From Auricularia sp. M13 (taxonomy: Eukaryota > Basidiomycota > Agaricomycetes > Auriculariales > Auriculariaceae), in NCBI GenBank assembly GCA_037042915.1, contig CM073196.1, positions 4,216,001 through 4,280,000 of the forward strand: a DNA stretch of 64,000 bases. Reading direction: 5' to 3'. This document shows, piece after piece, positions 1 through 64,000 of the stretch (position 1 is the first letter of the stretch; each line of letters starts with the position of its first letter). The translations under genes were made by a program, and so were the position numbers. Below the pieces are notes generated by a model. It made no database searches. It had not been told where the DNA came from and saw nothing but the letters and a program-made list of their open reading frames with translations.

Positions 1-125
1 AAGGCCGTGACGATGAGCAGCGCGGTGAGGGAGCGCCAGGGCGAGCGGTACAGCGAGTACATGGCGCCGCAAGCTCCCAACAGCAAAAGGGACCCGAGCA
101 AGAGGGGCGGTCCGCGCTCCAAATG
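1..125 (-). CDS. Possible partial membrane protein exon running off the left edge
   Basis: Reading the minus strand from about position 125 to the window edge, one frame is open throughout and gives a leucine-rich stretch (PPLLLGSLLLLGACGAMYS), then a short basic segment (YRSPWRS) and a second hydrophobic run. This looks like transmembrane segments with a short loop. No start, stop or splice site can be fixed and the family is not recognised. The reading could be chance in GC-rich DNA. Confidence 0.25.
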
Positions 126-1375
126 ATAGGCTTATATGAAGCCCAAGGGCTAGGGGCGCAACGCACCGAGAACGCGATCATCGCGCTCCCCCGACCTGGA
201 GCGCAGATCCAGCCGCAGCGTCGGAGAGCGTATGCCACGGCCATGCCACGCCAAGTGAATACACTCAAGAGATCGTCGGCGAGTAATGGCTGCGAGCTGG
301 ACATCTTGAAGCGCGGTGGAAGAACCGTTGGCCCTAAGCGTACTCCGACCATACCCAACATGGCTTAACCTTGGGATCATGAAAGATACTATTTTCGTCT
401 CCTTGAGCTCATAAGGCACAATGTATAACAAAATGAACACTCACAGAATCCAGGAATGCCGTACGCATAACCGGCTAGTAGTAGTAGCGAAGTTGGACTG
501 CATGTTTTCGTGAGCCATGCGAGGAAACGTTGAAACTCTTCAAAATGCCACTCACGTTGATTCCAGCAGTCAACCACGACGACTTGCAGTCCGCAATGGC
601 AGGCAGTGGGATAGAGATCAGGCCTGAAGCTGTGGGCAAAAGGATATGTTCGCAGATTGTCGAATACCCTGGCTCGGACGGGAGTTATGGTTATCGAGAA
701 GCTGTCCGGCAACCCTGCGTGTCAGACCTTCCGGATACAGTATCGTTGGGAAAGTTCTGAGGGCCAACCGGGAACAATGAATCCAACTGAAGAAGAACTT
801 CCTTGAGCGAGGGTGCGATGAACGAGGATTCGAATCGGGGTGAGGTGTTGGCTAGCACTTCGACTCGAGCGCTACCAGGACCCGCGCGGTGATGATGAAA
901 AATCGCTCGTTTACCATATTTCAGCGAAGACACAAAGGTGCGCAGGTCTTCAGCTGCACATTCGCTGGAGCAGGGTATCACTGGTCAGCTTATAACTGTT
1001 CGAACGGCTGCGAAGGGGCAGACGAACCTATCCACAGAATATAGAGTCGAGGAAAGCTTTGGGGCCACGCATCACAAGCAGATTGTAATAATGGTTCTCA
1101 TACAACGACTGTAGAACAAGCGTCAGGTGAGCGTCCGAGGAAAAGCGGTGCCGGAACCTTCAATTTCCATCAGCGGAAGTATTCTCAACATGAGTTTTGG
1201 ATAAGCAAGTCAAAAGCACTCGGTAATAACGAATGCCTGCGCGAATCAAATCTCTGTAACATCTTTAGAAATGGACGCCAGTTAGAAAGTAACAAGCTTA
1301 TAGATACAATAGACCTAATCGTTACACTGAATCAACGAGATAACACTGAATAAGTAATACTACGTTTTAACAATA
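126..1375. other. Intergenic stretch, no gene seen
   Basis: About 1.25 kb between the edge fragment and the small membrane protein gene. The short open frames on both strands lack recognisable domains, signal peptides or paired splice sites. I see nothing functional. Confidence 0.4.
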
Positions 1376-2100
1376 TTAACAACCCCAAATTGCAGCGCTG
1401 CGCTGCGTTTTTACACCGAACACCACGCCCGCGTTGCACGCAAGGATAGCCGTGAGAACGGCAGTGTACATCATGAGATCAGGGTCACTGGAGAAGCCAC
1501 CGCCAGCAAGCAGAGCGAGCGACGCGGAATGGCGTGCGACGGACCATCCAATGTACAACCAAAACTACGTGGCGAGTGAGTTAGAGGAAGTGGCACCAAG
1601 AGATCGCGACGTACGAAAGCGAGAAAGACGACGACGCTAAGAACCTTGCGCGCCGCGCATTCGACGCAGGCGGCCATGTAGAGGAACACGGCGGCCACCG
1701 CATAGAATGGCTGAAGCGACGCGAAGAAAAGTCATTATTGAATCACGGAGCTGCACAGACCAGTAGGTAGACGTACCCCGAGCCTTTCGCCGCCGTAGCC
1801 GGCGAGTTCCACCAGTAGCGGTATCTGCGCGACGAGGAAGGCGACGAGCCCAAGAGGCGTGATGCGCTTATTGTCCGGCACGTCCTGCGCGGTGACGCCG
1901 TACGTCGGAGCGGCGAAAGAGATACCGCGCTTTTCGTTCAAGCCGGCAGTCTGACTGGGAGCGTAAACTTCCTGGTCAGCCTCGCCGACGTCGAGAACGG
2001 CAATGGGTAGCGTTGCGCCGCGCGGTGTCTCGAGGTAGACCTTGCGGCTAGTGGGGCTGTAGCTGACGGTGCAGCTGGTGGTCGTGGTCGCAGCAGACAT
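1376..2100 (-). CDS. Small multi-pass membrane protein, family unknown
   Basis: Three exons can be built on the minus strand: 2100-1777, 1710-1645 and 1564-1376. All junctions are phase 0 and the total is 192 residues. The N-terminal ~80 residues are polar, with a Thr-rich start (MSAATTTTSC). Hydrophobic segments follow: residues about 85-107 (LGLVAFLVAQIPLLVELAG), the short second exon (FYAVAAVFLYMAAC) and two in the last exon (SASLALLAGG and MMYTAVLTAILACNAGVVFG). Four membrane spans are likely. The second intron begins GTTCTT, a weak donor, so that junction is less certain. No known family is recognised and no function is proposed. Confidence 0.5.
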
Positions 2101-3079
2101 TGTTATCGTTATCGTTGAAGGCGGTACGAGTACAAGATTGACTGTGTGTGTGAGAGCGATGGATGTGAGGGTGGATGCTACCTCACTGGGCACCAGACGT
2201 AGGCTATTTGAAGCCCGCGCCGCATTCGAATTCGAGCCGCCAGGGTGGCGGACAGAGGGCGGCTCCAGCGGCGGATGCGCGGCAAGACCGGATCGGGATC
2301 ATCTACACTTGAGTCAGGATCGAAAACCGTCTCTCGCGCTTTGTGCTTTTGGCAGCGATCAGGTCATCCATTCAGGCCTGGTATGTACTATGCAGCCCAG
2401 GTTATCCCTGAAGCCAAGATAGAGCGATTAAAGCCCAGGTCGGAGATATGTAGGAGAATGTCTCACCCTGAACTGAAGCACGCGCGCTGCTACGGCTGAA
2501 GGCTCACTTCCTCGGGAGCGTCGTGTATATATGGTATCTAAGCCTGAAATAGTCAAGCGTGGGTAAGCGAGCCTCGACGCCCTCGACAAGAGGCTAAACA
2601 TACCACGGATTGCAAAAATACGAACTGCATGCCCAAAAGGCTGTTTTGCGCCTACGTGATGCGCACAGAGCAATATTTAAGCGCAATTACGACCTTTTCG
2701 GATGATAATGGATGCCAGAATACGCAAAGCCATGCGCGGAGGTCACAGGACTGCACTGAGAAAGCGGTCCGATTCGGCAGTTCACATTGGCAATGACTCT
2801 GCGCATAGTTGAGCATTTCATGGCAACCCAAGCAATAGCTTTTGTCTAAGGCAGGAGAGCTAAGTGCTAGCATTGGTAAGAAAAGCCGGCGGTCGCTTGA
2901 AGGCTGCTTGGGCGGAAGCGAACACGGTTCACGCGGAGCTCGAAATAAAGTTGTTCGCCTTCTTAAAATCGTCTGATTCGTCATTTGAGAGCTTTCGGGG
3001 CATGCGAAGTAATTGTTTGATATTATACATTCCTATTCGCAAGTTGCATTGTACGGTAATTCTTAGTATGTCAAATAAT
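2101..3079. other. Intergenic stretch, no gene seen
   Basis: Nearly 1 kb between the start of the membrane protein gene and the 3' end of AA14-like gene 1. The 5' part is presumably the promoter of the minus-strand membrane protein gene. No further coding signal was found. Confidence 0.4.
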
Positions 3080-4486
3080 CTAAACGAGGCAAATGTTCAT
3101 AAGGATAAGTACGATAGAAAGCACTGCGCTTGTTGGCGGTATCTGTATCGACGCCGCTGCGCCGGCACCAATAACCGTGGGTATGGCTGTGGCTGCAACA
3201 AGCGTTCCGCTCGTGGTCGGGCCCGAGTTCACCGGCGTCGAGTCCGCTGCGCCGACCACTGCAGATGTTACGGCGCCTAGAGCGGACGTAGCTGTCGCAG
3301 CGGCCACAGTAGACACGAAGATATCTGTCTGAGCACCTGGATAAAATGCGTCAATCAGATGTGGATGCGAGCGGATGGAAAGCACGCACCAGGGCTGAAT
3401 CCGACTTTGGAGTTATAACCCGGGCTGGGGAATTGGCCGTCTTTCTGAAGACCGGGCGGGATCGCTATGTTGTTTCCCGACGCCTGATATACGGCCAAGA
3501 GCTGTTTTGCTCCTTTCACGCAGGCCGACGGGTTGCTCTCACACCATACAGGCGGTTTCGGGGCCGAGACCGCCTTAGCTGTCTTTTGCGCATTCGTTAC
3601 TTGACAGCGGTACGCGGTCATGTACATATTTGACTTTGGAGAAGTCAGCAGAGAGAGAGAGCGTAAGGCCTGGGTGAAAGCTCACCTGGCCGCAATGGTT
3701 CGGTACCCAGCCCCATGCGCAGAGGCAGCCTCCCGTCGGACACGCGGGAAGATTCGGTACTGAGTACGTCGCGACTCGACGATAGGGCGTACTAGAACGA
3801 CGACCGAGCATGTCATGGTCAGGAACTCGCGGCTGAGAACTGTCGCTCACTTGGGTAATATGCTGAAGACGGTGAAGTCTGCCAGTGTGACTGCGTTGAT
3901 GTTTCCTTTACCCTTATATGAGATGGCGAACGCAGTGCCTGCGGCGTCACTCGGGCCGTGAGCATGGAGGTTGGGAGAACCCAGGCAGCCCGCAGAACTC
4001 AGCGGGAAGTTGGGGTCGGTTATATTCGTGCTCCAGTTGGCAGGGTGCACTTTGCCGTCGGGCCATGCAGTTGCCTTCGCGCCATTGAACGAGAGCGTTG
4101 TTACACCGCGGTTGCCCGCCAGCTCCACGGTAAATTTGCCATTTGCCGGGCTGTTATATCGGTGAGTATACGACGGCGCTCGTGATAATGGGATAATTGA
4201 TCAAGACGACGTACATGTTGAGATATTCGCCAGCCGGCGGTGGATACGATCTGCACTTTCCGTGCATAAACCAGTCGTTTGTCGCGAGGTTCCAGAGCGG
4301 AGAGACTGGCTCGAACGCATTCGGCATGTCCGCCGTAGCCAAACCCTGCGATATCTCAGAACCAGGTTGATACTTTCGGCGTGAACGGAGACAAACGTTT
4401 TTGCAGTACATCCCCTTGGACCAGGCAGTAACGTGCGCATGCGCGCAATGCGAGGCACCAGCGAGGATAGCGAGTGTAGCGAACAT
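3080..4486 (-). CDS. AA14-like LPMO 1, copper brace intact, GPI-type tail
   Basis: A secreted protein of the AA14 family of copper lytic polysaccharide monooxygenases; characterised members cleave xylan oxidatively. Six exons: 4486-4397, 4345-4215, 4150-3851, 3791-3686, 3633-3390 and 3336-3080, giving 375 residues in unbroken phase. A 17-residue signal peptide ends AHA, so the mature protein starts with the essential histidine ([13 protein letters not shown]). The second brace histidine is in SPNLHAHG (about mature residue 119) and the axial tyrosine in [10 protein letters not shown]. Other family marks are [18 protein letters not shown] and GAQTDIF. After the catalytic domain comes a Ser/Thr/Ala-rich linker and a C-terminal hydrophobic stretch ([16 protein letters not shown]), typical of a GPI-anchor signal and absent from the three paralogues. 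Exons 2, 4 and 5 have the same lengths (131, 106, 244 nt) as in the paralogues. Confidence 0.88.
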
Positions 4487-4544
4487 GACGTCTGTGTCGT
4501 GAACGTGTCGGGAGAAAGATGATGCCTGGCTCGTAGCCTGAAAG

Positions 4545-4552
4545 CCATATAA
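4545..4552 (-). promoter_or_regulatory. Possible TATA box of AA14-like gene 1
   Basis: On the minus strand CTTATATGG lies about 60 bp upstream of the start codon at 4486, a plausible TATA position with a short leader. Confidence 0.3.
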
Positions 4553-5131
4553 GAACCCGCGCGCGTGGTGACTGGTCGGCCCGTGCGGACGATCCCTGGT
4601 CGATCGCGCAGTGTCGTCAGAAGGTAAAATGACGTCTTTCAAACATCACAGCCTCGTACCAAGCAAGTGGCCAGCAGCTCAGCGTTCCGAGACAGTATCG
4701 AATGATGCCTCACTATCCCGATGTCCCAAGATGAGAGTAGATGCTGTAGAAACCCAAGTACAGAAGTAAAATCAAGTCTCTCAAGATAATGCAAATATCA
4801 TAGTCACGTCTAGACATGCATTAAACCGCGGGGAAAATGGAAGCACAAAGCAGGAAGCCACGCGGGAACGCTCATACGGTCCGCGATGCCCGACATGCGG
4901 TGCCAATGCTGTACCGGAAGTATATCACTCGGTCGAGTATAATTCAGTTCCCGTTCCAGCACCATAGAACGAGGAAGGCTCGCAGGCAAATAATTACTCC
5001 AGCTTTGGTGTGCGACTATCTACTTGACAACTTTACTCGTGAACTGTACAATTCCCACCTGATGTGCCAAGTTTATTTGTGCTTATTTATTAGTTCTCTC
5101 TCTCTCTCACCCCTGTGCATTTACGTGGCGT
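4553..5131. other. Divergent promoter region between AA14-like 1 and the F-box gene
   Basis: The two genes are transcribed away from each other from this region. It holds a short TC microsatellite at about 5095-5109, just upstream of the F-box start. Nothing else was recognised. Confidence 0.4.
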
Positions 5132-6962
5132 ATGGCTGATCTTTCCTGCGGTGGCCCTCAATATCTGCATGATGCTGCCGTGGCGGCCCTAAAGCTCATG
5201 TTCAGAAAGGAAATGGCGTGGCGTCCGAGGTACTGTAAATTTCCCGCTCAGCGTTGCCGACTTTGTTGACAGACAGGATGAATCTGCAGCAAGGGCGCAT
5301 CAGGATGCGCCAACGAAGTGATATCCAGGCTCAGATCTGACTTTGAGGAATTTGCTACGCTTTTGCTCGACAGAGCCGCGGCAGACGACGATCTTTTTCT
5401 TTGTTGTCCGACGTTCCTGCATGCCTTCAGGACAGCCTTCGAAAAACAATCTAGATCCTTGCGCGCTCAAGGGTAACTGAGTTCTGTCACCTTGAAGATT
5501 CTTGCTGAATGCATGTAGCAAAGCCGCATTGGAATGCGGGACCGATGTCATATCCGCCTGCAGGGCTGCCTTTGATTGTGCCACGGCGACCATTTACAAC
5601 GAATGCGGCGCGAAAGACTATGATCCACTGGCGTATCTTCCAAACGAGATTGTCAGTATGTGCTTTAGGCTGCTCAGCCTGCGAGACTGCATCTCAGCGT
5701 CCCACGTCTCCCGGGCATGGCGAGCAGCTACTCTTTCGGACCGCCGCCTGTGGAACAACTACGATGCACCCTCAATACTTCGGAGCGGTACTTTCTTGAT
5801 CCCGCTCACCGTTTTTCTTTCCAGATTAGACCCTGTGCCTTTCCACTTGAAGTACAGTTCCCTCGGCTATGGCGACGACGACGGCGTCATCGATGCTGTC
5901 TCGCGTAACATGAGCCGTATGTCGGAGCTGACGCTCAACATTGGTATCTCGGAGCTTCTGAGTCTAGATGCCCCTTTGCTTCGAAGGGTCGATGCCAGAC
6001 ATGGGCTCGGTCAGGAGCTCATAATGCTATCTTCCGCTCAATGGGATCTACGCAATGTTTCCCGCCTGGAGCATCTCGCGCTTGATCTCTTTTCACTGCC
6101 TCCTGACTGTCCGCCATTCACGGCCTTGCGTACGCTTTACGCGCATCCACCCATAAGCGACGGACTTGTATCATTTATCCGTGTCTTTCCAAACCTGACC
6201 AAACTCGAGCTTCATCATGTCACCCAAGGCACCTTGGTGATGGTCTCTCCTCTGCCTTCTTGCATCAACGTTGTCAGGCTGATGAGCACAGCTAGCGTGG
6301 CGGGCGTAATCGACTATTCGCACTTCTTCCAATCTTGCACACATTCTATGTGTTGCAAGATCAGCAAGCTCTATATTTGCTATTCTAGCACAATCTTCGA
6401 TGCTCTTGAGCTATTCGTAACAGTAGTTCCGGGACTTTGGACGATGCAACTCTCCATGGCGAACTATTTGATTCTGCAGGCCGCGGACTCAGATTCGTCT
6501 TGGACAGTCCATTGCCGCGACAGCATTCTGTTCTCTCGCGATTGGCCCCGTGAGGCTGTTATACAGCGGCTTTCTGAACTCACAATGCCGCTCCCCGATT
6601 TCTTGGGTCTGTGTTCCCTCCACAACGGAGAACGAAGACTTCCCTCTCTCCAGTGCCTCACTCTGCTTGTCGATTCCAAGGAAGATATGCATTCCGGTGA
6701 ATGCAATAACCCGATTCAAATGCCGGCGCTCTCGTCTCTGACGTTCTCGGGGCACTACCTCGTCGAAGACATGGACGACTACTCGGCCGACGCTTCGGCC
6801 TTGCTCACAAAGTTGCTTCGCTCTAGCGATGTTCTGCTTGCTGTCATCGACATCAAGCTACCGGTCACGGCTCGTGTATCGCTGGGGGATGCGTCGCACC
6901 TCCTCCAGTTCGCGAAGCGAGTGATTGCGAGATCGTTCGCCTTTGAAGCGGCGGGCGATTGA
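5132..6962 (+). CDS. F-box protein
   Basis: Probably the substrate-recognition subunit of an SCF ubiquitin ligase. Three exons, 5132-5229, 5290-5472 and 5519-6962, join in phase 2 at both junctions to give 574 residues; introns are 60 and 46 bp. The start at 5132 was chosen because the main frame has no usable ATG before the F-box and this exon restores phase. The F-box lies near the start of exon 3 (YLPNEIVSMCFRLLSLRDC, then SHVSRAWRAAT). The rest has weak leucine-rich periodicity (LSELTLNIG, LTKLELHH, LQCLTLLV), as in many basidiomycete F-box/LRR proteins. The starts of exons 2 and 3 resemble each other (GCANEVISRLRSDF against ECGTDVISACRAAF) and both begin in phase 2, so an exon was probably duplicated. 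Confidence 0.75.
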
Positions 6963-7230
6963 AGCGGCGGACGATGATCATATATGTGCGATCGATATAT
7001 AGCCAGTGCGTCCCAATGACTACTCTTTCACCGCATGTTCTTGCAGTATCTCACACTGTTGGCATGCAGTTGCACTTCCTCCATGTAAACACTAGTACAG
7101 TCCACACGGATGTCTTCAACTTTTCTGCTATTGGATTTTGTTTTACAGCCGCCAGAAGCGCAGAAGACAACGCAAGCGAGGCGACAAACACGTGAGACTA
7201 CATAGATACAGGGATAAATCCGTATCCTAT

Positions 7231-8837
7231 TCACAGCGACGGGTTTGCGTTCTTCACGAGCGCCACGAAGTAATCCTGGAACCATGTGCCCGCCTCCGGC
7301 GCCGGCTGGTGCGCGTCAGAAAGACCGCAGTGGAAGTCGTAGCGGACAGCAGAGGTGTTGGAGGTGCCGTCGCACTCACCGCCGGGCTTGACCCAGACGA
7401 TGGCGTCGATGAGCGAGCTGCCGGTGTTGGTCGTCGGGCGCGTGCCAAAGCCGGCGCCCTTGACGTTGCACCAGTCGCCCCACTCGTTGCGGATGTTCTG
7501 CACGCCGGAGCGGCCGAGGTCGACGATGAAGTGAGCGGGGAATCCGGCGGACGTGAGCAGCGGCGCGAGCGCATCGATGTAGTGCTGCTCGTCGTAGTTC
7601 GGGTTGCCCTGCGTGATCTTCGTGTCGGGCGCCGAGGCGCGCAGCGCGTTGTAGTTGGCGACGTTCGTCGCGAGGCCGCGCACAGCGCCGGGCTTGCCTG
7701 CCTGCTGGTAGAGTTGACCGAAGAGCGTCGCGGCGGGCTGCAGGTTTGCCGGCCAGCCGAGCCAGCCGGCGTGCCCGGCGTCGAGGTACATGTAGACATT
7801 GGGCAGGTTGAGCTGCTGCAGCGCGTAGATCGTGGAGTTCTTGTAGCCGCTGGCTGCGTTCGAGCATTTGGCGACGTTCATGTTGGTGACCAGGTTGGCC
7901 AGTGAATCCGGCTTTCGATGGTGTCAATCGTGCAGCTCATTACAGCAATGCTAAAGTCGTACCTCGATGACAGCGACAACGCGGACATCAGGGTAAGCCT
8001 TTATGGCATCACGGATTCCGTCAATGTAGCTCTTGTAGTTGGCCGCGCCGCCGTTGGCGAAGCTGAACTCGCCGTTGGAGGCGGCAGCGGCGCAGTCGCG
8101 GTCGGGGAGGTCGTAGACAACAATCTGAACGAGCTGCTTGCCACCCTTTGCGGCAGCGTCGGCCAGGTACGTCTTGAGAGTGGGCACCTTCGCGATTACA
8201 TCAAACCATGTGAATGTGGGAATCTGCATGGAAGAGTGGGTGCTGTTAGTGCTACAATCAACTCTACTCTAAGGCAACGACGTACATCCGTGACCTTCAG
8301 GGCCTTCGCTTTCAGGGAAGCGTCTGTGATCTGGTCCGCAGCGTCCTTGACTTCGGCTGCATAGTAAGGCGTGAGCCAGATCTAGGTGAGTGAAATATTA
8401 GCAAAAGGAAGGATTGGCAAGCGAGTAATCTTACGCTGTGTCCATCGCCGTAGGGGTTGCCAGCAATCGGACCGGTGGTCGGAGTGCTCACTCCTGACGA
8501 AGTGGAGGCGGTCGAGGTGGGCACAGTAGGAGTGCTGGTCGGTTGTGACGCGCCCGGAATGCACTGCGAGTAGTAGTCGTTCTGCTTTACACAAGACGAC
8601 CCAGAAACACAAGTCGTTGGTCCTGTTCGTCTCGTATATGAGCTTCAAATAGACTGCTGGTCGGACAGTGACAATCACCTGTCCATCCGATGCCTACAGA
8701 CAAAGTCAGCTCTCAAATCGTTCATAGGAAGGGCCAGACGTCTTCGTACCACCACATTGGCCCCATACTTGCGCTTGGCCAAAGACGGCAGCAGGAGCAA
8801 GAGCGACAAGAGCGGCAAATGCGAGCGAGCTGTGCAT
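7231..8837 (-). CDS. cel6A: GH6 cellobiohydrolase with N-terminal CBM1
   Basis: A secreted exo-cellobiohydrolase that releases cellobiose from the non-reducing end of cellulose by inversion. It begins with a signal peptide (MHSSLAFAALVALAPAAVFG). A fungal CBM1 follows (QVWGQCGGIGWTG ... YYSQCIPG), then a Ser/Thr/Pro linker and the GH6 domain. Catalytic and family motifs are YDLPDRDC, the acid/base region VIEPDSLANLVTN, YLDAGHAGWLGWP and, near the end, WVKPGGECDG. The protein ends LVKNANPSL. Six exons fit; two introns fall inside the CBM1 and one splits the VIE|PDSL motif. The length and domain order are normal for white-rot Cel6A, and all expected active-site segments are present. It is the only GH6 seen in the window. 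Confidence 0.95.
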
Positions 8838-8900
8838 GTTGCGGTCGACAAGGCGAGGTGCAAGTAACCTGGGGCTCCTCTCGTTCGTCCGCTTTGACGA

Positions 8901-8906
8901 TTTATA
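8901..8906 (-). promoter_or_regulatory. TATA box of the GH6 gene
   Basis: On the minus strand GCATATAAATC lies about 64 bp upstream of the GH6 start codon, a typical position for a strongly induced fungal cellulase gene. Confidence 0.45.
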
Positions 8907-10329
8907 TGCAGGACGGACGCCAGCCGCCAGCTCATAGGCCGCTATTCGAATTTCCAGAGTTTGTGCGGATATATTCCGACGTCGTAGAACAGTTCTGACG
9001 CCATTCCGTCGTCAAGAGGATGCCTGGAGTCGCCAACTTGAGAAAACAAGAGAAAATAGTCACGCCAGACGATTTATGCAAGGACTGGCGTCTGTGGGTG
9101 ATATATGGGCGGGTATGCGGCCTCTGCCTTGAGGATGGCAGCGCTCATGGAAGTGGCTCGTGACCAGGATTGTTGAAGTCCGGATCAACCGCGCGCGAGG
9201 TCCCGAAATCCGAAGCGTCAGAAGATCTCGGCGTTGCGCATGATTAGACTTCAGATCGTGCTGCCGACAAGAACCCGAGAAAATAGGCCGCTGAGTGCTT
9301 GAATTCGACTTTGCGTTGACACTGGGAAAATGACGACGGTCGGAGTTGGAACCCGCGTTTGATCCTTGATTCTCAGTCTAGCCAAAGCCAGTCAGCTTTG
9401 CCACCGAATACGCCGTCCTTGAGTAACTCGCGCGCTGCTCGGAAACAGCAATGAAGGGCGCACGATTACGTATTGCGCGCTGCTCACTGTGCTTGCCACT
9501 CAGGCGCGTCTACCGACTCTATGTTCTTGGCCATCTGGTTCAGCGCGACATTACTGTCAAGGCGAACGCGTTTTGCAGTCAACTATGCTTCAGAATATAT
9601 GGCTGATGGTCCCTGACGCTGAGCCTCTGCTACATCAGTTGGTTCCATGGCTCGGTTCTTGCTATCACGGGAATCTTTGCCGCATCCAAGATCCAACCAT
9701 CTGGAATGGCATTCACCCTGAAACTGGAATCTGATTATGGCTATTACCTTCAGTGGAGTGCGCAGGCCTCTGTGTTATGCGTTGCTTACGATGCTTTGTT
9801 CCCTCTGGCACCGCTCTGGCACCTCTAATAGTCCTAGGTCATCAGGTTCATCACGACTCATCTGTGCTCTGGAATTTATGGCGAACCTCGCTAACGCTGC
9901 ACTGTCCTTTGGGTCGGTTTCAGGGTTTCAGCGCTTGCTTCTTGCTATCGCGGGAACCTCTGCATCGAGGATTCGGGACATTGACATCGAGGACCCGGGA
10001 CATTGACACAGTAGAGTCCATTGGATGCTGGAATCTTTGTGGCTAATAGTACGCATTCCACTGCCTGCGTCATGTCAATGAACGGGACATGCGACTGTAT
10101 GCTAATATTCCTGGGCGGCTGACTCGAAAACTCGGCGCTTTCTCGATGTTTCAACAGATACTTGCATGGTTCCATGCTTTGCTCCCATCGATTATTGCGT
10201 CCTCAGACGAGTTTCAGTTTGCATCTCGGAGACAACCTAGCGTAATCTCCGAATTTCGGCGTCTCAGCGCGTGTCGATCTTGCTTCCGGTGTCTCCGTCT
10301 CTTTGCTCTCTTCTGTTCAGTGTTCTGCC
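8907..10329. other. Divergent intergenic region, possible membrane-protein remnant
   Basis: About 1.4 kb between the divergent GH6 and S1 genes. Between about 9600 and 9830 the plus strand has an open frame with hydrophobic stretches (SLTLSLCYISWFHGSVLAIT and YLQWSAQASVLCVAYDALFP) that could be a decayed membrane protein. A related segment recurs at about 9946-9970. A 22-bp tandem pair (cgaggaytcgggacattgac type, two copies) lies at 9966-10009. No complete gene can be built. Confidence 0.3.
9966..10009. repeat. Two-copy 22-bp tandem repeat
   Basis: Two adjacent 22-bp units sharing CGAGGA-TCGGGACATTGACA with small differences. Too short to classify. Confidence 0.6.
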
Positions 10330-12385
10330 ATGGGCCTACGCATAACGCCGCGAGCCGTCGCTGTCCTCGCCGTGCTCCTGACGCTGGCCGGACTGGCGTA
10401 CATGAACACGTCAAGCCTGGCGGACAGCGCGTACATGCTGGGTTGCGCGCACCTGCCGCAGCCGTCGGCTGGCCAACAGCAATTATTCCACGAACCGCCG
10501 CCTCCAGCTCCTCCGGCGCGTGTCACTTGCGAGCGTTGCGAGGTTTCGCCTGGCTGGTGCGAAAGCTTTGGCGAGCGCAACATGGACCTCGTCGCGGCCT
10601 ATGAGGGTACGGCGCCCGAGCGTGTCGTTCACTTTCTGCTAGGCTCACTGGCGTTGCTGCAATAGGTTCTGGTGATCGGCTACGACGCGTCCTGGCCAAG
10701 GCGATGCGCGGGGAGCCCATAACATACGGTATCATCGGTGCGTCGCTTTCTCGGTCTTCGGGCAAAGGGAGCTGGGCTCAAATGGTTGACCAGGCGGGTC
10801 GTTATCGCGCGGGCACGGCTGCGAATGCGTGACGTTCCACAGACAAATCTTCGACTGTACGTGCATCTCTTCTCCCGCATGCCTGCCCTGACATGCGCAG
10901 GGTGGAACGAGACGTTCCCGCATCCGGACAACGTCTATGTCGACGGAAGCGTCGGCGCGCGCGGCAGCAATTACTTCAAGGCGCGCGCCCTGCCCTTCCC
11001 TGCCGTCGCGCGCCCCGCACTGACCCTTTCTCCACGCGCAGTTCTGCCATATTGAACACCTGCCGCAAGACGCAGACCTGATCGTGCTCGAGCTCAGTGC
11101 GTCTGCGTCGTGCCCGGACTGACAACTGACTACTGACTACTGACAACGTTGACAGGCATAAACGACGATCCTGTCGAGGGCCATGCCAAGAACATCGAGA
11201 GCATCCTGCGCGCGACGCTCGACTACCCGAAGAAGCCGGCCGTCATCATCACCGCGTCGTTCTCGCTCATGGGCAAGATGGCCATGGGCGGCGACGTCCA
11301 CCTCCCCGTCGCGCAGTACTATGATGTCCCCGTGCGTCGTCTTGCCCGCATCAACTATTACTTGCTAACGCTCTGCAGGTCATCAAGTATGTTCAAAGTG
11401 ATGTAGAGTTTTTGCGCGTCTGACGCTGTTCGCAGCCTGCGACACGCGCTCTTGCCCATCATACAGAAACGACCGGAGGCCGTCGAAGACTTCTTCGTCG
11501 TCCAGAGCAAGCTGCCGAATTACAAGGATCTCTTGCATCTGAGCGGACTCGGCCATTACGCGCTCGCCGAGTCCACCATCGCGTTGTTGTACGTCCTTGC
11601 ATCGAGTTGCTTCGAATGCAATCCTAATTTGACTTGCGCGCAGGGAGCGACAAAAGTGTCTGGTTGAGAACGCCCCGCCGCGCAAGAACGCGATGGACGG
11701 CCGCTTCGTCGGCGGCGAGTCGTACGACATCGGGCTGCCTCGCGTAAGTCTTCAGTCTCTCCCTCGACTGCGTTTTCCGTTGCTGAAACCGCCCAGCTCT
11801 CGTTGATGTCAGACAAATGGTCGGACACGGCGCACGCGCGCGTCGACAAGCCGTCGTGCATGACGATCGACTCGGAGGCGCACCCTCTGACGCCCGCGCG
11901 CGCGGACGGCTGGGAGCAGTGGCTGCAGCCGCACACGACGAAGCGCTACTGGCGCGCGACGGAGCCCGGCGCGCGCATATCGTTCGCCGTCTACCTCGCA
12001 GAGGGCCACGTCATGCTGTATTATCTCAAGAGCAAGAAGATGTCGCTCGGCCGCGTCAGGTGCTGGCTCAACGACGACGAGAAGGCCGCCGTTATTATCG
12101 ATGGGTACTGGGAGGACCAGCGGTGCGCTGCGTTTTTCCACGGCTCGTTGAGCATTGCGCTGACCATGTGCGCGTGTGTAGGAGCATCGGCCAGTTCACT
12201 AACATCCGCGAGGGCAAGCCGCTCTCGCCGGGCAACTACACCCTCAACTGCGAGAACATGGAGCGCCATTACGGCAAGGAGGAGGGAAGGGGCACGACGT
12301 GCGTCAATCCGTTGCACAAGTCGACTGACCACTCACGCTCACGTCCGTTCGCAGATTCTTGATCATCGCCGTGTTGACGGTGTGA
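10330..12385 (+). CDS. SGNH-hydrolase-type type II membrane protein S1
   Basis: A putative carbohydrate esterase of the SGNH/GDSL fold with an N-terminal signal anchor (AVAVLAVLLTLAGLAYM, residues about 9-25), so Golgi or secretory-pathway location is likely. The catalytic serine motif is GGSLSRGHGCEC. The Asn block is LELSIND and the C-terminal Asp/His block is KDLLHLSGLGHYALAE. A C-terminal beta-rich domain follows (PHTTKRYWRATEPG, VMLYYLKSKKM), ending FLIIAVLTV. About ten small exons are needed; the first three are 10330-10606, 10666-10737 and 10794-10856, and the rest were placed by comparison with S2. One intron, after YFK near 10980, seems to use a GC donor. Related basidiomycete proteins are often labelled capsule-associated; the substrate is unknown. 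Confidence 0.8.
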
Positions 12386-12806
12386 TGACACTTTCTCGCA
12401 ACGAGCATCTTGCATTGCATTGGCATACTAGACTTCTATCTTACAGTGTATCGGTATCACTACTCATTGCATATACTGAACTGTTGACTCCGACAGAAAC
12501 GAATTGTCGACGTCGCGATCTTGGGAGGGAAAGCGATCTTTGCAGTCAAGATGTATCGTGTGCGCAAGTGCGATCAGCAAGTCTATTATAATGATTGGGC
12601 AAAGGGTGTGTGTGCGTGACTGGATCAATTAAAATACAACGAGCACCGCGCTCATGATTTTACATGGCAGAAGGCAAAGATGAAAGTCAACACTGTACAC
12701 TGTACAAAGCTCGAGGCATCATCGCGCCCGCGACAAGCGCTGCCCCGCTGTCAGAGGAATCTAAGGCGAACTCGAACGGAAAGCAGTTTGGGTATCGTAT
12801 TCATGT
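12386..12806. other. Shared 3' region between convergent S1 and AA14-like gene 2
   Basis: 421 bp lying downstream of both genes. It must contain both 3' ends; no further gene was seen. Confidence 0.5.
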
Positions 12807-14276
12807 CTAATGCTGGCGCGAGAAACCCACCCTCCGATGATGGTGGTGCTCGTGCTCCTCTTCGAGGCTGCCGCGCCGCCGACGCGACGTCTTGGCCGCC
12901 GCTGTGGCGCTCGAACCGGCGGCTGCGGTGATGGTGACCGTCTTCGTGACGGTCGCGGGCGCGAAGGCCGTCGGGCAGCCCTGATAGCTCGTCGCGGTGG
13001 CGATCGCGGTCGTCGTGACGAAGACCTTGCTGGCGCACGTAGATCCTGGCGTGTACGCCGTCGACGTCGTCGCGCCGCCACCCGGCGCAAGGAAGATGTC
13101 CGTTTGCGCGCCTGCTCATTATCAGTCTTTACCCTGCAGATTACCGAGAAGCGCGCGCACCGGGCTTGAACCCCATCTTCATGTTGTATCCCGGGCTGGG
13201 GAACGAGTTGTCCTTCTGCAGCCCGCCGGGGCTGACGAAGTTATTGCCCTCCGCCTGGAAGGCAATCGTCATCTGCTTGGGCCCCGCCAAACAGCGATCT
13301 GGGTCGCTCTCGCACCACACCGCGGGCTGTGGCTTGCCCACGGCGGGCGCGTTGGGGTCAGCGCCAGTGACCTGGCAGCGGAAGGCCAGCTGGTACATGT
13401 TATCCTGAGCGCTCAGGCTGGTGAGTGGACTGTATAATCGGCGAGGCGCGCGCTAGGGGGCTCACCTGCCCACAGTGATTCGGAATCCACGCCCACGCGC
13501 AGAGGCAGCCACCGGCCGGGCATGCAGGCAGGTTGGGCACCTGATACGTTGCGAGGCGCTTCCATGGCGAACTGGTCATCGTGCGCGCGATCAGTCAAAG
13601 TCACAGCGGCGGTGGCGCAGGGTCCCTGGATACTCACTTCGGAAGAATGCTGAAGACGGTGAAGTCGCTGGGCTGGACGGTGCTCATGTCGCCGTTGTAC
13701 GAGATGGCGAAGGCCGTGCCCGCGGTGTCGGCCTCAGCCTTCGCGTGGATGTTCGGCGAGCCAATGCAGCCCGCGCTCGACGGCGGGAAGTTGGGGTCGG
13801 ACGTCGCCGTGTAGGGCTCGGTGTGGTTCTGCCCATCAGGCCAGTCTGTCGCCTTCAGCCCGTTGTATGACAGCGTCGTGAACACGCGGTTCGCCGCGAT
13901 CTCGACAGTGAAGTTGCCGTTCGCTGGGCTGATTGAAATTCGTCAGGGCTCCGCGAGAGGGACGGGCGGGTAATTAGGCGCACATTTTCAGATACTCGCC
14001 GTCGGGAGGGGGGTACTGTCGACATGGCCCGTGCAGGAACCAGTCGTTCTGGGACATGTTCCAGAGCGGTGTGATGGGATAGTCGACGCCTTGCTGGTCG
14101 GTGTTGCTCAACCCCTGCGACGCGAATACAAGGGTGAGCACGCGAGGCTGAAATCGGCCGAAGAAATGCTTTCTCACGTTCTTGCAGTACATGCCTTTCG
14201 TCCATGGTGCAAGATGGGCGTGCACGGTCACTGAGAGAGTCGCGATGAGGAGTGCTGCTCGCGGAAGGGTGATCAT
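12807..14276 (-). CDS. AA14-like LPMO 2, copper brace intact
   Basis: A secreted AA14-type copper monooxygenase relative of 391 residues. Exons: 14276-14178, 14114-13984, 13928-13638, 13571-13466, 13404-13161 and 13111-12807. The signal peptide ends TVHA and the mature chain starts [13 protein letters not shown]. The second brace histidine is in SPNIHAKA (about mature residue 118) and the axial tyrosine in [10 protein letters not shown]. Conserved family segments are [26 protein letters not shown] and GAQTDIF. The C-terminal tail after the catalytic domain is Ala/Thr-rich and ends in a basic, His-rich stretch ([16 protein letters not shown]), with no GPI signal. Exon lengths 131, 106 and 244 nt match the paralogues exactly, which supports the model. 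It converges with S1. Confidence 0.9.
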
Positions 14277-16679
14277 TGTAAGAGTAATTGATGAGGAGAG
14301 GATGGGTGGAGCTGCTCACGTCCCTCTTTACACAGTGCTTCTTGTATGTATACTCTCAGGTGGCGCGCGCCGCGCCAGGTCTCTGGCCGAAAATCCCACT
14401 CAGGGTGCTGGGGAAGCCGTCGGTCCGCGCGCGAGCACGCGCGATCGCCGACACTATTCGCGCACCCGGCCTGTGCCGGGCGAGTTGGACAACCGAACCC
14501 ACCAAATGCGCGCTATCTCCGGATCTCCCAGACACGTACAGGGTCTGGATCCCTTGGGATTGCCGTGTTCGCAGAGGCAGACGTGCCTGGAACGCGAGCC
14601 TGCCTGCCCCGATATGGATTACAGCTGATCACATTGAGCATCGATCTCTCACGCGTCCGCACCGTTCAAACCCCCACTGCAATTCCTCTGGAAGGAGACT
14701 CGTGTGCATTGGAGTGCCTGGCCCGGCGTATTGACGGTGCATTGAATACGCCGGACCAGCAGACCGACCCAAGAATCAACGCGCGCGGTCAGTGGCTATC
14801 CCTCGACCTGTCGCCGGGCTGCAATAACAGAGAAATTTGGGGGCAACCTCACCAGTTTAGCACTTTCAGATTGTCGTGGCCTAGAACGCGCCTCTGAGAG
14901 TGGGAAGCCTTCATCTGGATCGCGACAAGTTGGACCCTCTGTCCGTTGCTCCCAAACCGATGCGAGCGACGACCTACGAGGTACGGGTGCACATGGCGCA
15001 GCGTTGCCTTGACGCTCGGCGATCACAGTAACGCAAAAAATCCCTGACTTTCGTTTGTGAAGCCTCTCGGTTGCCGACTGTCGAGCATGGCGTGCATCGA
15101 CGAAAAGGCTGGTTCTAATGGCCATAATTATGACGCACCTCACTGCTTTTTAGAGCGCAAATGACGGTCTCCGGTAACGAGGAGAGCATTCATCCCTGAT
15201 TTATCCTGAGATTGACATGGGAAAATGCTGAGATTGAAGTGAGGTGGACTTTGCTTGAACCTTTCGCCACGCGAGATTTCCCACCAGCCACAGCCCCGTA
15301 AACACGAAATTCACTTCTCGGCAAGCGTGCAGGAACTGTGTACCTAGGTGGAGCATAGGATAGGAGTCGTCCCTGTGCCTGTGCCATTCAGTGGAATCGG
15401 CACCGGCATGGCAGCTAATCTGATTATGATTACGATTTAGTATTTCGATTCAGACGAGCGCAATCGCAACGCCGCCCGACGTCACTGTGTGCGACTACGT
15501 CATGTGGCAATGCTGGATAATGCCCTCCTGTCGATCAGAGTCTGTTTGTGTCCCGTTTTCCGCTCCGAGTTTCGGCGTCGGCAGACACAACGTCTGAAAC
15601 TGCCTCCCTGCCGTGCCGACGATCAGAGCTCAGGACTCTCCTCCTTATTCTGAGCTTCGACATGCGGGGCAGACCTTCGTCGTCTGGGGAAGAACCCGAT
15701 CCATTGGATGTGGCTACTAGATCAGGCTGGAGAGCGGGGTACTGCCTGAACTCGACGACCGGGAACACTCATGTTGTACGTCGCCATCAGCCTTGCACTG
15801 AATTACCGGATGATGTGATTCATTGAATCTACCTGTCTCTGTCTACTTTCCTAAGACTAGAAGCTTCAGAATGTGCCCGCCGAGGCGCCGGGGTCTTAGA
15901 GCTTGAGCATGGAACATTGAAAGGTACATGTACGGTGACAAACGCAAGTCGAGGAAGCAGACAGCCTATCGGCGTCTGCCACACCCTCTGGAGACACGGT
16001 CGAGAACACATCGTGCCAGAAATGTAGAGTGCTTCTCAGCTGTTCAACTTGAATTTGGCAGCACATTGAGTGATGGATGCATCCAGGCCGACGTCGCTCA
16101 GGATGTGAAACGCCGTTACGGTGATGGCCCAAGGTGACTTTCTAGACTAATCCTCGGGACCCTATCAATTTCTGGAAAAGTTAGGGTTTAATAGAGAGCA
16201 TCGTTGTCGGCGTTGACCTATTTCATGCACTTCCTACAAGAGAGTGTGGTCGGAAGCCTCGGAGGGTTTCAGTCTACCCACGCGTTCACAGCCTAGAAGC
16301 ATGCATCAGGAGCTGACTTGTTCACAAAGCTTTGATCTCGTCTTGCAATACAATGTAGAATTTCGCCCATGAGCCACCGCGAATTGCCGGCATGGGAACA
16401 TAAATGGAGGCAAATCATGGATCACGTGAGCAGAGGAACTATCGTAAAACCTTCGTACTTCAGGACCGAGGCCCCAAATATGATGGATTTGGTTACAAAT
16501 TAGGGGCTATATAACTTATGATTGTCAATAGCTCGCAATTGTCTTCAATTTTTGTCCCCAATCGGAGTTTCGAAGGGCGAGATTGACTGCTATCCCCGCG
16601 ACACGTCCATCGAGCACATGTTTGTTTACACTGAAAACTGTTCTCTGGTGCGCCCGACCTCCTTGCTGGGCACATTGGC
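14277..16679. other. Long intergenic region, no gene seen
   Basis: 2.4 kb upstream of both AA14-like gene 2 and P1. Open frames here are short or compositionally biased, and no domain, signal peptide or chain of splice sites was found. It presumably carries both promoters. Confidence 0.35.
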
Positions 16680-18825
16680 ATGCAGGTTTCTGCTCAACGG
16701 CTGCGGATAGCGTTTGGTTCGCTTCTCGCGGTCATACTCATCAACGGCTTTCTGGTCTGGCAGGACATTGGAAGCCTCGCAGACGGCTCAGCCCTAGTAT
16801 TGTTCACAGGAAGATTCCAGTCAAACGTCGCGTGCACGTGTGTCAAATCACCTGGCCTCCACTGCGTCAAGTCTTCTGATCGACCCATAGGATCCTTCGG
16901 AGCACACAGGAGAGCCTGCGTGTAGAGCTTTGCTATTCGACAGTCGGTTGCAATGTCGGGACCGTCGTCATCACTGCACCCGTCTCTCATGTCCGTTCTT
17001 AATTTTGGTCCCCGGGCGAGGCAGGCTTTTTACGTTTTGGCAGTGCTCATTCGGTCCGCGCGAGTCTGCCGATCCGGATCAACTGCCGGACTCGTATCTT
17101 GCTCCGCACGTTTTTCAGCTGCAGCTCTATGGCGCCGCGCGCACCGCTCTGCGCGCAGAAGCTGCAATATTCCTTGGGGCCCGGAGATGTGCGTGGAGAA
17201 TCGCGTTCGATGCGCGCACGGTCGGCAGCATTGGATTTCAGGTCGATCACCTACGCATGGTGCGTCCGACGTCGGAACTCGCATTCAGTTGCGACTTTCC
17301 AATGGTGCTTCACTGACCTCAATCACAGAATCCAGGAAATACCTCAGTCCATCTCCTCGAATCAGATTTTCAGCCACTCATTCAGACGTCGACGTCATCC
17401 CAAGATCCTGCTTCGAATACTGCTGGCACAACTTCACGCGAGGCAGCAGCATTCTACCCCACCGTGAATATGTGCAACGTGGAGAATGTTCCAGCTAATG
17501 TCAGGAAGGCTCATGTGCAGACTGTTGCGCCATGCGCCAATGGTTCATGCGCAGCGTCTTCGAATCTTACTTGCTCACGACAACGACCAATTAGCGGCGT
17601 GTATCGGCCCGCTCACGAATTGGATCTACAAGAAGGCGCACGGTCCGCCGTGACTTACCAGGGCTACGTATGGGAACCCGAATCGTCATGCGTGCGTCCG
17701 TTTCTTTGCGTTCAGTGCCACAATGCCCTCCCGTCGGCTCTGACACAAAATCCAGACAATGGACGGACTCCCGCACGCTTATACGCGTCCCGACGAGCTT
17801 GACGATCTTTTGAACAAACACGAACGCCGCGTCGTGTTCATTGGCGATTCCCACGCCCGCTACGCGTATCACTGTGCGTTCGTAAATCCTATATGAAAAG
17901 CCATGGGACATATGCTGAGCGGGTGTGTCATAATCCATTTAGTATTAGGATCGTGGTATAGCCAGAACTGGACGTACCTTATGGACCCCTCCGGCACGAA
18001 GGATATGACACCCTGGTCTCGGGGACGTGTCAAATTCGACTTCGTCTTGGATGCTTTGCTGTCCCGCATCGCTGCCACAGCTCGTGGAAACTGTACGGCG
18101 TTCCTAGAAGAATGGGAATATTACGACACGTTCGTTCTTTCGGCAGGGGTACGTCTGTCAGTTCCAATCCGACTCTGGCGTTGTATCTCATCAAAATGGG
18201 CTGGTGAATCGTATTAGCACCACCTGGCAATCACGGACATTGGCTCAACGCCCGTATATCCGCGAGAGGTCACCACGACTGAGGAATACGTGGCACGCGT
18301 GTACGACAACGTCCAGGCACTGTTACATGCATGCGGACGCTCTCCCGCTCCTCGGATCATATGGCTAGGCACACCAGCATTCGCGCCCTCGGTCAACTCC
18401 CGCGCAAAGCCATGTGCGTTCATGTTGTCCGCTTCTAGAGATCCAATTTTACATGTTGCGCAGGGAAGGACCACCGGACAAACACCCGTCTCAGTGTTTG
18501 GACGCGTCGAGCTGAGGACATGCTCCGCCGCGACCTTCCATCCGTCGCGCTCATTGACCAATGCACGTGACACGCTGTCGCTTCCGCTGTAGATCTTTGA
18601 ATAGGATGCTGACTCAATGTAGACGCACTCACGCTGCCTTGGATCCATCACACGTCGGACGGACTGCATTTCTTTCGCACGTAAGGATCGCCTTGCCACC
18701 ATGACGTCGCTCACGCGGGAACCAGGGACGCTGCATACGCCATCGTGCAAGAATTGAACCATAAGATTGGTTTGGGACGCGCCAGCGGGTGGTGGCATGT
18801 GTACAAGGACGCGAGGGACGATTGA
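16680..18825 (+). CDS. PC-esterase/TBL-like membrane protein P1
   Basis: A putative polysaccharide O-acyl-modifying enzyme of the SGNH type (PC-esterase / trichome-birefringence-like family). It starts with a signal anchor (LRIAFGSLLAVILINGFLVW). The serine block is VVFIGDSHARYAYH near 17855 and the C-terminal Asp-His block is TSDGLHFFR near 18665. The end, DAAYAIVQELNHKIG, matches paralogue P2 (DAMTALVQEVHQKIA). Internal segments SGVYRPAHELD and YQGYVWEPESSC also match P2. Many short introns are needed and I did not resolve every boundary; in particular the junction near 18565-18635 is uncertain. It sits between AA14-like genes 2 and 3, so it may deacylate the same polysaccharide; that is inference. 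Confidence 0.65.
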
Positions 18826-19099
18826 CAGACAGCCATGTTACGAGGACAGTTGTGTGCAGGGCATGATGTTAGTACACGCACTCCGGCAGACCCTTACTGT
18901 GCCGAAGCGACCCTTGCACCCCAAAGTTCAAGTTGGTAACAGCGATGTCATTTCTTTGGACAATCTATACAGGCTAGCTGCGCGTATTGGTTACAGTTTT
19001 ACTACATAACACCCTGAGAAAGATATTGTACAACGAGGGGTATAGCATCACATTCACGACAAAAAAGAATTGCATGCTTGAGAGCGGCCAGGCGAGAGC

Positions 19100-20652
19100 T
19101 CAGAAGATCGACGACGCGTGCCACCAGCCCCGCTGGTGCGCGTTGGCATGCCCGTGGTTCCTGCGGATAGTCTCATGCGCAGGCTCGCTGTGCCAACGCC
19201 GACGCCTCTGCTGGGTCTCAGAATCTTCCGCATCCCCAGTCGCAGTCGGGGTCGCAGCTGGAGTAATCTCAGCTGGAGTAACAGTGACAGTTATGGTAGT
19301 GGTCATCGTGAAGTCGTCGTCCGATGGGCATTCCGGGTACGCGGTCGCCGTAGCCATGGCCGTAGAAGTGACGACGACAGATGCGGCGCACGTTGAGTCC
19401 TCCATGTAGGCTGTGCTCGTGCTGTCCGGATGTTCCTTGACAAAAATGTCGGTCTGGGCGCCTGCCAAAGCCCGACAGTGAAGTCAGAACATGTGACTAC
19501 GGGAGAATAGATGAACACAACGCACCAGGCCTGAAACCCATCTTCATGTTGTAGCCGGGGCTGGGGAACGAGTTGTCCTTCTGCAGCCCGCCGGGATTAA
19601 CGAAGTTGTTGCCCTCGGCCTGGAACGCGATCGTCATCTGCTTCGGGCCCGCGACGCAGTTGTCCTCGTCGTCCTCGCACCATGCCGCGGGCTGCGGGGT
19701 ACCCACAGCAGGCGCAGAGGGATCAGCGCCGGTGACCTGGCAACGGTATGCGTTCTGGTACATGTTATCCTGTGTGGCGCATGAGCCCCGAGCAATCTAC
19801 TTTTCCAGAAGAAGGAGAACTCGCCTGGCCACAGTGGTTCGGGATCCAGGCCCAGGCACACAGGCATCCGCCCGTGGGGCACGCGGGCAGGTTCGGCACG
19901 TTGTAGGTCGCGAGACGCTTGTAGGGCGTGCTGTTGGGTGGGTGGCGCAGTGTCAGCAGCAGTGCCACCGGCAATCCAGTAATCTTTACGTCACGACGGA
20001 CTCACTTGGGCGCGACGCTGAACACGGTGAAGTCGGCGAGTTTGACCGCGTTGATGTCGTTCTTGTACGCGATGGCGAACGCCGTTCCCGCGGCATCCGC
20101 CTCGCCCTGCGCGTGGATGTTCGGCGAGCTGAGGCAGCCTGCGGACGTCGGCGGATACTTGGCGTCCGTCATGTTCGTCGACCAGCCGTCCGGGTGCGTG
20201 AGGCCGTCCGGCCAGTCGCTCGTCTTCAGGCCGTTGTACGAGAGCGTCGTCATAGCGCGGTTTGCAGAGAGCTCCACGGTGAATGCGCCATTCGCGGGTC
20301 TGACAGTCTCCCAGTTAGCACGGTTGCGACGCGGGAGTCGATGTGGTAGACTCACATCTTCAGGAACTCGCCATCCGGTGGCGGGAAGTTACGGCAGGCG
20401 CCATGGAGAAACCAGTCGCTGGTGGAGAGGTTCCACAGCGGGACGGCAGGGTATGCCGCGTTTGGTGTGTCTGTGTTGGAGTTCCCCTGCACGATCCCCT
20501 CTCAGTATCGCGGGCAGAGCCACAAGGGGGAAAGGCACACGCACGTTTTTGCAGTACATCCCCTTAGTCCAAGCAACCAGCTGGCCGCGAGCACTTCCGG
20601 AGAGGCAGGCGAGGAGGAGAGCGTTCAAGCTGAGAGTGAGAGTGAGCTGCAT
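19100..20652 (-). CDS. AA14-like protein 3, N-terminal brace histidine replaced by Gln
   Basis: Same fold family and exon plan as AA14-like genes 1 and 2: exons 20652-20545, 20486-20356, 20299-20006, 19930-19825, 19769-19526 and 19461-19100, 414 residues. The signal peptide (LLLACLSGSARG) is followed by [13 protein letters not shown], so the residue that should be the first copper ligand is glutamine. The second brace histidine (SPNIHAQG) and axial tyrosine (DNMYQNAYRC) remain. [20 protein letters not shown] and GAQTDIF are conserved. The C-terminal tail is Thr-rich and ends with a basic/His segment. Intron 4 uses a GC donor (CAG|GCGAGT). It is transcribed divergently from gene 4. Cleavage one residue earlier or later would still not expose a histidine, as none is nearby. 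Confidence 0.88.
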
Positions 20653-21195
20653 GGTTGGGGAGTGGGGGAAGCGTGAGTTCTTTCGACGCTCGACGCGCGC
20701 CGTTTTCATGCCAGCGCGTCGACTGAACTAGAACGGTCGAAAACGTTATTCGGGGATACACCTGCTGCTCTGGTAGGTGTAAATCCGTCGGTCCGCGCGA
20801 TCAGCTGCTCCTGCATCGTTCGAGGCTTCCTTCGCGAAGTCGCTTCATGAATATTGGATGCCGCTGCCAGTAGCGCAAACACCCGTTGTCATGGGAAATT
20901 TGCGCCCCCGATTGCTGGTACATTGCTGTCAGTCGTGGCCGGTCAGGTGGCGAATGCGATGCGCGGAGAAGTAGAAGCGGCGTCAATGTCCTCATGATCA
21001 GGGCTTGAAGTCAATCGGAGTCTCGCCCGTGCCTGCATCCCGATCAGCGCAGATCCCGCACACCGATTCACGCACTGTCGACGCGGCCCGCTGTCACTCC
21101 CGTCCGGGTTGCGAAGTATCTGGGCCGTCAGCGAATGCCTTATGAGCCGCACCCCACTTCGGCTTCGGCATACGTCGCCATTCGCCCATCCTCAC
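20653..21195. promoter_or_regulatory. Shared divergent promoter of AA14-like genes 3 and 4
   Basis: The two start codons are 543 bp apart and the genes run in opposite directions, so the two copper-site-altered paralogues probably share control elements. No specific operator was recognised. Confidence 0.45.
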
Positions 21196-22505
21196 ATGTC
21201 CGTTCGCAAGAGTCTCGTTGTCGCCGCTGCGCTCGCCTACGGCACTAATGCCCAAGTCGTCGCCTGGACGAAGGGCATGTTCTGCAAAAATGTGAACCGT
21301 CTACTAGAACGCCCACGACGGCGAGTCGCTCACCAGGGTGCAGGGCAACAGCGCTACAGATCAGCCAAACGCTGCCTACCCTGTAGGAGCATTGGTCGGC
21401 CTTGCCACCAACGACTGGTTCCTGCACGGAGACTGCCGCAACTATCCGCCCGCAGCGAATGAGTTCCTCAGTGTGTGAGTGCTGATTTTGCATCCTATCT
21501 TGGCTCCCACGCTGACATTACGTTGCAGGCCTGCCAATGGGAGCTTCACAGCGGAGCTCGCGTCGAACCGCGCGTTCACGACGCTGTCGTACAACGGCCA
21601 GAAGGCGACCGACTGGCCGGACGGCAAGACCCACCCGGCAAATTGGTCGACCAACCTGACGGACGCGCTCTATCCGCCGACTTCGGCGGGCTGTCTGAGC
21701 TCGCCAATGATTCGCGCGAAGGGCTCAGTCGACGCGCAGGGCACCGCGTTTGCCATTTCGTACAGCAACGATATCACCACCGCCAAGTTGAGCGACTTCG
21801 TCGTGTTCACCGTGGCCGCAAAGTGAGTCGCGGCTCATCTGAAAGCGCTCAGATTATCTGATTCGGGATCCTCGCAATGCGCAGCACGCCCTACAAGCGC
21901 CTGGTCACGTACCAAGTCCCGGACCTGCCAGCGTGCCCGACGGGCGGATGCCTGTGCGCCTGGGCCTGGGTGCCCAACCACTGCGGCCAGGTGAGGCGTC
22001 CTGGCGTCCCCTTCGCGACGTGCGGCTGACATGTCGAGACAGGATGCCATCTTCATGAACGCGTACCGCTGTCAAGTTACAGGCGCCTCGTCGTCGGCCC
22101 GCGCACTAGCCCCCGCGCAGGCCCCAGTATGGTGCGAGTCCGACCAGGACAAGTGCGTGTCGGGCGCGAAGCAGATGGCCGTGGTCTGGCAGAAGGACGG
22201 CAACAATGTCGTGCTCCCTGGAGGCTTGCAGAAAGACAACACGCGCCCGGCGCCTGGATATAACTCGAAGCTCGGATTCACAGCAGGCAAGTCGCGCGAT
22301 AAGCCGTTGTCTTTATCAGACTGCTAATATGAACCGGATGTCGATAGGAGCCCAGACTGATATCTTTGTCGCCACTGCGTCTACACCGGCGCCCACCTGC
22401 GCGCCGGCGCCAACGACGACGAGCACAGTGACATCCACGACCACTATCACCATAGGATATGCGACCTCGACCAGCCTGACGCGCCGCTCCGGCGGGGAGC
22501 TATGA
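21196..22505 (+). CDS. AA14-like protein 4, all three copper-site positions substituted
   Basis: A 342-residue secreted AA14-family protein with six exons: 21196-21291, 21344-21474, 21529-21822, 21885-21990, 22043-22286 and 22348-22505. The start gives a clean signal peptide ([14 protein letters not shown]); the mature chain starts [13 protein letters not shown]. The position of the second brace histidine is arginine (SPMIRAKG, about mature residue 119) and that of the axial tyrosine is phenylalanine ([10 protein letters not shown]). All framework features stay: [25 protein letters not shown] and GAQTDIF, with exon lengths 131, 106 and 244 nt. The frame is intact and phases match, so this is not a simple pseudogene. 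Intron 5 uses a GC donor (CAG|GCAAGT). The tail is short and Thr-rich. Copper-dependent oxidation seems impossible; a binding or structural role is inference. Confidence 0.88.
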
Positions 22506-24065
22506 GCGCGAAGAGAGTTCCGAGTTTCGTAGTGTATAGATCTTCTGTGGTGTCCATTTTCTCCCATTAGAGCATTTTTCAGTGTATACCATTGTACAAA
22601 AATGAAAACGCCGTTGATCAGCTCACCAATACAGTGCTGCAATATCCCGAGATCTCTTGACAGAAATAGCGCACATTGCGGTATTAGGAGCGTGTGCGCG
22701 GAGCCGCCGAAATCGAACAGCACTGGACAGTGGCAGAAGGACAACAGATATCCGGCAAATGCCGGTATCCGACACGAGCCTGCCAGAGCGGGAAAAAGGG
22801 AAAGACCGAATTATCGTCTGCTGGAGTATGAATTGGGAATGAGAAAGTCATTTTCGAGTCCTATGATCAGATCGAGCATGTCAGCCTTGGACGCTCGTAA
22901 CAGACGAGTCCAGACTCTTGAGCGACTCCTGCCATATGGCAGGAACGAGGCGATGGTGTTTAACACGTCTCCAGAATGAGATGCTAACTGTTCTGACTAA
23001 ATTGGGATTTGGGGCTGCGTCTTGGTTTGCACCACGCGACACATTTGTCTGCCAAGCTCCGAGTCTGACTGATCTGACCTGCCGAGTTCTGACCTGTCAC
23101 TTCAGCGGCCGGCCTTGTTCTCAGTGGAGCCTCATGGGTATTATCCGACTGGCTGTAAGGATACGGAGGTCCTTTCTCCTTGAAGCAGTGCAAAATAGCT
23201 GATAGGCTAGGGTGGAAGCCAGTTGATGGACTCCATGATCGTCTCTGAGTCGCGCAAATACCCTGAATTACCCATCTCAGGTCCCATCTCGCGATTAAGG
23301 GCACTCTTAGCAAGTCCTGGAACATAATAGCTCGCATGAGGGTGCTGCGCACATTCTCCGGGGTGCGCAAATCTCAAGCCAAGCAGAGACGATCGATCGA
23401 CTACTTTCCACCGGCAGGTGAGAGTTCAAGTTCTGAGCTCCACCTTCGCAGCGCTCTATCACCACCACTAATCAATCGTCCTCAGAACACCGTCTCATGT
23501 GATGGTGGTCCATTGAACGGGTGAGGGAAATATGACTGGCTACCATCCGAGTCATTTTCACGCTAACGATGATACTCGGCTGCTCCTCGCCCGCCTGCAG
23601 CAGAGTTCGTCGCACGAAGATCCTGAGGTATACTCTTGGAGATGAGACTGCCGGTTTACCGAAGGAATGGCCACGGAGCGGCTCTCAGAGAGCTCTGAGA
23701 GTCATGAGGCATTTTTCGCCGCAGATCACATAGCCACTGCCAATCCCCGATTGGACAGCGCGCGTGCAATATGGACTTGCTCTCCTACTCACTCCATCCC
23801 ACTTACCACCCATTCCTGGTGCGTACCTGGCCGTGTTGGATGCTCGGTTCTGCGGCTTGGCCTCTCAGCGCGGTGCAAAGACGCTCATATCGAGTGCTCT
23901 TCTCTTACTGCTTGGGCTCCTTATCTCACAATTGGCCATCCGCCGACAACAACATGGAGTGTATACCTGCTCCGATATGAAATCTGGGAGTGGTGCAGCT
24001 GGTGCTCCATGATCAAATGGATCACAATCTGACAACTGTTTGGCGCACCACGACCCGGCTGGTTC
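22506..24065. other. Intergenic region, no clear gene
   Basis: About 1.56 kb. It includes a perfect 18-bp palindrome at 22927-22944 and a short hairpin near 22747-22767. A small plus-strand frame near 23530 (MTGYHPSHFHAND) might be the first exon of something, but no downstream exon could be joined convincingly. Confidence 0.35.
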
Positions 24066-24623
24066 CTAGCTATCGACTCTGACTTCCCAAACGTCCTCCG
24101 CCTCATTATAGACTACGCGGAAAAGCATGAGATCCTCCAGGTTATGTGCAGAAATGCCGTATTCTCCGTCTGTTGCGTCTCGGTTCTGGAGGCCAGGCAC
24201 CAGCTGAGCCGGCGCTGAACTTATCTGTTCTTCGGTCTTTCCGACGCAACGCCGTTAGCTACGAGGGAGAACCTGCACTCATCAATCCAATACCTGGTAG
24301 ATTCTGCGGTATGCGTCGAAAATGGCCTGCGCGAGCTCGCGCCGCGTAAAGCCCTTGTCTGTGCTCGGAGACGTGACCGAAATATCCGCAGGTTTCTTCA
24401 ACGGATACTTGTCGAGTCACTGACGTGCAGAGGACATCCTGAAAACTGTGCGCACATCGACACGGAGGGTCAGCTTGCTCGTGTGGATAACGAACTCGTC
24501 GCCGTCGACCAGGGAATCGGGCACCGGCTTCGAAATCTTGAGTGCTCACGCAGGATACTCGGCGCTACCGTACTCGCCAGCATCGGCGTCTGGCCAGACG
24601 TAGTGGAAAGAGATGGAGGTCAT
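24066..24623 (-). CDS. Unrecognised small intracellular protein, multi-exon
   Basis: Built from short exons on the minus strand. One ends at 24456 (DGDEFVIHTSKLTLRVD). The next two are 24407-24294 (YPLKKPADISV ... FDAYRRIYQ, 38 codons) and 24236-24066 (TEEQISSAPAQL ... VWEVRVDS, then TAG). The last two joins are phase 0 with 48- and 57-bp introns. The pattern of a DYPL segment, TSPS, a 'tRREL-QAI-DAYRRIY' helix and a YGISAHNLEDL ending resembles a common basidiomycete family of unknown function. The N-terminus is unresolved: the ATG at 24623 (MTSISFHYVW) is in frame but a TGA at about 24570 separates it from the rest, so there is either an unrecognised intron or a nonsense change. It is divergent from S2, 160 bp away. 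Confidence 0.5.
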
Positions 24624-24782
24624 GCGGCGGTGTCGATGGCGGAGTTCTCGCGGCCGTTCCTCTGAACTCAACCACTTCAGGGACGATCGGACTACTCAGA
24701 GAATACCCCTTTTCTCTCGCCCCGACGCTATGCCCAGTGCTAGGCCAAACGCGCGGCCCGAGCCACTTCGTCCGCATCCACG

Positions 24783-26392
24783 ATGCTCGTGCGAATGCGT
24801 AAGGTCTGCACGCCGTCGACGGCGTTTCTCCTGCTGAACGCCGCGCTCTTCACCGTCTTATCACATCAATGGCTCTCGACGTCCGACTCTGCATCGCTCG
24901 TCCCGTTCGTCCGCCAGGGGCAGCGCCCGTCGTGTAACGCGCGCGACGTATCGCCAGATTGGGTGCGGCGGTTCGGCGAGCGCAACCAGGACCTCGTCGT
25001 CGCCTACGAGGGCTCGGGCGACCGGGTGCGGCGCGTGCTTGCCAAGGCAGCAGGCGGCGAGCCGCTTAACTACGGTATTATCGGAGGCTCGCTATCGCGT
25101 GGGCACGGCTGCGACTGCCCGACGTTCCACCGCCTCATATTCGGCTGGCTCAATAGCACCTACCCGCACGCGGAAAATACGTATACGGACGGCAGCGTCG
25201 GCGCGCGGGGCACCAACTACTTCAAGGTATGTCCGCTTCGACAGCTCCTATAACGGTGTCTGAACGACGTTGTAGTTTTGCCATCCAGAGCATATCAAGG
25301 AGGATGTCGACCTTATCATCTTGGAGCTAAGCATCAACGATGAGCCGACCGAGGCCCATGCGAGGAATATGGAGAGCATTCTGCGCGCTGTGCTGGACTA
25401 CCCGCGACGGCCTGCTGTCATCGTCACCGCGTCGTTCTCGCTCATGGGCCGGATGGCCATGGGTAACGACGCGCATCTCTCCGTCGCGCAGTACTACGAC
25501 GTACCCGTACGCATCTTCATCATCTAACATCTGGCGCTGCTAACCATGGTTTAGGTGATCAATATTCGACACGCGCTGCTGCCAATCATCCAGCAGAGAC
25601 CGGACGCGGTAAACGACTTCTTCGTCGTTAAGAACCCAATGCCTGGCTACATCGACCTGCTGCATCTGAACGCGCTGGGGCATCACACCCTTGCGCAGGC
25701 TACCATTGCCTTTCTGTCAGTGTCATCCCCGCCCGTCTGTCTCGGATGCTCACCTTGCCTATCAGCGAGCGCCAGAGGTGCCTCATGGAGAGCGCACCGT
25801 TACGTGTGCCAGCCAACGACACCGTCTTTGAGGGCGGCCAGTCATCGGACGACACATTGCCGCGAGTACGTTTGCGCCCGCATTGCTCGCCTCCGCATAT
25901 TGAAGCCGCCCGCAGCTCTCGCTCTACAGTGATAACTGGTCGGCGACCGTCACCGCGCGCATCGACCGGCCCTCCTGCGCGTCCGTGGACAGCGCCGAAC
26001 ACCCGCTCACTCCGCTGCCCTCCTCGCACGGGTGGGCGCTTTGGACGCAGCCGCGGACGACGAAGACGTTCTGGCGCGCGACGGAGCCTGGCGCTCAGAT
26101 CGACTTCGCGGTGCAGCTGACGGAGGGCAGCGTGATGCTCTACTACCTCAAGAGCCGCAAGATGGACCTCGGCGGCGTGTGGTGCTGGCTCGACGAGCTC
26201 GAGGACGAGAAGGTCGGCATTGAGGGCTGGTGGGACGACCCGCGCAGCATCGGCATGTTCAAGAGCGTCACCGACGAGAAGAAGGTCAGCCCCGGCGGCC
26301 ACGAGCTGCACTGCAGGCTTGCGCCGCGCGGCGCGGGCAAGGAGGCTGGCCGCGGGACGGAGTTCTTGATCATTGCGGTTTTGACGATATGA
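24783..26392 (+). CDS. SGNH-hydrolase-type type II membrane protein S2
   Basis: Close paralogue of S1. It has a signal anchor near residues 12-28 (TAFLLLNAALFTVLSHQ), the serine block GGSLSRGHGCDCPTFH, the Asn block LELSINDEP and the Asp/His block YIDLLHLNALGHHTLAQ. The C-terminal beta-rich domain (PRTTKTFWRATEPGAQ, VMLYYLKSRKMDL) ends FLIIAVLTI. The first exon, 24783 to about 25227, runs uninterrupted through three positions where S1 has introns; four more short introns follow (donors after YFK, DVP, AFL and LPR). The catalytic set is complete. Probably an esterase acting on cell-wall or capsule-like polysaccharide in the secretory pathway; the substrate is not deducible. Confidence 0.85.
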
Positions 26393-26484
26393 TCTTATTT
26401 GCCTTGATGAGCGTACGAAACGAAGAAATATAGAGTTTAGCCTTGTCAGCCAACATGGAATTTCGAATGTTGGGACCCACAGTG

Positions 26485-27495
26485 TCATACATACAGTCGG
26501 GTCAGGCTATTGTTCAACGCACACCAGTCGGATGCGGTTTCTGCGACAAAGTGCCTGTAGTTCGCTCGTATCGAGTGCCGCCAATCGGGCGCGCGTTCTG
26601 GTGATTTGCAGGTGTCGTAGACTGCGTGGCACCTTCCGCTCTCGAGCAATCGAACGATGCACGCTAGCTGCTTTTGTAATTCCGGAGCGGCGTTGGCAAA
26701 GATGAGCACCATCTTCTGCACTCCAGCTGAACATGCACGAAAAATGGACGAGAGATGGCTGCCGTCGTCGTGATAGCGGATCGGGACCTCCAGCACGCGC
26801 AGGGCAGGACAGACGGCGATTAAGTGCGCAAGGTCCATCATATTGAGGTAGACATTGTTCACGACTAGTCGGAGACACGATAGGCGGGTAAAGGAAGTAT
26901 TTTGTATGAGATTTAGCAGCAGTATTTGTTCGTCAACGCCGTAGTCCCACTCAATTCGGAAGGTGAGCGACAGCGTGCGGAGAGTGTAGTACGATGACTG
27001 AAGCAGTAGAACCCCGTGGCTGAAGAGGCCGGTCATATGCATGCTTTCCAGGGAAAGGCTACTGAAGTTGGGAAAGTCCTGCGCCGGGACCGCTGGCATG
27101 TCTAAAGCGTGCTGGGCTTTGTTCGGCCGCACGAAATGGAGATGGCGCAGGCGCGGCATGCAGCCCACGAGACGGTCGAGGTGCTCCATTGTAAGAAGGT
27201 CCTGACGACCTATGGTGAGTTCGTGCACGTGCGCGAGGCAAGGACGATGTCGGACGATGCCAGCAATGTCGCCGACAGTCAAAGATCGGGAATAGACGTC
27301 CCATTCTCGTAAATTGGGACATGCTATGACAAGCAGTCTCACGTCGACTTCTTCGAATTCCCATGCTGATGCGATACTGAAGACTTACAGGCCAATAGAC
27401 TGCGTGATCGATGGCTCGTCTGTGCCATATACGAGGTCTGCAGCAGATTTCGCGTCGTCCAAATACAGCGGCGATAATAATGCTCTGCAAGCCAT
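26485..27495 (-). CDS. LRR-like protein, F-box family relative without a visible F-box
   Basis: Two exons, 27495-27389 and 27337-26485, join in phase 2 and give 319 residues. The chain shows irregular leucine-rich repeats: HVHELTIG, LRHLHFV, FSSLSLESMHM, LRTLSLTF, LSCLRLVV and LRVLEVPI. This is the C-terminal architecture of basidiomycete F-box/LRR proteins. The first exon (MACRALLSPLYLDDAKSAAD) does not look like an F-box, so either the F-box exon lies further upstream or the gene has lost it. It converges with S2, 92 bp from the S2 stop codon. Confidence 0.6.
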
Positions 27496-28437
27496 AATGA
27501 ATGAGTTGACGCAACAATACCGTGTTGGAGGTATACACACGCCATGCGGGACGGCGTACTCATGATAGTCGTGAGTCAAGCCGTTGTTCGGAACGGAATC
27601 GGGATCTTCCTTCAAGTTGGATGATCTTGCTAACCAACCTATGCACTTCAGACGCCAATTACGACGGAACAAGATACAGAGCAGTCGAGAAAAACACTAC
27701 GTGGCTCATTCGTGGCTCTCAAGAAAGGCTTATGAGCTTACTCAGACGCTGCGCGCCCTATTCGACCACCCCAGCTCGTCATGCGCTGCCGGGCTCAGGC
27801 TGCAGATGATATTTACTTCGCAGAGGGCGCTCACATATTCTGAGGCGCCGAAACTTAACCATTGCCAACGGCCACCTATTATAATGGACGCACAATGGCT
27901 GCTCAGCGTCCGCTCCCGGTCGCGGCGGCGGTTGAAGGCACGATCTGAAGTAAATGGTGAGTCTTGCTGTTTCGAACCCATAATATCATAGTTATATCAG
28001 TTCAGATCGAATGCCCAGTGTCCTCGTTCTTCAGGCCGTCACGCTTTGCGCGCTCCGAGCTGCGGCAGTTCGCTGACCAAGCTGGATCAATTCACCAGGA
28101 TCCTCCGAGACCCTGCGGACGTTTGAACTTCGCCATTGAAGACCCACCCACGCGCGTGCTCTATTTAACTCATTGGTCAGCGTCAAGTCAGCGTATCGTG
28201 GCCAAACTTCATACCTCTTCAGGAGCGCGTTGCGGCCGGGCACACCAGTTTGTCCGAGCGTCAAAGGATGCAACTGCCAGCTTCTCGCACACGGCAATAG
28301 TATCACGTTTCTTAACCGTGCCGGGCGATCCGGGGCCGTCATTGCAATTTGCTCATAGCTATCTATAAAATAAAGCTGCACTTCGGCGAACACTACAACT
28401 TACCTGGTTACGATTCTGCTTCGGGCCACTACGTCTC
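27496..28437. other. Divergent promoter region, no gene seen
   Basis: About 940 bp between the LRR-like gene and the reductase. A TATA-like box near 28364 belongs to the reductase. No other coding signal was accepted. Confidence 0.4.
28364..28371 (+). promoter_or_regulatory. TATA box of the A-T-R reductase gene
   Basis: TATAAAAT lies 74 bp upstream of the start codon at 28438. Confidence 0.45.
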
Positions 28438-31400
28438 ATGCCTTACGTCGCTCCTGCTCTTGTCACGCCGCAGGCTACCCAGTGTCCGCTGTTCAAGGCC
28501 CCGCCTCTCGACGGCTCCGCTACACTCGTCGACGCCTACGACTGGCATCTCCAGCATTCGCCTGATCACGTCTTCTACAAGTACGAAGACGTCGATGGCT
28601 CCATCCGCACCTTGACCTGGAAGGAGGTTACGCAGGCCGTCTACAGAGGCTCGCATATTGTCAAGCAATACGTTGATGAGAAACCTTCCTTCGCTGTTCT
28701 CGCCGTCGCTGGTGCGTACCCCCTTTTGTTGTGGGCGCAGGCCATTGATAGGCCATTGCGGTAGACTCCATCACCTACATCACCTTTGTCGTCTCGCTCA
28801 TGAGAGCCGGCTTCGTGCCATTCCTACCCTCGCCCCGCGTTTCTCCTGAGGTTCTGGCCCAACTCCTTACTAAGGGTGGGATCACGCACCTGTTCCACAG
28901 CTCCGATGCCGCTACAACCAAGTTGGCGGCAGCTGGTACGGCCGGTCGCGATGTCAAGCTGTTGCCATTGCCATCGTTCGATACCCTGTTCGATGCAAGC
29001 GCGCCGGCGCCGGTGCCTCCGCCTGTGAAGACAGAGATGTACGATGCGGCAGCCATCATACACTCTAGTGGTACGTTCCGCAGTTACTCGCGCTCGTGCG
29101 ATAATCAACAACCGCGCAGGGTCCACGTCGGTTCCGAAGCTCTTGCCCGTCTCGTTCAGCACACTTGCTTTAGTTGGCATCTCCCCCTGTGGGTAACTTG
29201 TATTGCGTTCTATGTCGACTCTCTGACATGGTCGGTCAGATAACCACGAGCTCGATGTCGGGAGCTGGACGCTGAACTACTCTGCGACGCCCATGTATCA
29301 TTTATTCGGGTACGTGCTCATCAACGCAGCAGCGAAGACGCCCTAACGTTGCGACATACGCAGACTTTCACACATCGGCATTGCTGTATGCATCCAATAC
29401 GGTCTGCCCGCTCCAGACGCTGACACCATTCGAAGGCCTATTGTGGTTCGACGATTGCCGTGTTTCCCCCTATTTTCCCTCCCATCGTACCACGCGTCGA
29501 GACCTTCCTACACAGCGTCGTTGTGAACGACTGCCAACTGGCAATGGCGCTTCCTAGCCTTCTCGAGAGCATTTCTCTTAATCCGGAAGAGACAGCGCAG
29601 CTCGCCCGCTGCGAACTTGTGGTATGCAGCCGATCTGATATGGCCCATCTAATCTAATCGGCATTGCCACAGCTTTTCGGCGGCGCCGCCCTCAAAGCTT
29701 CTGCCGGAGACCGCCTTGCCGAAGCCGGCGTCAAGTTGATTGGCGGGTACGGTATGTAGCCCAACTTCGCATGTCGAGGACTGAACTGACCGCGATGGAT
29801 ATAGGAATGAGCGAGTGTGGACTGAGCACGGCATTGTTTACCAGTGAGGCAGCCTCGCGTCTTCTCGGGCACACACTAAGCGCATTCTTCTTCCGCCTAC
29901 AGGGTCGCTGGGCAAAGATTGGCAATGGTATCGCATGGCGAAGGTTACAAAACCGGTTTATAGGGACTTAGGAGACGGAACATATGAGCTCATCCTTCTG
30001 GTACGTAGACGTTGACATTGACGGATTGGTCTCTGACCGGCGTTGCACACCAGTCGCACGACGTGCACCACATCGATACGCCGAACTGTGAAATTGACGG
30101 CCACAAGGCCATCGCGACTAAGGACGTCGTCGTTCGTCATCCAACCGATCCTACCCTCTTCAAGGTCGTCGGGCGTTTGGACGACCAGATTGTTCTCAGC
30201 ACGGGTGAAAAGGTATGCAAATTTGGTGTATGCAAAACCGCACTTGCCGCTCACTTTGGCTGCCTGCGAAGACGAATGCTATCCCGCTTGGTATGCCCGC
30301 CTTTTCTCCGCTTGTGCATACTCATAACGGGTTCCAGAGGGCATCCTATGCTCCGACCCGCACATCTCGCACGCAGTCATCTTCGGAAGGGGTCGCCCTC
30401 ACAACGGAGTCATCGTGCGCCCTCAGCCAGAGTTCGCGTTTGATCCCAGTGATCACAAGAGACTGCACGAGTTTCGCGACACGATATGGTGAGGGGACCC
30501 ACCTCTTTCTTGTTCCAGGTTTGAACAGCAGGGACGCTTAGGCCGACAGTTGTCCAGATGAACCAATTTGCGCCTTCGCATTCACGACTGGTCAAGGAGG
30601 CGAGTTTTCTCCAAGCGTCGCTGGGTTGGGTCTGATGTTGCGTAGATGATCCTCGTGGAATCTCCGTCCAAGCCGTTCATGATTAACCCGTTGAAGAATA
30701 CCGCTGTCCGGTCAGCCATCATCTCCAACTACGAGCGCGAGATCGAAGCTGCGTACGAAGAGTTCGAGCGTGCGACGGAGCCGGAGTTCCCGCCGCCAGC
30801 ATCCTGGCAGCTTGAGCACACCCTGCCGTTCGTTCGCGAACTCGTCAAGGAGGCACTGCCGGACGTCACGAACGACGAGGATGACTTGTTCAACTTCGGC
30901 TGTGACAGGTACTCTGGCGTTTCCGGATCTCAGCCCTTGCTGACTTGGAGACAGCTTAAAGGCAGCCCGCATCCAGAACAACATCCTCAGCTCTCTCCGC
31001 GTCTCGGGTGCTACGGTCGACAGACTTCCGACCGATATCGCATACAAGTTCCCGACCATTGGCAGCCTCGCCGCCTTCGTCTCCGCCACTGGCTTGAGCG
31101 TGAACGCCGAGTTCGATGCCGCGGCGCTGAAGGCAGCAGAGATCGAGTCGATGCTCTCGAAGTACACCCAATTATTCCCCACGCACACGTCATCCACAGC
31201 GTCACGCGACGGCCTCGTTTTCCTCGTTACCGGTACCACTGGTGGGCTGGGGACGAACCTGCTTGCGCAGTTGTTGGGGACGCCATACGTGAGCAAGGTC
31301 TACGCCCTCAACCGTCCCGGACCCGCCGGCAGTTCGCTGTTGAACAGACACAAAGCCGCTTTCATTGATCGTGGCGTGGACCCCGCGCTATTGGACCTCG

Positions 31401-32480
31401 ACAAGTTTGTCCTGCTCGAGGGCGACACCTCCCGCGAGGACCTCGGCATCCCGTCAGAAACCTACGACGACCTGCGCCAATACGTCACTCACATTATTCA
31501 TAACGGTAAGTCTCAGACGATTTACACTGCAGGGTAGGACTGATAGATGCATGCAGCTTGGCCTGTTAACTTCAATTACGCTGTGCAGACGTTTGAACCT
31601 GCTATTCGCGGCGCCAAGCACCTGGTCGACCTTGCTCTCAGGTCAACGCTTCCCTCTCCGCCCAACTTCATGTTTATCAGCAGTGTTTCCGTATCCCGAT
31701 GTGAGTTTTACTTCCATCACGCAGCTGTTCTTGTGTAATTTCTCATGTGTCAGTTGCCGCCCCGGCGCCTGGCATTCTCGCGCCCGAGGAACCAATCCAG
31801 GACGTCAAGCGCGTCATCGGCTTTGGCTATCCCGAGTCGAAGTGGATCGTTGAGCAGATGCTGCAAATTGCAGCAAAGAATACGCCTCTGCAGGCGGTTT
31901 CTGTGCGCGTGGGCCAGTTGGCGGGCGGGAGCAGCGGGTGTTGGAACGTCAACGACTGGGTGCCCGTCATCGTCCGCTCCGCTGCCAAGCTTGGATGCCT
32001 TCCTGATGCCCAGGGCGTGCGTAACTTGAAGCCCTATTCTCTCACTCTCTAACCCTCCTTCCCTAGAATATTTCCTGGATGCGCCTGGACGAAGCTGCGG
32101 CAGCGCTGATCGAGATGCGCGATGCCTCGGGCATACTGCATCTCGTGCACCCGCGTCCCATTCCATGGGGAACAGTTCTCGACGTGTTCTCCAAAGCGAC
32201 CGGCGTTCCGCGCGTCCCGTGGGCCGAGTGGATGGCTCGCCTTGTAGCGTTCTCCGATGCGCACGGCGCGGATGCCGCTCGCGATGTTCCTGCGTTGCGG
32301 CTCCTGGAGTTCTGGCGCTCGTTCGGCGACGGCGGGCTAAGCAACATGTCTGAGCTTGAGCTCATTGCTACTGACAAAGCGGAGGCCGTTTCGTCGACGT
32401 TGAAGAATATGCTTCCCCTCAGCCCTGCCGATGCCGAGAAGTGGTTGGCATACTGGAAGCGTGCGGGTGTTCTTGCTTAG
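28438..32480 (+). CDS. NRPS-like adenylate-forming reductase (A-T-R)
   Basis: A carboxylic-acid reductase: the A domain adenylates an acid, the T domain holds it as a thioester and the R domain reduces it with NADPH to an aldehyde or alcohol. In order: the adenylation domain with HSSG-type A3 core (near 29063), GGYGMSECG (near 29740), VGRLDDQIVLSTGEK and NPLKNTAVRS (near 30690); a carrier domain with FNFGCD|SLKAARIQ (serine split from its neighbours by an intron near 30910); and a Rossmann reductase with LVTGTTGGLGTNLL (near 31225), the NAWPVNF segment, and the catalytic YPESKW (near 31835). About a dozen short introns are needed. The C-terminus is AYWKRAGVLA. All core motifs are present. The substrate cannot be read from the sequence, and no other biosynthetic gene flanks it. 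Confidence 0.88.
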
Positions 32481-33009
32481 ATTTGTACATTAATCCACAC
32501 CTGTGTACAATCCATTACTATCTTATGGTCCGGATTTCATCCCAGATTTCTACGCTGCTGAAGAGTTTGAGGTCGGAGCGTCTCGTACACCCTATCTCCG
32601 AATTCTGTATCTTCAGCCTAGTGATTCACGGTGCGTAAGGTTCCGTACTTGCGGAGTACATAGGCGAGCGTTACCGTAGGTCAAAAGATGCCGTGCGCAT
32701 CCCCGAATACCGCAACGTTCGTAGAGAGCCGCCGGAGTGACACATGTTTCGGGCGCTCGCGTAGTGCTTCCTATGGAGCTGGCTGACTGGACATGCCACT
32801 TGTTGAGCTTAACTGGGATTGCGCAAGCGAGACAACACTGAATCAGTCAGATGAACGCGCGAGGAGGGACCAGTAAGAACTTCATTAGCAGCATGAAAAA
32901 TGCAGCATTCATTGCAAGGATCGTTCCATGTCAATCGACTTGGCAAGCTACATATACCAATTCATCGCGGCGTTGGGAGCAGCGCACCAAGCCCAGGTCA
33001 TCATGTAAG
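32481..33009. other. Intergenic spacer after the reductase
   Basis: 529 bp separating the intact reductase from an inverted reductase-tail relic. No gene seen. Confidence 0.4.
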
Positions 33010-33375
33010 AAGCTACATGACACCCACCCTTTTCCAGTAAGTACGCCATCCACTTCCCAGAATCGGCGCGGCTCAGAGGCGCCATGCTGCGCAGCGTAGA
33101 CGAGACCTTCTGTTCCCTCACCGTCTCGACGCACTCGATTTCCGACATTCCTGAGACCCCGGCTGGTCCGAGGTTGCGCCAGAACTCGAGAATGCGGAGC
33201 GAGGGAACGTCCTCAGCATCCACTCGTCCCAGGGGACGAGTGGGTTGCCCGTTTCCCTGGGGAATTCATTGAGCACAATGCGCCAAGGGATAGGACGAGG
33301 GTGCAGCAGGTGTAGCACGCCGGACGCATCGCGCATCTCGATGAGCGCTGCTGCCACTGGCGGGCGGACGTGTGT
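33010..33375 (-). pseudogene. Relic of the C-terminal end of a second A-T-R reductase
   Basis: On the minus strand from about 33375 the sequence reads ALIEMRDASGVLHLLHPRP and then LVPWDEWM. After a frame change and loss of roughly 14 codons it continues DAEDVPSLRILEFWRNL, SGMSEIECVETV and SGKWMAYLLEKGG. These match the intact neighbour's tail (ALIEMRDASGILHLVHPRP, DVPALRLLEFWRSF, LSNMSELELIAT, AEKWLAYWKRAG) at clearly paralogous, not identical, level. No A, T or Rossmann core precedes it. So it is a truncated, frame-broken remnant lying tail-to-tail with the functional gene, from an old inverted duplication or a second gene mostly deleted. Confidence 0.8.
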
Positions 33376-33676
33376 ATCAAAACAGTGTCCGGCCAAGAAA
33401 GTCGAGAAGCGCTGTACAGCAAAAGGGCTAAGCAAGTATGGTAAGCGTGCCCATGGCATGCGGGTAGGTAGGCAGGGAGGAAGGTTGAAGACAAGCGAGA
33501 AAACCGGCATATGCCGCTCAAACCCGTTATATCCGGTTCAACGCTCAACTGTTTGTCTGGAATTCACAGACATTGCAGCACTGCAAAACAAGGTGAACGT
33601 CTACACCCAGTGTAAATACACAATAATTTATTATCCCGAGAAGAAGAAAAGAAAGGATGGAAACACTGGAGTGACT

Positions 33677-35218
33677 TAAGTGTAGACGTTGAGGCGCGCG
33701 ATGTTCCAGTACGCGTTCTTGAATGCGCCCGGGTTGTTGTTGACCATGTCCAGGCATTTTCCCATGCCGCCGGGGAACGTGTTACCTGCCCAGTCACCGC
33801 CTAACAGATGCCCATGATTAGAAACGGATGCTCAGCAAAAGAGCGTCACTCACAGAACGTCAAGTTGATGACAATGTTGTTGGGGCCAAACTTGCTGTTT
33901 ATGGGGCAAGAGTTGCTGACGAAGCGCGCAGTAGGCTTGCCCCATTTGTTCGGGTTAATAGCAGACGAGCCGTTCTTGACCTCCTTGGGGACGTGCTTGT
34001 CCTTGCGGCTCCAGAACCAGACCTTGATGTACTTGCTCGTGCGCTCCGCTGCGAACCAGCCGCCGCCGTTCTTGTTGAAGTTGGGGCCGAACGACCGGTT
34101 GGAGTCCGTCTTCACACCGCAGCCGACGTTCCCGGCGGCAAACGCGTTACAGTCGAACGTCTCAGCGTGGCCCTTCATGTTGCGTCCGCTGCGCGGCTGC
34201 GTGCATCCCGGCGAGGTGTGAAGCGACGAAAGGTTGGGTCCTTTGTCATTCGCCCCCTGTAACTTTCCTCAGCGCGCCTTCACACGCAGATTCTCATAAG
34301 GGGGACGTACCTCAATGATATCGAGCTCGCCCTGGTTCGGCCAGTTGTTTCCGAACTCCCAGAAAGCAGGCTAGGTGTTCACCATCAGCGACAGCAGCGA
34401 TCGCGCTCACAAGTGACGCACCCAGGTCGCCGTGCCCTGTGGCATGTGGCGGACGTCGAGGACGACGACGTGGGTCTTGTATGCCTTCTTGCTCGTGATG
34501 CGGATGCTCTTGCGACCGCGCTGATTGCCTTTAACCTTGTTTTTCGCGTCGGCGCGCATGACGAACTTGCCCTTGCCCGCAACGGCGAGCTTGAGCTTCT
34601 TGGCCGTCTTCATGCTCACGTAGCTAAGCGTATAATGAGACATAGAATATTGGCAATGAAGGAGAGGACAGACGCACTCGACGCGACCGTGCGTTGGGTC
34701 CGCGAATGTGTTAAAGTTGAAGGCCTTGTAGAAGCCGTCGCCGGAGATCCTCTCCTTGATCTTGTACTTGGCCTTGGTCGCGCGGGCAGCGAGCGTGACA
34801 TTGCCATGGCTGGCTTCGTCTTCCTCGTCTTCGTCGTCGACGTCGACGTCTTCAGCGTCCTCCACGTCGGTCTCATCATCGACCTCGTCGTAGTCGATCT
34901 CAGTGGAGTTGCCCACGGGAATATCGTCCTCCACATCGAGGGGGTAGTTGTCGGAGAGGTCGAGGTCGTCCTGGGGCAGGTCGCCGTCCAGGAGCGCGTC
35001 GTCGTCCTCTTCGAGGATCTCCGGCGACTCCCCGAGAACTAACGATGTCGCGTCAGGAGGTCACTGTAACACGACGAGACCGGGAACGCACCTCCGAGAC
35101 GCTTCTCGAGCTGCTCGCCACGCGTGACCAGGCTATCTCCAGCCTGGGGCGTGGCAGCCACCGAAAGCGCGCCGAGCGCACTGGCGAGGAATACAAGCGA
35201 CTTGAGCGCGCGCACCAT
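33677..35218 (-). CDS. GH16 endo-beta-1,3(4)-glucanase 1 with acidic insertion
   Basis: A secreted glucanase of family GH16. The signal peptide (MVRALKSLVFLASALGALSV) leads to a Kex2-type site (GEQLEKR|LG). A stretch of roughly 75 residues very rich in Asp and Glu follows (EILEEDDDALLDGD; VEDAEDVDVDDEDEEDEAS). The catalytic domain begins at KYKIKERISGDGFYKAF. The nucleophile/acid-base motif GELDIIEG lies near 34320, followed by SSLHTSPGCTQP, GNVGCGV, NGGGWFAAERT, IKVWFWSR, FGPNNIVINLTFC and GGMGKCLDMVNNNPGAF. The gene ends NVYT-TAA. Intron positions match GH16-2, which lacks the acidic block. The acidic segment could be a propeptide or a charged spacer; the sequence does not decide. Confidence 0.88.
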
Positions 35219-36546
35219 TGTCTCAAGAAAAGAAGTGTAAAAGGGCCCTGAGGGCAAAGAAAGAGAACAAGAGGGAACTGTGGGAAGAAAGTGAACGACG
35301 CTACCTTGCAGGAACCCGCCCGCTATTTAACCTAGGCTCGGGGCGTCTTGGCAGAGGCGAGTGTCAGCAGCTCACACACAGCGTGGCCATGCCACGATGA
35401 ACGCCGAGATCCGTGATTGCAGCTCACAAAGTGGGATCCAGGCGCAGGTATTTTGGTGGGGGAGTGTGTTGAATCCGGTGGTGAAACACAGTTTGCTCGA
35501 ATTGGCACGCCACAGCCATCTGAGACCAAACCCGCTACGCAACTAGCTCCCTTCAGCCTACCCATTCGACGACACTGTGCCTTATCGTACCTTTGCATCC
35601 AAGTCAGATGTGGAAAGCTTCCTTCGGATTGGAGAACTGCTGGCAATCAGCGCCTGCAACGTAGGTTGATCGTGGATCTGCGCAATCGGTACGGGTCTCG
35701 GTCTGTGATCTGATATCTGAAAAAGACTCACAGACTTGTGCAAGAACTATGACCGGGAGAAGACGGATTTAACGTAGGATGTCCTGGAACTGAAAAAGCC
35801 TTGTCATAGGATCAAGAAAGACACAATAAGTGCTGGTCGTACCAACAAGCAACGACAGAAGCATAGATACCTTGGCGAAGGGCATTGCCTATCAACACTC
35901 CAGAGTGGTGATGCCGCGCGGCTGGCACACATGCCACGTGTCTGCCACGTGCTCCGCTCACAATAACTAGTGTCGCAAAGAGCATTGGCAGGTAAAAAGG
36001 GGCTCCTACATGGCCTCGTTTAACAACTAAAAGGGGTATAATCTTAAGCAACACCTTGTTAGTGCTGGCAGCACCAGCAAAGCGACGGCCTATGATGTAC
36101 TCACGAGACAGCACGCTGGCAGCCAGCGCTCGTGACCCCATATCCCGCTTCAATGTTACACAGGTCGGTGGGGCACACGTTCCCTGTCGGATAGCGCGTT
36201 CGAAAGCTGGAGAGTGAAGATGTCAACGTGCCTTGTCACGGTACAAAGTCCGCCATTGTACCCGCTTTCACGATCGAGCTTCATGGTACTGCCGAGCTCG
36301 TGAGCGTTTCTCTGCTGGTTCAATATTGCCGTTCATTTCATTCCCACGCTTTATCTCGTCCTTTGTGCACACCCTGCGTCATTTCAGTAAAACTCAGGGG
36401 AACTGAGTTCCGAATGCTTCCCGACCCGACACGGCTCCTAGCATACCTCTTGACTTCCTACCGCGACCCACCCCAACCCTCGCATTTGCTAACGAGACCT
36501 CTCGCCTTCGTTTGTCTTTATCACCCCGACATACGTACCTCTCGCA
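35219..36546. other. Intergenic region, no gene seen
   Basis: 1.3 kb upstream of both GH16-1 and the next gene. A TTAAATAG element near 35324-35332 on the minus strand is about 106 bp from the GH16-1 start and may be its TATA-like box. Nothing else was identified. Confidence 0.4.
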
Positions 36547-37464
36547 ATGTCTACCTTGTCGCATGCCAGTTCTGCCATGGAGCAATCTGTCGTTGAGATG
36601 CCGGTGAGGGCCAAGCGGCGGGCTTCGACAAGTGGCTGACCTGCGTCCGCGAAGTTTCTGACTACCGCCACGTCCTGGGGTGCACTGGCCCTGGCGAGCT
36701 CGCCGTCCATCGGCAACTCTACGCTGATGTCGATGCTCGAACAAGAGCTCGGCGAGGTACGCTGCTGCCGCTCCCTTGCCCCCTGTCCCGCAGCTCACGC
36801 AACGTGCAGAGCTTCGATTCGCTGTCCTCGTGGAAGTCGGCCAGCGCAGCGCTGTTCAAGAACGTCGAGCCCAGCGCGAGCCTGGACAGCATGATGCGGC
36901 TCGTCTCCGACAGCGTGCACGATCTCGCCGACCTCGCCGACCTCTCCGCGGCGCTCACGGCGTCGACGTCACTCACGAAGGAAGAGCTGCAGCGCATCCT
37001 CGCGCCCCTTGTGCCCGAGCCCATGCCGCCGTACGCAAAACCGCAGCCTGTTCACGCGTGGGACCAGACGGAGCATGTCGCGCATAGGAGACCGTTCAGC
37101 ATCCTGGCTGAGATGGGGCTAGAGTTGCCCGCCGATGCCAGGGTACGCGGTCGTGCTTCGCGAGACCAAAACTTTGTCACTGACCGATGCGCAGTCTCAG
37201 GAGGTGTCGCCACCGGTGAACGTCGCCGCGCTCCCAGAGTGCCTGATTCCTGGTCGCGCGCCGCGCAACAACGCGTGCACCGTTGACGACCTGCCATCGT
37301 TCGACAGTCTCCAAGTCCTTTCGCACCTCAAGCCCGCCGAGGAGCCCGGCCCAAGGAGGTTAGGGAAGGCTATTAGTGCGCTTTTCCACGCTATGGGACT
37401 GCCGCCCAGGCCCATTGGCGAGGTCGAGGAGAACAATGAGGACGCGTACGCCGCGTGCAGCTGA
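36547..37464 (+). CDS. Unrecognised 253-residue protein
   Basis: Four exons in phase 0 (36547-36603, 36655-36756, 36810-37142, 37195-37464) with 48-53 bp introns give 253 residues. The sequence is polar, with no signal peptide or membrane span. There is a Ser-rich start, a helical middle region (SWKSASAALFKN, DLADLADLSAAL, TKEELQRILAPL) and a Pro-rich later part (PEPMPPYAKPQP). It ends in an acidic tail (GEVEENNEDAYAACS). No known domain is recognised, so no function is proposed. The consistent phases and codon use support a real gene. Confidence 0.55.
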
Positions 37465-37694
37465 GCGGGTGTGCTGAGCGTTTCAGTGATATCGATTTGT
37501 CTTCAGAATACATTGCGCAACTCGCTGCAACTTGTCCAGCTCTGAGCAGGAATGCGAGACAGAACCAAGAGACCGAAAGAAAAGACGGGGCCCGCAGCAA
37601 GCTGCGCACCAGCGGAGCTCGAAGTCGCGCGCGACTTGATCCGCTTCTTCCGCCTCGTGTTTTGCACGCCTTGTCGTTCACGTCTGTGAACATA

Positions 37695-38763
37695 ATGACC
37701 GCGACTTTCCAGACGCTTGCTCTTTTCAAGGGATCGTATGAGAAGAGTGCGAGCCCTTCTGGCCATGTCAGAAAGTCGTCGATTGCTCTTTTACCACCTA
37801 GTCCGTTTGCTGCGCCCGTGCGAAGACGGCCGTCAGGTACACGAATGCATCCTAAGTTCTGGTACGACGATGGAAGTGTTGTATTTCTGGTTCGTCGAAT
37901 CGTATGCCTGCGCTTTCAAGCTTGGCGGCTAACGAACGGATGCAGGTTCAGACTATTATGTTCAAAGTCCACAAGTCGTTGCTTGCACGGACCGGCCTAA
38001 GATTCGCGGCCATTTTCGAGCGGCCACCTCCCGGCGAAGGGCTCGGAACTGAAGAAGATCCCATGATTCTGAGTGATGTTTCGGCGGACGCATTTGAGGC
38101 GTTGCTATCAGCCATTTATATCTCGTTCGTATTCAATTTCAGGTTGTAATTACCCCGTCTCATCGGAAGTACAGGCTGCCTTATCCTGAGTTCAGCACTG
38201 CGTCTCTAGTCCACATGCTGCGTACCGCAACACTCTACGGTTGTCCGAGCATCCGCGCCTTCGCCATCTCTACGCTCTCGCAGCCGTGCCACACCCTCCC
38301 GCCGCTTGACGTACTCAGACTTGCAAAGGAATGCGACATTTCTGAATGGGTGCTTCCTCCGCTCGTCGAATTCTCTCGTGTCCGCTTGCTTCTGCCTGTC
38401 GAACTCGGCCCGGAACTGCTCAGTCGCGTCGCGCAGGCGCGGGACATCCTTATCGCGCGGCGTATTGGGCTTATACTTGATGGCGACGTTGACTTGCATA
38501 TGGAAGGGCACGCAGTCGACGATGATTCCCACGCGGAGTGCGGGGACATCTTCCGCCGCGAGCTCACGCGCTTGCATTCCCTGCCTGCCGAAGAGGCGCC
38601 GTTCCCGCCGGAAGTTCTGCTGCGCTCTCTACCGACCCTTCGCGCCGAGCTCTGCGGCAAGTGTTGCCAGATGAGCCTCGCGGAGATGGAGTCGCGCGTG
38701 CGGGAGTGGCTCGATATTGACGGCGATGTTGCTGCTGTGGAAGGTATCCTGTTGGCGAAGTGA
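37695..38763 (+). CDS. BTB/POZ-domain protein
   Basis: Three exons (37695-37889, 37946-38124, 38175-38763) give 320 residues. The BTB domain starts at HPKFWYDDGSVVFL, continues IMFKVHKSLLARTGLRFAAIF and DPMILSDVSADAFEALLSAIY, then PYPEFSTASLVHMLRTATLYG. This is the typical layout of the large basidiomycete BTB family, where the domain mediates dimerisation and often binds cullin-3. The C-terminal part contains a Cys pair (ELCGKCCQM) and no recognised domain. The start could instead be the ATG at 37845, directly before the BTB domain. Confidence 0.75.
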
Positions 38764-39049
38764 TTTCGTGCTTTTTCTGGCCAGTATCCGTGCTGCCGTG
38801 CGCTCTGTGTTGCTTTTATATCGCTCTGACGGCTCCAGTATCTCTGACGAATGATGACGAACTTGTTCCTCACGCCTGCCCCAGAACAGTCACCGGTTAA
38901 CCATTCGTTTTGGGCTTGAAATGTATTGCTCAAACGCTGCGGCTGATCTACATTCGAGACGCAGATGTGTCACGAGCTGACGTTCTTGTCGACAAATCCG
39001 GCGCAGTCACTTTAAGTTGGCTCACCTCCTCCTTTTCTCCCACCCGCGC

Positions 39050-41472
39050 ATGACACTCTCCGCGCTCTCCAAAATGCGGCGCGTGCACAGCCTGCTCGCC
39101 TTCGCGCTCTGCGGCGTTGTCCTCTTCGCCCTCTTCCTCTCGTCGTCATCTGAGGCCGGGCCATACACCACTACGTTCGCGTTTGGCTCGCGGTCGTCCG
39201 AATCGGGCCCAGCGTGCCCAGACCCGCTCGCGCCGTTTGATAGGAAGGAAAATGTGTACCGTCCTGTTTGCAGGTTTGTCTCGCATGCTTTTCCAGTTGT
39301 AGCGGTGTCACGGACCTGGTAACAGTGCTAATTGCGCGCTTGCAGGTCCCTGGAGGCGCATGCGGAGCTGAACGGCGCGCTTACCGTGCAGCTGTGTCTC
39401 TCGAGCCGCACAGTCAACCATGGGTGGCTCCAGATTGAGCGCACGGACGCAGCGGCGTGCGCAGCGAGCGAAGCTATCGTTCCTTCTTTGGACGTGCGTC
39501 CATTCCTTTTGCTAGGCTTTCTGATCAACGCACTTTATTCACTCTCACTGTAGCCGGAATCGAATGTCCTCTTGCGCGCGAAAGGGCCGGACTTCTTCCA
39601 CATTGACTTCGACGGCGAGCAGCGCTGGGGCGCAGAGGTTGATGTCCAAGTGCGTCTTTTTCTTCTAGCTCTGCATTCAATCTCTAGTTGAGATTCAAGG
39701 CTCGTGCGCTTTGCTAGTACATGGGCCGCTGCATCTACCGTTATCCCTTCCGTCTTGCCTCGGGCGCACCGTTCAACCTCTCCATCTGGTGGACATACCA
39801 AGTGCGTCTTCCGCCCCTTCCTCTTCCGCCGTGCCCACCAGCACTGACACCACCACCTTCCGCGGCGCATAGGATTACCGTGCGGCACTGGAGACCGAGG
39901 ACCTGGCGACGCAGTACGACCTCGCGCGGCCGGTGCTCGCGAACGCGTACCAGATGATCTACCCCCTCTCCCCAGCATCCAATTTGAGGCGAAATGGGAT
40001 GGCCGCGGGGAATGGGATGTGTCCTCCTAGTGTGGCGATGGCGAGCGACCCCGCGTGGCGCTCGCCTGCACAGGCGGCATACCTTGCGAGTTTGCCGGAG
40101 TGCAGCGAGTGGGGAGCGACTGATGGTGTGTGGCGGCTTATATCGGTGAAGGCGAGCGCACAGGCTAATGGGCGACGGAAGGTGTATACCTCCGCACACA
40201 CCAGACCGAGCCCTACGGCTCCATCTTCCAGGGCTTCGTATTCCAGCCTACTGGATGCAGGTGGTCCAACCGTACGTCGCTCCAAAACTTATCTCACTGC
40301 AGGATTTGTTGCTAATAGGATGCAAACCGTTAGCGCTGAGGTATGGCGCGCCGCGGTTGCAGGGCTTTCAGCCGCGCAATATTCTGTTCCTGGGCGACTC
40401 GCATACAAGATATGCATATGATTTGCTGGTGCGGTAATCATTCATCCTTCCGGTCTCGATGACGTTGATGACGCGGCGGATGACTTGTAGGTGTACGCAT
40501 ATCGCGGCGACTGGACCAACTTTACACTGGCTGTACGTTTTTTTCCCGTGTCCGCACTGCGAATCTGATATGGCTGCAGCCCGCGATGAAGGGCCTGATC
40601 AAGAGTGAGCGCATCGGGCCTGTCAAACTTGACTGTGGGTTCTCATGTCAGGTTGAAATGGGGAACGAACGCTGATAAGCCATCTCGGTGTAGTTGTGTG
40701 GGAATCAGTCCTTCTCGAGGACCGCATCACGCTTAACTGCAGCGTCGTGAAAATATACGACACGATTGTGCGTCTCATTCCCCACCCGTCCTTTCCCGCC
40801 TTCCGTTACCCGTCACCCATCTAACATTGACACAGGTTATCGGCGGCGGGCAGCACAACGCATTCAAGATCCCCGCTGAAGCGGACCACGCGCGACAATG
40901 GCCGCTGCGCGACTGGTCCGCGCTCACGGCGTCCATTTCCCGCCGCCTCTCGCCAGACGCATGCCCTGGGCTTAGGCGCGCCAAGGTGGTGTGGATCGGC
41001 GCCCCCGCGAGGATCAGTAGAAGGGTCGCTGCGCCACGGAATGCTTGTGAGTTTCTCAAGCGAAACGCTATTGCGCTCGGTGCAGAGTGCTGACGAGGAC
41101 GATTGCTTTCTTCGCGCAGGGCTCGACGCGGCGTCAAGCTTCCGCACGCGTCTGTACGACACCACTGCCGCTGCGCACTTTGAGGCCGCTGGCGGCGCGC
41201 GCGTCGACATGTTTGCGCTCAGGTAAAACGAGTGTCTTTGCCCAGTATAATCGATGCTGACGCGAATCGAACTCTTCAAGCGAGCCGTTCGTCAACGACT
41301 TTGGCGACACGCTGCACATGCGGGGGACAGATGCCATGGTACGCTATAAGCTCACTGTGTGGCAGAGTTTGAGTGTTTTCTGACGATGGGGACTCGGATG
41401 GTGTAGACGGCGTTGGTCCAGGAGGTACACCAGAAGATTGCGCCGCACAAAGCCGCGTATGAGTATACTTGA
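39050..41472 (+). CDS. PC-esterase/TBL-like membrane protein P2
   Basis: Paralogue of P1. The signal anchor is LLAFALCGVVLFALFLSSS (residues about 14-32). An N-terminal beta-rich domain follows (GALTVQLCLSS, GRCIYRYPFRLASG, FNLSIWWTYQ). The GVYLRTHQTEP segment is created by an intron at 40126-40181. The serine block is ILFLGDSHTRYAYDLL near 40385 and the Asp-His block is FGDTLHMRGTDAM near 41310. It ends HKAAYEYT. About twelve exons are needed; most introns are 40-60 bp. The SGNH residues are all present, so it is likely an active polysaccharide O-acyl esterase or transferase in the secretory pathway. It lies between the two GH16 genes. Confidence 0.75.
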
Positions 41473-42767
41473 CTAAAGACGGCGGCTTGAGGTTTGGTTA
41501 CTCGAACGGTTTCAATACGAGTTGGCTCTGAGAGTCAATATTTGGAGAAGAGAGGGGTATATAGCTGATTTTGGTTGTTGTTCACAGGACACATCATGTT
41601 CCTTCGCAGCAATTGTGTTATGCTACAGCACCAGGTCACCTACACATCTTTATGATTTTTGCTCTGCGGCTGTTAGGTCGCAGGGTGCGGTGAGGATCTG
41701 GTAATAACCTTAGTATCCCGGGATACTCGGTGACCGGCCCGATCGCCAGCGCTGGCGGACTTTGTATTGTATCTGACCCCGATCTCAAATCGTCTATCTT
41801 CCAAACACGCCCATTCAAGCGCGAGCGCAGCCTCAGTTATCAAAGAGTGCCTCATATTTCTATGGGCTGCTGTGGCGCTCGCTGTGCTCTGTCTAGCTTT
41901 ATCTGGACTTGGCTTGTGCTTTGCTTGCTACCGTCTTGGTGGTACTGGTCCCGACTCCTGATGGACCTCGACAGTCGCAATTGACTTCACACTATTTCCA
42001 ACCATAAAGGCCGTCGTCAAGGCGACGTTCGTCCTTTTCCGAATGGCTCTAGCAGTGCCGTATCCGCCAATCTCGGACATCGGCTCGAATCTTGAGCAGA
42101 GCATCTCCGAAAACCTCGTCCGATTATCACGAATCGTCGACACAGCTGCCTAGCACGTTCTTGCATACGCACATGACCTCTGCTCGTGTCTTTCTTGTTT
42201 TACCTGTACGATAAACCAGGGCCGCACTCGATTTCCGCTCTCAGTCTCAACGCCGCGCTTTCGCTTCCTAGCCAGCACATATTCGTCAGTTCACAAAGGA
42301 TGCTGTCTCAGAGTATATGATTATCAGGCGAACACTTCCTTTCTTCGTTCCTTCGTGTACTGCCTTGCGTCTTTCCGTGCCGGAACCGAAGCTAAAGCCA
42401 GACTGCGCAGTCTTGATGCAAAGGTGCGATAACTCTCCCTCGGCTTTTTGGAATGGGTCTCTCTTGCATGGATAGGGTATACATACTTGACTTTTTCCTC
42501 GTCGCTTACACGTTCTCCCCGAATGGATCGTGCCGGATTGAGCACGCAAATGTGTGACTGGAGCCCGCGTTGCAACGTGTCGTCACAGATAGTGTGGCAG
42601 GTCCCGTGCACGTTCACGCTTCTGAATCTCACGTATGCCAAGACGTTCCGTGCAGCCCCAGCTCAAATAGCGGGAAGGTTCCTGCACGGCTGCGTCGTTT
42701 ACCTTCTTACCATTCGCCTCTGGCTTTCTTCTTTCTCTCCAGCCCTTTTGCACTTTTTTCGGACACC
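41473..42767. other. Intergenic region, no gene seen
   Basis: 1.3 kb between P2 and GH16-2. Only short open frames without recognisable features. It includes the GH16-2 promoter. Confidence 0.4.
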
Positions 42768-43976
42768 ATGGTGCGCGCGCTCAAGTCGTCTGTGTTCCTC
42801 GCCAGTGCGCTCGGCGCGCTGGCGGTGGGTGCAACGCCCCAGGCCGGCAACGGTACGCTCGCCGCGCGCGAGGTCAAGTACAGGATGAAGGACCGGATCG
42901 TGGGCGACGGCTTCTTCACGGCCTTCGACTTCAACACGTTCGACGACCCGACGCACGGCCGCGTCGAGTGCGTCTTTCCTCCATTCCATTCCCGCATTCT
43001 GACTGGACTGGCAGCTATGTGAACATGGACGAGGCGAGGCGGCTCGAGCTCGCTGTCTCGGGCGAGAACAAGTTCATACTGCGCGGAGACGCAAGGAGCA
43101 CGGTCGCGGGCAACGCGCGCGGGCGCAAGAGCGTGCGCATCACGAGCAAGGCGGCGTACACGACGCACGTGATCATCATGGCCGCGCGCCACATGCCACA
43201 GGGCCCGGGCACCTGGGTCCGTCCCTCCGCTCCGCTGCTGCTGAGAGCTGGATCTGACGGTGAGGCGCCAGCCGGCGTTTTGGGAGTTTGGCGCAGACTG
43301 GCCGTACCAGGGCGAGCTCGACATCATCGAGGTATGTCTCCTTTGCCTGTGCGCCCGGAAAGATGCTCATGCTACCGGCAGGGCGTGAACGACGTGACGC
43401 CGAACCTCTCCTCGCTGCACACCTCGCCGGGGTGCACGCAGCCCGCCAGCGGGCGCGACATGAAGGGCCAGCCGATCTCTCTGAACTGCGACGGGCTGGT
43501 GCCCGGCAACGCCGGCTGCGGCGTGCAGACCGCCGACGACCGTTCGTTCGGACCGAACTTCAACCAGAACGGCGGCGGCTACTGGGCGGCGGAGCGCACC
43601 AGCAGCTTTATCAAGGTGTGGTTCTGGAGCAAGGCGGACGCGAGCGTTCCAAAGGAGGTGCACGACGAACTCGCGGAAATCAACCCGGATACTTGGGGCC
43701 CGCCGCACGCGCTGTTCGTCAGCGACTCGTGCCCGATCGACAGCAAGTTTGGCCCGAACAATGTTGTTATCAACTTGACGTTCTGTGAGAGATAATCGAC
43801 TTTTCTTCTCGCGCGCTGCTGTTTCAAAGGCTAATTGTGTGGGTTGGATAGGTGGAGACTGGGCGGGAAACGTGTTCCCGGGCGGCATGGAGAAGTGCAT
43901 CGAGACCGTTAACAACAACCCGGATGCCTATAAGGACGCGTACTGGGACATTGCGCGCATCAACATCTACACTTGA
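42768..43976 (+). CDS. GH16 endo-beta-1,3(4)-glucanase 2
   Basis: A secreted GH16 enzyme, close paralogue of GH16-1. The signal peptide is nearly identical (MVRALKSSVFLASALGALAV), followed directly by a short linker and the catalytic domain (KYRMKDRIVGDGFFTAF), with no acidic insertion. Key segments are GRKSVRITSKAAYTTH, RHMPQGPGTWPAFWEFG, catalytic GELDIIEG near 43313, SSLHTSPGCTQP, NQNGGGYWAAERTSS, IKVWFWSKAD, FGPNNVVINLTFC and NNNPDAYKDAYWDIARI. Four introns fall at the same places as in GH16-1 (inside the early RV(E/D) segment, after GTW, after DIIE and inside the TFC codon). The normal-length catalytic domain with all active-site residues suggests a functional glucanase. Confidence 0.92.
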
Positions 43977-44996
43977 TTATGCGGCGCTCCCGCCAATAAC
44001 CTTCCACGCCGTCTTGCGCTCGGGGCGCTCAATTCAACACTTTATTTATTCATGAGTCGAGCGGGCGCTTACCACTGCATTGAATGTTGGCGCGAAAGAA
44101 AGTCTGATACTCAGTGATTCTCACGTCAACGCCTGCGGCCTCAAGGTCTCTTGTTCACCGGCCTTAGAGATCCCGCTCAACTCGCCTTAAGGCTTAACCT
44201 GCGTCGGGGGGGGGATGCGTTAAGTATGTTCGGCAGCTCGCACGGGCAGATGAGCGTGCGTTTGCCGCACGACGTTCGCAACGAGGAGAACGAAACCGTC
44301 AGGATCTGGTTATGTCGTGGTTCTGCACGGAATGAGAGATCATCAAAGTGGCGCCTAAGCGTGAGACGTACGTTTCCAGACTTCGCTCGACAATCGTTCC
44401 CCTCACTGTCTTGGGCAGAGGGTGAGACGCCTCCACGTTGCGCATTCCCATGTCCATGAACCAGTGCGATTGAATTTCCGTTGGCAGCGAAGGATCACCG
44501 TGAAATAATGTCTAGTAGTTCAATGTATGATCGAATCTGAATGCTGAGTACTCGTGACGACGGCCATGTTATGCCGCACGGAAATATGAGGATCTGCATC
44601 TCGAGAGTGCGTTACGTACGTAACCTCGCTCATGTACCGTCTGTGCAAATGGCGTGACACACTGTCCCCGGCAGACTCAGGGTCTGTGCTTGCGGTGGCC
44701 ACGGTGATGGAGGCCGTGGCCAAAAGTCTTCAGAATCATTTAGAATACCGATGTACCTCGGAGCCGCGCTCGACATAGTTTTAGAATACCGATATACCTC
44801 GGAGTCGGCATAGTGTTTGTATGTGTGCGGCGACCGGGATGCGCAGCCGGTGTTGCAGTTGAACGAATCCAAGAAGCCGAAAGGAACGTCCGCGATGCTG
44901 ACGTTGAATATCCTAGCGCAGAGACAATGATGTATGGGTCTCGTAAGCAGCGAGGGATGGCGCCTAGCTCGTTGCGTCCACAGCCGATGTGCGCAG
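43977..44996. other. Intergenic region with a short direct repeat
   Basis: 1 kb without a supported gene. It contains a run of about ten G near 44206 and a duplicated 24-bp segment at 44740-44804. Confidence 0.4.
44740..44804. repeat. Direct repeat, two copies of a 24-bp unit
   Basis: TTAGAATACCGATRTACCTC followed by GGAG occurs at 44740-44763 and again at 44781-44804 with one difference. Confidence 0.75.
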
Positions 44997-45004
44997 TATA
45001 AAAG
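44997..45004 (+). promoter_or_regulatory. TATA box cut off from its gene by the 45.0-46.2 kb element
   Basis: TATAAAAG is directly followed by the left end of the candidate transposon. On the far side of that element, 67 bp after its right end, a signal-peptide ORF begins at 46285. Without the insert, TATA box and ATG would be about 75-80 bp apart, a normal fungal promoter spacing. The link is inference. Confidence 0.4.
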
Positions 45005-45009
45005 CCTCC

Positions 45010-46218
45010 CCTGCAGCATCTCTTCTGTAAAAACCCAAACGCTTCAGAGCACCAGCCACTGCTACAAGAGTACTCCAGAGCAGCTGTCTGCTCTATAGCG
45101 CCTGAGAGCACTCCAGATCACCATTCAAAGCACCATAGTGCGTCGGAGCACTGAATTGATGCTCCAGAGCACTCCGAAGCCAAATACGGCGGCTCTGGCG
45201 CGCTTTTGATTGCTCTGACCGCTCTGCGCGCGCCACTCAGTCTGCCGCAGGTCTGCCGCGCCCGGATGGTTGCCATCGGCATGTAGCCATCAGCCAGGTT
45301 GGTCACTTCGCGACTCGAGGACATGGTTCGACTTTTGCTGACTTTGAACTGCCCTTGCTCTCTTTCCCTCCCCCCGAACGTGGCGTAACGCATGAGCGAC
45401 AAGTCGCGCTCGGTCCCTCAAAGCCTGACGACCTACCAGATCACCCGCAACATTCAAACCGCCAGCTAGCTGTACTGCCTGGCTCCCGTCTCGTCATGAC
45501 TCGTGCTACCTGGAGTTGCTCGCCGTCCCGCATGAGTACTCTGCTCGGTCTGATACACTTCTGTCTGCGTAGATTTCCGGCTCTCTGGTGCTCTGGGCTG
45601 ACTGGGGTGTCTCATTTTGCTCTGTTTGCGGTGCTCATTTGCTTGCCTGCTTCATGCCGTCACGCTTCGCCCATTCGCTATCATCTGACATATTTTCTCA
45701 GGAGTTCATCGACCCCCGAAACTGCACAGGTACGTGATTCATGGGCTACATTTGATACACGTTTTACTCATCCTCTTGGTAGGCAGTTTTCCTTTCATGC
45801 GAGGAGTTGGAGGATCATTGGGAGCGAGCGGCGCCGTAATGCTCCTATGTCTTTCTTCAAATCGACACGGCGAATGTCCCCCGGTCCCATTTGTTATCGT
45901 ATATATACTATAATATATGTTCATTAGCGTCTTTACAAGCCGGAAAAAAGCAAGGAGCAGGCAAGCAATCGAGTGATCAAATGCTACACCGGTATCAGCG
46001 GGGCGTGGATATCACGGAGTTGCCTGAATTGGCGTGCTCCAGAGCGCTTTTGGCATGCTATCAGAGTGCTCTCAGAGCAGGCCGCTTGATCTGAGAGCGC
46101 TTTGCGGCAAACGGCTTGCTCCAGATCGGGGTACGTGTCTCTGGCGGCTCTGGCCGCTATGGAGGCTCCACAGCGCTCCAGAGCAACCCCGGTTTTTACA
46201 GAAGCTGCCAGTGTAGGC
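45010..46218. mobile_element. Candidate non-autonomous DNA transposon with subterminal repeats
   Basis: Both ends share an inverted CTTCTGTAAAAACC (45019-45034 region at left, its complement GGTTTTTACAGAAG at about 46192-46205), with a looser match outwards (GCAG). Just inside each end lie many copies of a motif around AGAGCACTCCAGAGC, in one orientation at the left (45040-45200) and the opposite at the right (46030-46185). Dense subterminal repeats of this type are typical of CMC/EnSpm-like elements, where they bind transposase. The interior (45200-46000) has no recognisable transposase. No clear target-site duplication is visible, so exact ends are uncertain. The intact Plavaka-type transposase 2.7 kb away could be a source of enzyme. 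Confidence 0.55.
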
Positions 46219-46284
46219 CCTCATCCCACAATCGCAAACTCAACCAGCCTAGTCGCAAACTCAACCAGCCCAGTCTTACAAGCT

Positions 46285-46460
46285 ATGAAGTTGCTCGCTC
46301 TCGTCCTCCTCCCCGTGGCCGCCCAGGCGTGCAAGTGCCTCAACTTCGGGGCGGCAACAACGTCGGCGACACGCAGATCTGCTGCTTGAGCCTCGACGGC
46401 GCGTTCCACATCAGGAAACCGTGTCTTCTCCCTAGGGAGATATGGTGCGTCTATAGCGGT
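46285..46460 (+). pseudogene. Broken small cysteine-rich secreted protein gene
   Basis: It starts with a good signal peptide (MKLLALVLLPVAAQA) and then CKCLNFG. A one-base frame change near 46342 splits it from the continuation in the next frame, GGNNVGDTQICCLSLDGAF. Together these resemble the basidiomycete small secreted proteins that begin CKC and carry a T-x-x-CC motif. The rest of the expected cysteine pattern is not found downstream, so the 3' part is lost or diverged. The leader has a repeated CGCAAACTCAACCAGCC (two copies, 46231-46276). The candidate transposon sits immediately upstream. Confidence 0.45.
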
Positions 46461-46771
46461 CCGCGACCCAGGACCCATGCCCCCGGTTTATAGCGGTCTG
46501 GTGCTACCGGAGATCGCGATGGACTGCTCTTGCGCGCCAGGCCAGCGCTCTTGGAAGGTCCTGTGCACGATAATACAGCACCTGAAAGGTCCTGTAAAAT
46601 AGATCTCGACGAAGCGTTCCTCAGGTTTACACGGTCTGGAGCGATCTCAAGCGGCGGTCAACAATGCGTAGCGCACGCAGATATAGGATACGGCAATGTG
46701 TATTAGGATGTGTTCTAAACCAGCCTTTTGCTGGGGACAACAGACGATGAAAGATGGGAATACGGACACGT
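46461..46771. other. Short intergenic stretch
   Basis: About 310 bp with two TATAGCGGTC segments (around 46452 and 46491). No gene seen. Confidence 0.35.
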
Positions 46772-48556
46772 TCATGTTGCTGCAGACACATCCTCCTCGA
46801 CGAGGTCCGAGAAGTCGTCCATCTCCTCCGCCGTCATGAACGATGTATCAGCGGCATTGCTCGCGAGCTGCTGGCGAGTCGTGCCCCTGGACAGACGTAA
46901 GTGAAAGAACTCAAACACATTGCGGGGACGTACCAAGCGTTCTTCGAGATCCTACGCATCCAGACGTCGACGTCGAGCGGCTTGCGCTCCTTCATGCGCT
47001 CAAGCTCGCGCAGGTGGCCCTCGTAGACGTTGCTCCAGTCGTCCGCGGTGAAATCGGACGAGCTCTTGACGCGCACGCCCGTCGTCCAGTCCCGCAGGGC
47101 ACACTGGACCTGAGCAACTATCAGGATAACACATACCCGAAATAAATCACATACCGCGGTGGCCGCAAATGCGACGGCTGCCAAAGGCATCGGGTTGAAG
47201 AGATCCTTCGTCTCCTCTGCGACGGCCATGCGCTCGTGACCGTGATAGTATTCTTGCTGGATGAGCTGCTCGAGGATGTTGTTGCGGTACGGGCCGTTGC
47301 GCTGCTCAAGGTGTTATATCACGAGAAACAGTGCATGCAGACGCGAAGGGAGCGCACCTTCACGAGAGCCAATGTGGTCGCATCGACCTCCTTGTGCTCG
47401 AGCACGCGATACAGGAAGTTGCCTTGTGTGAGCAAGAACTCGACGTACAGCTTATTCTTCTCAATGCTGCCTCGTGCCGCCCCGAGACCGTAGTATGGGC
47501 CGACAATCTCGCGCGCTGCGTTTGCCGTCTCGCCGCGAACTTGCGTGCCAGCACGCCCAATCTACAGCAATGTAGTCAGCTTATAATATAGCGAGGTGAA
47601 CCCAGGGACGTACAATCTTGATGACGCAGTCCTGATACGACTGGTCGCCGTCGAAGCGCAGGACACGTCGAGGTTGGTCGAGGGCTTTGGCTACTTGAAT
47701 GAATAAGCGGGCGGCATCCGCGACGCGCTGGCTGTCGTCGGGGAAAGCGGCTTTGGTGACAACGCTGGCGCGGTAGGCGTGCTGCGACTGCTTGATGATG
47801 TTGCGGGTGGTAGGTGTCTGGAGGGAAAGGAGTGGCTTGCTGGCGTCGCGCGGGTTGACCTTGTTGTTGAACGGGGTGAACGGACCCTCGCCTCCGTCCG
47901 AAGCAGTTTCTGCGGCAGAGCTGGGCGTGCGGGGCTCTGCTCGCGGGGCCGCATACTTCTTTTGACCTGGGAGAGGAGCGGGTGTGGACGACGCGATCTG
48001 CAGACAGTCTCAGCACATGAGCAGACACCGGCTGTAGCGCTTACCTCAAAGCCAGCCGCCGGACCCTTGCGCTTACGAGCAGTGGGCTTCGCGACGACCT
48101 GGATTTCTTCTTCGTCGTCGTCACCGTTGGAGCCCTCGTCGTTATCTTCCTCGCCCGAGCCCGTGCTGTTCAGCTCTTCAATAAATTCTTGCAACTCAGG
48201 ATCGATAACACCATCATCTGCTCGAGCTGTGAGTCTAAAGACGGGATCTGAGCACGAAGCGTACCTTCATCGTCGTCGTCGACATCCATGCCGTCGTCTG
48301 GGAAGCCATCGCTGTCTGCGTCCTGGCTCGGCGGTGCTGCTAAAAAGCGTAAGAGTCAACACAAAATAGCAAAAAAGGACTTGCGGGGTTGTTTCTGCTT
48401 TTTGGAAGCCTGGACAGGGATGCTCGTCGTCTTCTTAGTCTTGGATTTGGTGACTGTTGGCTGCGCCGGGACGGGAGCTGCCTTGATGCGGGCGCCCGAC
48501 TTCTTCTTCGTCACAACGGTGGCCTTGGCAGCAGGTTGTTTGACGACCTTGGGCAT
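46772..48556 (-). CDS. DUF6532-like basidiomycete nuclear protein
   Basis: Multi-exon minus-strand gene. The N-terminus is basic (MPKVVKQPAAKATVVTKKKS), followed by acidic blocks (DDGMDVDDDD; EEDNDEGSNGDDDEEEIQVV) and a KPTARKRKG nuclear-localisation-like patch. The C-terminal half is a conserved globular region: ASVVTKAAFPDDSQRVADAA, REIVGPYYGLGAARGS, FLLTQGNFLYRVL, RNGPYRNNILEQLI, LFNPMPLAAVAFAATAV, CALRDWTTGVR and a Y-x-x-HL-x-x-LE helix. It ends ISKNAWY followed by an acidic tail. The layout matches proteins carrying the domain I know as DUF6532, common in Agaricomycetes and of unknown function; that name is from memory. It is divergent from the Plavaka-type transposase. Confidence 0.6.
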
Positions 48557-48919
48557 TGGGATGATGGTAGAGGCGATGGAGCGGGGCGACGAGCGGTCGA
48601 CAGAGACGAGAACACAACATGGCGGTTGGGTTAAAAGGTGCGGATCGGAGCCGGAATTCACCGACGTCAAACCCGTAACACGGGGCAACCGCAGACCTCC
48701 GCTGAACTCTCTACACCAATATTACTGTCTCAAGAATAATTGCAGGCACTGAGACTCTTGAGTTGAGCCGTGGGATATTCACCTTGATCTCAGATCCTTT
48801 ATTGAGGTACTACTCGCTTCCGAGCGCACTGGAGCGGCATTGGCGATCGAGCAGCACTTGTCCGCTCCGGCCTTGCGGTATTTCGTGACTTGGAGCATTT
48901 CCACACACACTCCTCCGCG
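48557..48919. other. Divergent spacer between the DUF6532-like gene and the transposase
   Basis: 363 bp. It probably includes the promoters of both genes and possibly the left end of the transposon, but no terminal inverted repeat could be paired with a right end. Confidence 0.35.
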
Positions 48920-51900
48920 ATGACTGGCCGCCATGGACGTGCTCCAATTGACTGCGGCATCTGTGGACACCGCTGTCTTACTAGCAGCGGCCTGACGCGC
49001 CACATTCAGCAAACCGTGGAGTGCAGGCGCAAGCTTGCCAAGAAGAACCGCTCTTTGGTTGCACTTGCACGTGCGACTGCAGCAGAACAGCCTCATAGCG
49101 ACCTTGAGGATGACCCGCTGCAAGATGGAGACCACCTCAACAGGCTTTATGGCACCCCGCAGCCTGAGGCCGCGTTCGACGTGGAGCTTGACGACTCCCC
49201 TCGCGGGGAACCATCTACTGTTACATCGCCAGAGTCACCACCTCCGCCGCCGCCGCTGCCGCCACCGAATCCTCGGAGGACGCTTGTTGAAGAGATTCCC
49301 GACGACGAAGATCCTTCGTGCCGTGTGGACGAGATCCCAGGCGCTGCTGAAGTTCTGTTCACCATGCTCGAGTCCCGCATATCCTCCGACTTCGCCGCAC
49401 TGCATTCCGGTGATGCTGGCGCATGGGGCCCTTTCCCATCACAGCAGGACTGGGAGTTTGCTAAGTGGTCCAAGACTGAAGCGGTGTCCGGCGGCTCCGT
49501 CGACAGACTGTTGAACCTTGCGTTCATGCAGATCCAGCTCGAGACGAAGTCGATGCGCGACATCAATCGCCGTGTTGACCAGCTTCCATCGCCAGCCCAC
49601 TTTCAGCACTCCGAAATCAAGGTCAGCACGTCCAAGAACACGTTCGACTTGTACTGGCGCAACCCGCTGGAGCTGATCGCCGACTTGCTGGCCGACCCGA
49701 CGTTTGCGGACCATCTCATCCTCTCTGCTGGCAAGCGATATACCAACGCCGACGGAACAACCCGCCTTTACAGCGAACTGCCATCGGGAGATTGGATGTA
49801 CGAGACGCAGGTGCGCACACCCAGTTATTTGCCTCGATATCTCTGACCAAGCACACAGTTGCTGCTTCCTGACGGCGCAACGATGATCCCAATCATCCTC
49901 AGCTCAGACAAGACGGAGCTTACCTCCTTCACGGGCAAGCACTCTTGCTACCCTGTCTACCTTACGATTGGGAACATTGAGAAACACATTCGCCGACAGC
50001 CGGGCATGCGCGCGCAACGCTTACTTGCTTATCTACCAACGGGCAAGGTGGACCGAAGCACGATGTCCGACGCAAAGGCACGGAAGCTGCGTGCCCACCT
50101 GTTCCACCACTGCATGCAGATCGTGTGCGAGCCGCTCTTTGGTCCGGCGGCCGACGGCATCAGACTTGCTGACTCTCGCGGCGACGTCCGCAGCTGCCAC
50201 CCAATCCTCGCAGCCTACGTCGCGGATTACCCCGAGCAGTGCTTGGTCACCTGCGTGCGCTATGGACAAGCCTGCCCTCGCTGTGACATGCTGGAGGGCG
50301 GATTCGGGCTGGACGAGTGCGGCGAGCTGCGACATCAGGAGGACACGTTGCGAACGATTCGGACAGCGGCCGAGTGCAGCGGCAAGCACAAGGCAGAGAT
50401 CCTCGACGGCGCTGGGCTCAACGACGTCCCCAACCCTTTCTGGGCGGACTGGCCGCACGCAAACATTCACTGCGCCATTACTTCGGACGTCCTGCATCAA
50501 CTCATCCAGGGCGTCGGGAAGCACCTCGTCGAGTGGCTGACGGAGCTTGCTCCTGCTCGCGAGCTGGACGCACGCTTCAGGCGGCTCCCACTTGCCCAGG
50601 GACTCCGGCATTTCAGCGACGGAATCACAAAGCTCTCGAACGTGTCAGGTGCCGAGCATAAGGCGATGTACGCGCAGCTCTTGGGCTGTGTACACGGCAT
50701 CGTTCCCAACGACGCCGTCCGAGCCGCAACGGCGCTGTTGGACTTCCTCTACATCGCGCAGTTCGAGTGCCACTCGGACAACACCCTGGACGATCTGAAG
50801 GCCGCCCTGTCTGAGTTCCACCGTTACAAGGATGTCTTCATCAAGCACGGTGTCCGTGCAGGTCAGTACATCTTCCGTCCGACTGCCGATACTGACGCTG
50901 GATTCTAGACTTCAATCTACCCAAGCTGCATGCTCTCCAGCACTACGCCGAGTCGATCCGCTTGTTCGGCACCGTCGATAACTATAATACCGAAGCGACT
51001 GAACGGTTGCACATCGACCTTGCGAAGCACGCGTTCAAGGCGACAAACAAGCGCAACTTCGTCGCGCAGATGTGCCGCTGGCTCGAGCGTCGCGAGGCTG
51101 TCTTCTGGTTCGCTACCCACCTGGCGTGGAAGGAGGGCAAGACATTCGATGCACGACTCCGCAAGCCACGACGTCAGACAGGTCCAGCCCCGGTCGTTCT
51201 TGCAAAGCGACCCCACCGCCAACGTGTGTACATCGACGAGTTACAGCCGGAGCACGGTATAGAAGACTTCCGCGCTGTCCTCGGCGAGTTCTTGCTCAAA
51301 CATCACGAGGTCCCGACATTTCGCGGATATGCGTCTTTGCTCCCTGCGCCAATTGCATCTGCTCTTGCCCAGCTCCCTTCGGTGCGCGTCTGGCGGCATG
51401 TCAAGTTCTACACCCCGGACACTCAGACTAAGGCCGCACCCGACATTCTGAATATGGCGTACGCATCAACAACCCGGCGACGCTTTGATGCTGTGTTGGT
51501 TCACACGGGGGGAGGAGAGGTTGCCGGCGTCGGTGGCCTGAACGGTATGTACTGTCCTGCAGCATTATTGCTCCTCGACTCACGAGTGCATGTAGACATT
51601 CGGGTTGGCCGTCTTCGCGCGATTTTCACTGTGCCCGAGCTGCACCAAGACGCACTCTTTGGTGCCGACGTCCCTGGTCATCTTGCCTATGTCGACTGGT
51701 ACAGCCCGATTCCAGCGCAGCCTAACGGCATCAATGGCATGTTCTCCTTGAGCCGCGCCTATCGCCCTAATGGAAAACCCGACGCCGAAATCGTTCACGT
51801 TGTGGACATTCGGCGTGCTTGTCAGCTGTTCCCGAAGTTTGGCAAAGACCCGGTCCCGCGTGAGCTCACCGCCCAGACCATCATGGACGCATATGAGGAT

Positions 51901-51984
51901 TACTATCTGAACAATCGGGTCGACAAGGATGCATACCGGTCTATTCACTGGGATGCTGAAGATACTGATGCAGAGGACGGCTGA
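48920..51984 (+). CDS. Plavaka-type transposase (CMC/EnSpm-related), apparently intact
   Basis: Cut-and-paste DNA transposase of the basidiomycete Plavaka group. Four exons (48920-49810, 49859-50861, 50909-51544, 51596-51984) keep phase to give 972 residues. An N-terminal C2H2-like zinc finger (CGICGHRCLTSSGLTRHIQQ) binds DNA, followed by a Pro/acid-rich linker (PPPPPPLPPPNPRR). The RNase-H-like core region follows (MIPIILSSDKTELTSFTGKH, YPVYLTIGNI, CPRCDMLEGGFGLDECGELR, DVLHQLIQGVGKHLVEWL). A C-terminal conserved block reads RLFGTVDNYNTEATERLHID and AKHAFKATNKRNFVAQMCRW. No stop or frame break was found. The ATG at 48920 was chosen because it directly precedes the zinc finger. Terminal inverted repeats were not found. 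Confidence 0.82.
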
Positions 51985-53589
51985 ACGGTGCGCAGTCAGA
52001 CTTTCTATCATATGCGCGGACTCACTCCTCCCAGCGTTCGACGATATTCGACAATGGACGGTCTGACGTACGGAACGCACGAGACAAAGCTCCAAGACGC
52101 GCACCGGAAGCTCGCCGGGTGCCGCGTGCTGTGCGGGCTGCGCCGCAACCAACAGCATTCTCGACGGCATCTGCAGTTCTGCGTGCTGCCCGGCGCCGCG
52201 TTCAATGGTGGCGCTCGACCGAGGACCGCTGTTATACCGCGGTGCGGCCAGTGTGGCCCTCGACACCATGCTCGCGTGCACGGTCTGCTCAGTGAGGCTG
52301 GCGACGACACATCGCCAGCGCCGCATTGCAAGGCTCACATGCACGACGTGTCGCGTGCATGTAACGACTCGCCGCACGCCAGGCTACACGTCCGCTCTCG
52401 CAAGAACGTCTGCTCGTGGATGAGCAGACCGGTTTGCAAGTTCTGCGGCCTGGTCGTCGGACACACACAGCGGACTGATGCACTGTTCGTCAGACGTCTG
52501 GCCCCGCCATCGCCGCCCCGCGCCCCGCATACACCCCGCATGCCGCTCACACCGCACAAGCTCGGCGTCATCGCCAACACGCTTGGTGTGCACGTTCCGT
52601 CGACCGCGCTGGCGTTTAAGCCTGCCATCGCATTGCGCTTCCTGCTGTGCGTCATCCCGCTGTGCGACCGCCAGATCACGGACGCCAAGGACGACGTCGA
52701 GTATGACGGAGGCTCAGCTGGCGGCTTGCTCTTGCCGTACGAGGCGGCGCGGCGACCACGCGCAATTCACCATCACGGGACGTTCCCCAGCTGCAGCTGA
52801 CGCTTACGAGCATGCTAGTCGCCATCACGCGCGTGTAAGCGCAGGCGGCCTGGTGCGCTAGCTCTTCCAGGGCGGCGAGTCAAAGATCTTTGAGCTACGC
52901 ACGCCATTCGCCGCTCCTGCGCTGCCGTCCAGGACGTTTTTCGCGCCGCCGCCGGTGCCGCTGGCAAGGGTCAGCACCAGCTGCATCACACGTCCTCGCC
53001 TCCTGCAACGCTAATTGCGAGCATGCGCGGGACACTCGTGGCTGTTTCCTGAAGTGAAGCATCACGACTCCGGCTGCGGCGCGGTGTACCACGAGCTGCC
53101 GCCAATGCTTCCTCGTCCCTCACACACACCTGCACATGCTGGAACATATTCACAGCGATGCTTTGCTCTGAACCAGCTCGTCGTTCGTGTGCGTTTGTCC
53201 CAGCTCGCTGCGGGGCGGCCAACTCCATCCTTGACAGCCTGCCTCGGGAGGCAGGCATCTTCATATATTTCTCCATCTGATGCTCCAATTACCGTAGCTT
53301 CTCATGTTTTCGGACCCCCGGGCAATGGAATATATGTATCTACATCGAGTATGTCACAGCTGCATCGCCCAACAACTGCTGAACAAGTGCTGTACGGAAC
53401 ACGATGGCAGATCGCCATGAGCGAGGAACGCGCTCGTGAGCGGGCAAGCATGCTAGATCGCGCGCGCGACGGCGTGGGAGAGAGCAATCCTCTCGCCAGC
53501 GCGTCCAGGCTGTTGGCCCAGCGCGTCAGTACGAATTGACTTTGCGTCGGCGCCGAGAGTACGCTAGTGCGCTCTGGTTGAACGTTTTG
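51985..53589. other. Region right of the transposase, no supported gene
   Basis: 1.6 kb. A long plus-strand open frame (51988-52800) is GC-biased, with no recognisable domain apart from scattered Cys/His, and is not accepted as a gene. This stretch may hold the right end of the Plavaka element. Confidence 0.35.
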
Positions 53590-53983
53590 CAGCTAAATGC
53601 AAAACCATAGACCCCAATAGCTCCCGACGCACGCTCCACGTCGGAAGGAAAACCCCACCGAGAGCGCCCAGCCCCAGTCATCGGTCGAGCTCGGTCAGAA
53701 TGGCGCTGGGACAGCTCTGCATGTACCCAGGCGTACTGGGCCTCCAACCGCCCCTGAGATACTTCCAAATTATCCTAATAGAGCCTTGTCCCAGTCAAGG
53801 AACTCCAGCTGAGGTGCTGAGGGTTGCGAGGCATCTACAGCGCATGTTTCTAAAACGGCCGCGGTTGCCGGAGTACAGTCGGAAGGCCGCTCACGACCTT
53901 TCCGACCTTTCCGAAAAAGCCCCACTTTGCTCAGTGGAGTGCGCGTCGGGAGCTATTGGGGTCTATGGTTTTGCATTTAGCTG
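53590..53983. mobile_element. 394-bp MITE with 48-bp terminal inverted repeats
   Basis: The left end (53590-53637) starts CAGCTAAATGCAAAACC and the right end (53936-53983) is its reverse complement, ending GGTTTTGCATTTAGCTG. By eye about 46 of 48 positions match. The interior has no transposase. Flanking bases show no obvious target-site duplication. Size, long TIRs and lack of coding capacity make it a miniature inverted-repeat element; the high TIR identity suggests a fairly recent insertion. Confidence 0.85.
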
Positions 53984-55466
53984 TGAGATGCTCGCCGACG
54001 CCGACGTGCCTGGGTGGCGCCGGCAATCCGCTGTCATGCATCCAGATCAGATACTAGCTGCTCCTGGGCAAAACGCAGTTTCCTGATGCAGGGCGGCAAC
54101 GACTGCGCCGCCAGCTCCATCTCGGAGCACCTCAGCAACTTCAGGCTGTGCTGCGAGGCCCGCGGCAGCCAGACCTCCGACTGCGACTTCCCGTGAACAC
54201 GCCAAGAGAGTGAGTTTGCGGTCCCCCGACCGACTCGGAGCATATGCTGATCGCTGAGATACTGTAGGTAGCTCCGGACTCCGAGTACAATTTGAAGTCC
54301 CCGGCCGCCCATCTGAGTCTGTTGAGAGCATGTACCGATGCCTGCCAGATGAATGCATCTGAAATTTGAGACAATGCGGAATCTGGTACTGTACAATGAC
54401 TGCTCCTACAGTACTGTAAGCCGGCAATTCAATGATACGTGGTTAAGTTGTCCTGGCCGACTCGGAACAGCTCCATGACTCGGAGCGAATCAGCGGGCCG
54501 AACGCGGGTAAGGACAAGATGCATTCGTTCACTGTTCAGTATCCCCGGGCGCGGCGGGGGACGAATCTTGCTAACTTACTGAAAACCTGGCGAGGTGAAT
54601 ACGTTATACTGCGCCAGTTGTTGAGGATCTCATACTGTACGTGATCAATCAGGACTCGCTTGGGCTACGATGGTAATTGGTATGACATTGGCGTATTCGT
54701 ACTAAGAGCGCGGTGCGGAATTAGAGCGAGGCGGAGCAGAGACAGCCTTCAGTGACATACTTCGATCGCTGGCGTCCTGAAAAGCCAGATTGGCACTGAG
54801 CTGGGGCGTTGGCTAAAAATAGATGACGAGCGAAGTGTTAGTGTTGCCCTCGTCAAATAATTCTTGTTCAAGTTGTTTCCGTCAACAGGAAGGTAGGATA
54901 GTACCTAGTTGGAGCTGTGAGGCATTGCAGCCGAACATCCACAGTCGGCGGAATGTCCGGCGCTAAGATCGAAGAAGGCGCCAAAAGCAGCAAGTGCAGT
55001 GTATATTTTAGCACGCTGAATTTACGCGCTCCGCTTTGCGCGCCGCCTTTCTCCGCTCCCGATGCCATGCACGTCGACTGGCAGCTTGGTCGGGAAGCTG
55101 TATGCGGCCGCAGTGCGCATGCTTTGGCTTAAGGGATGCAGTGGGACTCCGACAGCTGCCAGTCAGGCTGACGCGGAGATCGGGTTTCGCGTTTGGCAAC
55201 CTTGAGGGGCACTTTGCGCCGTCCAATTTGCCCGCGAGGCGTGCGTTCTTGGCTTCTTGCTCGTCGCCGCGCGTCGGCGGTAGATTTGACTCGGTTCTCG
55301 CTCGTCGTTGCCTTCGCGCCGCTCGTCGCCCTCGTCGTCGCGCTCTCCCTCGGACTCGTCGCCCTCGCCCTCGCGCTCGACTAACTCAGACTCCGTCCTC
55401 GCGCTCGACTAAATCGGACACCGTCCTCGCCCTCGGACTCCTTCGTCGTCCTCGTCCTCATCGTCG
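53984..55466. other. Intergenic region with pyrimidine-rich S3 promoter
   Basis: About 1.5 kb with no supported gene. The last 150 bp before S3 is a C/T-rich stretch on the plus strand containing two 28-bp tandem units (about 55373-55428, sharing CCTCGCGCTCGACTAA). Confidence 0.4.
55373..55428. repeat. Two 28-bp tandem units upstream of S3
   Basis: Two adjacent units start CCTCGCGCTCGACTAA and end with a CCGT. They lie within the pyrimidine-rich leader or promoter of S3. Confidence 0.55.
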
Positions 55467-58400
55467 ATGGCGTTCCGCACGCGCACAGGGTCGCCTCTGA
55501 ACACGCTCCTGTTCGTGTTCAACGTCGCGGTGCTCGTGTTCCTCTTCTTCTTCCACCTGCCCACGCTGCACGAGGTCCAGGTCCAGGTCGTCCATGAGCA
55601 CCAGCACCAGCACCAACCTCCTTCCAATCCGCCACCTTCACCTTCTTCCCCTCCTGCGCCGACGAAACTCCAGTATGAATTCTGCGACGCGTGCGGGCCG
55701 GGGGACGCGCTCTGCGCGCAATACGGGTGAGTGAAGCGGAATGGGAAGAGGATGGGGACAGGAAGGCTGATGTGGAGGGCTGCGGTAGGGCGCATAATCT
55801 CGCGCGGTCGAGGGCGTACGAGGGCTCGAACGCGCGCTTCCGGCGCGTGCTGCGCGACGCGCAGCGTGGACGGCCGGTGTCGATCGCCGTCCTCGGCGGC
55901 TCCGGTGCGTCCTTCCCCGCCTGCTTCGCGCGTCCTCGCTAACACTCTCTGGCCGCGCTCGCTAATGCTCGCGCAGTAACAACCGGCCACGGCGTCACAC
56001 CCTCCGAATCCTGGGTGTCGCTCTTCGCCACCTGGTGGTCCCGTACCTTCCCGCTCTCCCCTCTGCACCTGCAAAACGGCGCCGTGCCAGCCACAGGCTC
56101 AGATTACTTCTCCATGTGCTTCCCCAACCACCTCGACCTCTCGTCCGGCGGGGTCGATCTGGTGCTGACGGAGCTCGCGGTGAACGACCAGCGCATCGAG
56201 AGCAACACCGACGCCTTCGAGTGGCTCATGCGTGCTCTCCTGGAGCTCCCGAGCAAGCCGGCGGTGCTGAATTTGCAGGTTTTTGGGCTCGCGTATCCGT
56301 TGATTAGTACCGGGGGAGATTTGCATTTGCCGGTTTCGATGTATTATGGTGAGTCTGGCCTTGGATTGATTTTGCTGGTTTTGCGCCGGAGCGGCGTTGT
56401 TGCTTGATTGGCGGTAGAGCGGCGTTGCATGCTTTGCGGTAGAGCGCCTTCGCCTGCTACTCGCAAAGCGCCTTGGCCTGCGTGAGCCGCAAAGCGCCTT
56501 TGCCTGCTACTCGCAACGCGGCTTTGCCTGCATGAGCCGCAACGCGGCTTTGCCTGCATGAGCCGCAACGCAGCTTTGCCTGCTACTCGCAAAGCGCCTT
56601 TCCATGGATGAGCCGCAAAGCTGCTTTGCCACAAAGTCCCTTTGCCGTTGCCTGAATGCAGCATCGCTGACGCCCCGCCCTTTTTGCAGACATTCCACAT
56701 ATCAGCCTGCGCAACGTCGCGCTGCCGCCGCTGCTGGCCGACCCGAGCCAGGACCGGCACTGGTTCGCGATCAACAAGGAGGATGTGGTGGATCATCGGC
56801 ATGTACGTCCCTCCATTTCTGCGTCCATTTTCTCCTTTGCTGGTGTTCGTGGTCGGCGCGCGGCGCTGGTGGCAGGGCCTGCTGGACTGCTGGACCTTTG
56901 ATGCTGGTGCTGTGTCTGCGCGAGCGCCGTGCGCAGCCGGGGTGGCTTGCAGTTTCGCGGGTCGCGCCGCGCGCTGCAACGCCGAGGCGGACTGTAGCGC
57001 TTCTGCTTCGCGCCGAAGTGCGCGCAGCGCTTCATCTTCGTTGCGCTTTACACCCGTCGTACTTCACCTGCACGGGCCCGTGCATTTGCTATGGAACGCG
57101 AGCGCGAGCTCGCGCGCAGCGTCCCCGACCCCACGGACGCCGCGACTAGCAGACCCGCGTGCTGCATCCGCAGTGTCGCCGGTCTCGCGTCATGTCGCGC
57201 GCGCCCAGCCGTGGCTCACCGCGCGCATTACAGCTAGCGGCTTCGTGACTGCGCGCGCGGCGGATGGTAGAGCGCAGTCTGCACGATGGCTCGTCTTTGT
57301 CGCGTCTGTCGCCTGGGCAGCATTTGGAGCGCCGCACGCGCCGTGCATTTGCTCCGGTGCGCTCGCGCAACATCCGCACAGGCGCGCAGCATTGACAGAC
57401 GCGCTTGCTGCAGTTGCATGTGGCCCCGCTGCGTCCAGCCGTGCGCGCAGTGGTGACCACCGCGTTCATCTCGGCTGGCGGCTTACAGCCCGCAGACGGT
57501 AGCACGTCTGCTGCATGGTGCCGACCATGACGCTCCGTCTTCGTTGTGCCTGCCGTCATGGCGTCATGCCGCTACGATTGGTACAGAGCGCGAGCGCGGG
57601 CAACTCAGCAGGCGCGCAGCATACGAAGAAGCATTTCGCTCGAGTTGCAGCAGTTGGGCTTGCATCAGCGCCCCCGCAGAGTCGCTGCTCTTGCGTCCAG
57701 CCCTGCCCACCATGCACATCGCGGCGTGCAGCCCACCCGTGCGCATCGCGCGTGACGTACGCGAGCGCGCCTGCTGCACGAACGATGGCGCGCGCAGCTA
57801 TCCATTTTCGTCGCGTCTGACGTCCGTCATGCTGCTCCTGCAGCAGTGTGCGTCTGCTACGGAGCGAGACACCGTGCTCCGCCCAGCTGTGCCGCCCCGT
57901 CGGACGCGCAACGCTTGCGATGTCCACCGCGCGTGCCTCGTCCCGCAGCCTGCCGCCAGCGCATCCCTCCCTCCCTGCATGCCAACTCTACCCCTTCTCT
58001 TCTCTTCTCTTCTCCTCGTCCGCGTACCTCCCCTCGCTCACTCGCCCAACTTCCTGACGCCGTGCTCCGTCATGCAGATCGGCAAGAACGGCCACCGCGC
58101 GCTGGCCGACCTGCTCATCGCGTACGCCCAGCGCCAGCTGTGCGCGCTCGCGTCTGAATCCGAGGCAGCGCACGCGGGACCGGGCGACCCGATGTTGCCG
58201 GGCTGGAGGGAGATGGAGGACGTCCCGCGCGTAAGTCGTATTCAGTCGCGGGTTTGGGCTGCAGTGATGCTGACGTTTTTTGCTCTTCATGCGTTTTCCT
58301 CGTCGTACTTGGTGCTCGCTGCGCGCGCGTCCGCTTCCTCCGCTGTTCGCTGCTCACTGCACACCCTCGCATCGCTCGCTGACTGTGCTCCCTTGCCCAC

Positions 58401-61374
58401 TTTATTTTTTCACACCCTGCCCGCTTGGCATCGTCACTGCTCCGCGTCCCTCCCCCCACTCGCGTTACCACTACCCTCCGCCCGCCGCCGACTCACCTGT
58501 TCGCCGTCCTTGCCGCTCGCCATCCACCCGCCGTTACCATCTGAATCTGCATCTACTCGGCGCCCCCTCACCTTGCCTACTCGCCGCCCGCTGCGCCCGC
58601 CGTCTATCGTCGGCAAACAGCTGCGCATGATGGAGCCGTGGAGCGCGGACAAGACGAACGGCCGACTGGACCCGTTCTGCGCGTCGACGCGCACGGCGAA
58701 GAACCCGCTCGTGCCGCTGGAGAATGAGGGATGGTGCGTTGCGTCGTCTGCTTTTTTTTTTTTGGCTTTGTTCCCTTTCTTGCGCTTGGGCGTGTGTTGT
58801 TCGCGCTTGGCCGGGCGTTGTTCGCCCTAGGCCGGGCGTTCCGCGCGTCGTGCGAGGCATTCCGAGTGTCGTCTCGCGCGAGGCGATCCATTTCTCGAGT
58901 CGCGCTTTTTCTTTCCTTGTTCGCATCGCGTACAGCTTCCCTTGCGCTTCCCCTTCCCCGCCTCACGCTTTCCCCTTCCATACTCGCCTCGCGCCTTTTT
59001 TTCCCTTGGTCGCCTCGCGCGGGGCCGTCCATTTGTTGCCGCGTGCGCCGCCATCGCTGGCGCGGCTCTCTATGGGTATGACACAGGCCTTGCGGATGAC
59101 CCACGCTGACCTTTTCCTGCTCTCTCCATACTATCACACTCCGCTCGCATCGTTGCTCTCCGTCCGCACCCTCGCCCTCCACCCCCACCGTTACCCTTTG
59201 CCCTCATCCTCCGCCCTCGTCCTTGCCCTTATTCCCGCCTTCTTCACGCCCACAAGCCCTCGTCTTCTTACGCTCGCTCGCGCCCGCGCTGCCTGCTCCA
59301 CTCCCCGCTCCCATTTTTGCTCGCTGTGTCCCTCTCTGTCTGTTCGACGCTCTCTGCGGCCCTGCCCTGCCCTGCATCGCCGCGCCTCGCACCTGCTCCC
59401 GATTTCTTCACGCACGCTTGCTCCTGCATCGCGATCGCCCTTGCGCAGACGCTGGCTCTGAGCTTGCTCTCGCTCCTCCTGCGTGCTCACTCTCTCACCC
59501 GCTCCTTACGCGTGCTCGCTCCCGCTGCCGTTCTGCCCTTGCGCTCGCGCCGCGCGCGCATGGTTGCGCCCTTGCCCCTGCTCCCTAATTCTCAACCCCA
59601 GCCCACGCCCTGAATCTTCTCCCGCACCCATGTACTTCGTGCGCATACAAGTCCTCGCTCCCGCTCACTCTCTCACATGCCTGTTTTCGCCCAGCCTCTC
59701 ACCTGCTCCCGCCCCGCTCGCTCTGGCCCCGGTCCCACTCTCGCGCTCGCTCCCACTCTGGCTCTCGCTCCCACTCTCGCGCTCGCTCCCACTCTCGCGC
59801 TCGCTCCCACTCTCGCGCTCGCTCCCACTCTCGCGCTCGCTCCCACTCTCGCGCTCGCTCCCACTCTCGCGCTCGCTCCCACTCTCGCGCTCGCTCCCAC
59901 TCTGGCTCGCCGACACTCGCTGACGCTCGCACCCGCAGGGCGAACTGGACGTACCGCGGCAACCGCGTCAAGCCGTACATCCGCGCGACGGTGCCCGGCG
60001 CGCGCGTCAGCTTCCGCGTCGTCGTGCGCTCGATGGGCCGTGTAAGGGTGACGTATCTCAAGGTGTGTGTCTGGCTTCTGGCTCTGTGTTGCTCCGCCTT
60101 GCTTCGAGTGCAGTCTTCGTTTGTTTGTGCTTGGATTTCGGTGCGCAGCGCTGGGTTGGTGGCTCTGCGCGCGGTTGCTCGGTTGACGCGCCGCGCGTCC
60201 GTCTTCTTCGGGCTGGCGGCGTCGGGGCGCACCCCTGCGCAGGACATTATGTTTCTATGCTGCTTCGCCGCCGCCGTGCGCTGCATCCATGTGAGCGCGG
60301 CGGAGTGCTCCTGCTCTCGCGCATACACTCGCGTGGCCGAATGCTCCTCCTCTCTTGCGGTGACGTACTCCTACGCTCGCTCGGCGAAGCGACGTGCTCA
60401 AGCTTTTGTGTTGTGAAGTGCGCCCGCTTCCGCGTTGAGACACTCGCGCGGCGCAGTGCTCATGCACTTGCGGGGCGCGAGACTCGATGCAGTCTGGCGT
60501 GCTCCGCGGTCACAGACTCCTCTTCACGAGCGCTGAGCCGGACGGGGTGAGGCGGAGCGCTGCTTGGTTTTGGCTATCGAAGTGCTACTCTTTTTTGTCG
60601 CGAGCGCCGGGCTCCTTTATCGTCGGACGTGGAGGGTACAGCGAGCGCGCCTTCATGCTCGGCTCCCAGTCTCCTCTACTCGCACTGCGCGAACTACAAA
60701 CTCCTCCTTGCCGTTGCCGCATCGTTTCCCCTGCCAGCGCGCGCCGTACCTCTGAGGCAGGCTGTAAGCGTCCCTGATCAGCGGCGACACGAGCGGCGGC
60801 GGGAGGCGTCATGGTTGCGCAGCGACACAGTCGATGATGAGCGGCGGCCGCAAGCGTCACGATTGCGCGGCGACACCGTCCTTGATGTGCAGAGGCGTGG
60901 CGTGCAGCTGCACCTTGCTCCGTCTGGCCATGCGCTGTGGCTTCGCGCGCGAAGAGCAATACATGCGTGATCCTTCTACGCACCGCTGGACGCTCCTGCA
61001 TTTGCGTCATCAAGCGCGTCCTCAAGCGCACCAGCGAACGCTCCTTGTCGCCCGCCATACTCTCTTCCTTTGCGTCGCACAACTTTCCATCTTCCCGGCT
61101 AACGCCCGCGCAGAGCGCCGACTTCGACCTGGGCACGGCCAAGTGCTGGGTGGACGACGACGAGGCGAAGGCCGTCAAGATCAGCGGGCGGTGGGAGTAC
61201 AAGGGGCTGAATATCGCGCAGTGAGTCAAGTCGCCATCGCCTTGCTTTCCGATCGTCTGACGATTGCAATGCAGCGTGTACGTCGTCGCGCGCAACGTCC
61301 CGCCCGGCGAGCACACGCTCAGCTGCGAGCTGCTCGACCACGAGTTCCGCATCATCGCCGTCGACGCGGCCTAG
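55467..61374 (+). CDS. SGNH-hydrolase-type type II membrane protein S3 with giant introns
   Basis: Divergent paralogue of S1/S2. Nine exons keep phase and give 485 residues: 55467-55726, 55789-55904, 55977-56348, 56690-56802, 58078-58230, 58621-58733, 59939-60062, 61114-61220, 61275-61374. It has a signal anchor (TLLFVFNVAVLVFLFFFHL), a His/Gln/Pro stalk, the serine block VLGGSVTTGHGV, the Asn block LTELAVNDQR, and IGKNGHRALADLL for the C-terminal histidine block. The C-terminal beta-rich domain (KPYIRATVPGARVSF, VRVTYLK, HTLSCELLDHEFRIIAVDAA) matches S1/S2. Introns 3-7 are 341, 1275, 390, 1205 and 1051 bp, against 50-70 bp in S1 and S2, and are filled with C/T-rich and minisatellite sequence. 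The coding sequence is intact, so the gene is probably functional if these introns are spliced. Confidence 0.8.
56448..56640. repeat. 26-bp minisatellite in S3 intron 3
   Basis: About seven degenerate copies of a 26-bp unit of the form CTTTGCCTGCATGAGCCGCA then ACGCGG, alternating with CTTTGCCTGCTACTCGCAAAG variants. It fills most of the 341-bp third intron of S3. Confidence 0.75.
59734..59905. repeat. 18-bp minisatellite in S3 intron 6
   Basis: Nine full copies and part of a tenth of CCCACTCTCGCGCTCGCT, nearly perfect (one unit reads TGGCTCTCGCT). Because 18 is divisible by three and no frame of the unit contains a stop, all frames stay open across it and give false long ORFs on both strands. 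It lies at the 3' end of the 1.2-kb sixth intron of S3, just before the splice acceptor. Confidence 0.95.
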
Positions 61375-61758
61375 GCGCGTGCACTATGCGAAGAGCGGGG
61401 ATGATCTGTTGTAGAGAACGGGATGCTGATGTATGGTCGCGCGCGAAGGCGAGCGGGAGGCTGCTCGTCCGCGTGAGGCTGCTGATATAAGGTGGGGCGT
61501 GATGGTGCTGGTCTCTTGTTCAGCTAGAGCAGATGGCGTGTTGTTCGTTCGTTCCTTTGTTTCGTGCAGGTTTGTCTTGGGCTTGTGTCTGTTGATTTAG
61601 TGTACTGTACTGCATAGCATAGTATTGTTAGCCGTTCATTTAGTTGCGAATCTCACTGTATCCAGCTCTTTTCGTACGTCGGCAATGGCGACTGTCATGC
61701 CCGTCCGGGCCGTCCGGCTGTCCCCGAAGAACTCCGCGGCTTGCTTTCCTCTACTACA
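61375..61758. other. Intergenic stretch between S3 and the AAA-ATPase-like gene
   Basis: 384 bp holding the S3 3' end and the next gene's promoter. No further feature seen. Confidence 0.4.
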
Positions 61759-63301
61759 ATGCCTGTTATTCTGTCGGACAAGCTTCTAACCGGTATTATC
61801 GGCCACAACAGAACGAAGTACCGCAATCCAAGCTATCTCGGCGACATCTACATTCACGAAGAGCGCAACATCGTCAACCCGAGCATCCAGACGCTGTCCG
61901 ACCTTATGGCTCGTTTCGACGCAGAGCACTCCTTTCACTGTAACTGTGGCCTCAAGTTGGGCCCGCGCGTATGGCGTGCGGACCTCATTCTGCTGCCAGA
62001 TGTTGACACCGTAATGGCTTGGTACGTTCCGCAGGATGAGCAACTGCTGGATGGCTCGATGCCCATCGAGGAAGTATTTCCGCCGGGCGGCGAGCTGCAT
62101 CAGGGGATTTTACATCTCGTGTTTGATACAGAGACTCCTCTACGTATGTCTGTGCATGCTTTTCATCCATTTATACTCATTGTCGCCCGCCGTGTTCCAG
62201 CCAAGGAGTTTGTGATGCAGTCGTTTCGCGGCATGCGGCGCATCCGCGGCAATCTGTGCCGCGTCTGGGGTAGCCAAGAAGTGGGTCATTCAAATTGATA
62301 TGCGCTGTGATAGAACTATTGATGAACTGCCCTTTCAACTCTAGCCCTACCTGCCCACGACGTCGAACTTCGCAGAGATGGTTAGCGTGCCAGGCAGCTG
62401 CTATATCGACCACTTTGACTGGGTCATGCGGCGCTTCGATCGTTTGGTTGATGACCCTGCGTCCCGCCTCCGCAATATCCTGGTCATTCGCCGTCCCAGT
62501 GGGTTTGGCAAAACTACATTCCTTTCGGCCTTCGCCTCCTACTACGACTTGGGCGTCGACCACGACCTCGTTCCACCGCCGCGCGTTTGGAGCTTCAACA
62601 AGCCGTTTCCTGACTGGCTCGTCTTCCACATAGACTTTTCCGAGTTGCGTTTACGCCCCGAGCAGATGTCTGACAGCCAGATGCACGAGGAGTGCGAGCG
62701 TGTTATGTGGGATGCCACGGCGCGCTTTTATCGCAAATACACGCCGCTGCTCGGCGCGGATGCAACTGATCTCGACCATGAACGTTCTCAAAGCAACACA
62801 GCGCCTTTTTAAACTGTCATGGTGCGTTACGCAGTTCGCTACCTGATTCTCACGTACCAGGATTTGCTCACGACTTCGGAGTAGGACCTAGCGCAGGAGC
62901 ACAATCGCAAAATCTTCCTCGCCGTAGACAACTATACGGCGCCCTTCGCGTCAATCGCGGAGCCTTCACTGCACGACATGTCCGAAGATGGACCTTTCCG
63001 TCGCGTCGAGAGCGCCATCCACTCGGTGATGCTCGCCCATGTGTTTGTAGCTGTCGCGAGCGGCCTGGTCGAGCACGGATGCATGATGGGCACTATGCTC
63101 CCCGACGAAGAGGAGGGCATGACGTTGCCTTTCGAGGACACCATCCCCTGCCGCGAGTGGGACGACAACCTCCACCTCCCCGCATCCGAATCTTCCACGT
63201 CCTCCGGCTCGAACACTTCGGGGTTGGATTCGGTCGACTCGGCACGGGATGTCACAGGCCCTGTCGATAAGCCGGACCAAATAACGCTCACGGTCCAGTA
63301 A
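61759..63301 (+). pseudogene. AAA-ATPase-like gene, probably decaying
   Basis: Exon 1 begins MPVILSDKLLTGIIGHNRTK, followed by an intron near 62144. The next exon (KEFVMQSFRGMRRIRGNL) is followed by an intron near 62281. The third exon carries a P-loop (VIRRPSGFGKTTFLSAFASY, near 62490), preceded by CYIDHFDWVMRRFDRLV and followed by DWLVFHIDFSELR. Further on, HNRKIFLAVDNYTAPFA (near 62900) looks like the Walker B region and continues to a Ser-rich acidic end. This is the AAA-ATPase-like family often expanded in basidiomycetes. Between about 62770 and 62890 the frame changes: the third exon runs into a stop and the continuation (NVLKATQRLFKLS) is one base out. Nor can the following junction be joined in phase. 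Function unknown; an assembly error is possible. Confidence 0.6.
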
Positions 63302-63643
63302 TTCACAAGTGGCCGCGCTTTGCCGGCAGACACCTTGCTTGTACTTTGGTTTCTATTTCCAAGAAAGCACTCAAGCAGGAGACCCGGATTAGCGGGCCGG
63401 TTGTCGGAGTTTGAACAGCAGAAAAGGCGGGCTTCATTATGGGGGAGGGAGTGACCTTTCAAGCAAGGTGATTCTCGGTGATCCGTCATGTGCACTCCTC
63501 TGCCGAGTTTTGACACTAGAATTTTACCTATTCACTTCTTTTCACCTGTTCTCGCCCCGTCTCTCAGATCAATGGACTCCAACGTAAGAATAATTCTGTG
63601 TGCACAATGGATTCTGCAGCGCAGTGTACGTTTGAATATCGCG
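63302..63643. other. Intergenic stretch, no gene seen
   Basis: About 340 bp after the AAA-ATPase-like gene. Nothing recognised. Confidence 0.4.
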
Positions 63644-63911
63644 CAGTGAGTCTCAGGTTCTTTCCCGTCCCTTCTTTCTGCCTGTTCTTTCCCGTTCCTC
63701 TGGCTCTCTCCTGCCCGGCTGTTCTCTGCCTGGCGCTGCATGGCCCTCAGCCTGGTCCTGCATGGCGTTCGCCCGCCCATTGGCGCCCAATTCCTTAATC
63801 GCGATCCTCTGCATAGTCCTGTATACTGACGTCCCTTTCTTTTGCTGCGCAGTGTGTACGTCGTCGCGCGCAACGTCCCGCCCGGCGAGCACACGCTCAG
63901 CTGCGAGCTGT
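63644..63911 (+). pseudogene. Duplicated fragment of the S3 3' end (exon 8 tail, intron, exon 9 start)
   Basis: GAATATCGCGCAGTGAGTC at about 63644 is identical to the exon 8/intron 8 junction of S3 (61209-61227). The segment 63849-63911 then repeats the intron 8/exon 9 junction and the first ~57 bp of exon 9 (VYVVARNVPPGEHTLSCEL) with one visible difference. Between them the intron is about 195 bp instead of 54 and is C/T-rich, like the long S3 introns. The match ends abruptly at GAGCTG, before the LLDHEF ending. So this is a truncated segmental copy, placed on the far side of the AAA-ATPase-like gene. Confidence 0.85.
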
Positions 63912-64000
63912 GGCAGGCTGGAGTGCTTCGGGAGAGATGATTGGCGACATGGATCTCAAGCGCCTGACGGGCTGCACACGACTCATCAGTGACAACGCCA

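Follow-up and report, generated by a model that had tools for sequence, protein, structure and literature searches.

An intact AA14-like gene of Auricularia sp. M13 in which all three copper-site residues are replaced

The window analysed here is a stretch of 64,000 nt of Auricularia sp. M13 (contig CM073196.1 of assembly GCA_037042915.1, bases 4216001-4280000). We searched the whole genome (52 Mb in 14 contigs) with the Pfam family PF22810 (LPMO_AA14) and, scoring the best candidates, found 26 exon matches at at least 12 loci. Four of these loci lie in the window (W4k, W13k, W20k, and W21k), and the last two of them stand head to head. The features are listed below in window coordinates.

3080-4486, minus strand: W4k, an AA14 paralogue with complete His1, His99, and Tyr176
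12807-14276, minus strand: W13k, an AA14 paralogue with complete His1, His99, and Tyr176
About 19100-20652, minus strand: W20k, an AA14 paralogue with Gln1 and with His99 and Tyr176 kept; where its C-terminal tail ends is uncertain
20653-21195, no strand: the intergenic stretch of 543 bp between W20k and W21k, possibly a shared promoter
21196-22505, plus strand: W21k, an AA14-like gene of six exons and 342 aa, with Gln1, Arg119, and Phe194 for His1, His99, and Tyr176
21196-21291, 21344-21474, and 21529-21822, plus strand: exons 1-3 of W21k (splice-aware model)
21885-21990, 22043-22286, and 22348-22505, plus strand: exons 4-6 of W21k (splice-aware model)
21292-21343, plus strand: intron 1 of W21k, 52 bp, GT-AG
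21475-21528, plus strand: intron 2 of W21k, 54 bp, GT-AG
21823-21884, plus strand: intron 3 of W21k, 62 bp, GT-AG
21991-22042, plus strand: intron 4 of W21k, 52 bp, GT-AG
22287-22347, plus strand: intron 5 of W21k, 61 bp, GC-AG with the donor GCAAGT
21196-21252, plus strand: signal peptide of W21k (19 residues), placed by homology, as the paralogues end in Ala before His1
21253-21255, plus strand: Gln1 codon CAA of W21k at the His1 position, from codon comparison with the paralogues
21713-21715, plus strand: Arg119 codon CGC of W21k at the His99 position, within Ser-Pro-Met-Ile-Arg, from the 5NO7 alignment
22052-22054, plus strand: Phe194 codon TTC of W21k at the Tyr176 position, within Asp-Ala-Ile-Phe-Met, from the 5NO7 alignment

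Judged from its sequence, W21k is an intact gene for a secreted-looking AA14-type protein. Gene models were made with a splice-aware aligner written for this analysis. The W21k model has 1029 coding nucleotides in six exons, with no internal stops and no frameshifts, in agreement with the first-pass annotation, which had described the frame as kept. The match to PF22810 scores 207.4 bits against a curated cut-off of 27 and spans residues 10-329 of the 342, that is, the whole catalytic domain. The sole solved sequence matching W21k up to an E-value of 0.1 was 5NO7, the AA14 LPMO PcAA14B (phmmer, E = 2.3e-29). The two are 36.7% identical over 248 columns, and seven of the ten W21k cysteines occupy the same columns in 5NO7. 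All ten are shared with the other nine sequences from this genome in our alignment, so the earlier remark that the cysteines are kept holds. Also like the AA14 LPMOs, W21k has a signal-peptide-like N-terminus and a Ser/Thr-rich tail after the domain. An in-frame ATG lies upstream of the gene at 21142; the stretch it would add contains three His, all of them before the signal peptide.

The copper site of W21k differs from that of 5NO7 at every position considered. The first-pass annotation had read the mature start QVVAWTKG as Gln in place of His1, SPMIRAKG as Arg in place of the second His, and DAIFMNAY as Phe in place of the axial Tyr, and the alignment with 5NO7 bears out all three readings. 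In the phmmer alignment, Trp5 of W21k stands opposite Trp5, Arg119 opposite His99, and Phe194 opposite Tyr176. As 5NO7 starts with HIAFW and the two Trp5 residues are aligned, Gln1 stands at His1, with the cleavage site placed from paralogue homology alone. Hence, the N-terminal His, the second brace His, and the axial Tyr of AA14 are all missing from W21k. The complete paralogues have CAC or CAT at each of the two His positions and TAC at the Tyr position, and the W21k codon is one base off at each. Beside either internal ligand position of W21k, no new His or Cys was seen in the alignment of 10 loci and 5NO7.

Among the 12 loci found, a lower bound, residue 1 is His in ten and Gln in two (W21k and W20k), while the His99 position holds His in 11 and Arg in W21k. 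The Tyr176 position could be read in 11 of the at least 12 loci and is Tyr in ten and Phe in W21k; the remaining locus, L009, has no recognisable last exons.

It is highly improbable that the replacements reflect an artefact of the gene model or the assembly, the real protein starting with His or the three codons being sequencing errors. The W21k model does need one GC-AG intron near its 3' end, and there is an in-frame ATG upstream. Against these points, Gln1 shares an uninterrupted exon with the conserved WTKGM motif, and W20k has Gln1 too, by another codon (CAG rather than the CAA of W21k). It is improbable that single-base errors arose independently at precisely these three codons. Moreover, no His was found before residue 60 of the W21k precursor, counted from the ATG at 21196, so no shifted signal cleavage would expose one. 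We rejected the artefact explanation, as no alternative His-bearing N-terminus was found for W21k.

The alignment, the tree, and the column counts comprise 10 of the 12 loci together with 5NO7; L009 was left out for its unreadable last exons and L015 for a frameshift. Forty-seven columns are invariant in the ten other sequences, and W21k differs at four of them, the positions of Pro29, Gly52, His99, and Tyr176. The chance of both ligands being among the four is 0.0056. As controls, we counted unique changes at otherwise invariant columns in the paralogues: there were none in 43 columns for each of the five closest paralogues, 1/44 for L016, 3/46 each for L013 and L014, and 4/47 for the distant paralogue L012. 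Given the value for L012, the number of changes in W21k is not unusual; the choice of columns is.

The residues common to the five closest paralogues show a similar concentration. W21k has changed at 24 of 146 such columns, including all five that lie no more than two residues from either internal ligand (p = 8e-5 in a test chosen post hoc, once the changes were known). These five changes are Asn117Met, His119Arg, Asn192Ala, Met193Ile, and Tyr194Phe. With the ligands themselves removed, all three remaining columns are changed (p = 0.003). Widening the distance to three residues gives 5/7 (p = 0.0014), or 3/5 without the ligands (p = 0.026), and widening it to four gives 5/8 (p = 0.003), or 3/6 without the ligands (p = 0.046).

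Residues toward the N-terminal loop are altered in W21k as well, namely Pro29, Trp31, Asn32, Pro50, and Gly52. Position 31 is Val in W21k and Trp in the five closest paralogues. By comparison with LPMO structures, this loop probably lies on the substrate side. Since Trp31 is lost and the conserved Pro29, Pro50, and Gly52 are changed, W21k probably does not simply bind the old substrate. As far as the alignment can tell, the old copper site of W21k is rebuilt or released, with the scaffold retained. The first-pass annotation had proposed an LPMO fold re-used as a secreted non-copper protein, perhaps for binding polysaccharide. The re-use part is consistent with the intact gene, the signs of constraint described below, and the changes centred on the copper site, while binding of the former substrate is disfavoured by the loop changes.

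Several observations are signs that W21k evolves under constraint. Exons 2-5 are equal in length in W21k and W20k (131, 294, 106, and 244 nt), in line with the earlier statement that exon lengths are kept, whereas all five introns are unequal. The aligned intron bases of the two genes agree at 167 of 253 positions (66%), compared with 62% on average when the introns are shuffled. GC content at third codon positions is 0.788 in W21k (0.65 to 0.84 in the others) and 0.562 in its introns, so the third positions have not drifted to the background. In a codon model of 6 of the 12 loci (277 codons, two-part tree), dN/dS was 0.098 for the branch of W21k and 0.025 for all others; the W21k value is a branch average and includes the period preceding the ligand loss. 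A value of 1 was rejected on this branch (2dlnL = 9.6, p = 0.0019). The profile kept values from 0.02 to 0.3 inside the 95% limit and placed 0.01 and 0.4 outside; in the same model, dS exceeded 2 on 9 of the 18 fitted branches. With a single tree, the estimate was 0.081 (1 rejected, p = 0.001), and with the three ligand codons removed it was 0.096. For the W4k branch, the same codon test did not reject dN/dS = 1 (2dlnL = 0.73).

The W21k ratio is some four times that of the background branches, although equality of the two was not rejected (p = 0.077), and the rate is asymmetric, with 54 sites changed in W21k versus 14 in W20k. Such raised values would also be expected if W21k had recently become non-functional, having lost its copper ligands first and its frame being as yet unbroken. 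To see how long a frame may stay open, consider a neutral simulation of 2000 runs that scored stops alone, so that indels and splice sites would lower its stop-free shares. With 0.02 substitutions per site, 49.9% of the copies were stop-free, and with 0.05 the share was 19.4%, which is compatible with a very recent loss. It fell to 4.9% at 0.1 and 0.5% at 0.2. The open frame of W21k is therefore compatible with a loss of function only if that loss was rather recent. Furthermore, blind decay of the whole gene does not predict the non-random cluster of five changes at and beside the ligands, and exons 2-5 are unchanged in length relative to W20k. On these last two grounds we rejected whole-gene decay, and we regard a recent loss of function as unlikely.

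The head-to-head neighbour, W20k, is the other gene with Gln1. The match of its first 381 residues to PF22810 reaches 221.9 bits. An apparent frameshift in W20k was rejected, as reading the sequence revealed a GC-AG intron of 55 bp (intron 4), and beyond this intron the reading frame runs uninterrupted to a stop near 19100. The head-to-head genes each carry one GC-AG intron, though not at the same position (19770-19824, intron 4 of W20k; 22287-22347, intron 5 of W21k). The only Gln1 loci among the at least 12 found are thus these two adjacent genes.

Still, the whole-protein tree places W20k with W13k, with support (SH-aLRT/bootstrap, here and below) of 82/85 in one program run and 77.2/75 in another. 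Taken as a single history, this tree would require two changes to Gln1. We rejected it, as split trees suggest that W20k is a mosaic. In protein identity, W20k is closer to W21k at columns 0-33 and 66-165, and closer to W13k at columns 33-66 and 165-198. Over columns 198-297, taken as three successive segments, its identity to W13k is 79, 91, and 94%, compared with 55, 55, and 74% to W21k. The split trees were built without the column of residue 1. The N-terminal tree joins W21k and W20k with moderate support (91.9/84 for protein, 91.4/88 for DNA), and the C-terminal tree joins W20k and W13k (97.7/96 for protein, 96.7/95 for DNA). The simplest account of these sequences is that the 3' part of W20k and W13k has been shared through gene conversion. 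Gln1 then likely had a single origin in W21k and W20k. We say likely rather than proved because the shorter N-terminal pieces give weak support for W21k with W20k (piece n1: 77.4/54 for protein and 54.6/67 for DNA; piece n2: 42.8/62 and 67.6/57).

At the nucleotide level, the 3' parts of W13k (13156-13407) and W20k (19521-19772) are 83% identical over 252 nt with no gaps. A second similar stretch of these two genes, in exon 3, is 77% identical over 167 nt.

LPMO-family proteins outside AA14 offer several comparisons. LsAA9B of Lentinus similis, a Polyporales fungus, reportedly has Arg at position 1. In the available text of PMC10354095, it is described as a brace-less AA9 protein, and W21k resembles it in being an LPMO-family protein without the histidine brace. 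Unlike LsAA9B, W21k belongs to AA14 and has lost both His as well as the Tyr. On sequence, frame, and constraint, W21k combines an LPMO-family domain with an intact gene and no brace, the features of a brace-less LPMO-like protein. The X325/Bim1 proteins have an LPMO fold in a use other than glycan cleavage, as we propose for W21k, but X325 keeps the copper brace without catalysis (PMC7924993, in the part available), whereas both His are replaced in W21k.

CWR-1 of Neurospora crassa (AA11) is a copper-binding chitin PMO whose brace was lost by experiment only, unlike that of W21k. With both His mutated, its copper binding was almost eliminated and its chitin oxidation abolished, and allorecognition, its biological role, needed neither catalysis nor copper, as the accessible part of PMC9550227 reports. 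An LPMO domain can thus have a brace-independent role, which is the likeness to W21k. The same source states that some single-His variants of CWR-1 bound copper, much reduced without the first His, and that a Tyr to Phe change alone makes other LPMOs less active, leaving some activity (PMC9550227). Together with the His99 and Tyr176 kept in W20k, these data would favour a W21k that still binds metal or catalyses through a site rebuilt from other residues. We find this very unlikely, given that W21k lacks both His and the Tyr and has no new His or Cys beside the internal ligand positions. In addition, an N-terminal Gln is expected to cyclise to pyroglutamate. The loss of both His is decisive here, as single-His CWR-1 variants may bind copper and LPMOs with Phe for Tyr may stay active.

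Altogether, we consider it fairly probable that W21k encodes a pseudo-LPMO, that is, a brace-less, non-catalytic protein that has kept the fold and probably has a binding role. It is probably a former enzyme with another present use, as all three copper-holding or copper-capping residues are replaced and the remaining protein is kept. An AA14 gene would have been duplicated, His1 being replaced by Gln first, probably before W21k and W20k diverged. The second His and the axial Tyr would then have been lost on the W21k branch, with the signal peptide, all ten Cys, and the bulk of the domain sequence retained. Cyclisation of Gln1 to pyroglutamate would also remove the amine ligand. With both His and the axial Tyr missing and Gln1 expected to cyclise, the mature protein would hold no copper in a brace and would oxidise no glycans. 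Presumably, W21k folds and is secreted to the hyphal surface or to the substrate, where it may bind a cell-wall or plant polysaccharide or a partner protein. By analogy with recognition by CWR-1 with a mutated brace, non-catalytic binding seems its most likely use.

More tentatively, W21k and W20k could form a small brace-less AA14 subfamily in graded loss, the kept LPMO surface of these secreted proteins now serving in binding or recognition instead of oxidation. The cluster would then contain a natural stepwise series from the enzymes W4k and W13k through W20k to W21k. We think that this is possible but hold it with clearly less confidence than the pseudo-LPMO reading of W21k itself. Since W21k belongs to PF22810 by sequence yet lacks all three ligand features, the appropriate term for it is AA14-like pseudo-LPMO, not AA14 LPMO.

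Brace-less LPMO-family proteins are already known from AA9. We found no AA14 protein without a brace in the literature, as represented by titles and abstract openings with few subscription papers among them, and the AA14 example thus appears to be new. LPMO domains can serve roles besides cleavage (PMC9550227), and the activity of AA14 enzymes is itself disputed (PMC10885436, both as available in part). As both Gln1 genes exceed the Pfam cut-off, counts of AA14 oxidases by Pfam match alone can overcount enzymes. Within 20 kb, W21k, the half-dismantled W20k, and the complete W4k and W13k make a natural comparison set. Properties common to all four genes cannot depend on copper.

The AA14 set of this genome seems to be enlarged, as at least 12 loci compare with one to four AA14 genes per wood-decay genome (PMC10885436) and two to three in each of seven phlebioid genomes (PMC6540522), according to the accessible portions of these papers. 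Some of the loci are irregular. L009 (contig 1, 118500-122500) has His1 and the second His, and its modelled frame continues into a region lacking AA14 motifs, so the copy may be truncated. The model of L015 (contig 1, 7283000-7288000) requires a two-base frame shift near PPPAGEF, so that it is either a broken copy or contains an intron missed by the model. The modelled C-terminal tail of W13k (window 12810-12863) ends in a His-rich stretch of 18 residues which could bind metal. In addition, neighbouring open frames at 48806-50908 of the window encode a Plavaka transposase (PF18759), with scores of 58.8 and 272.4 bits.
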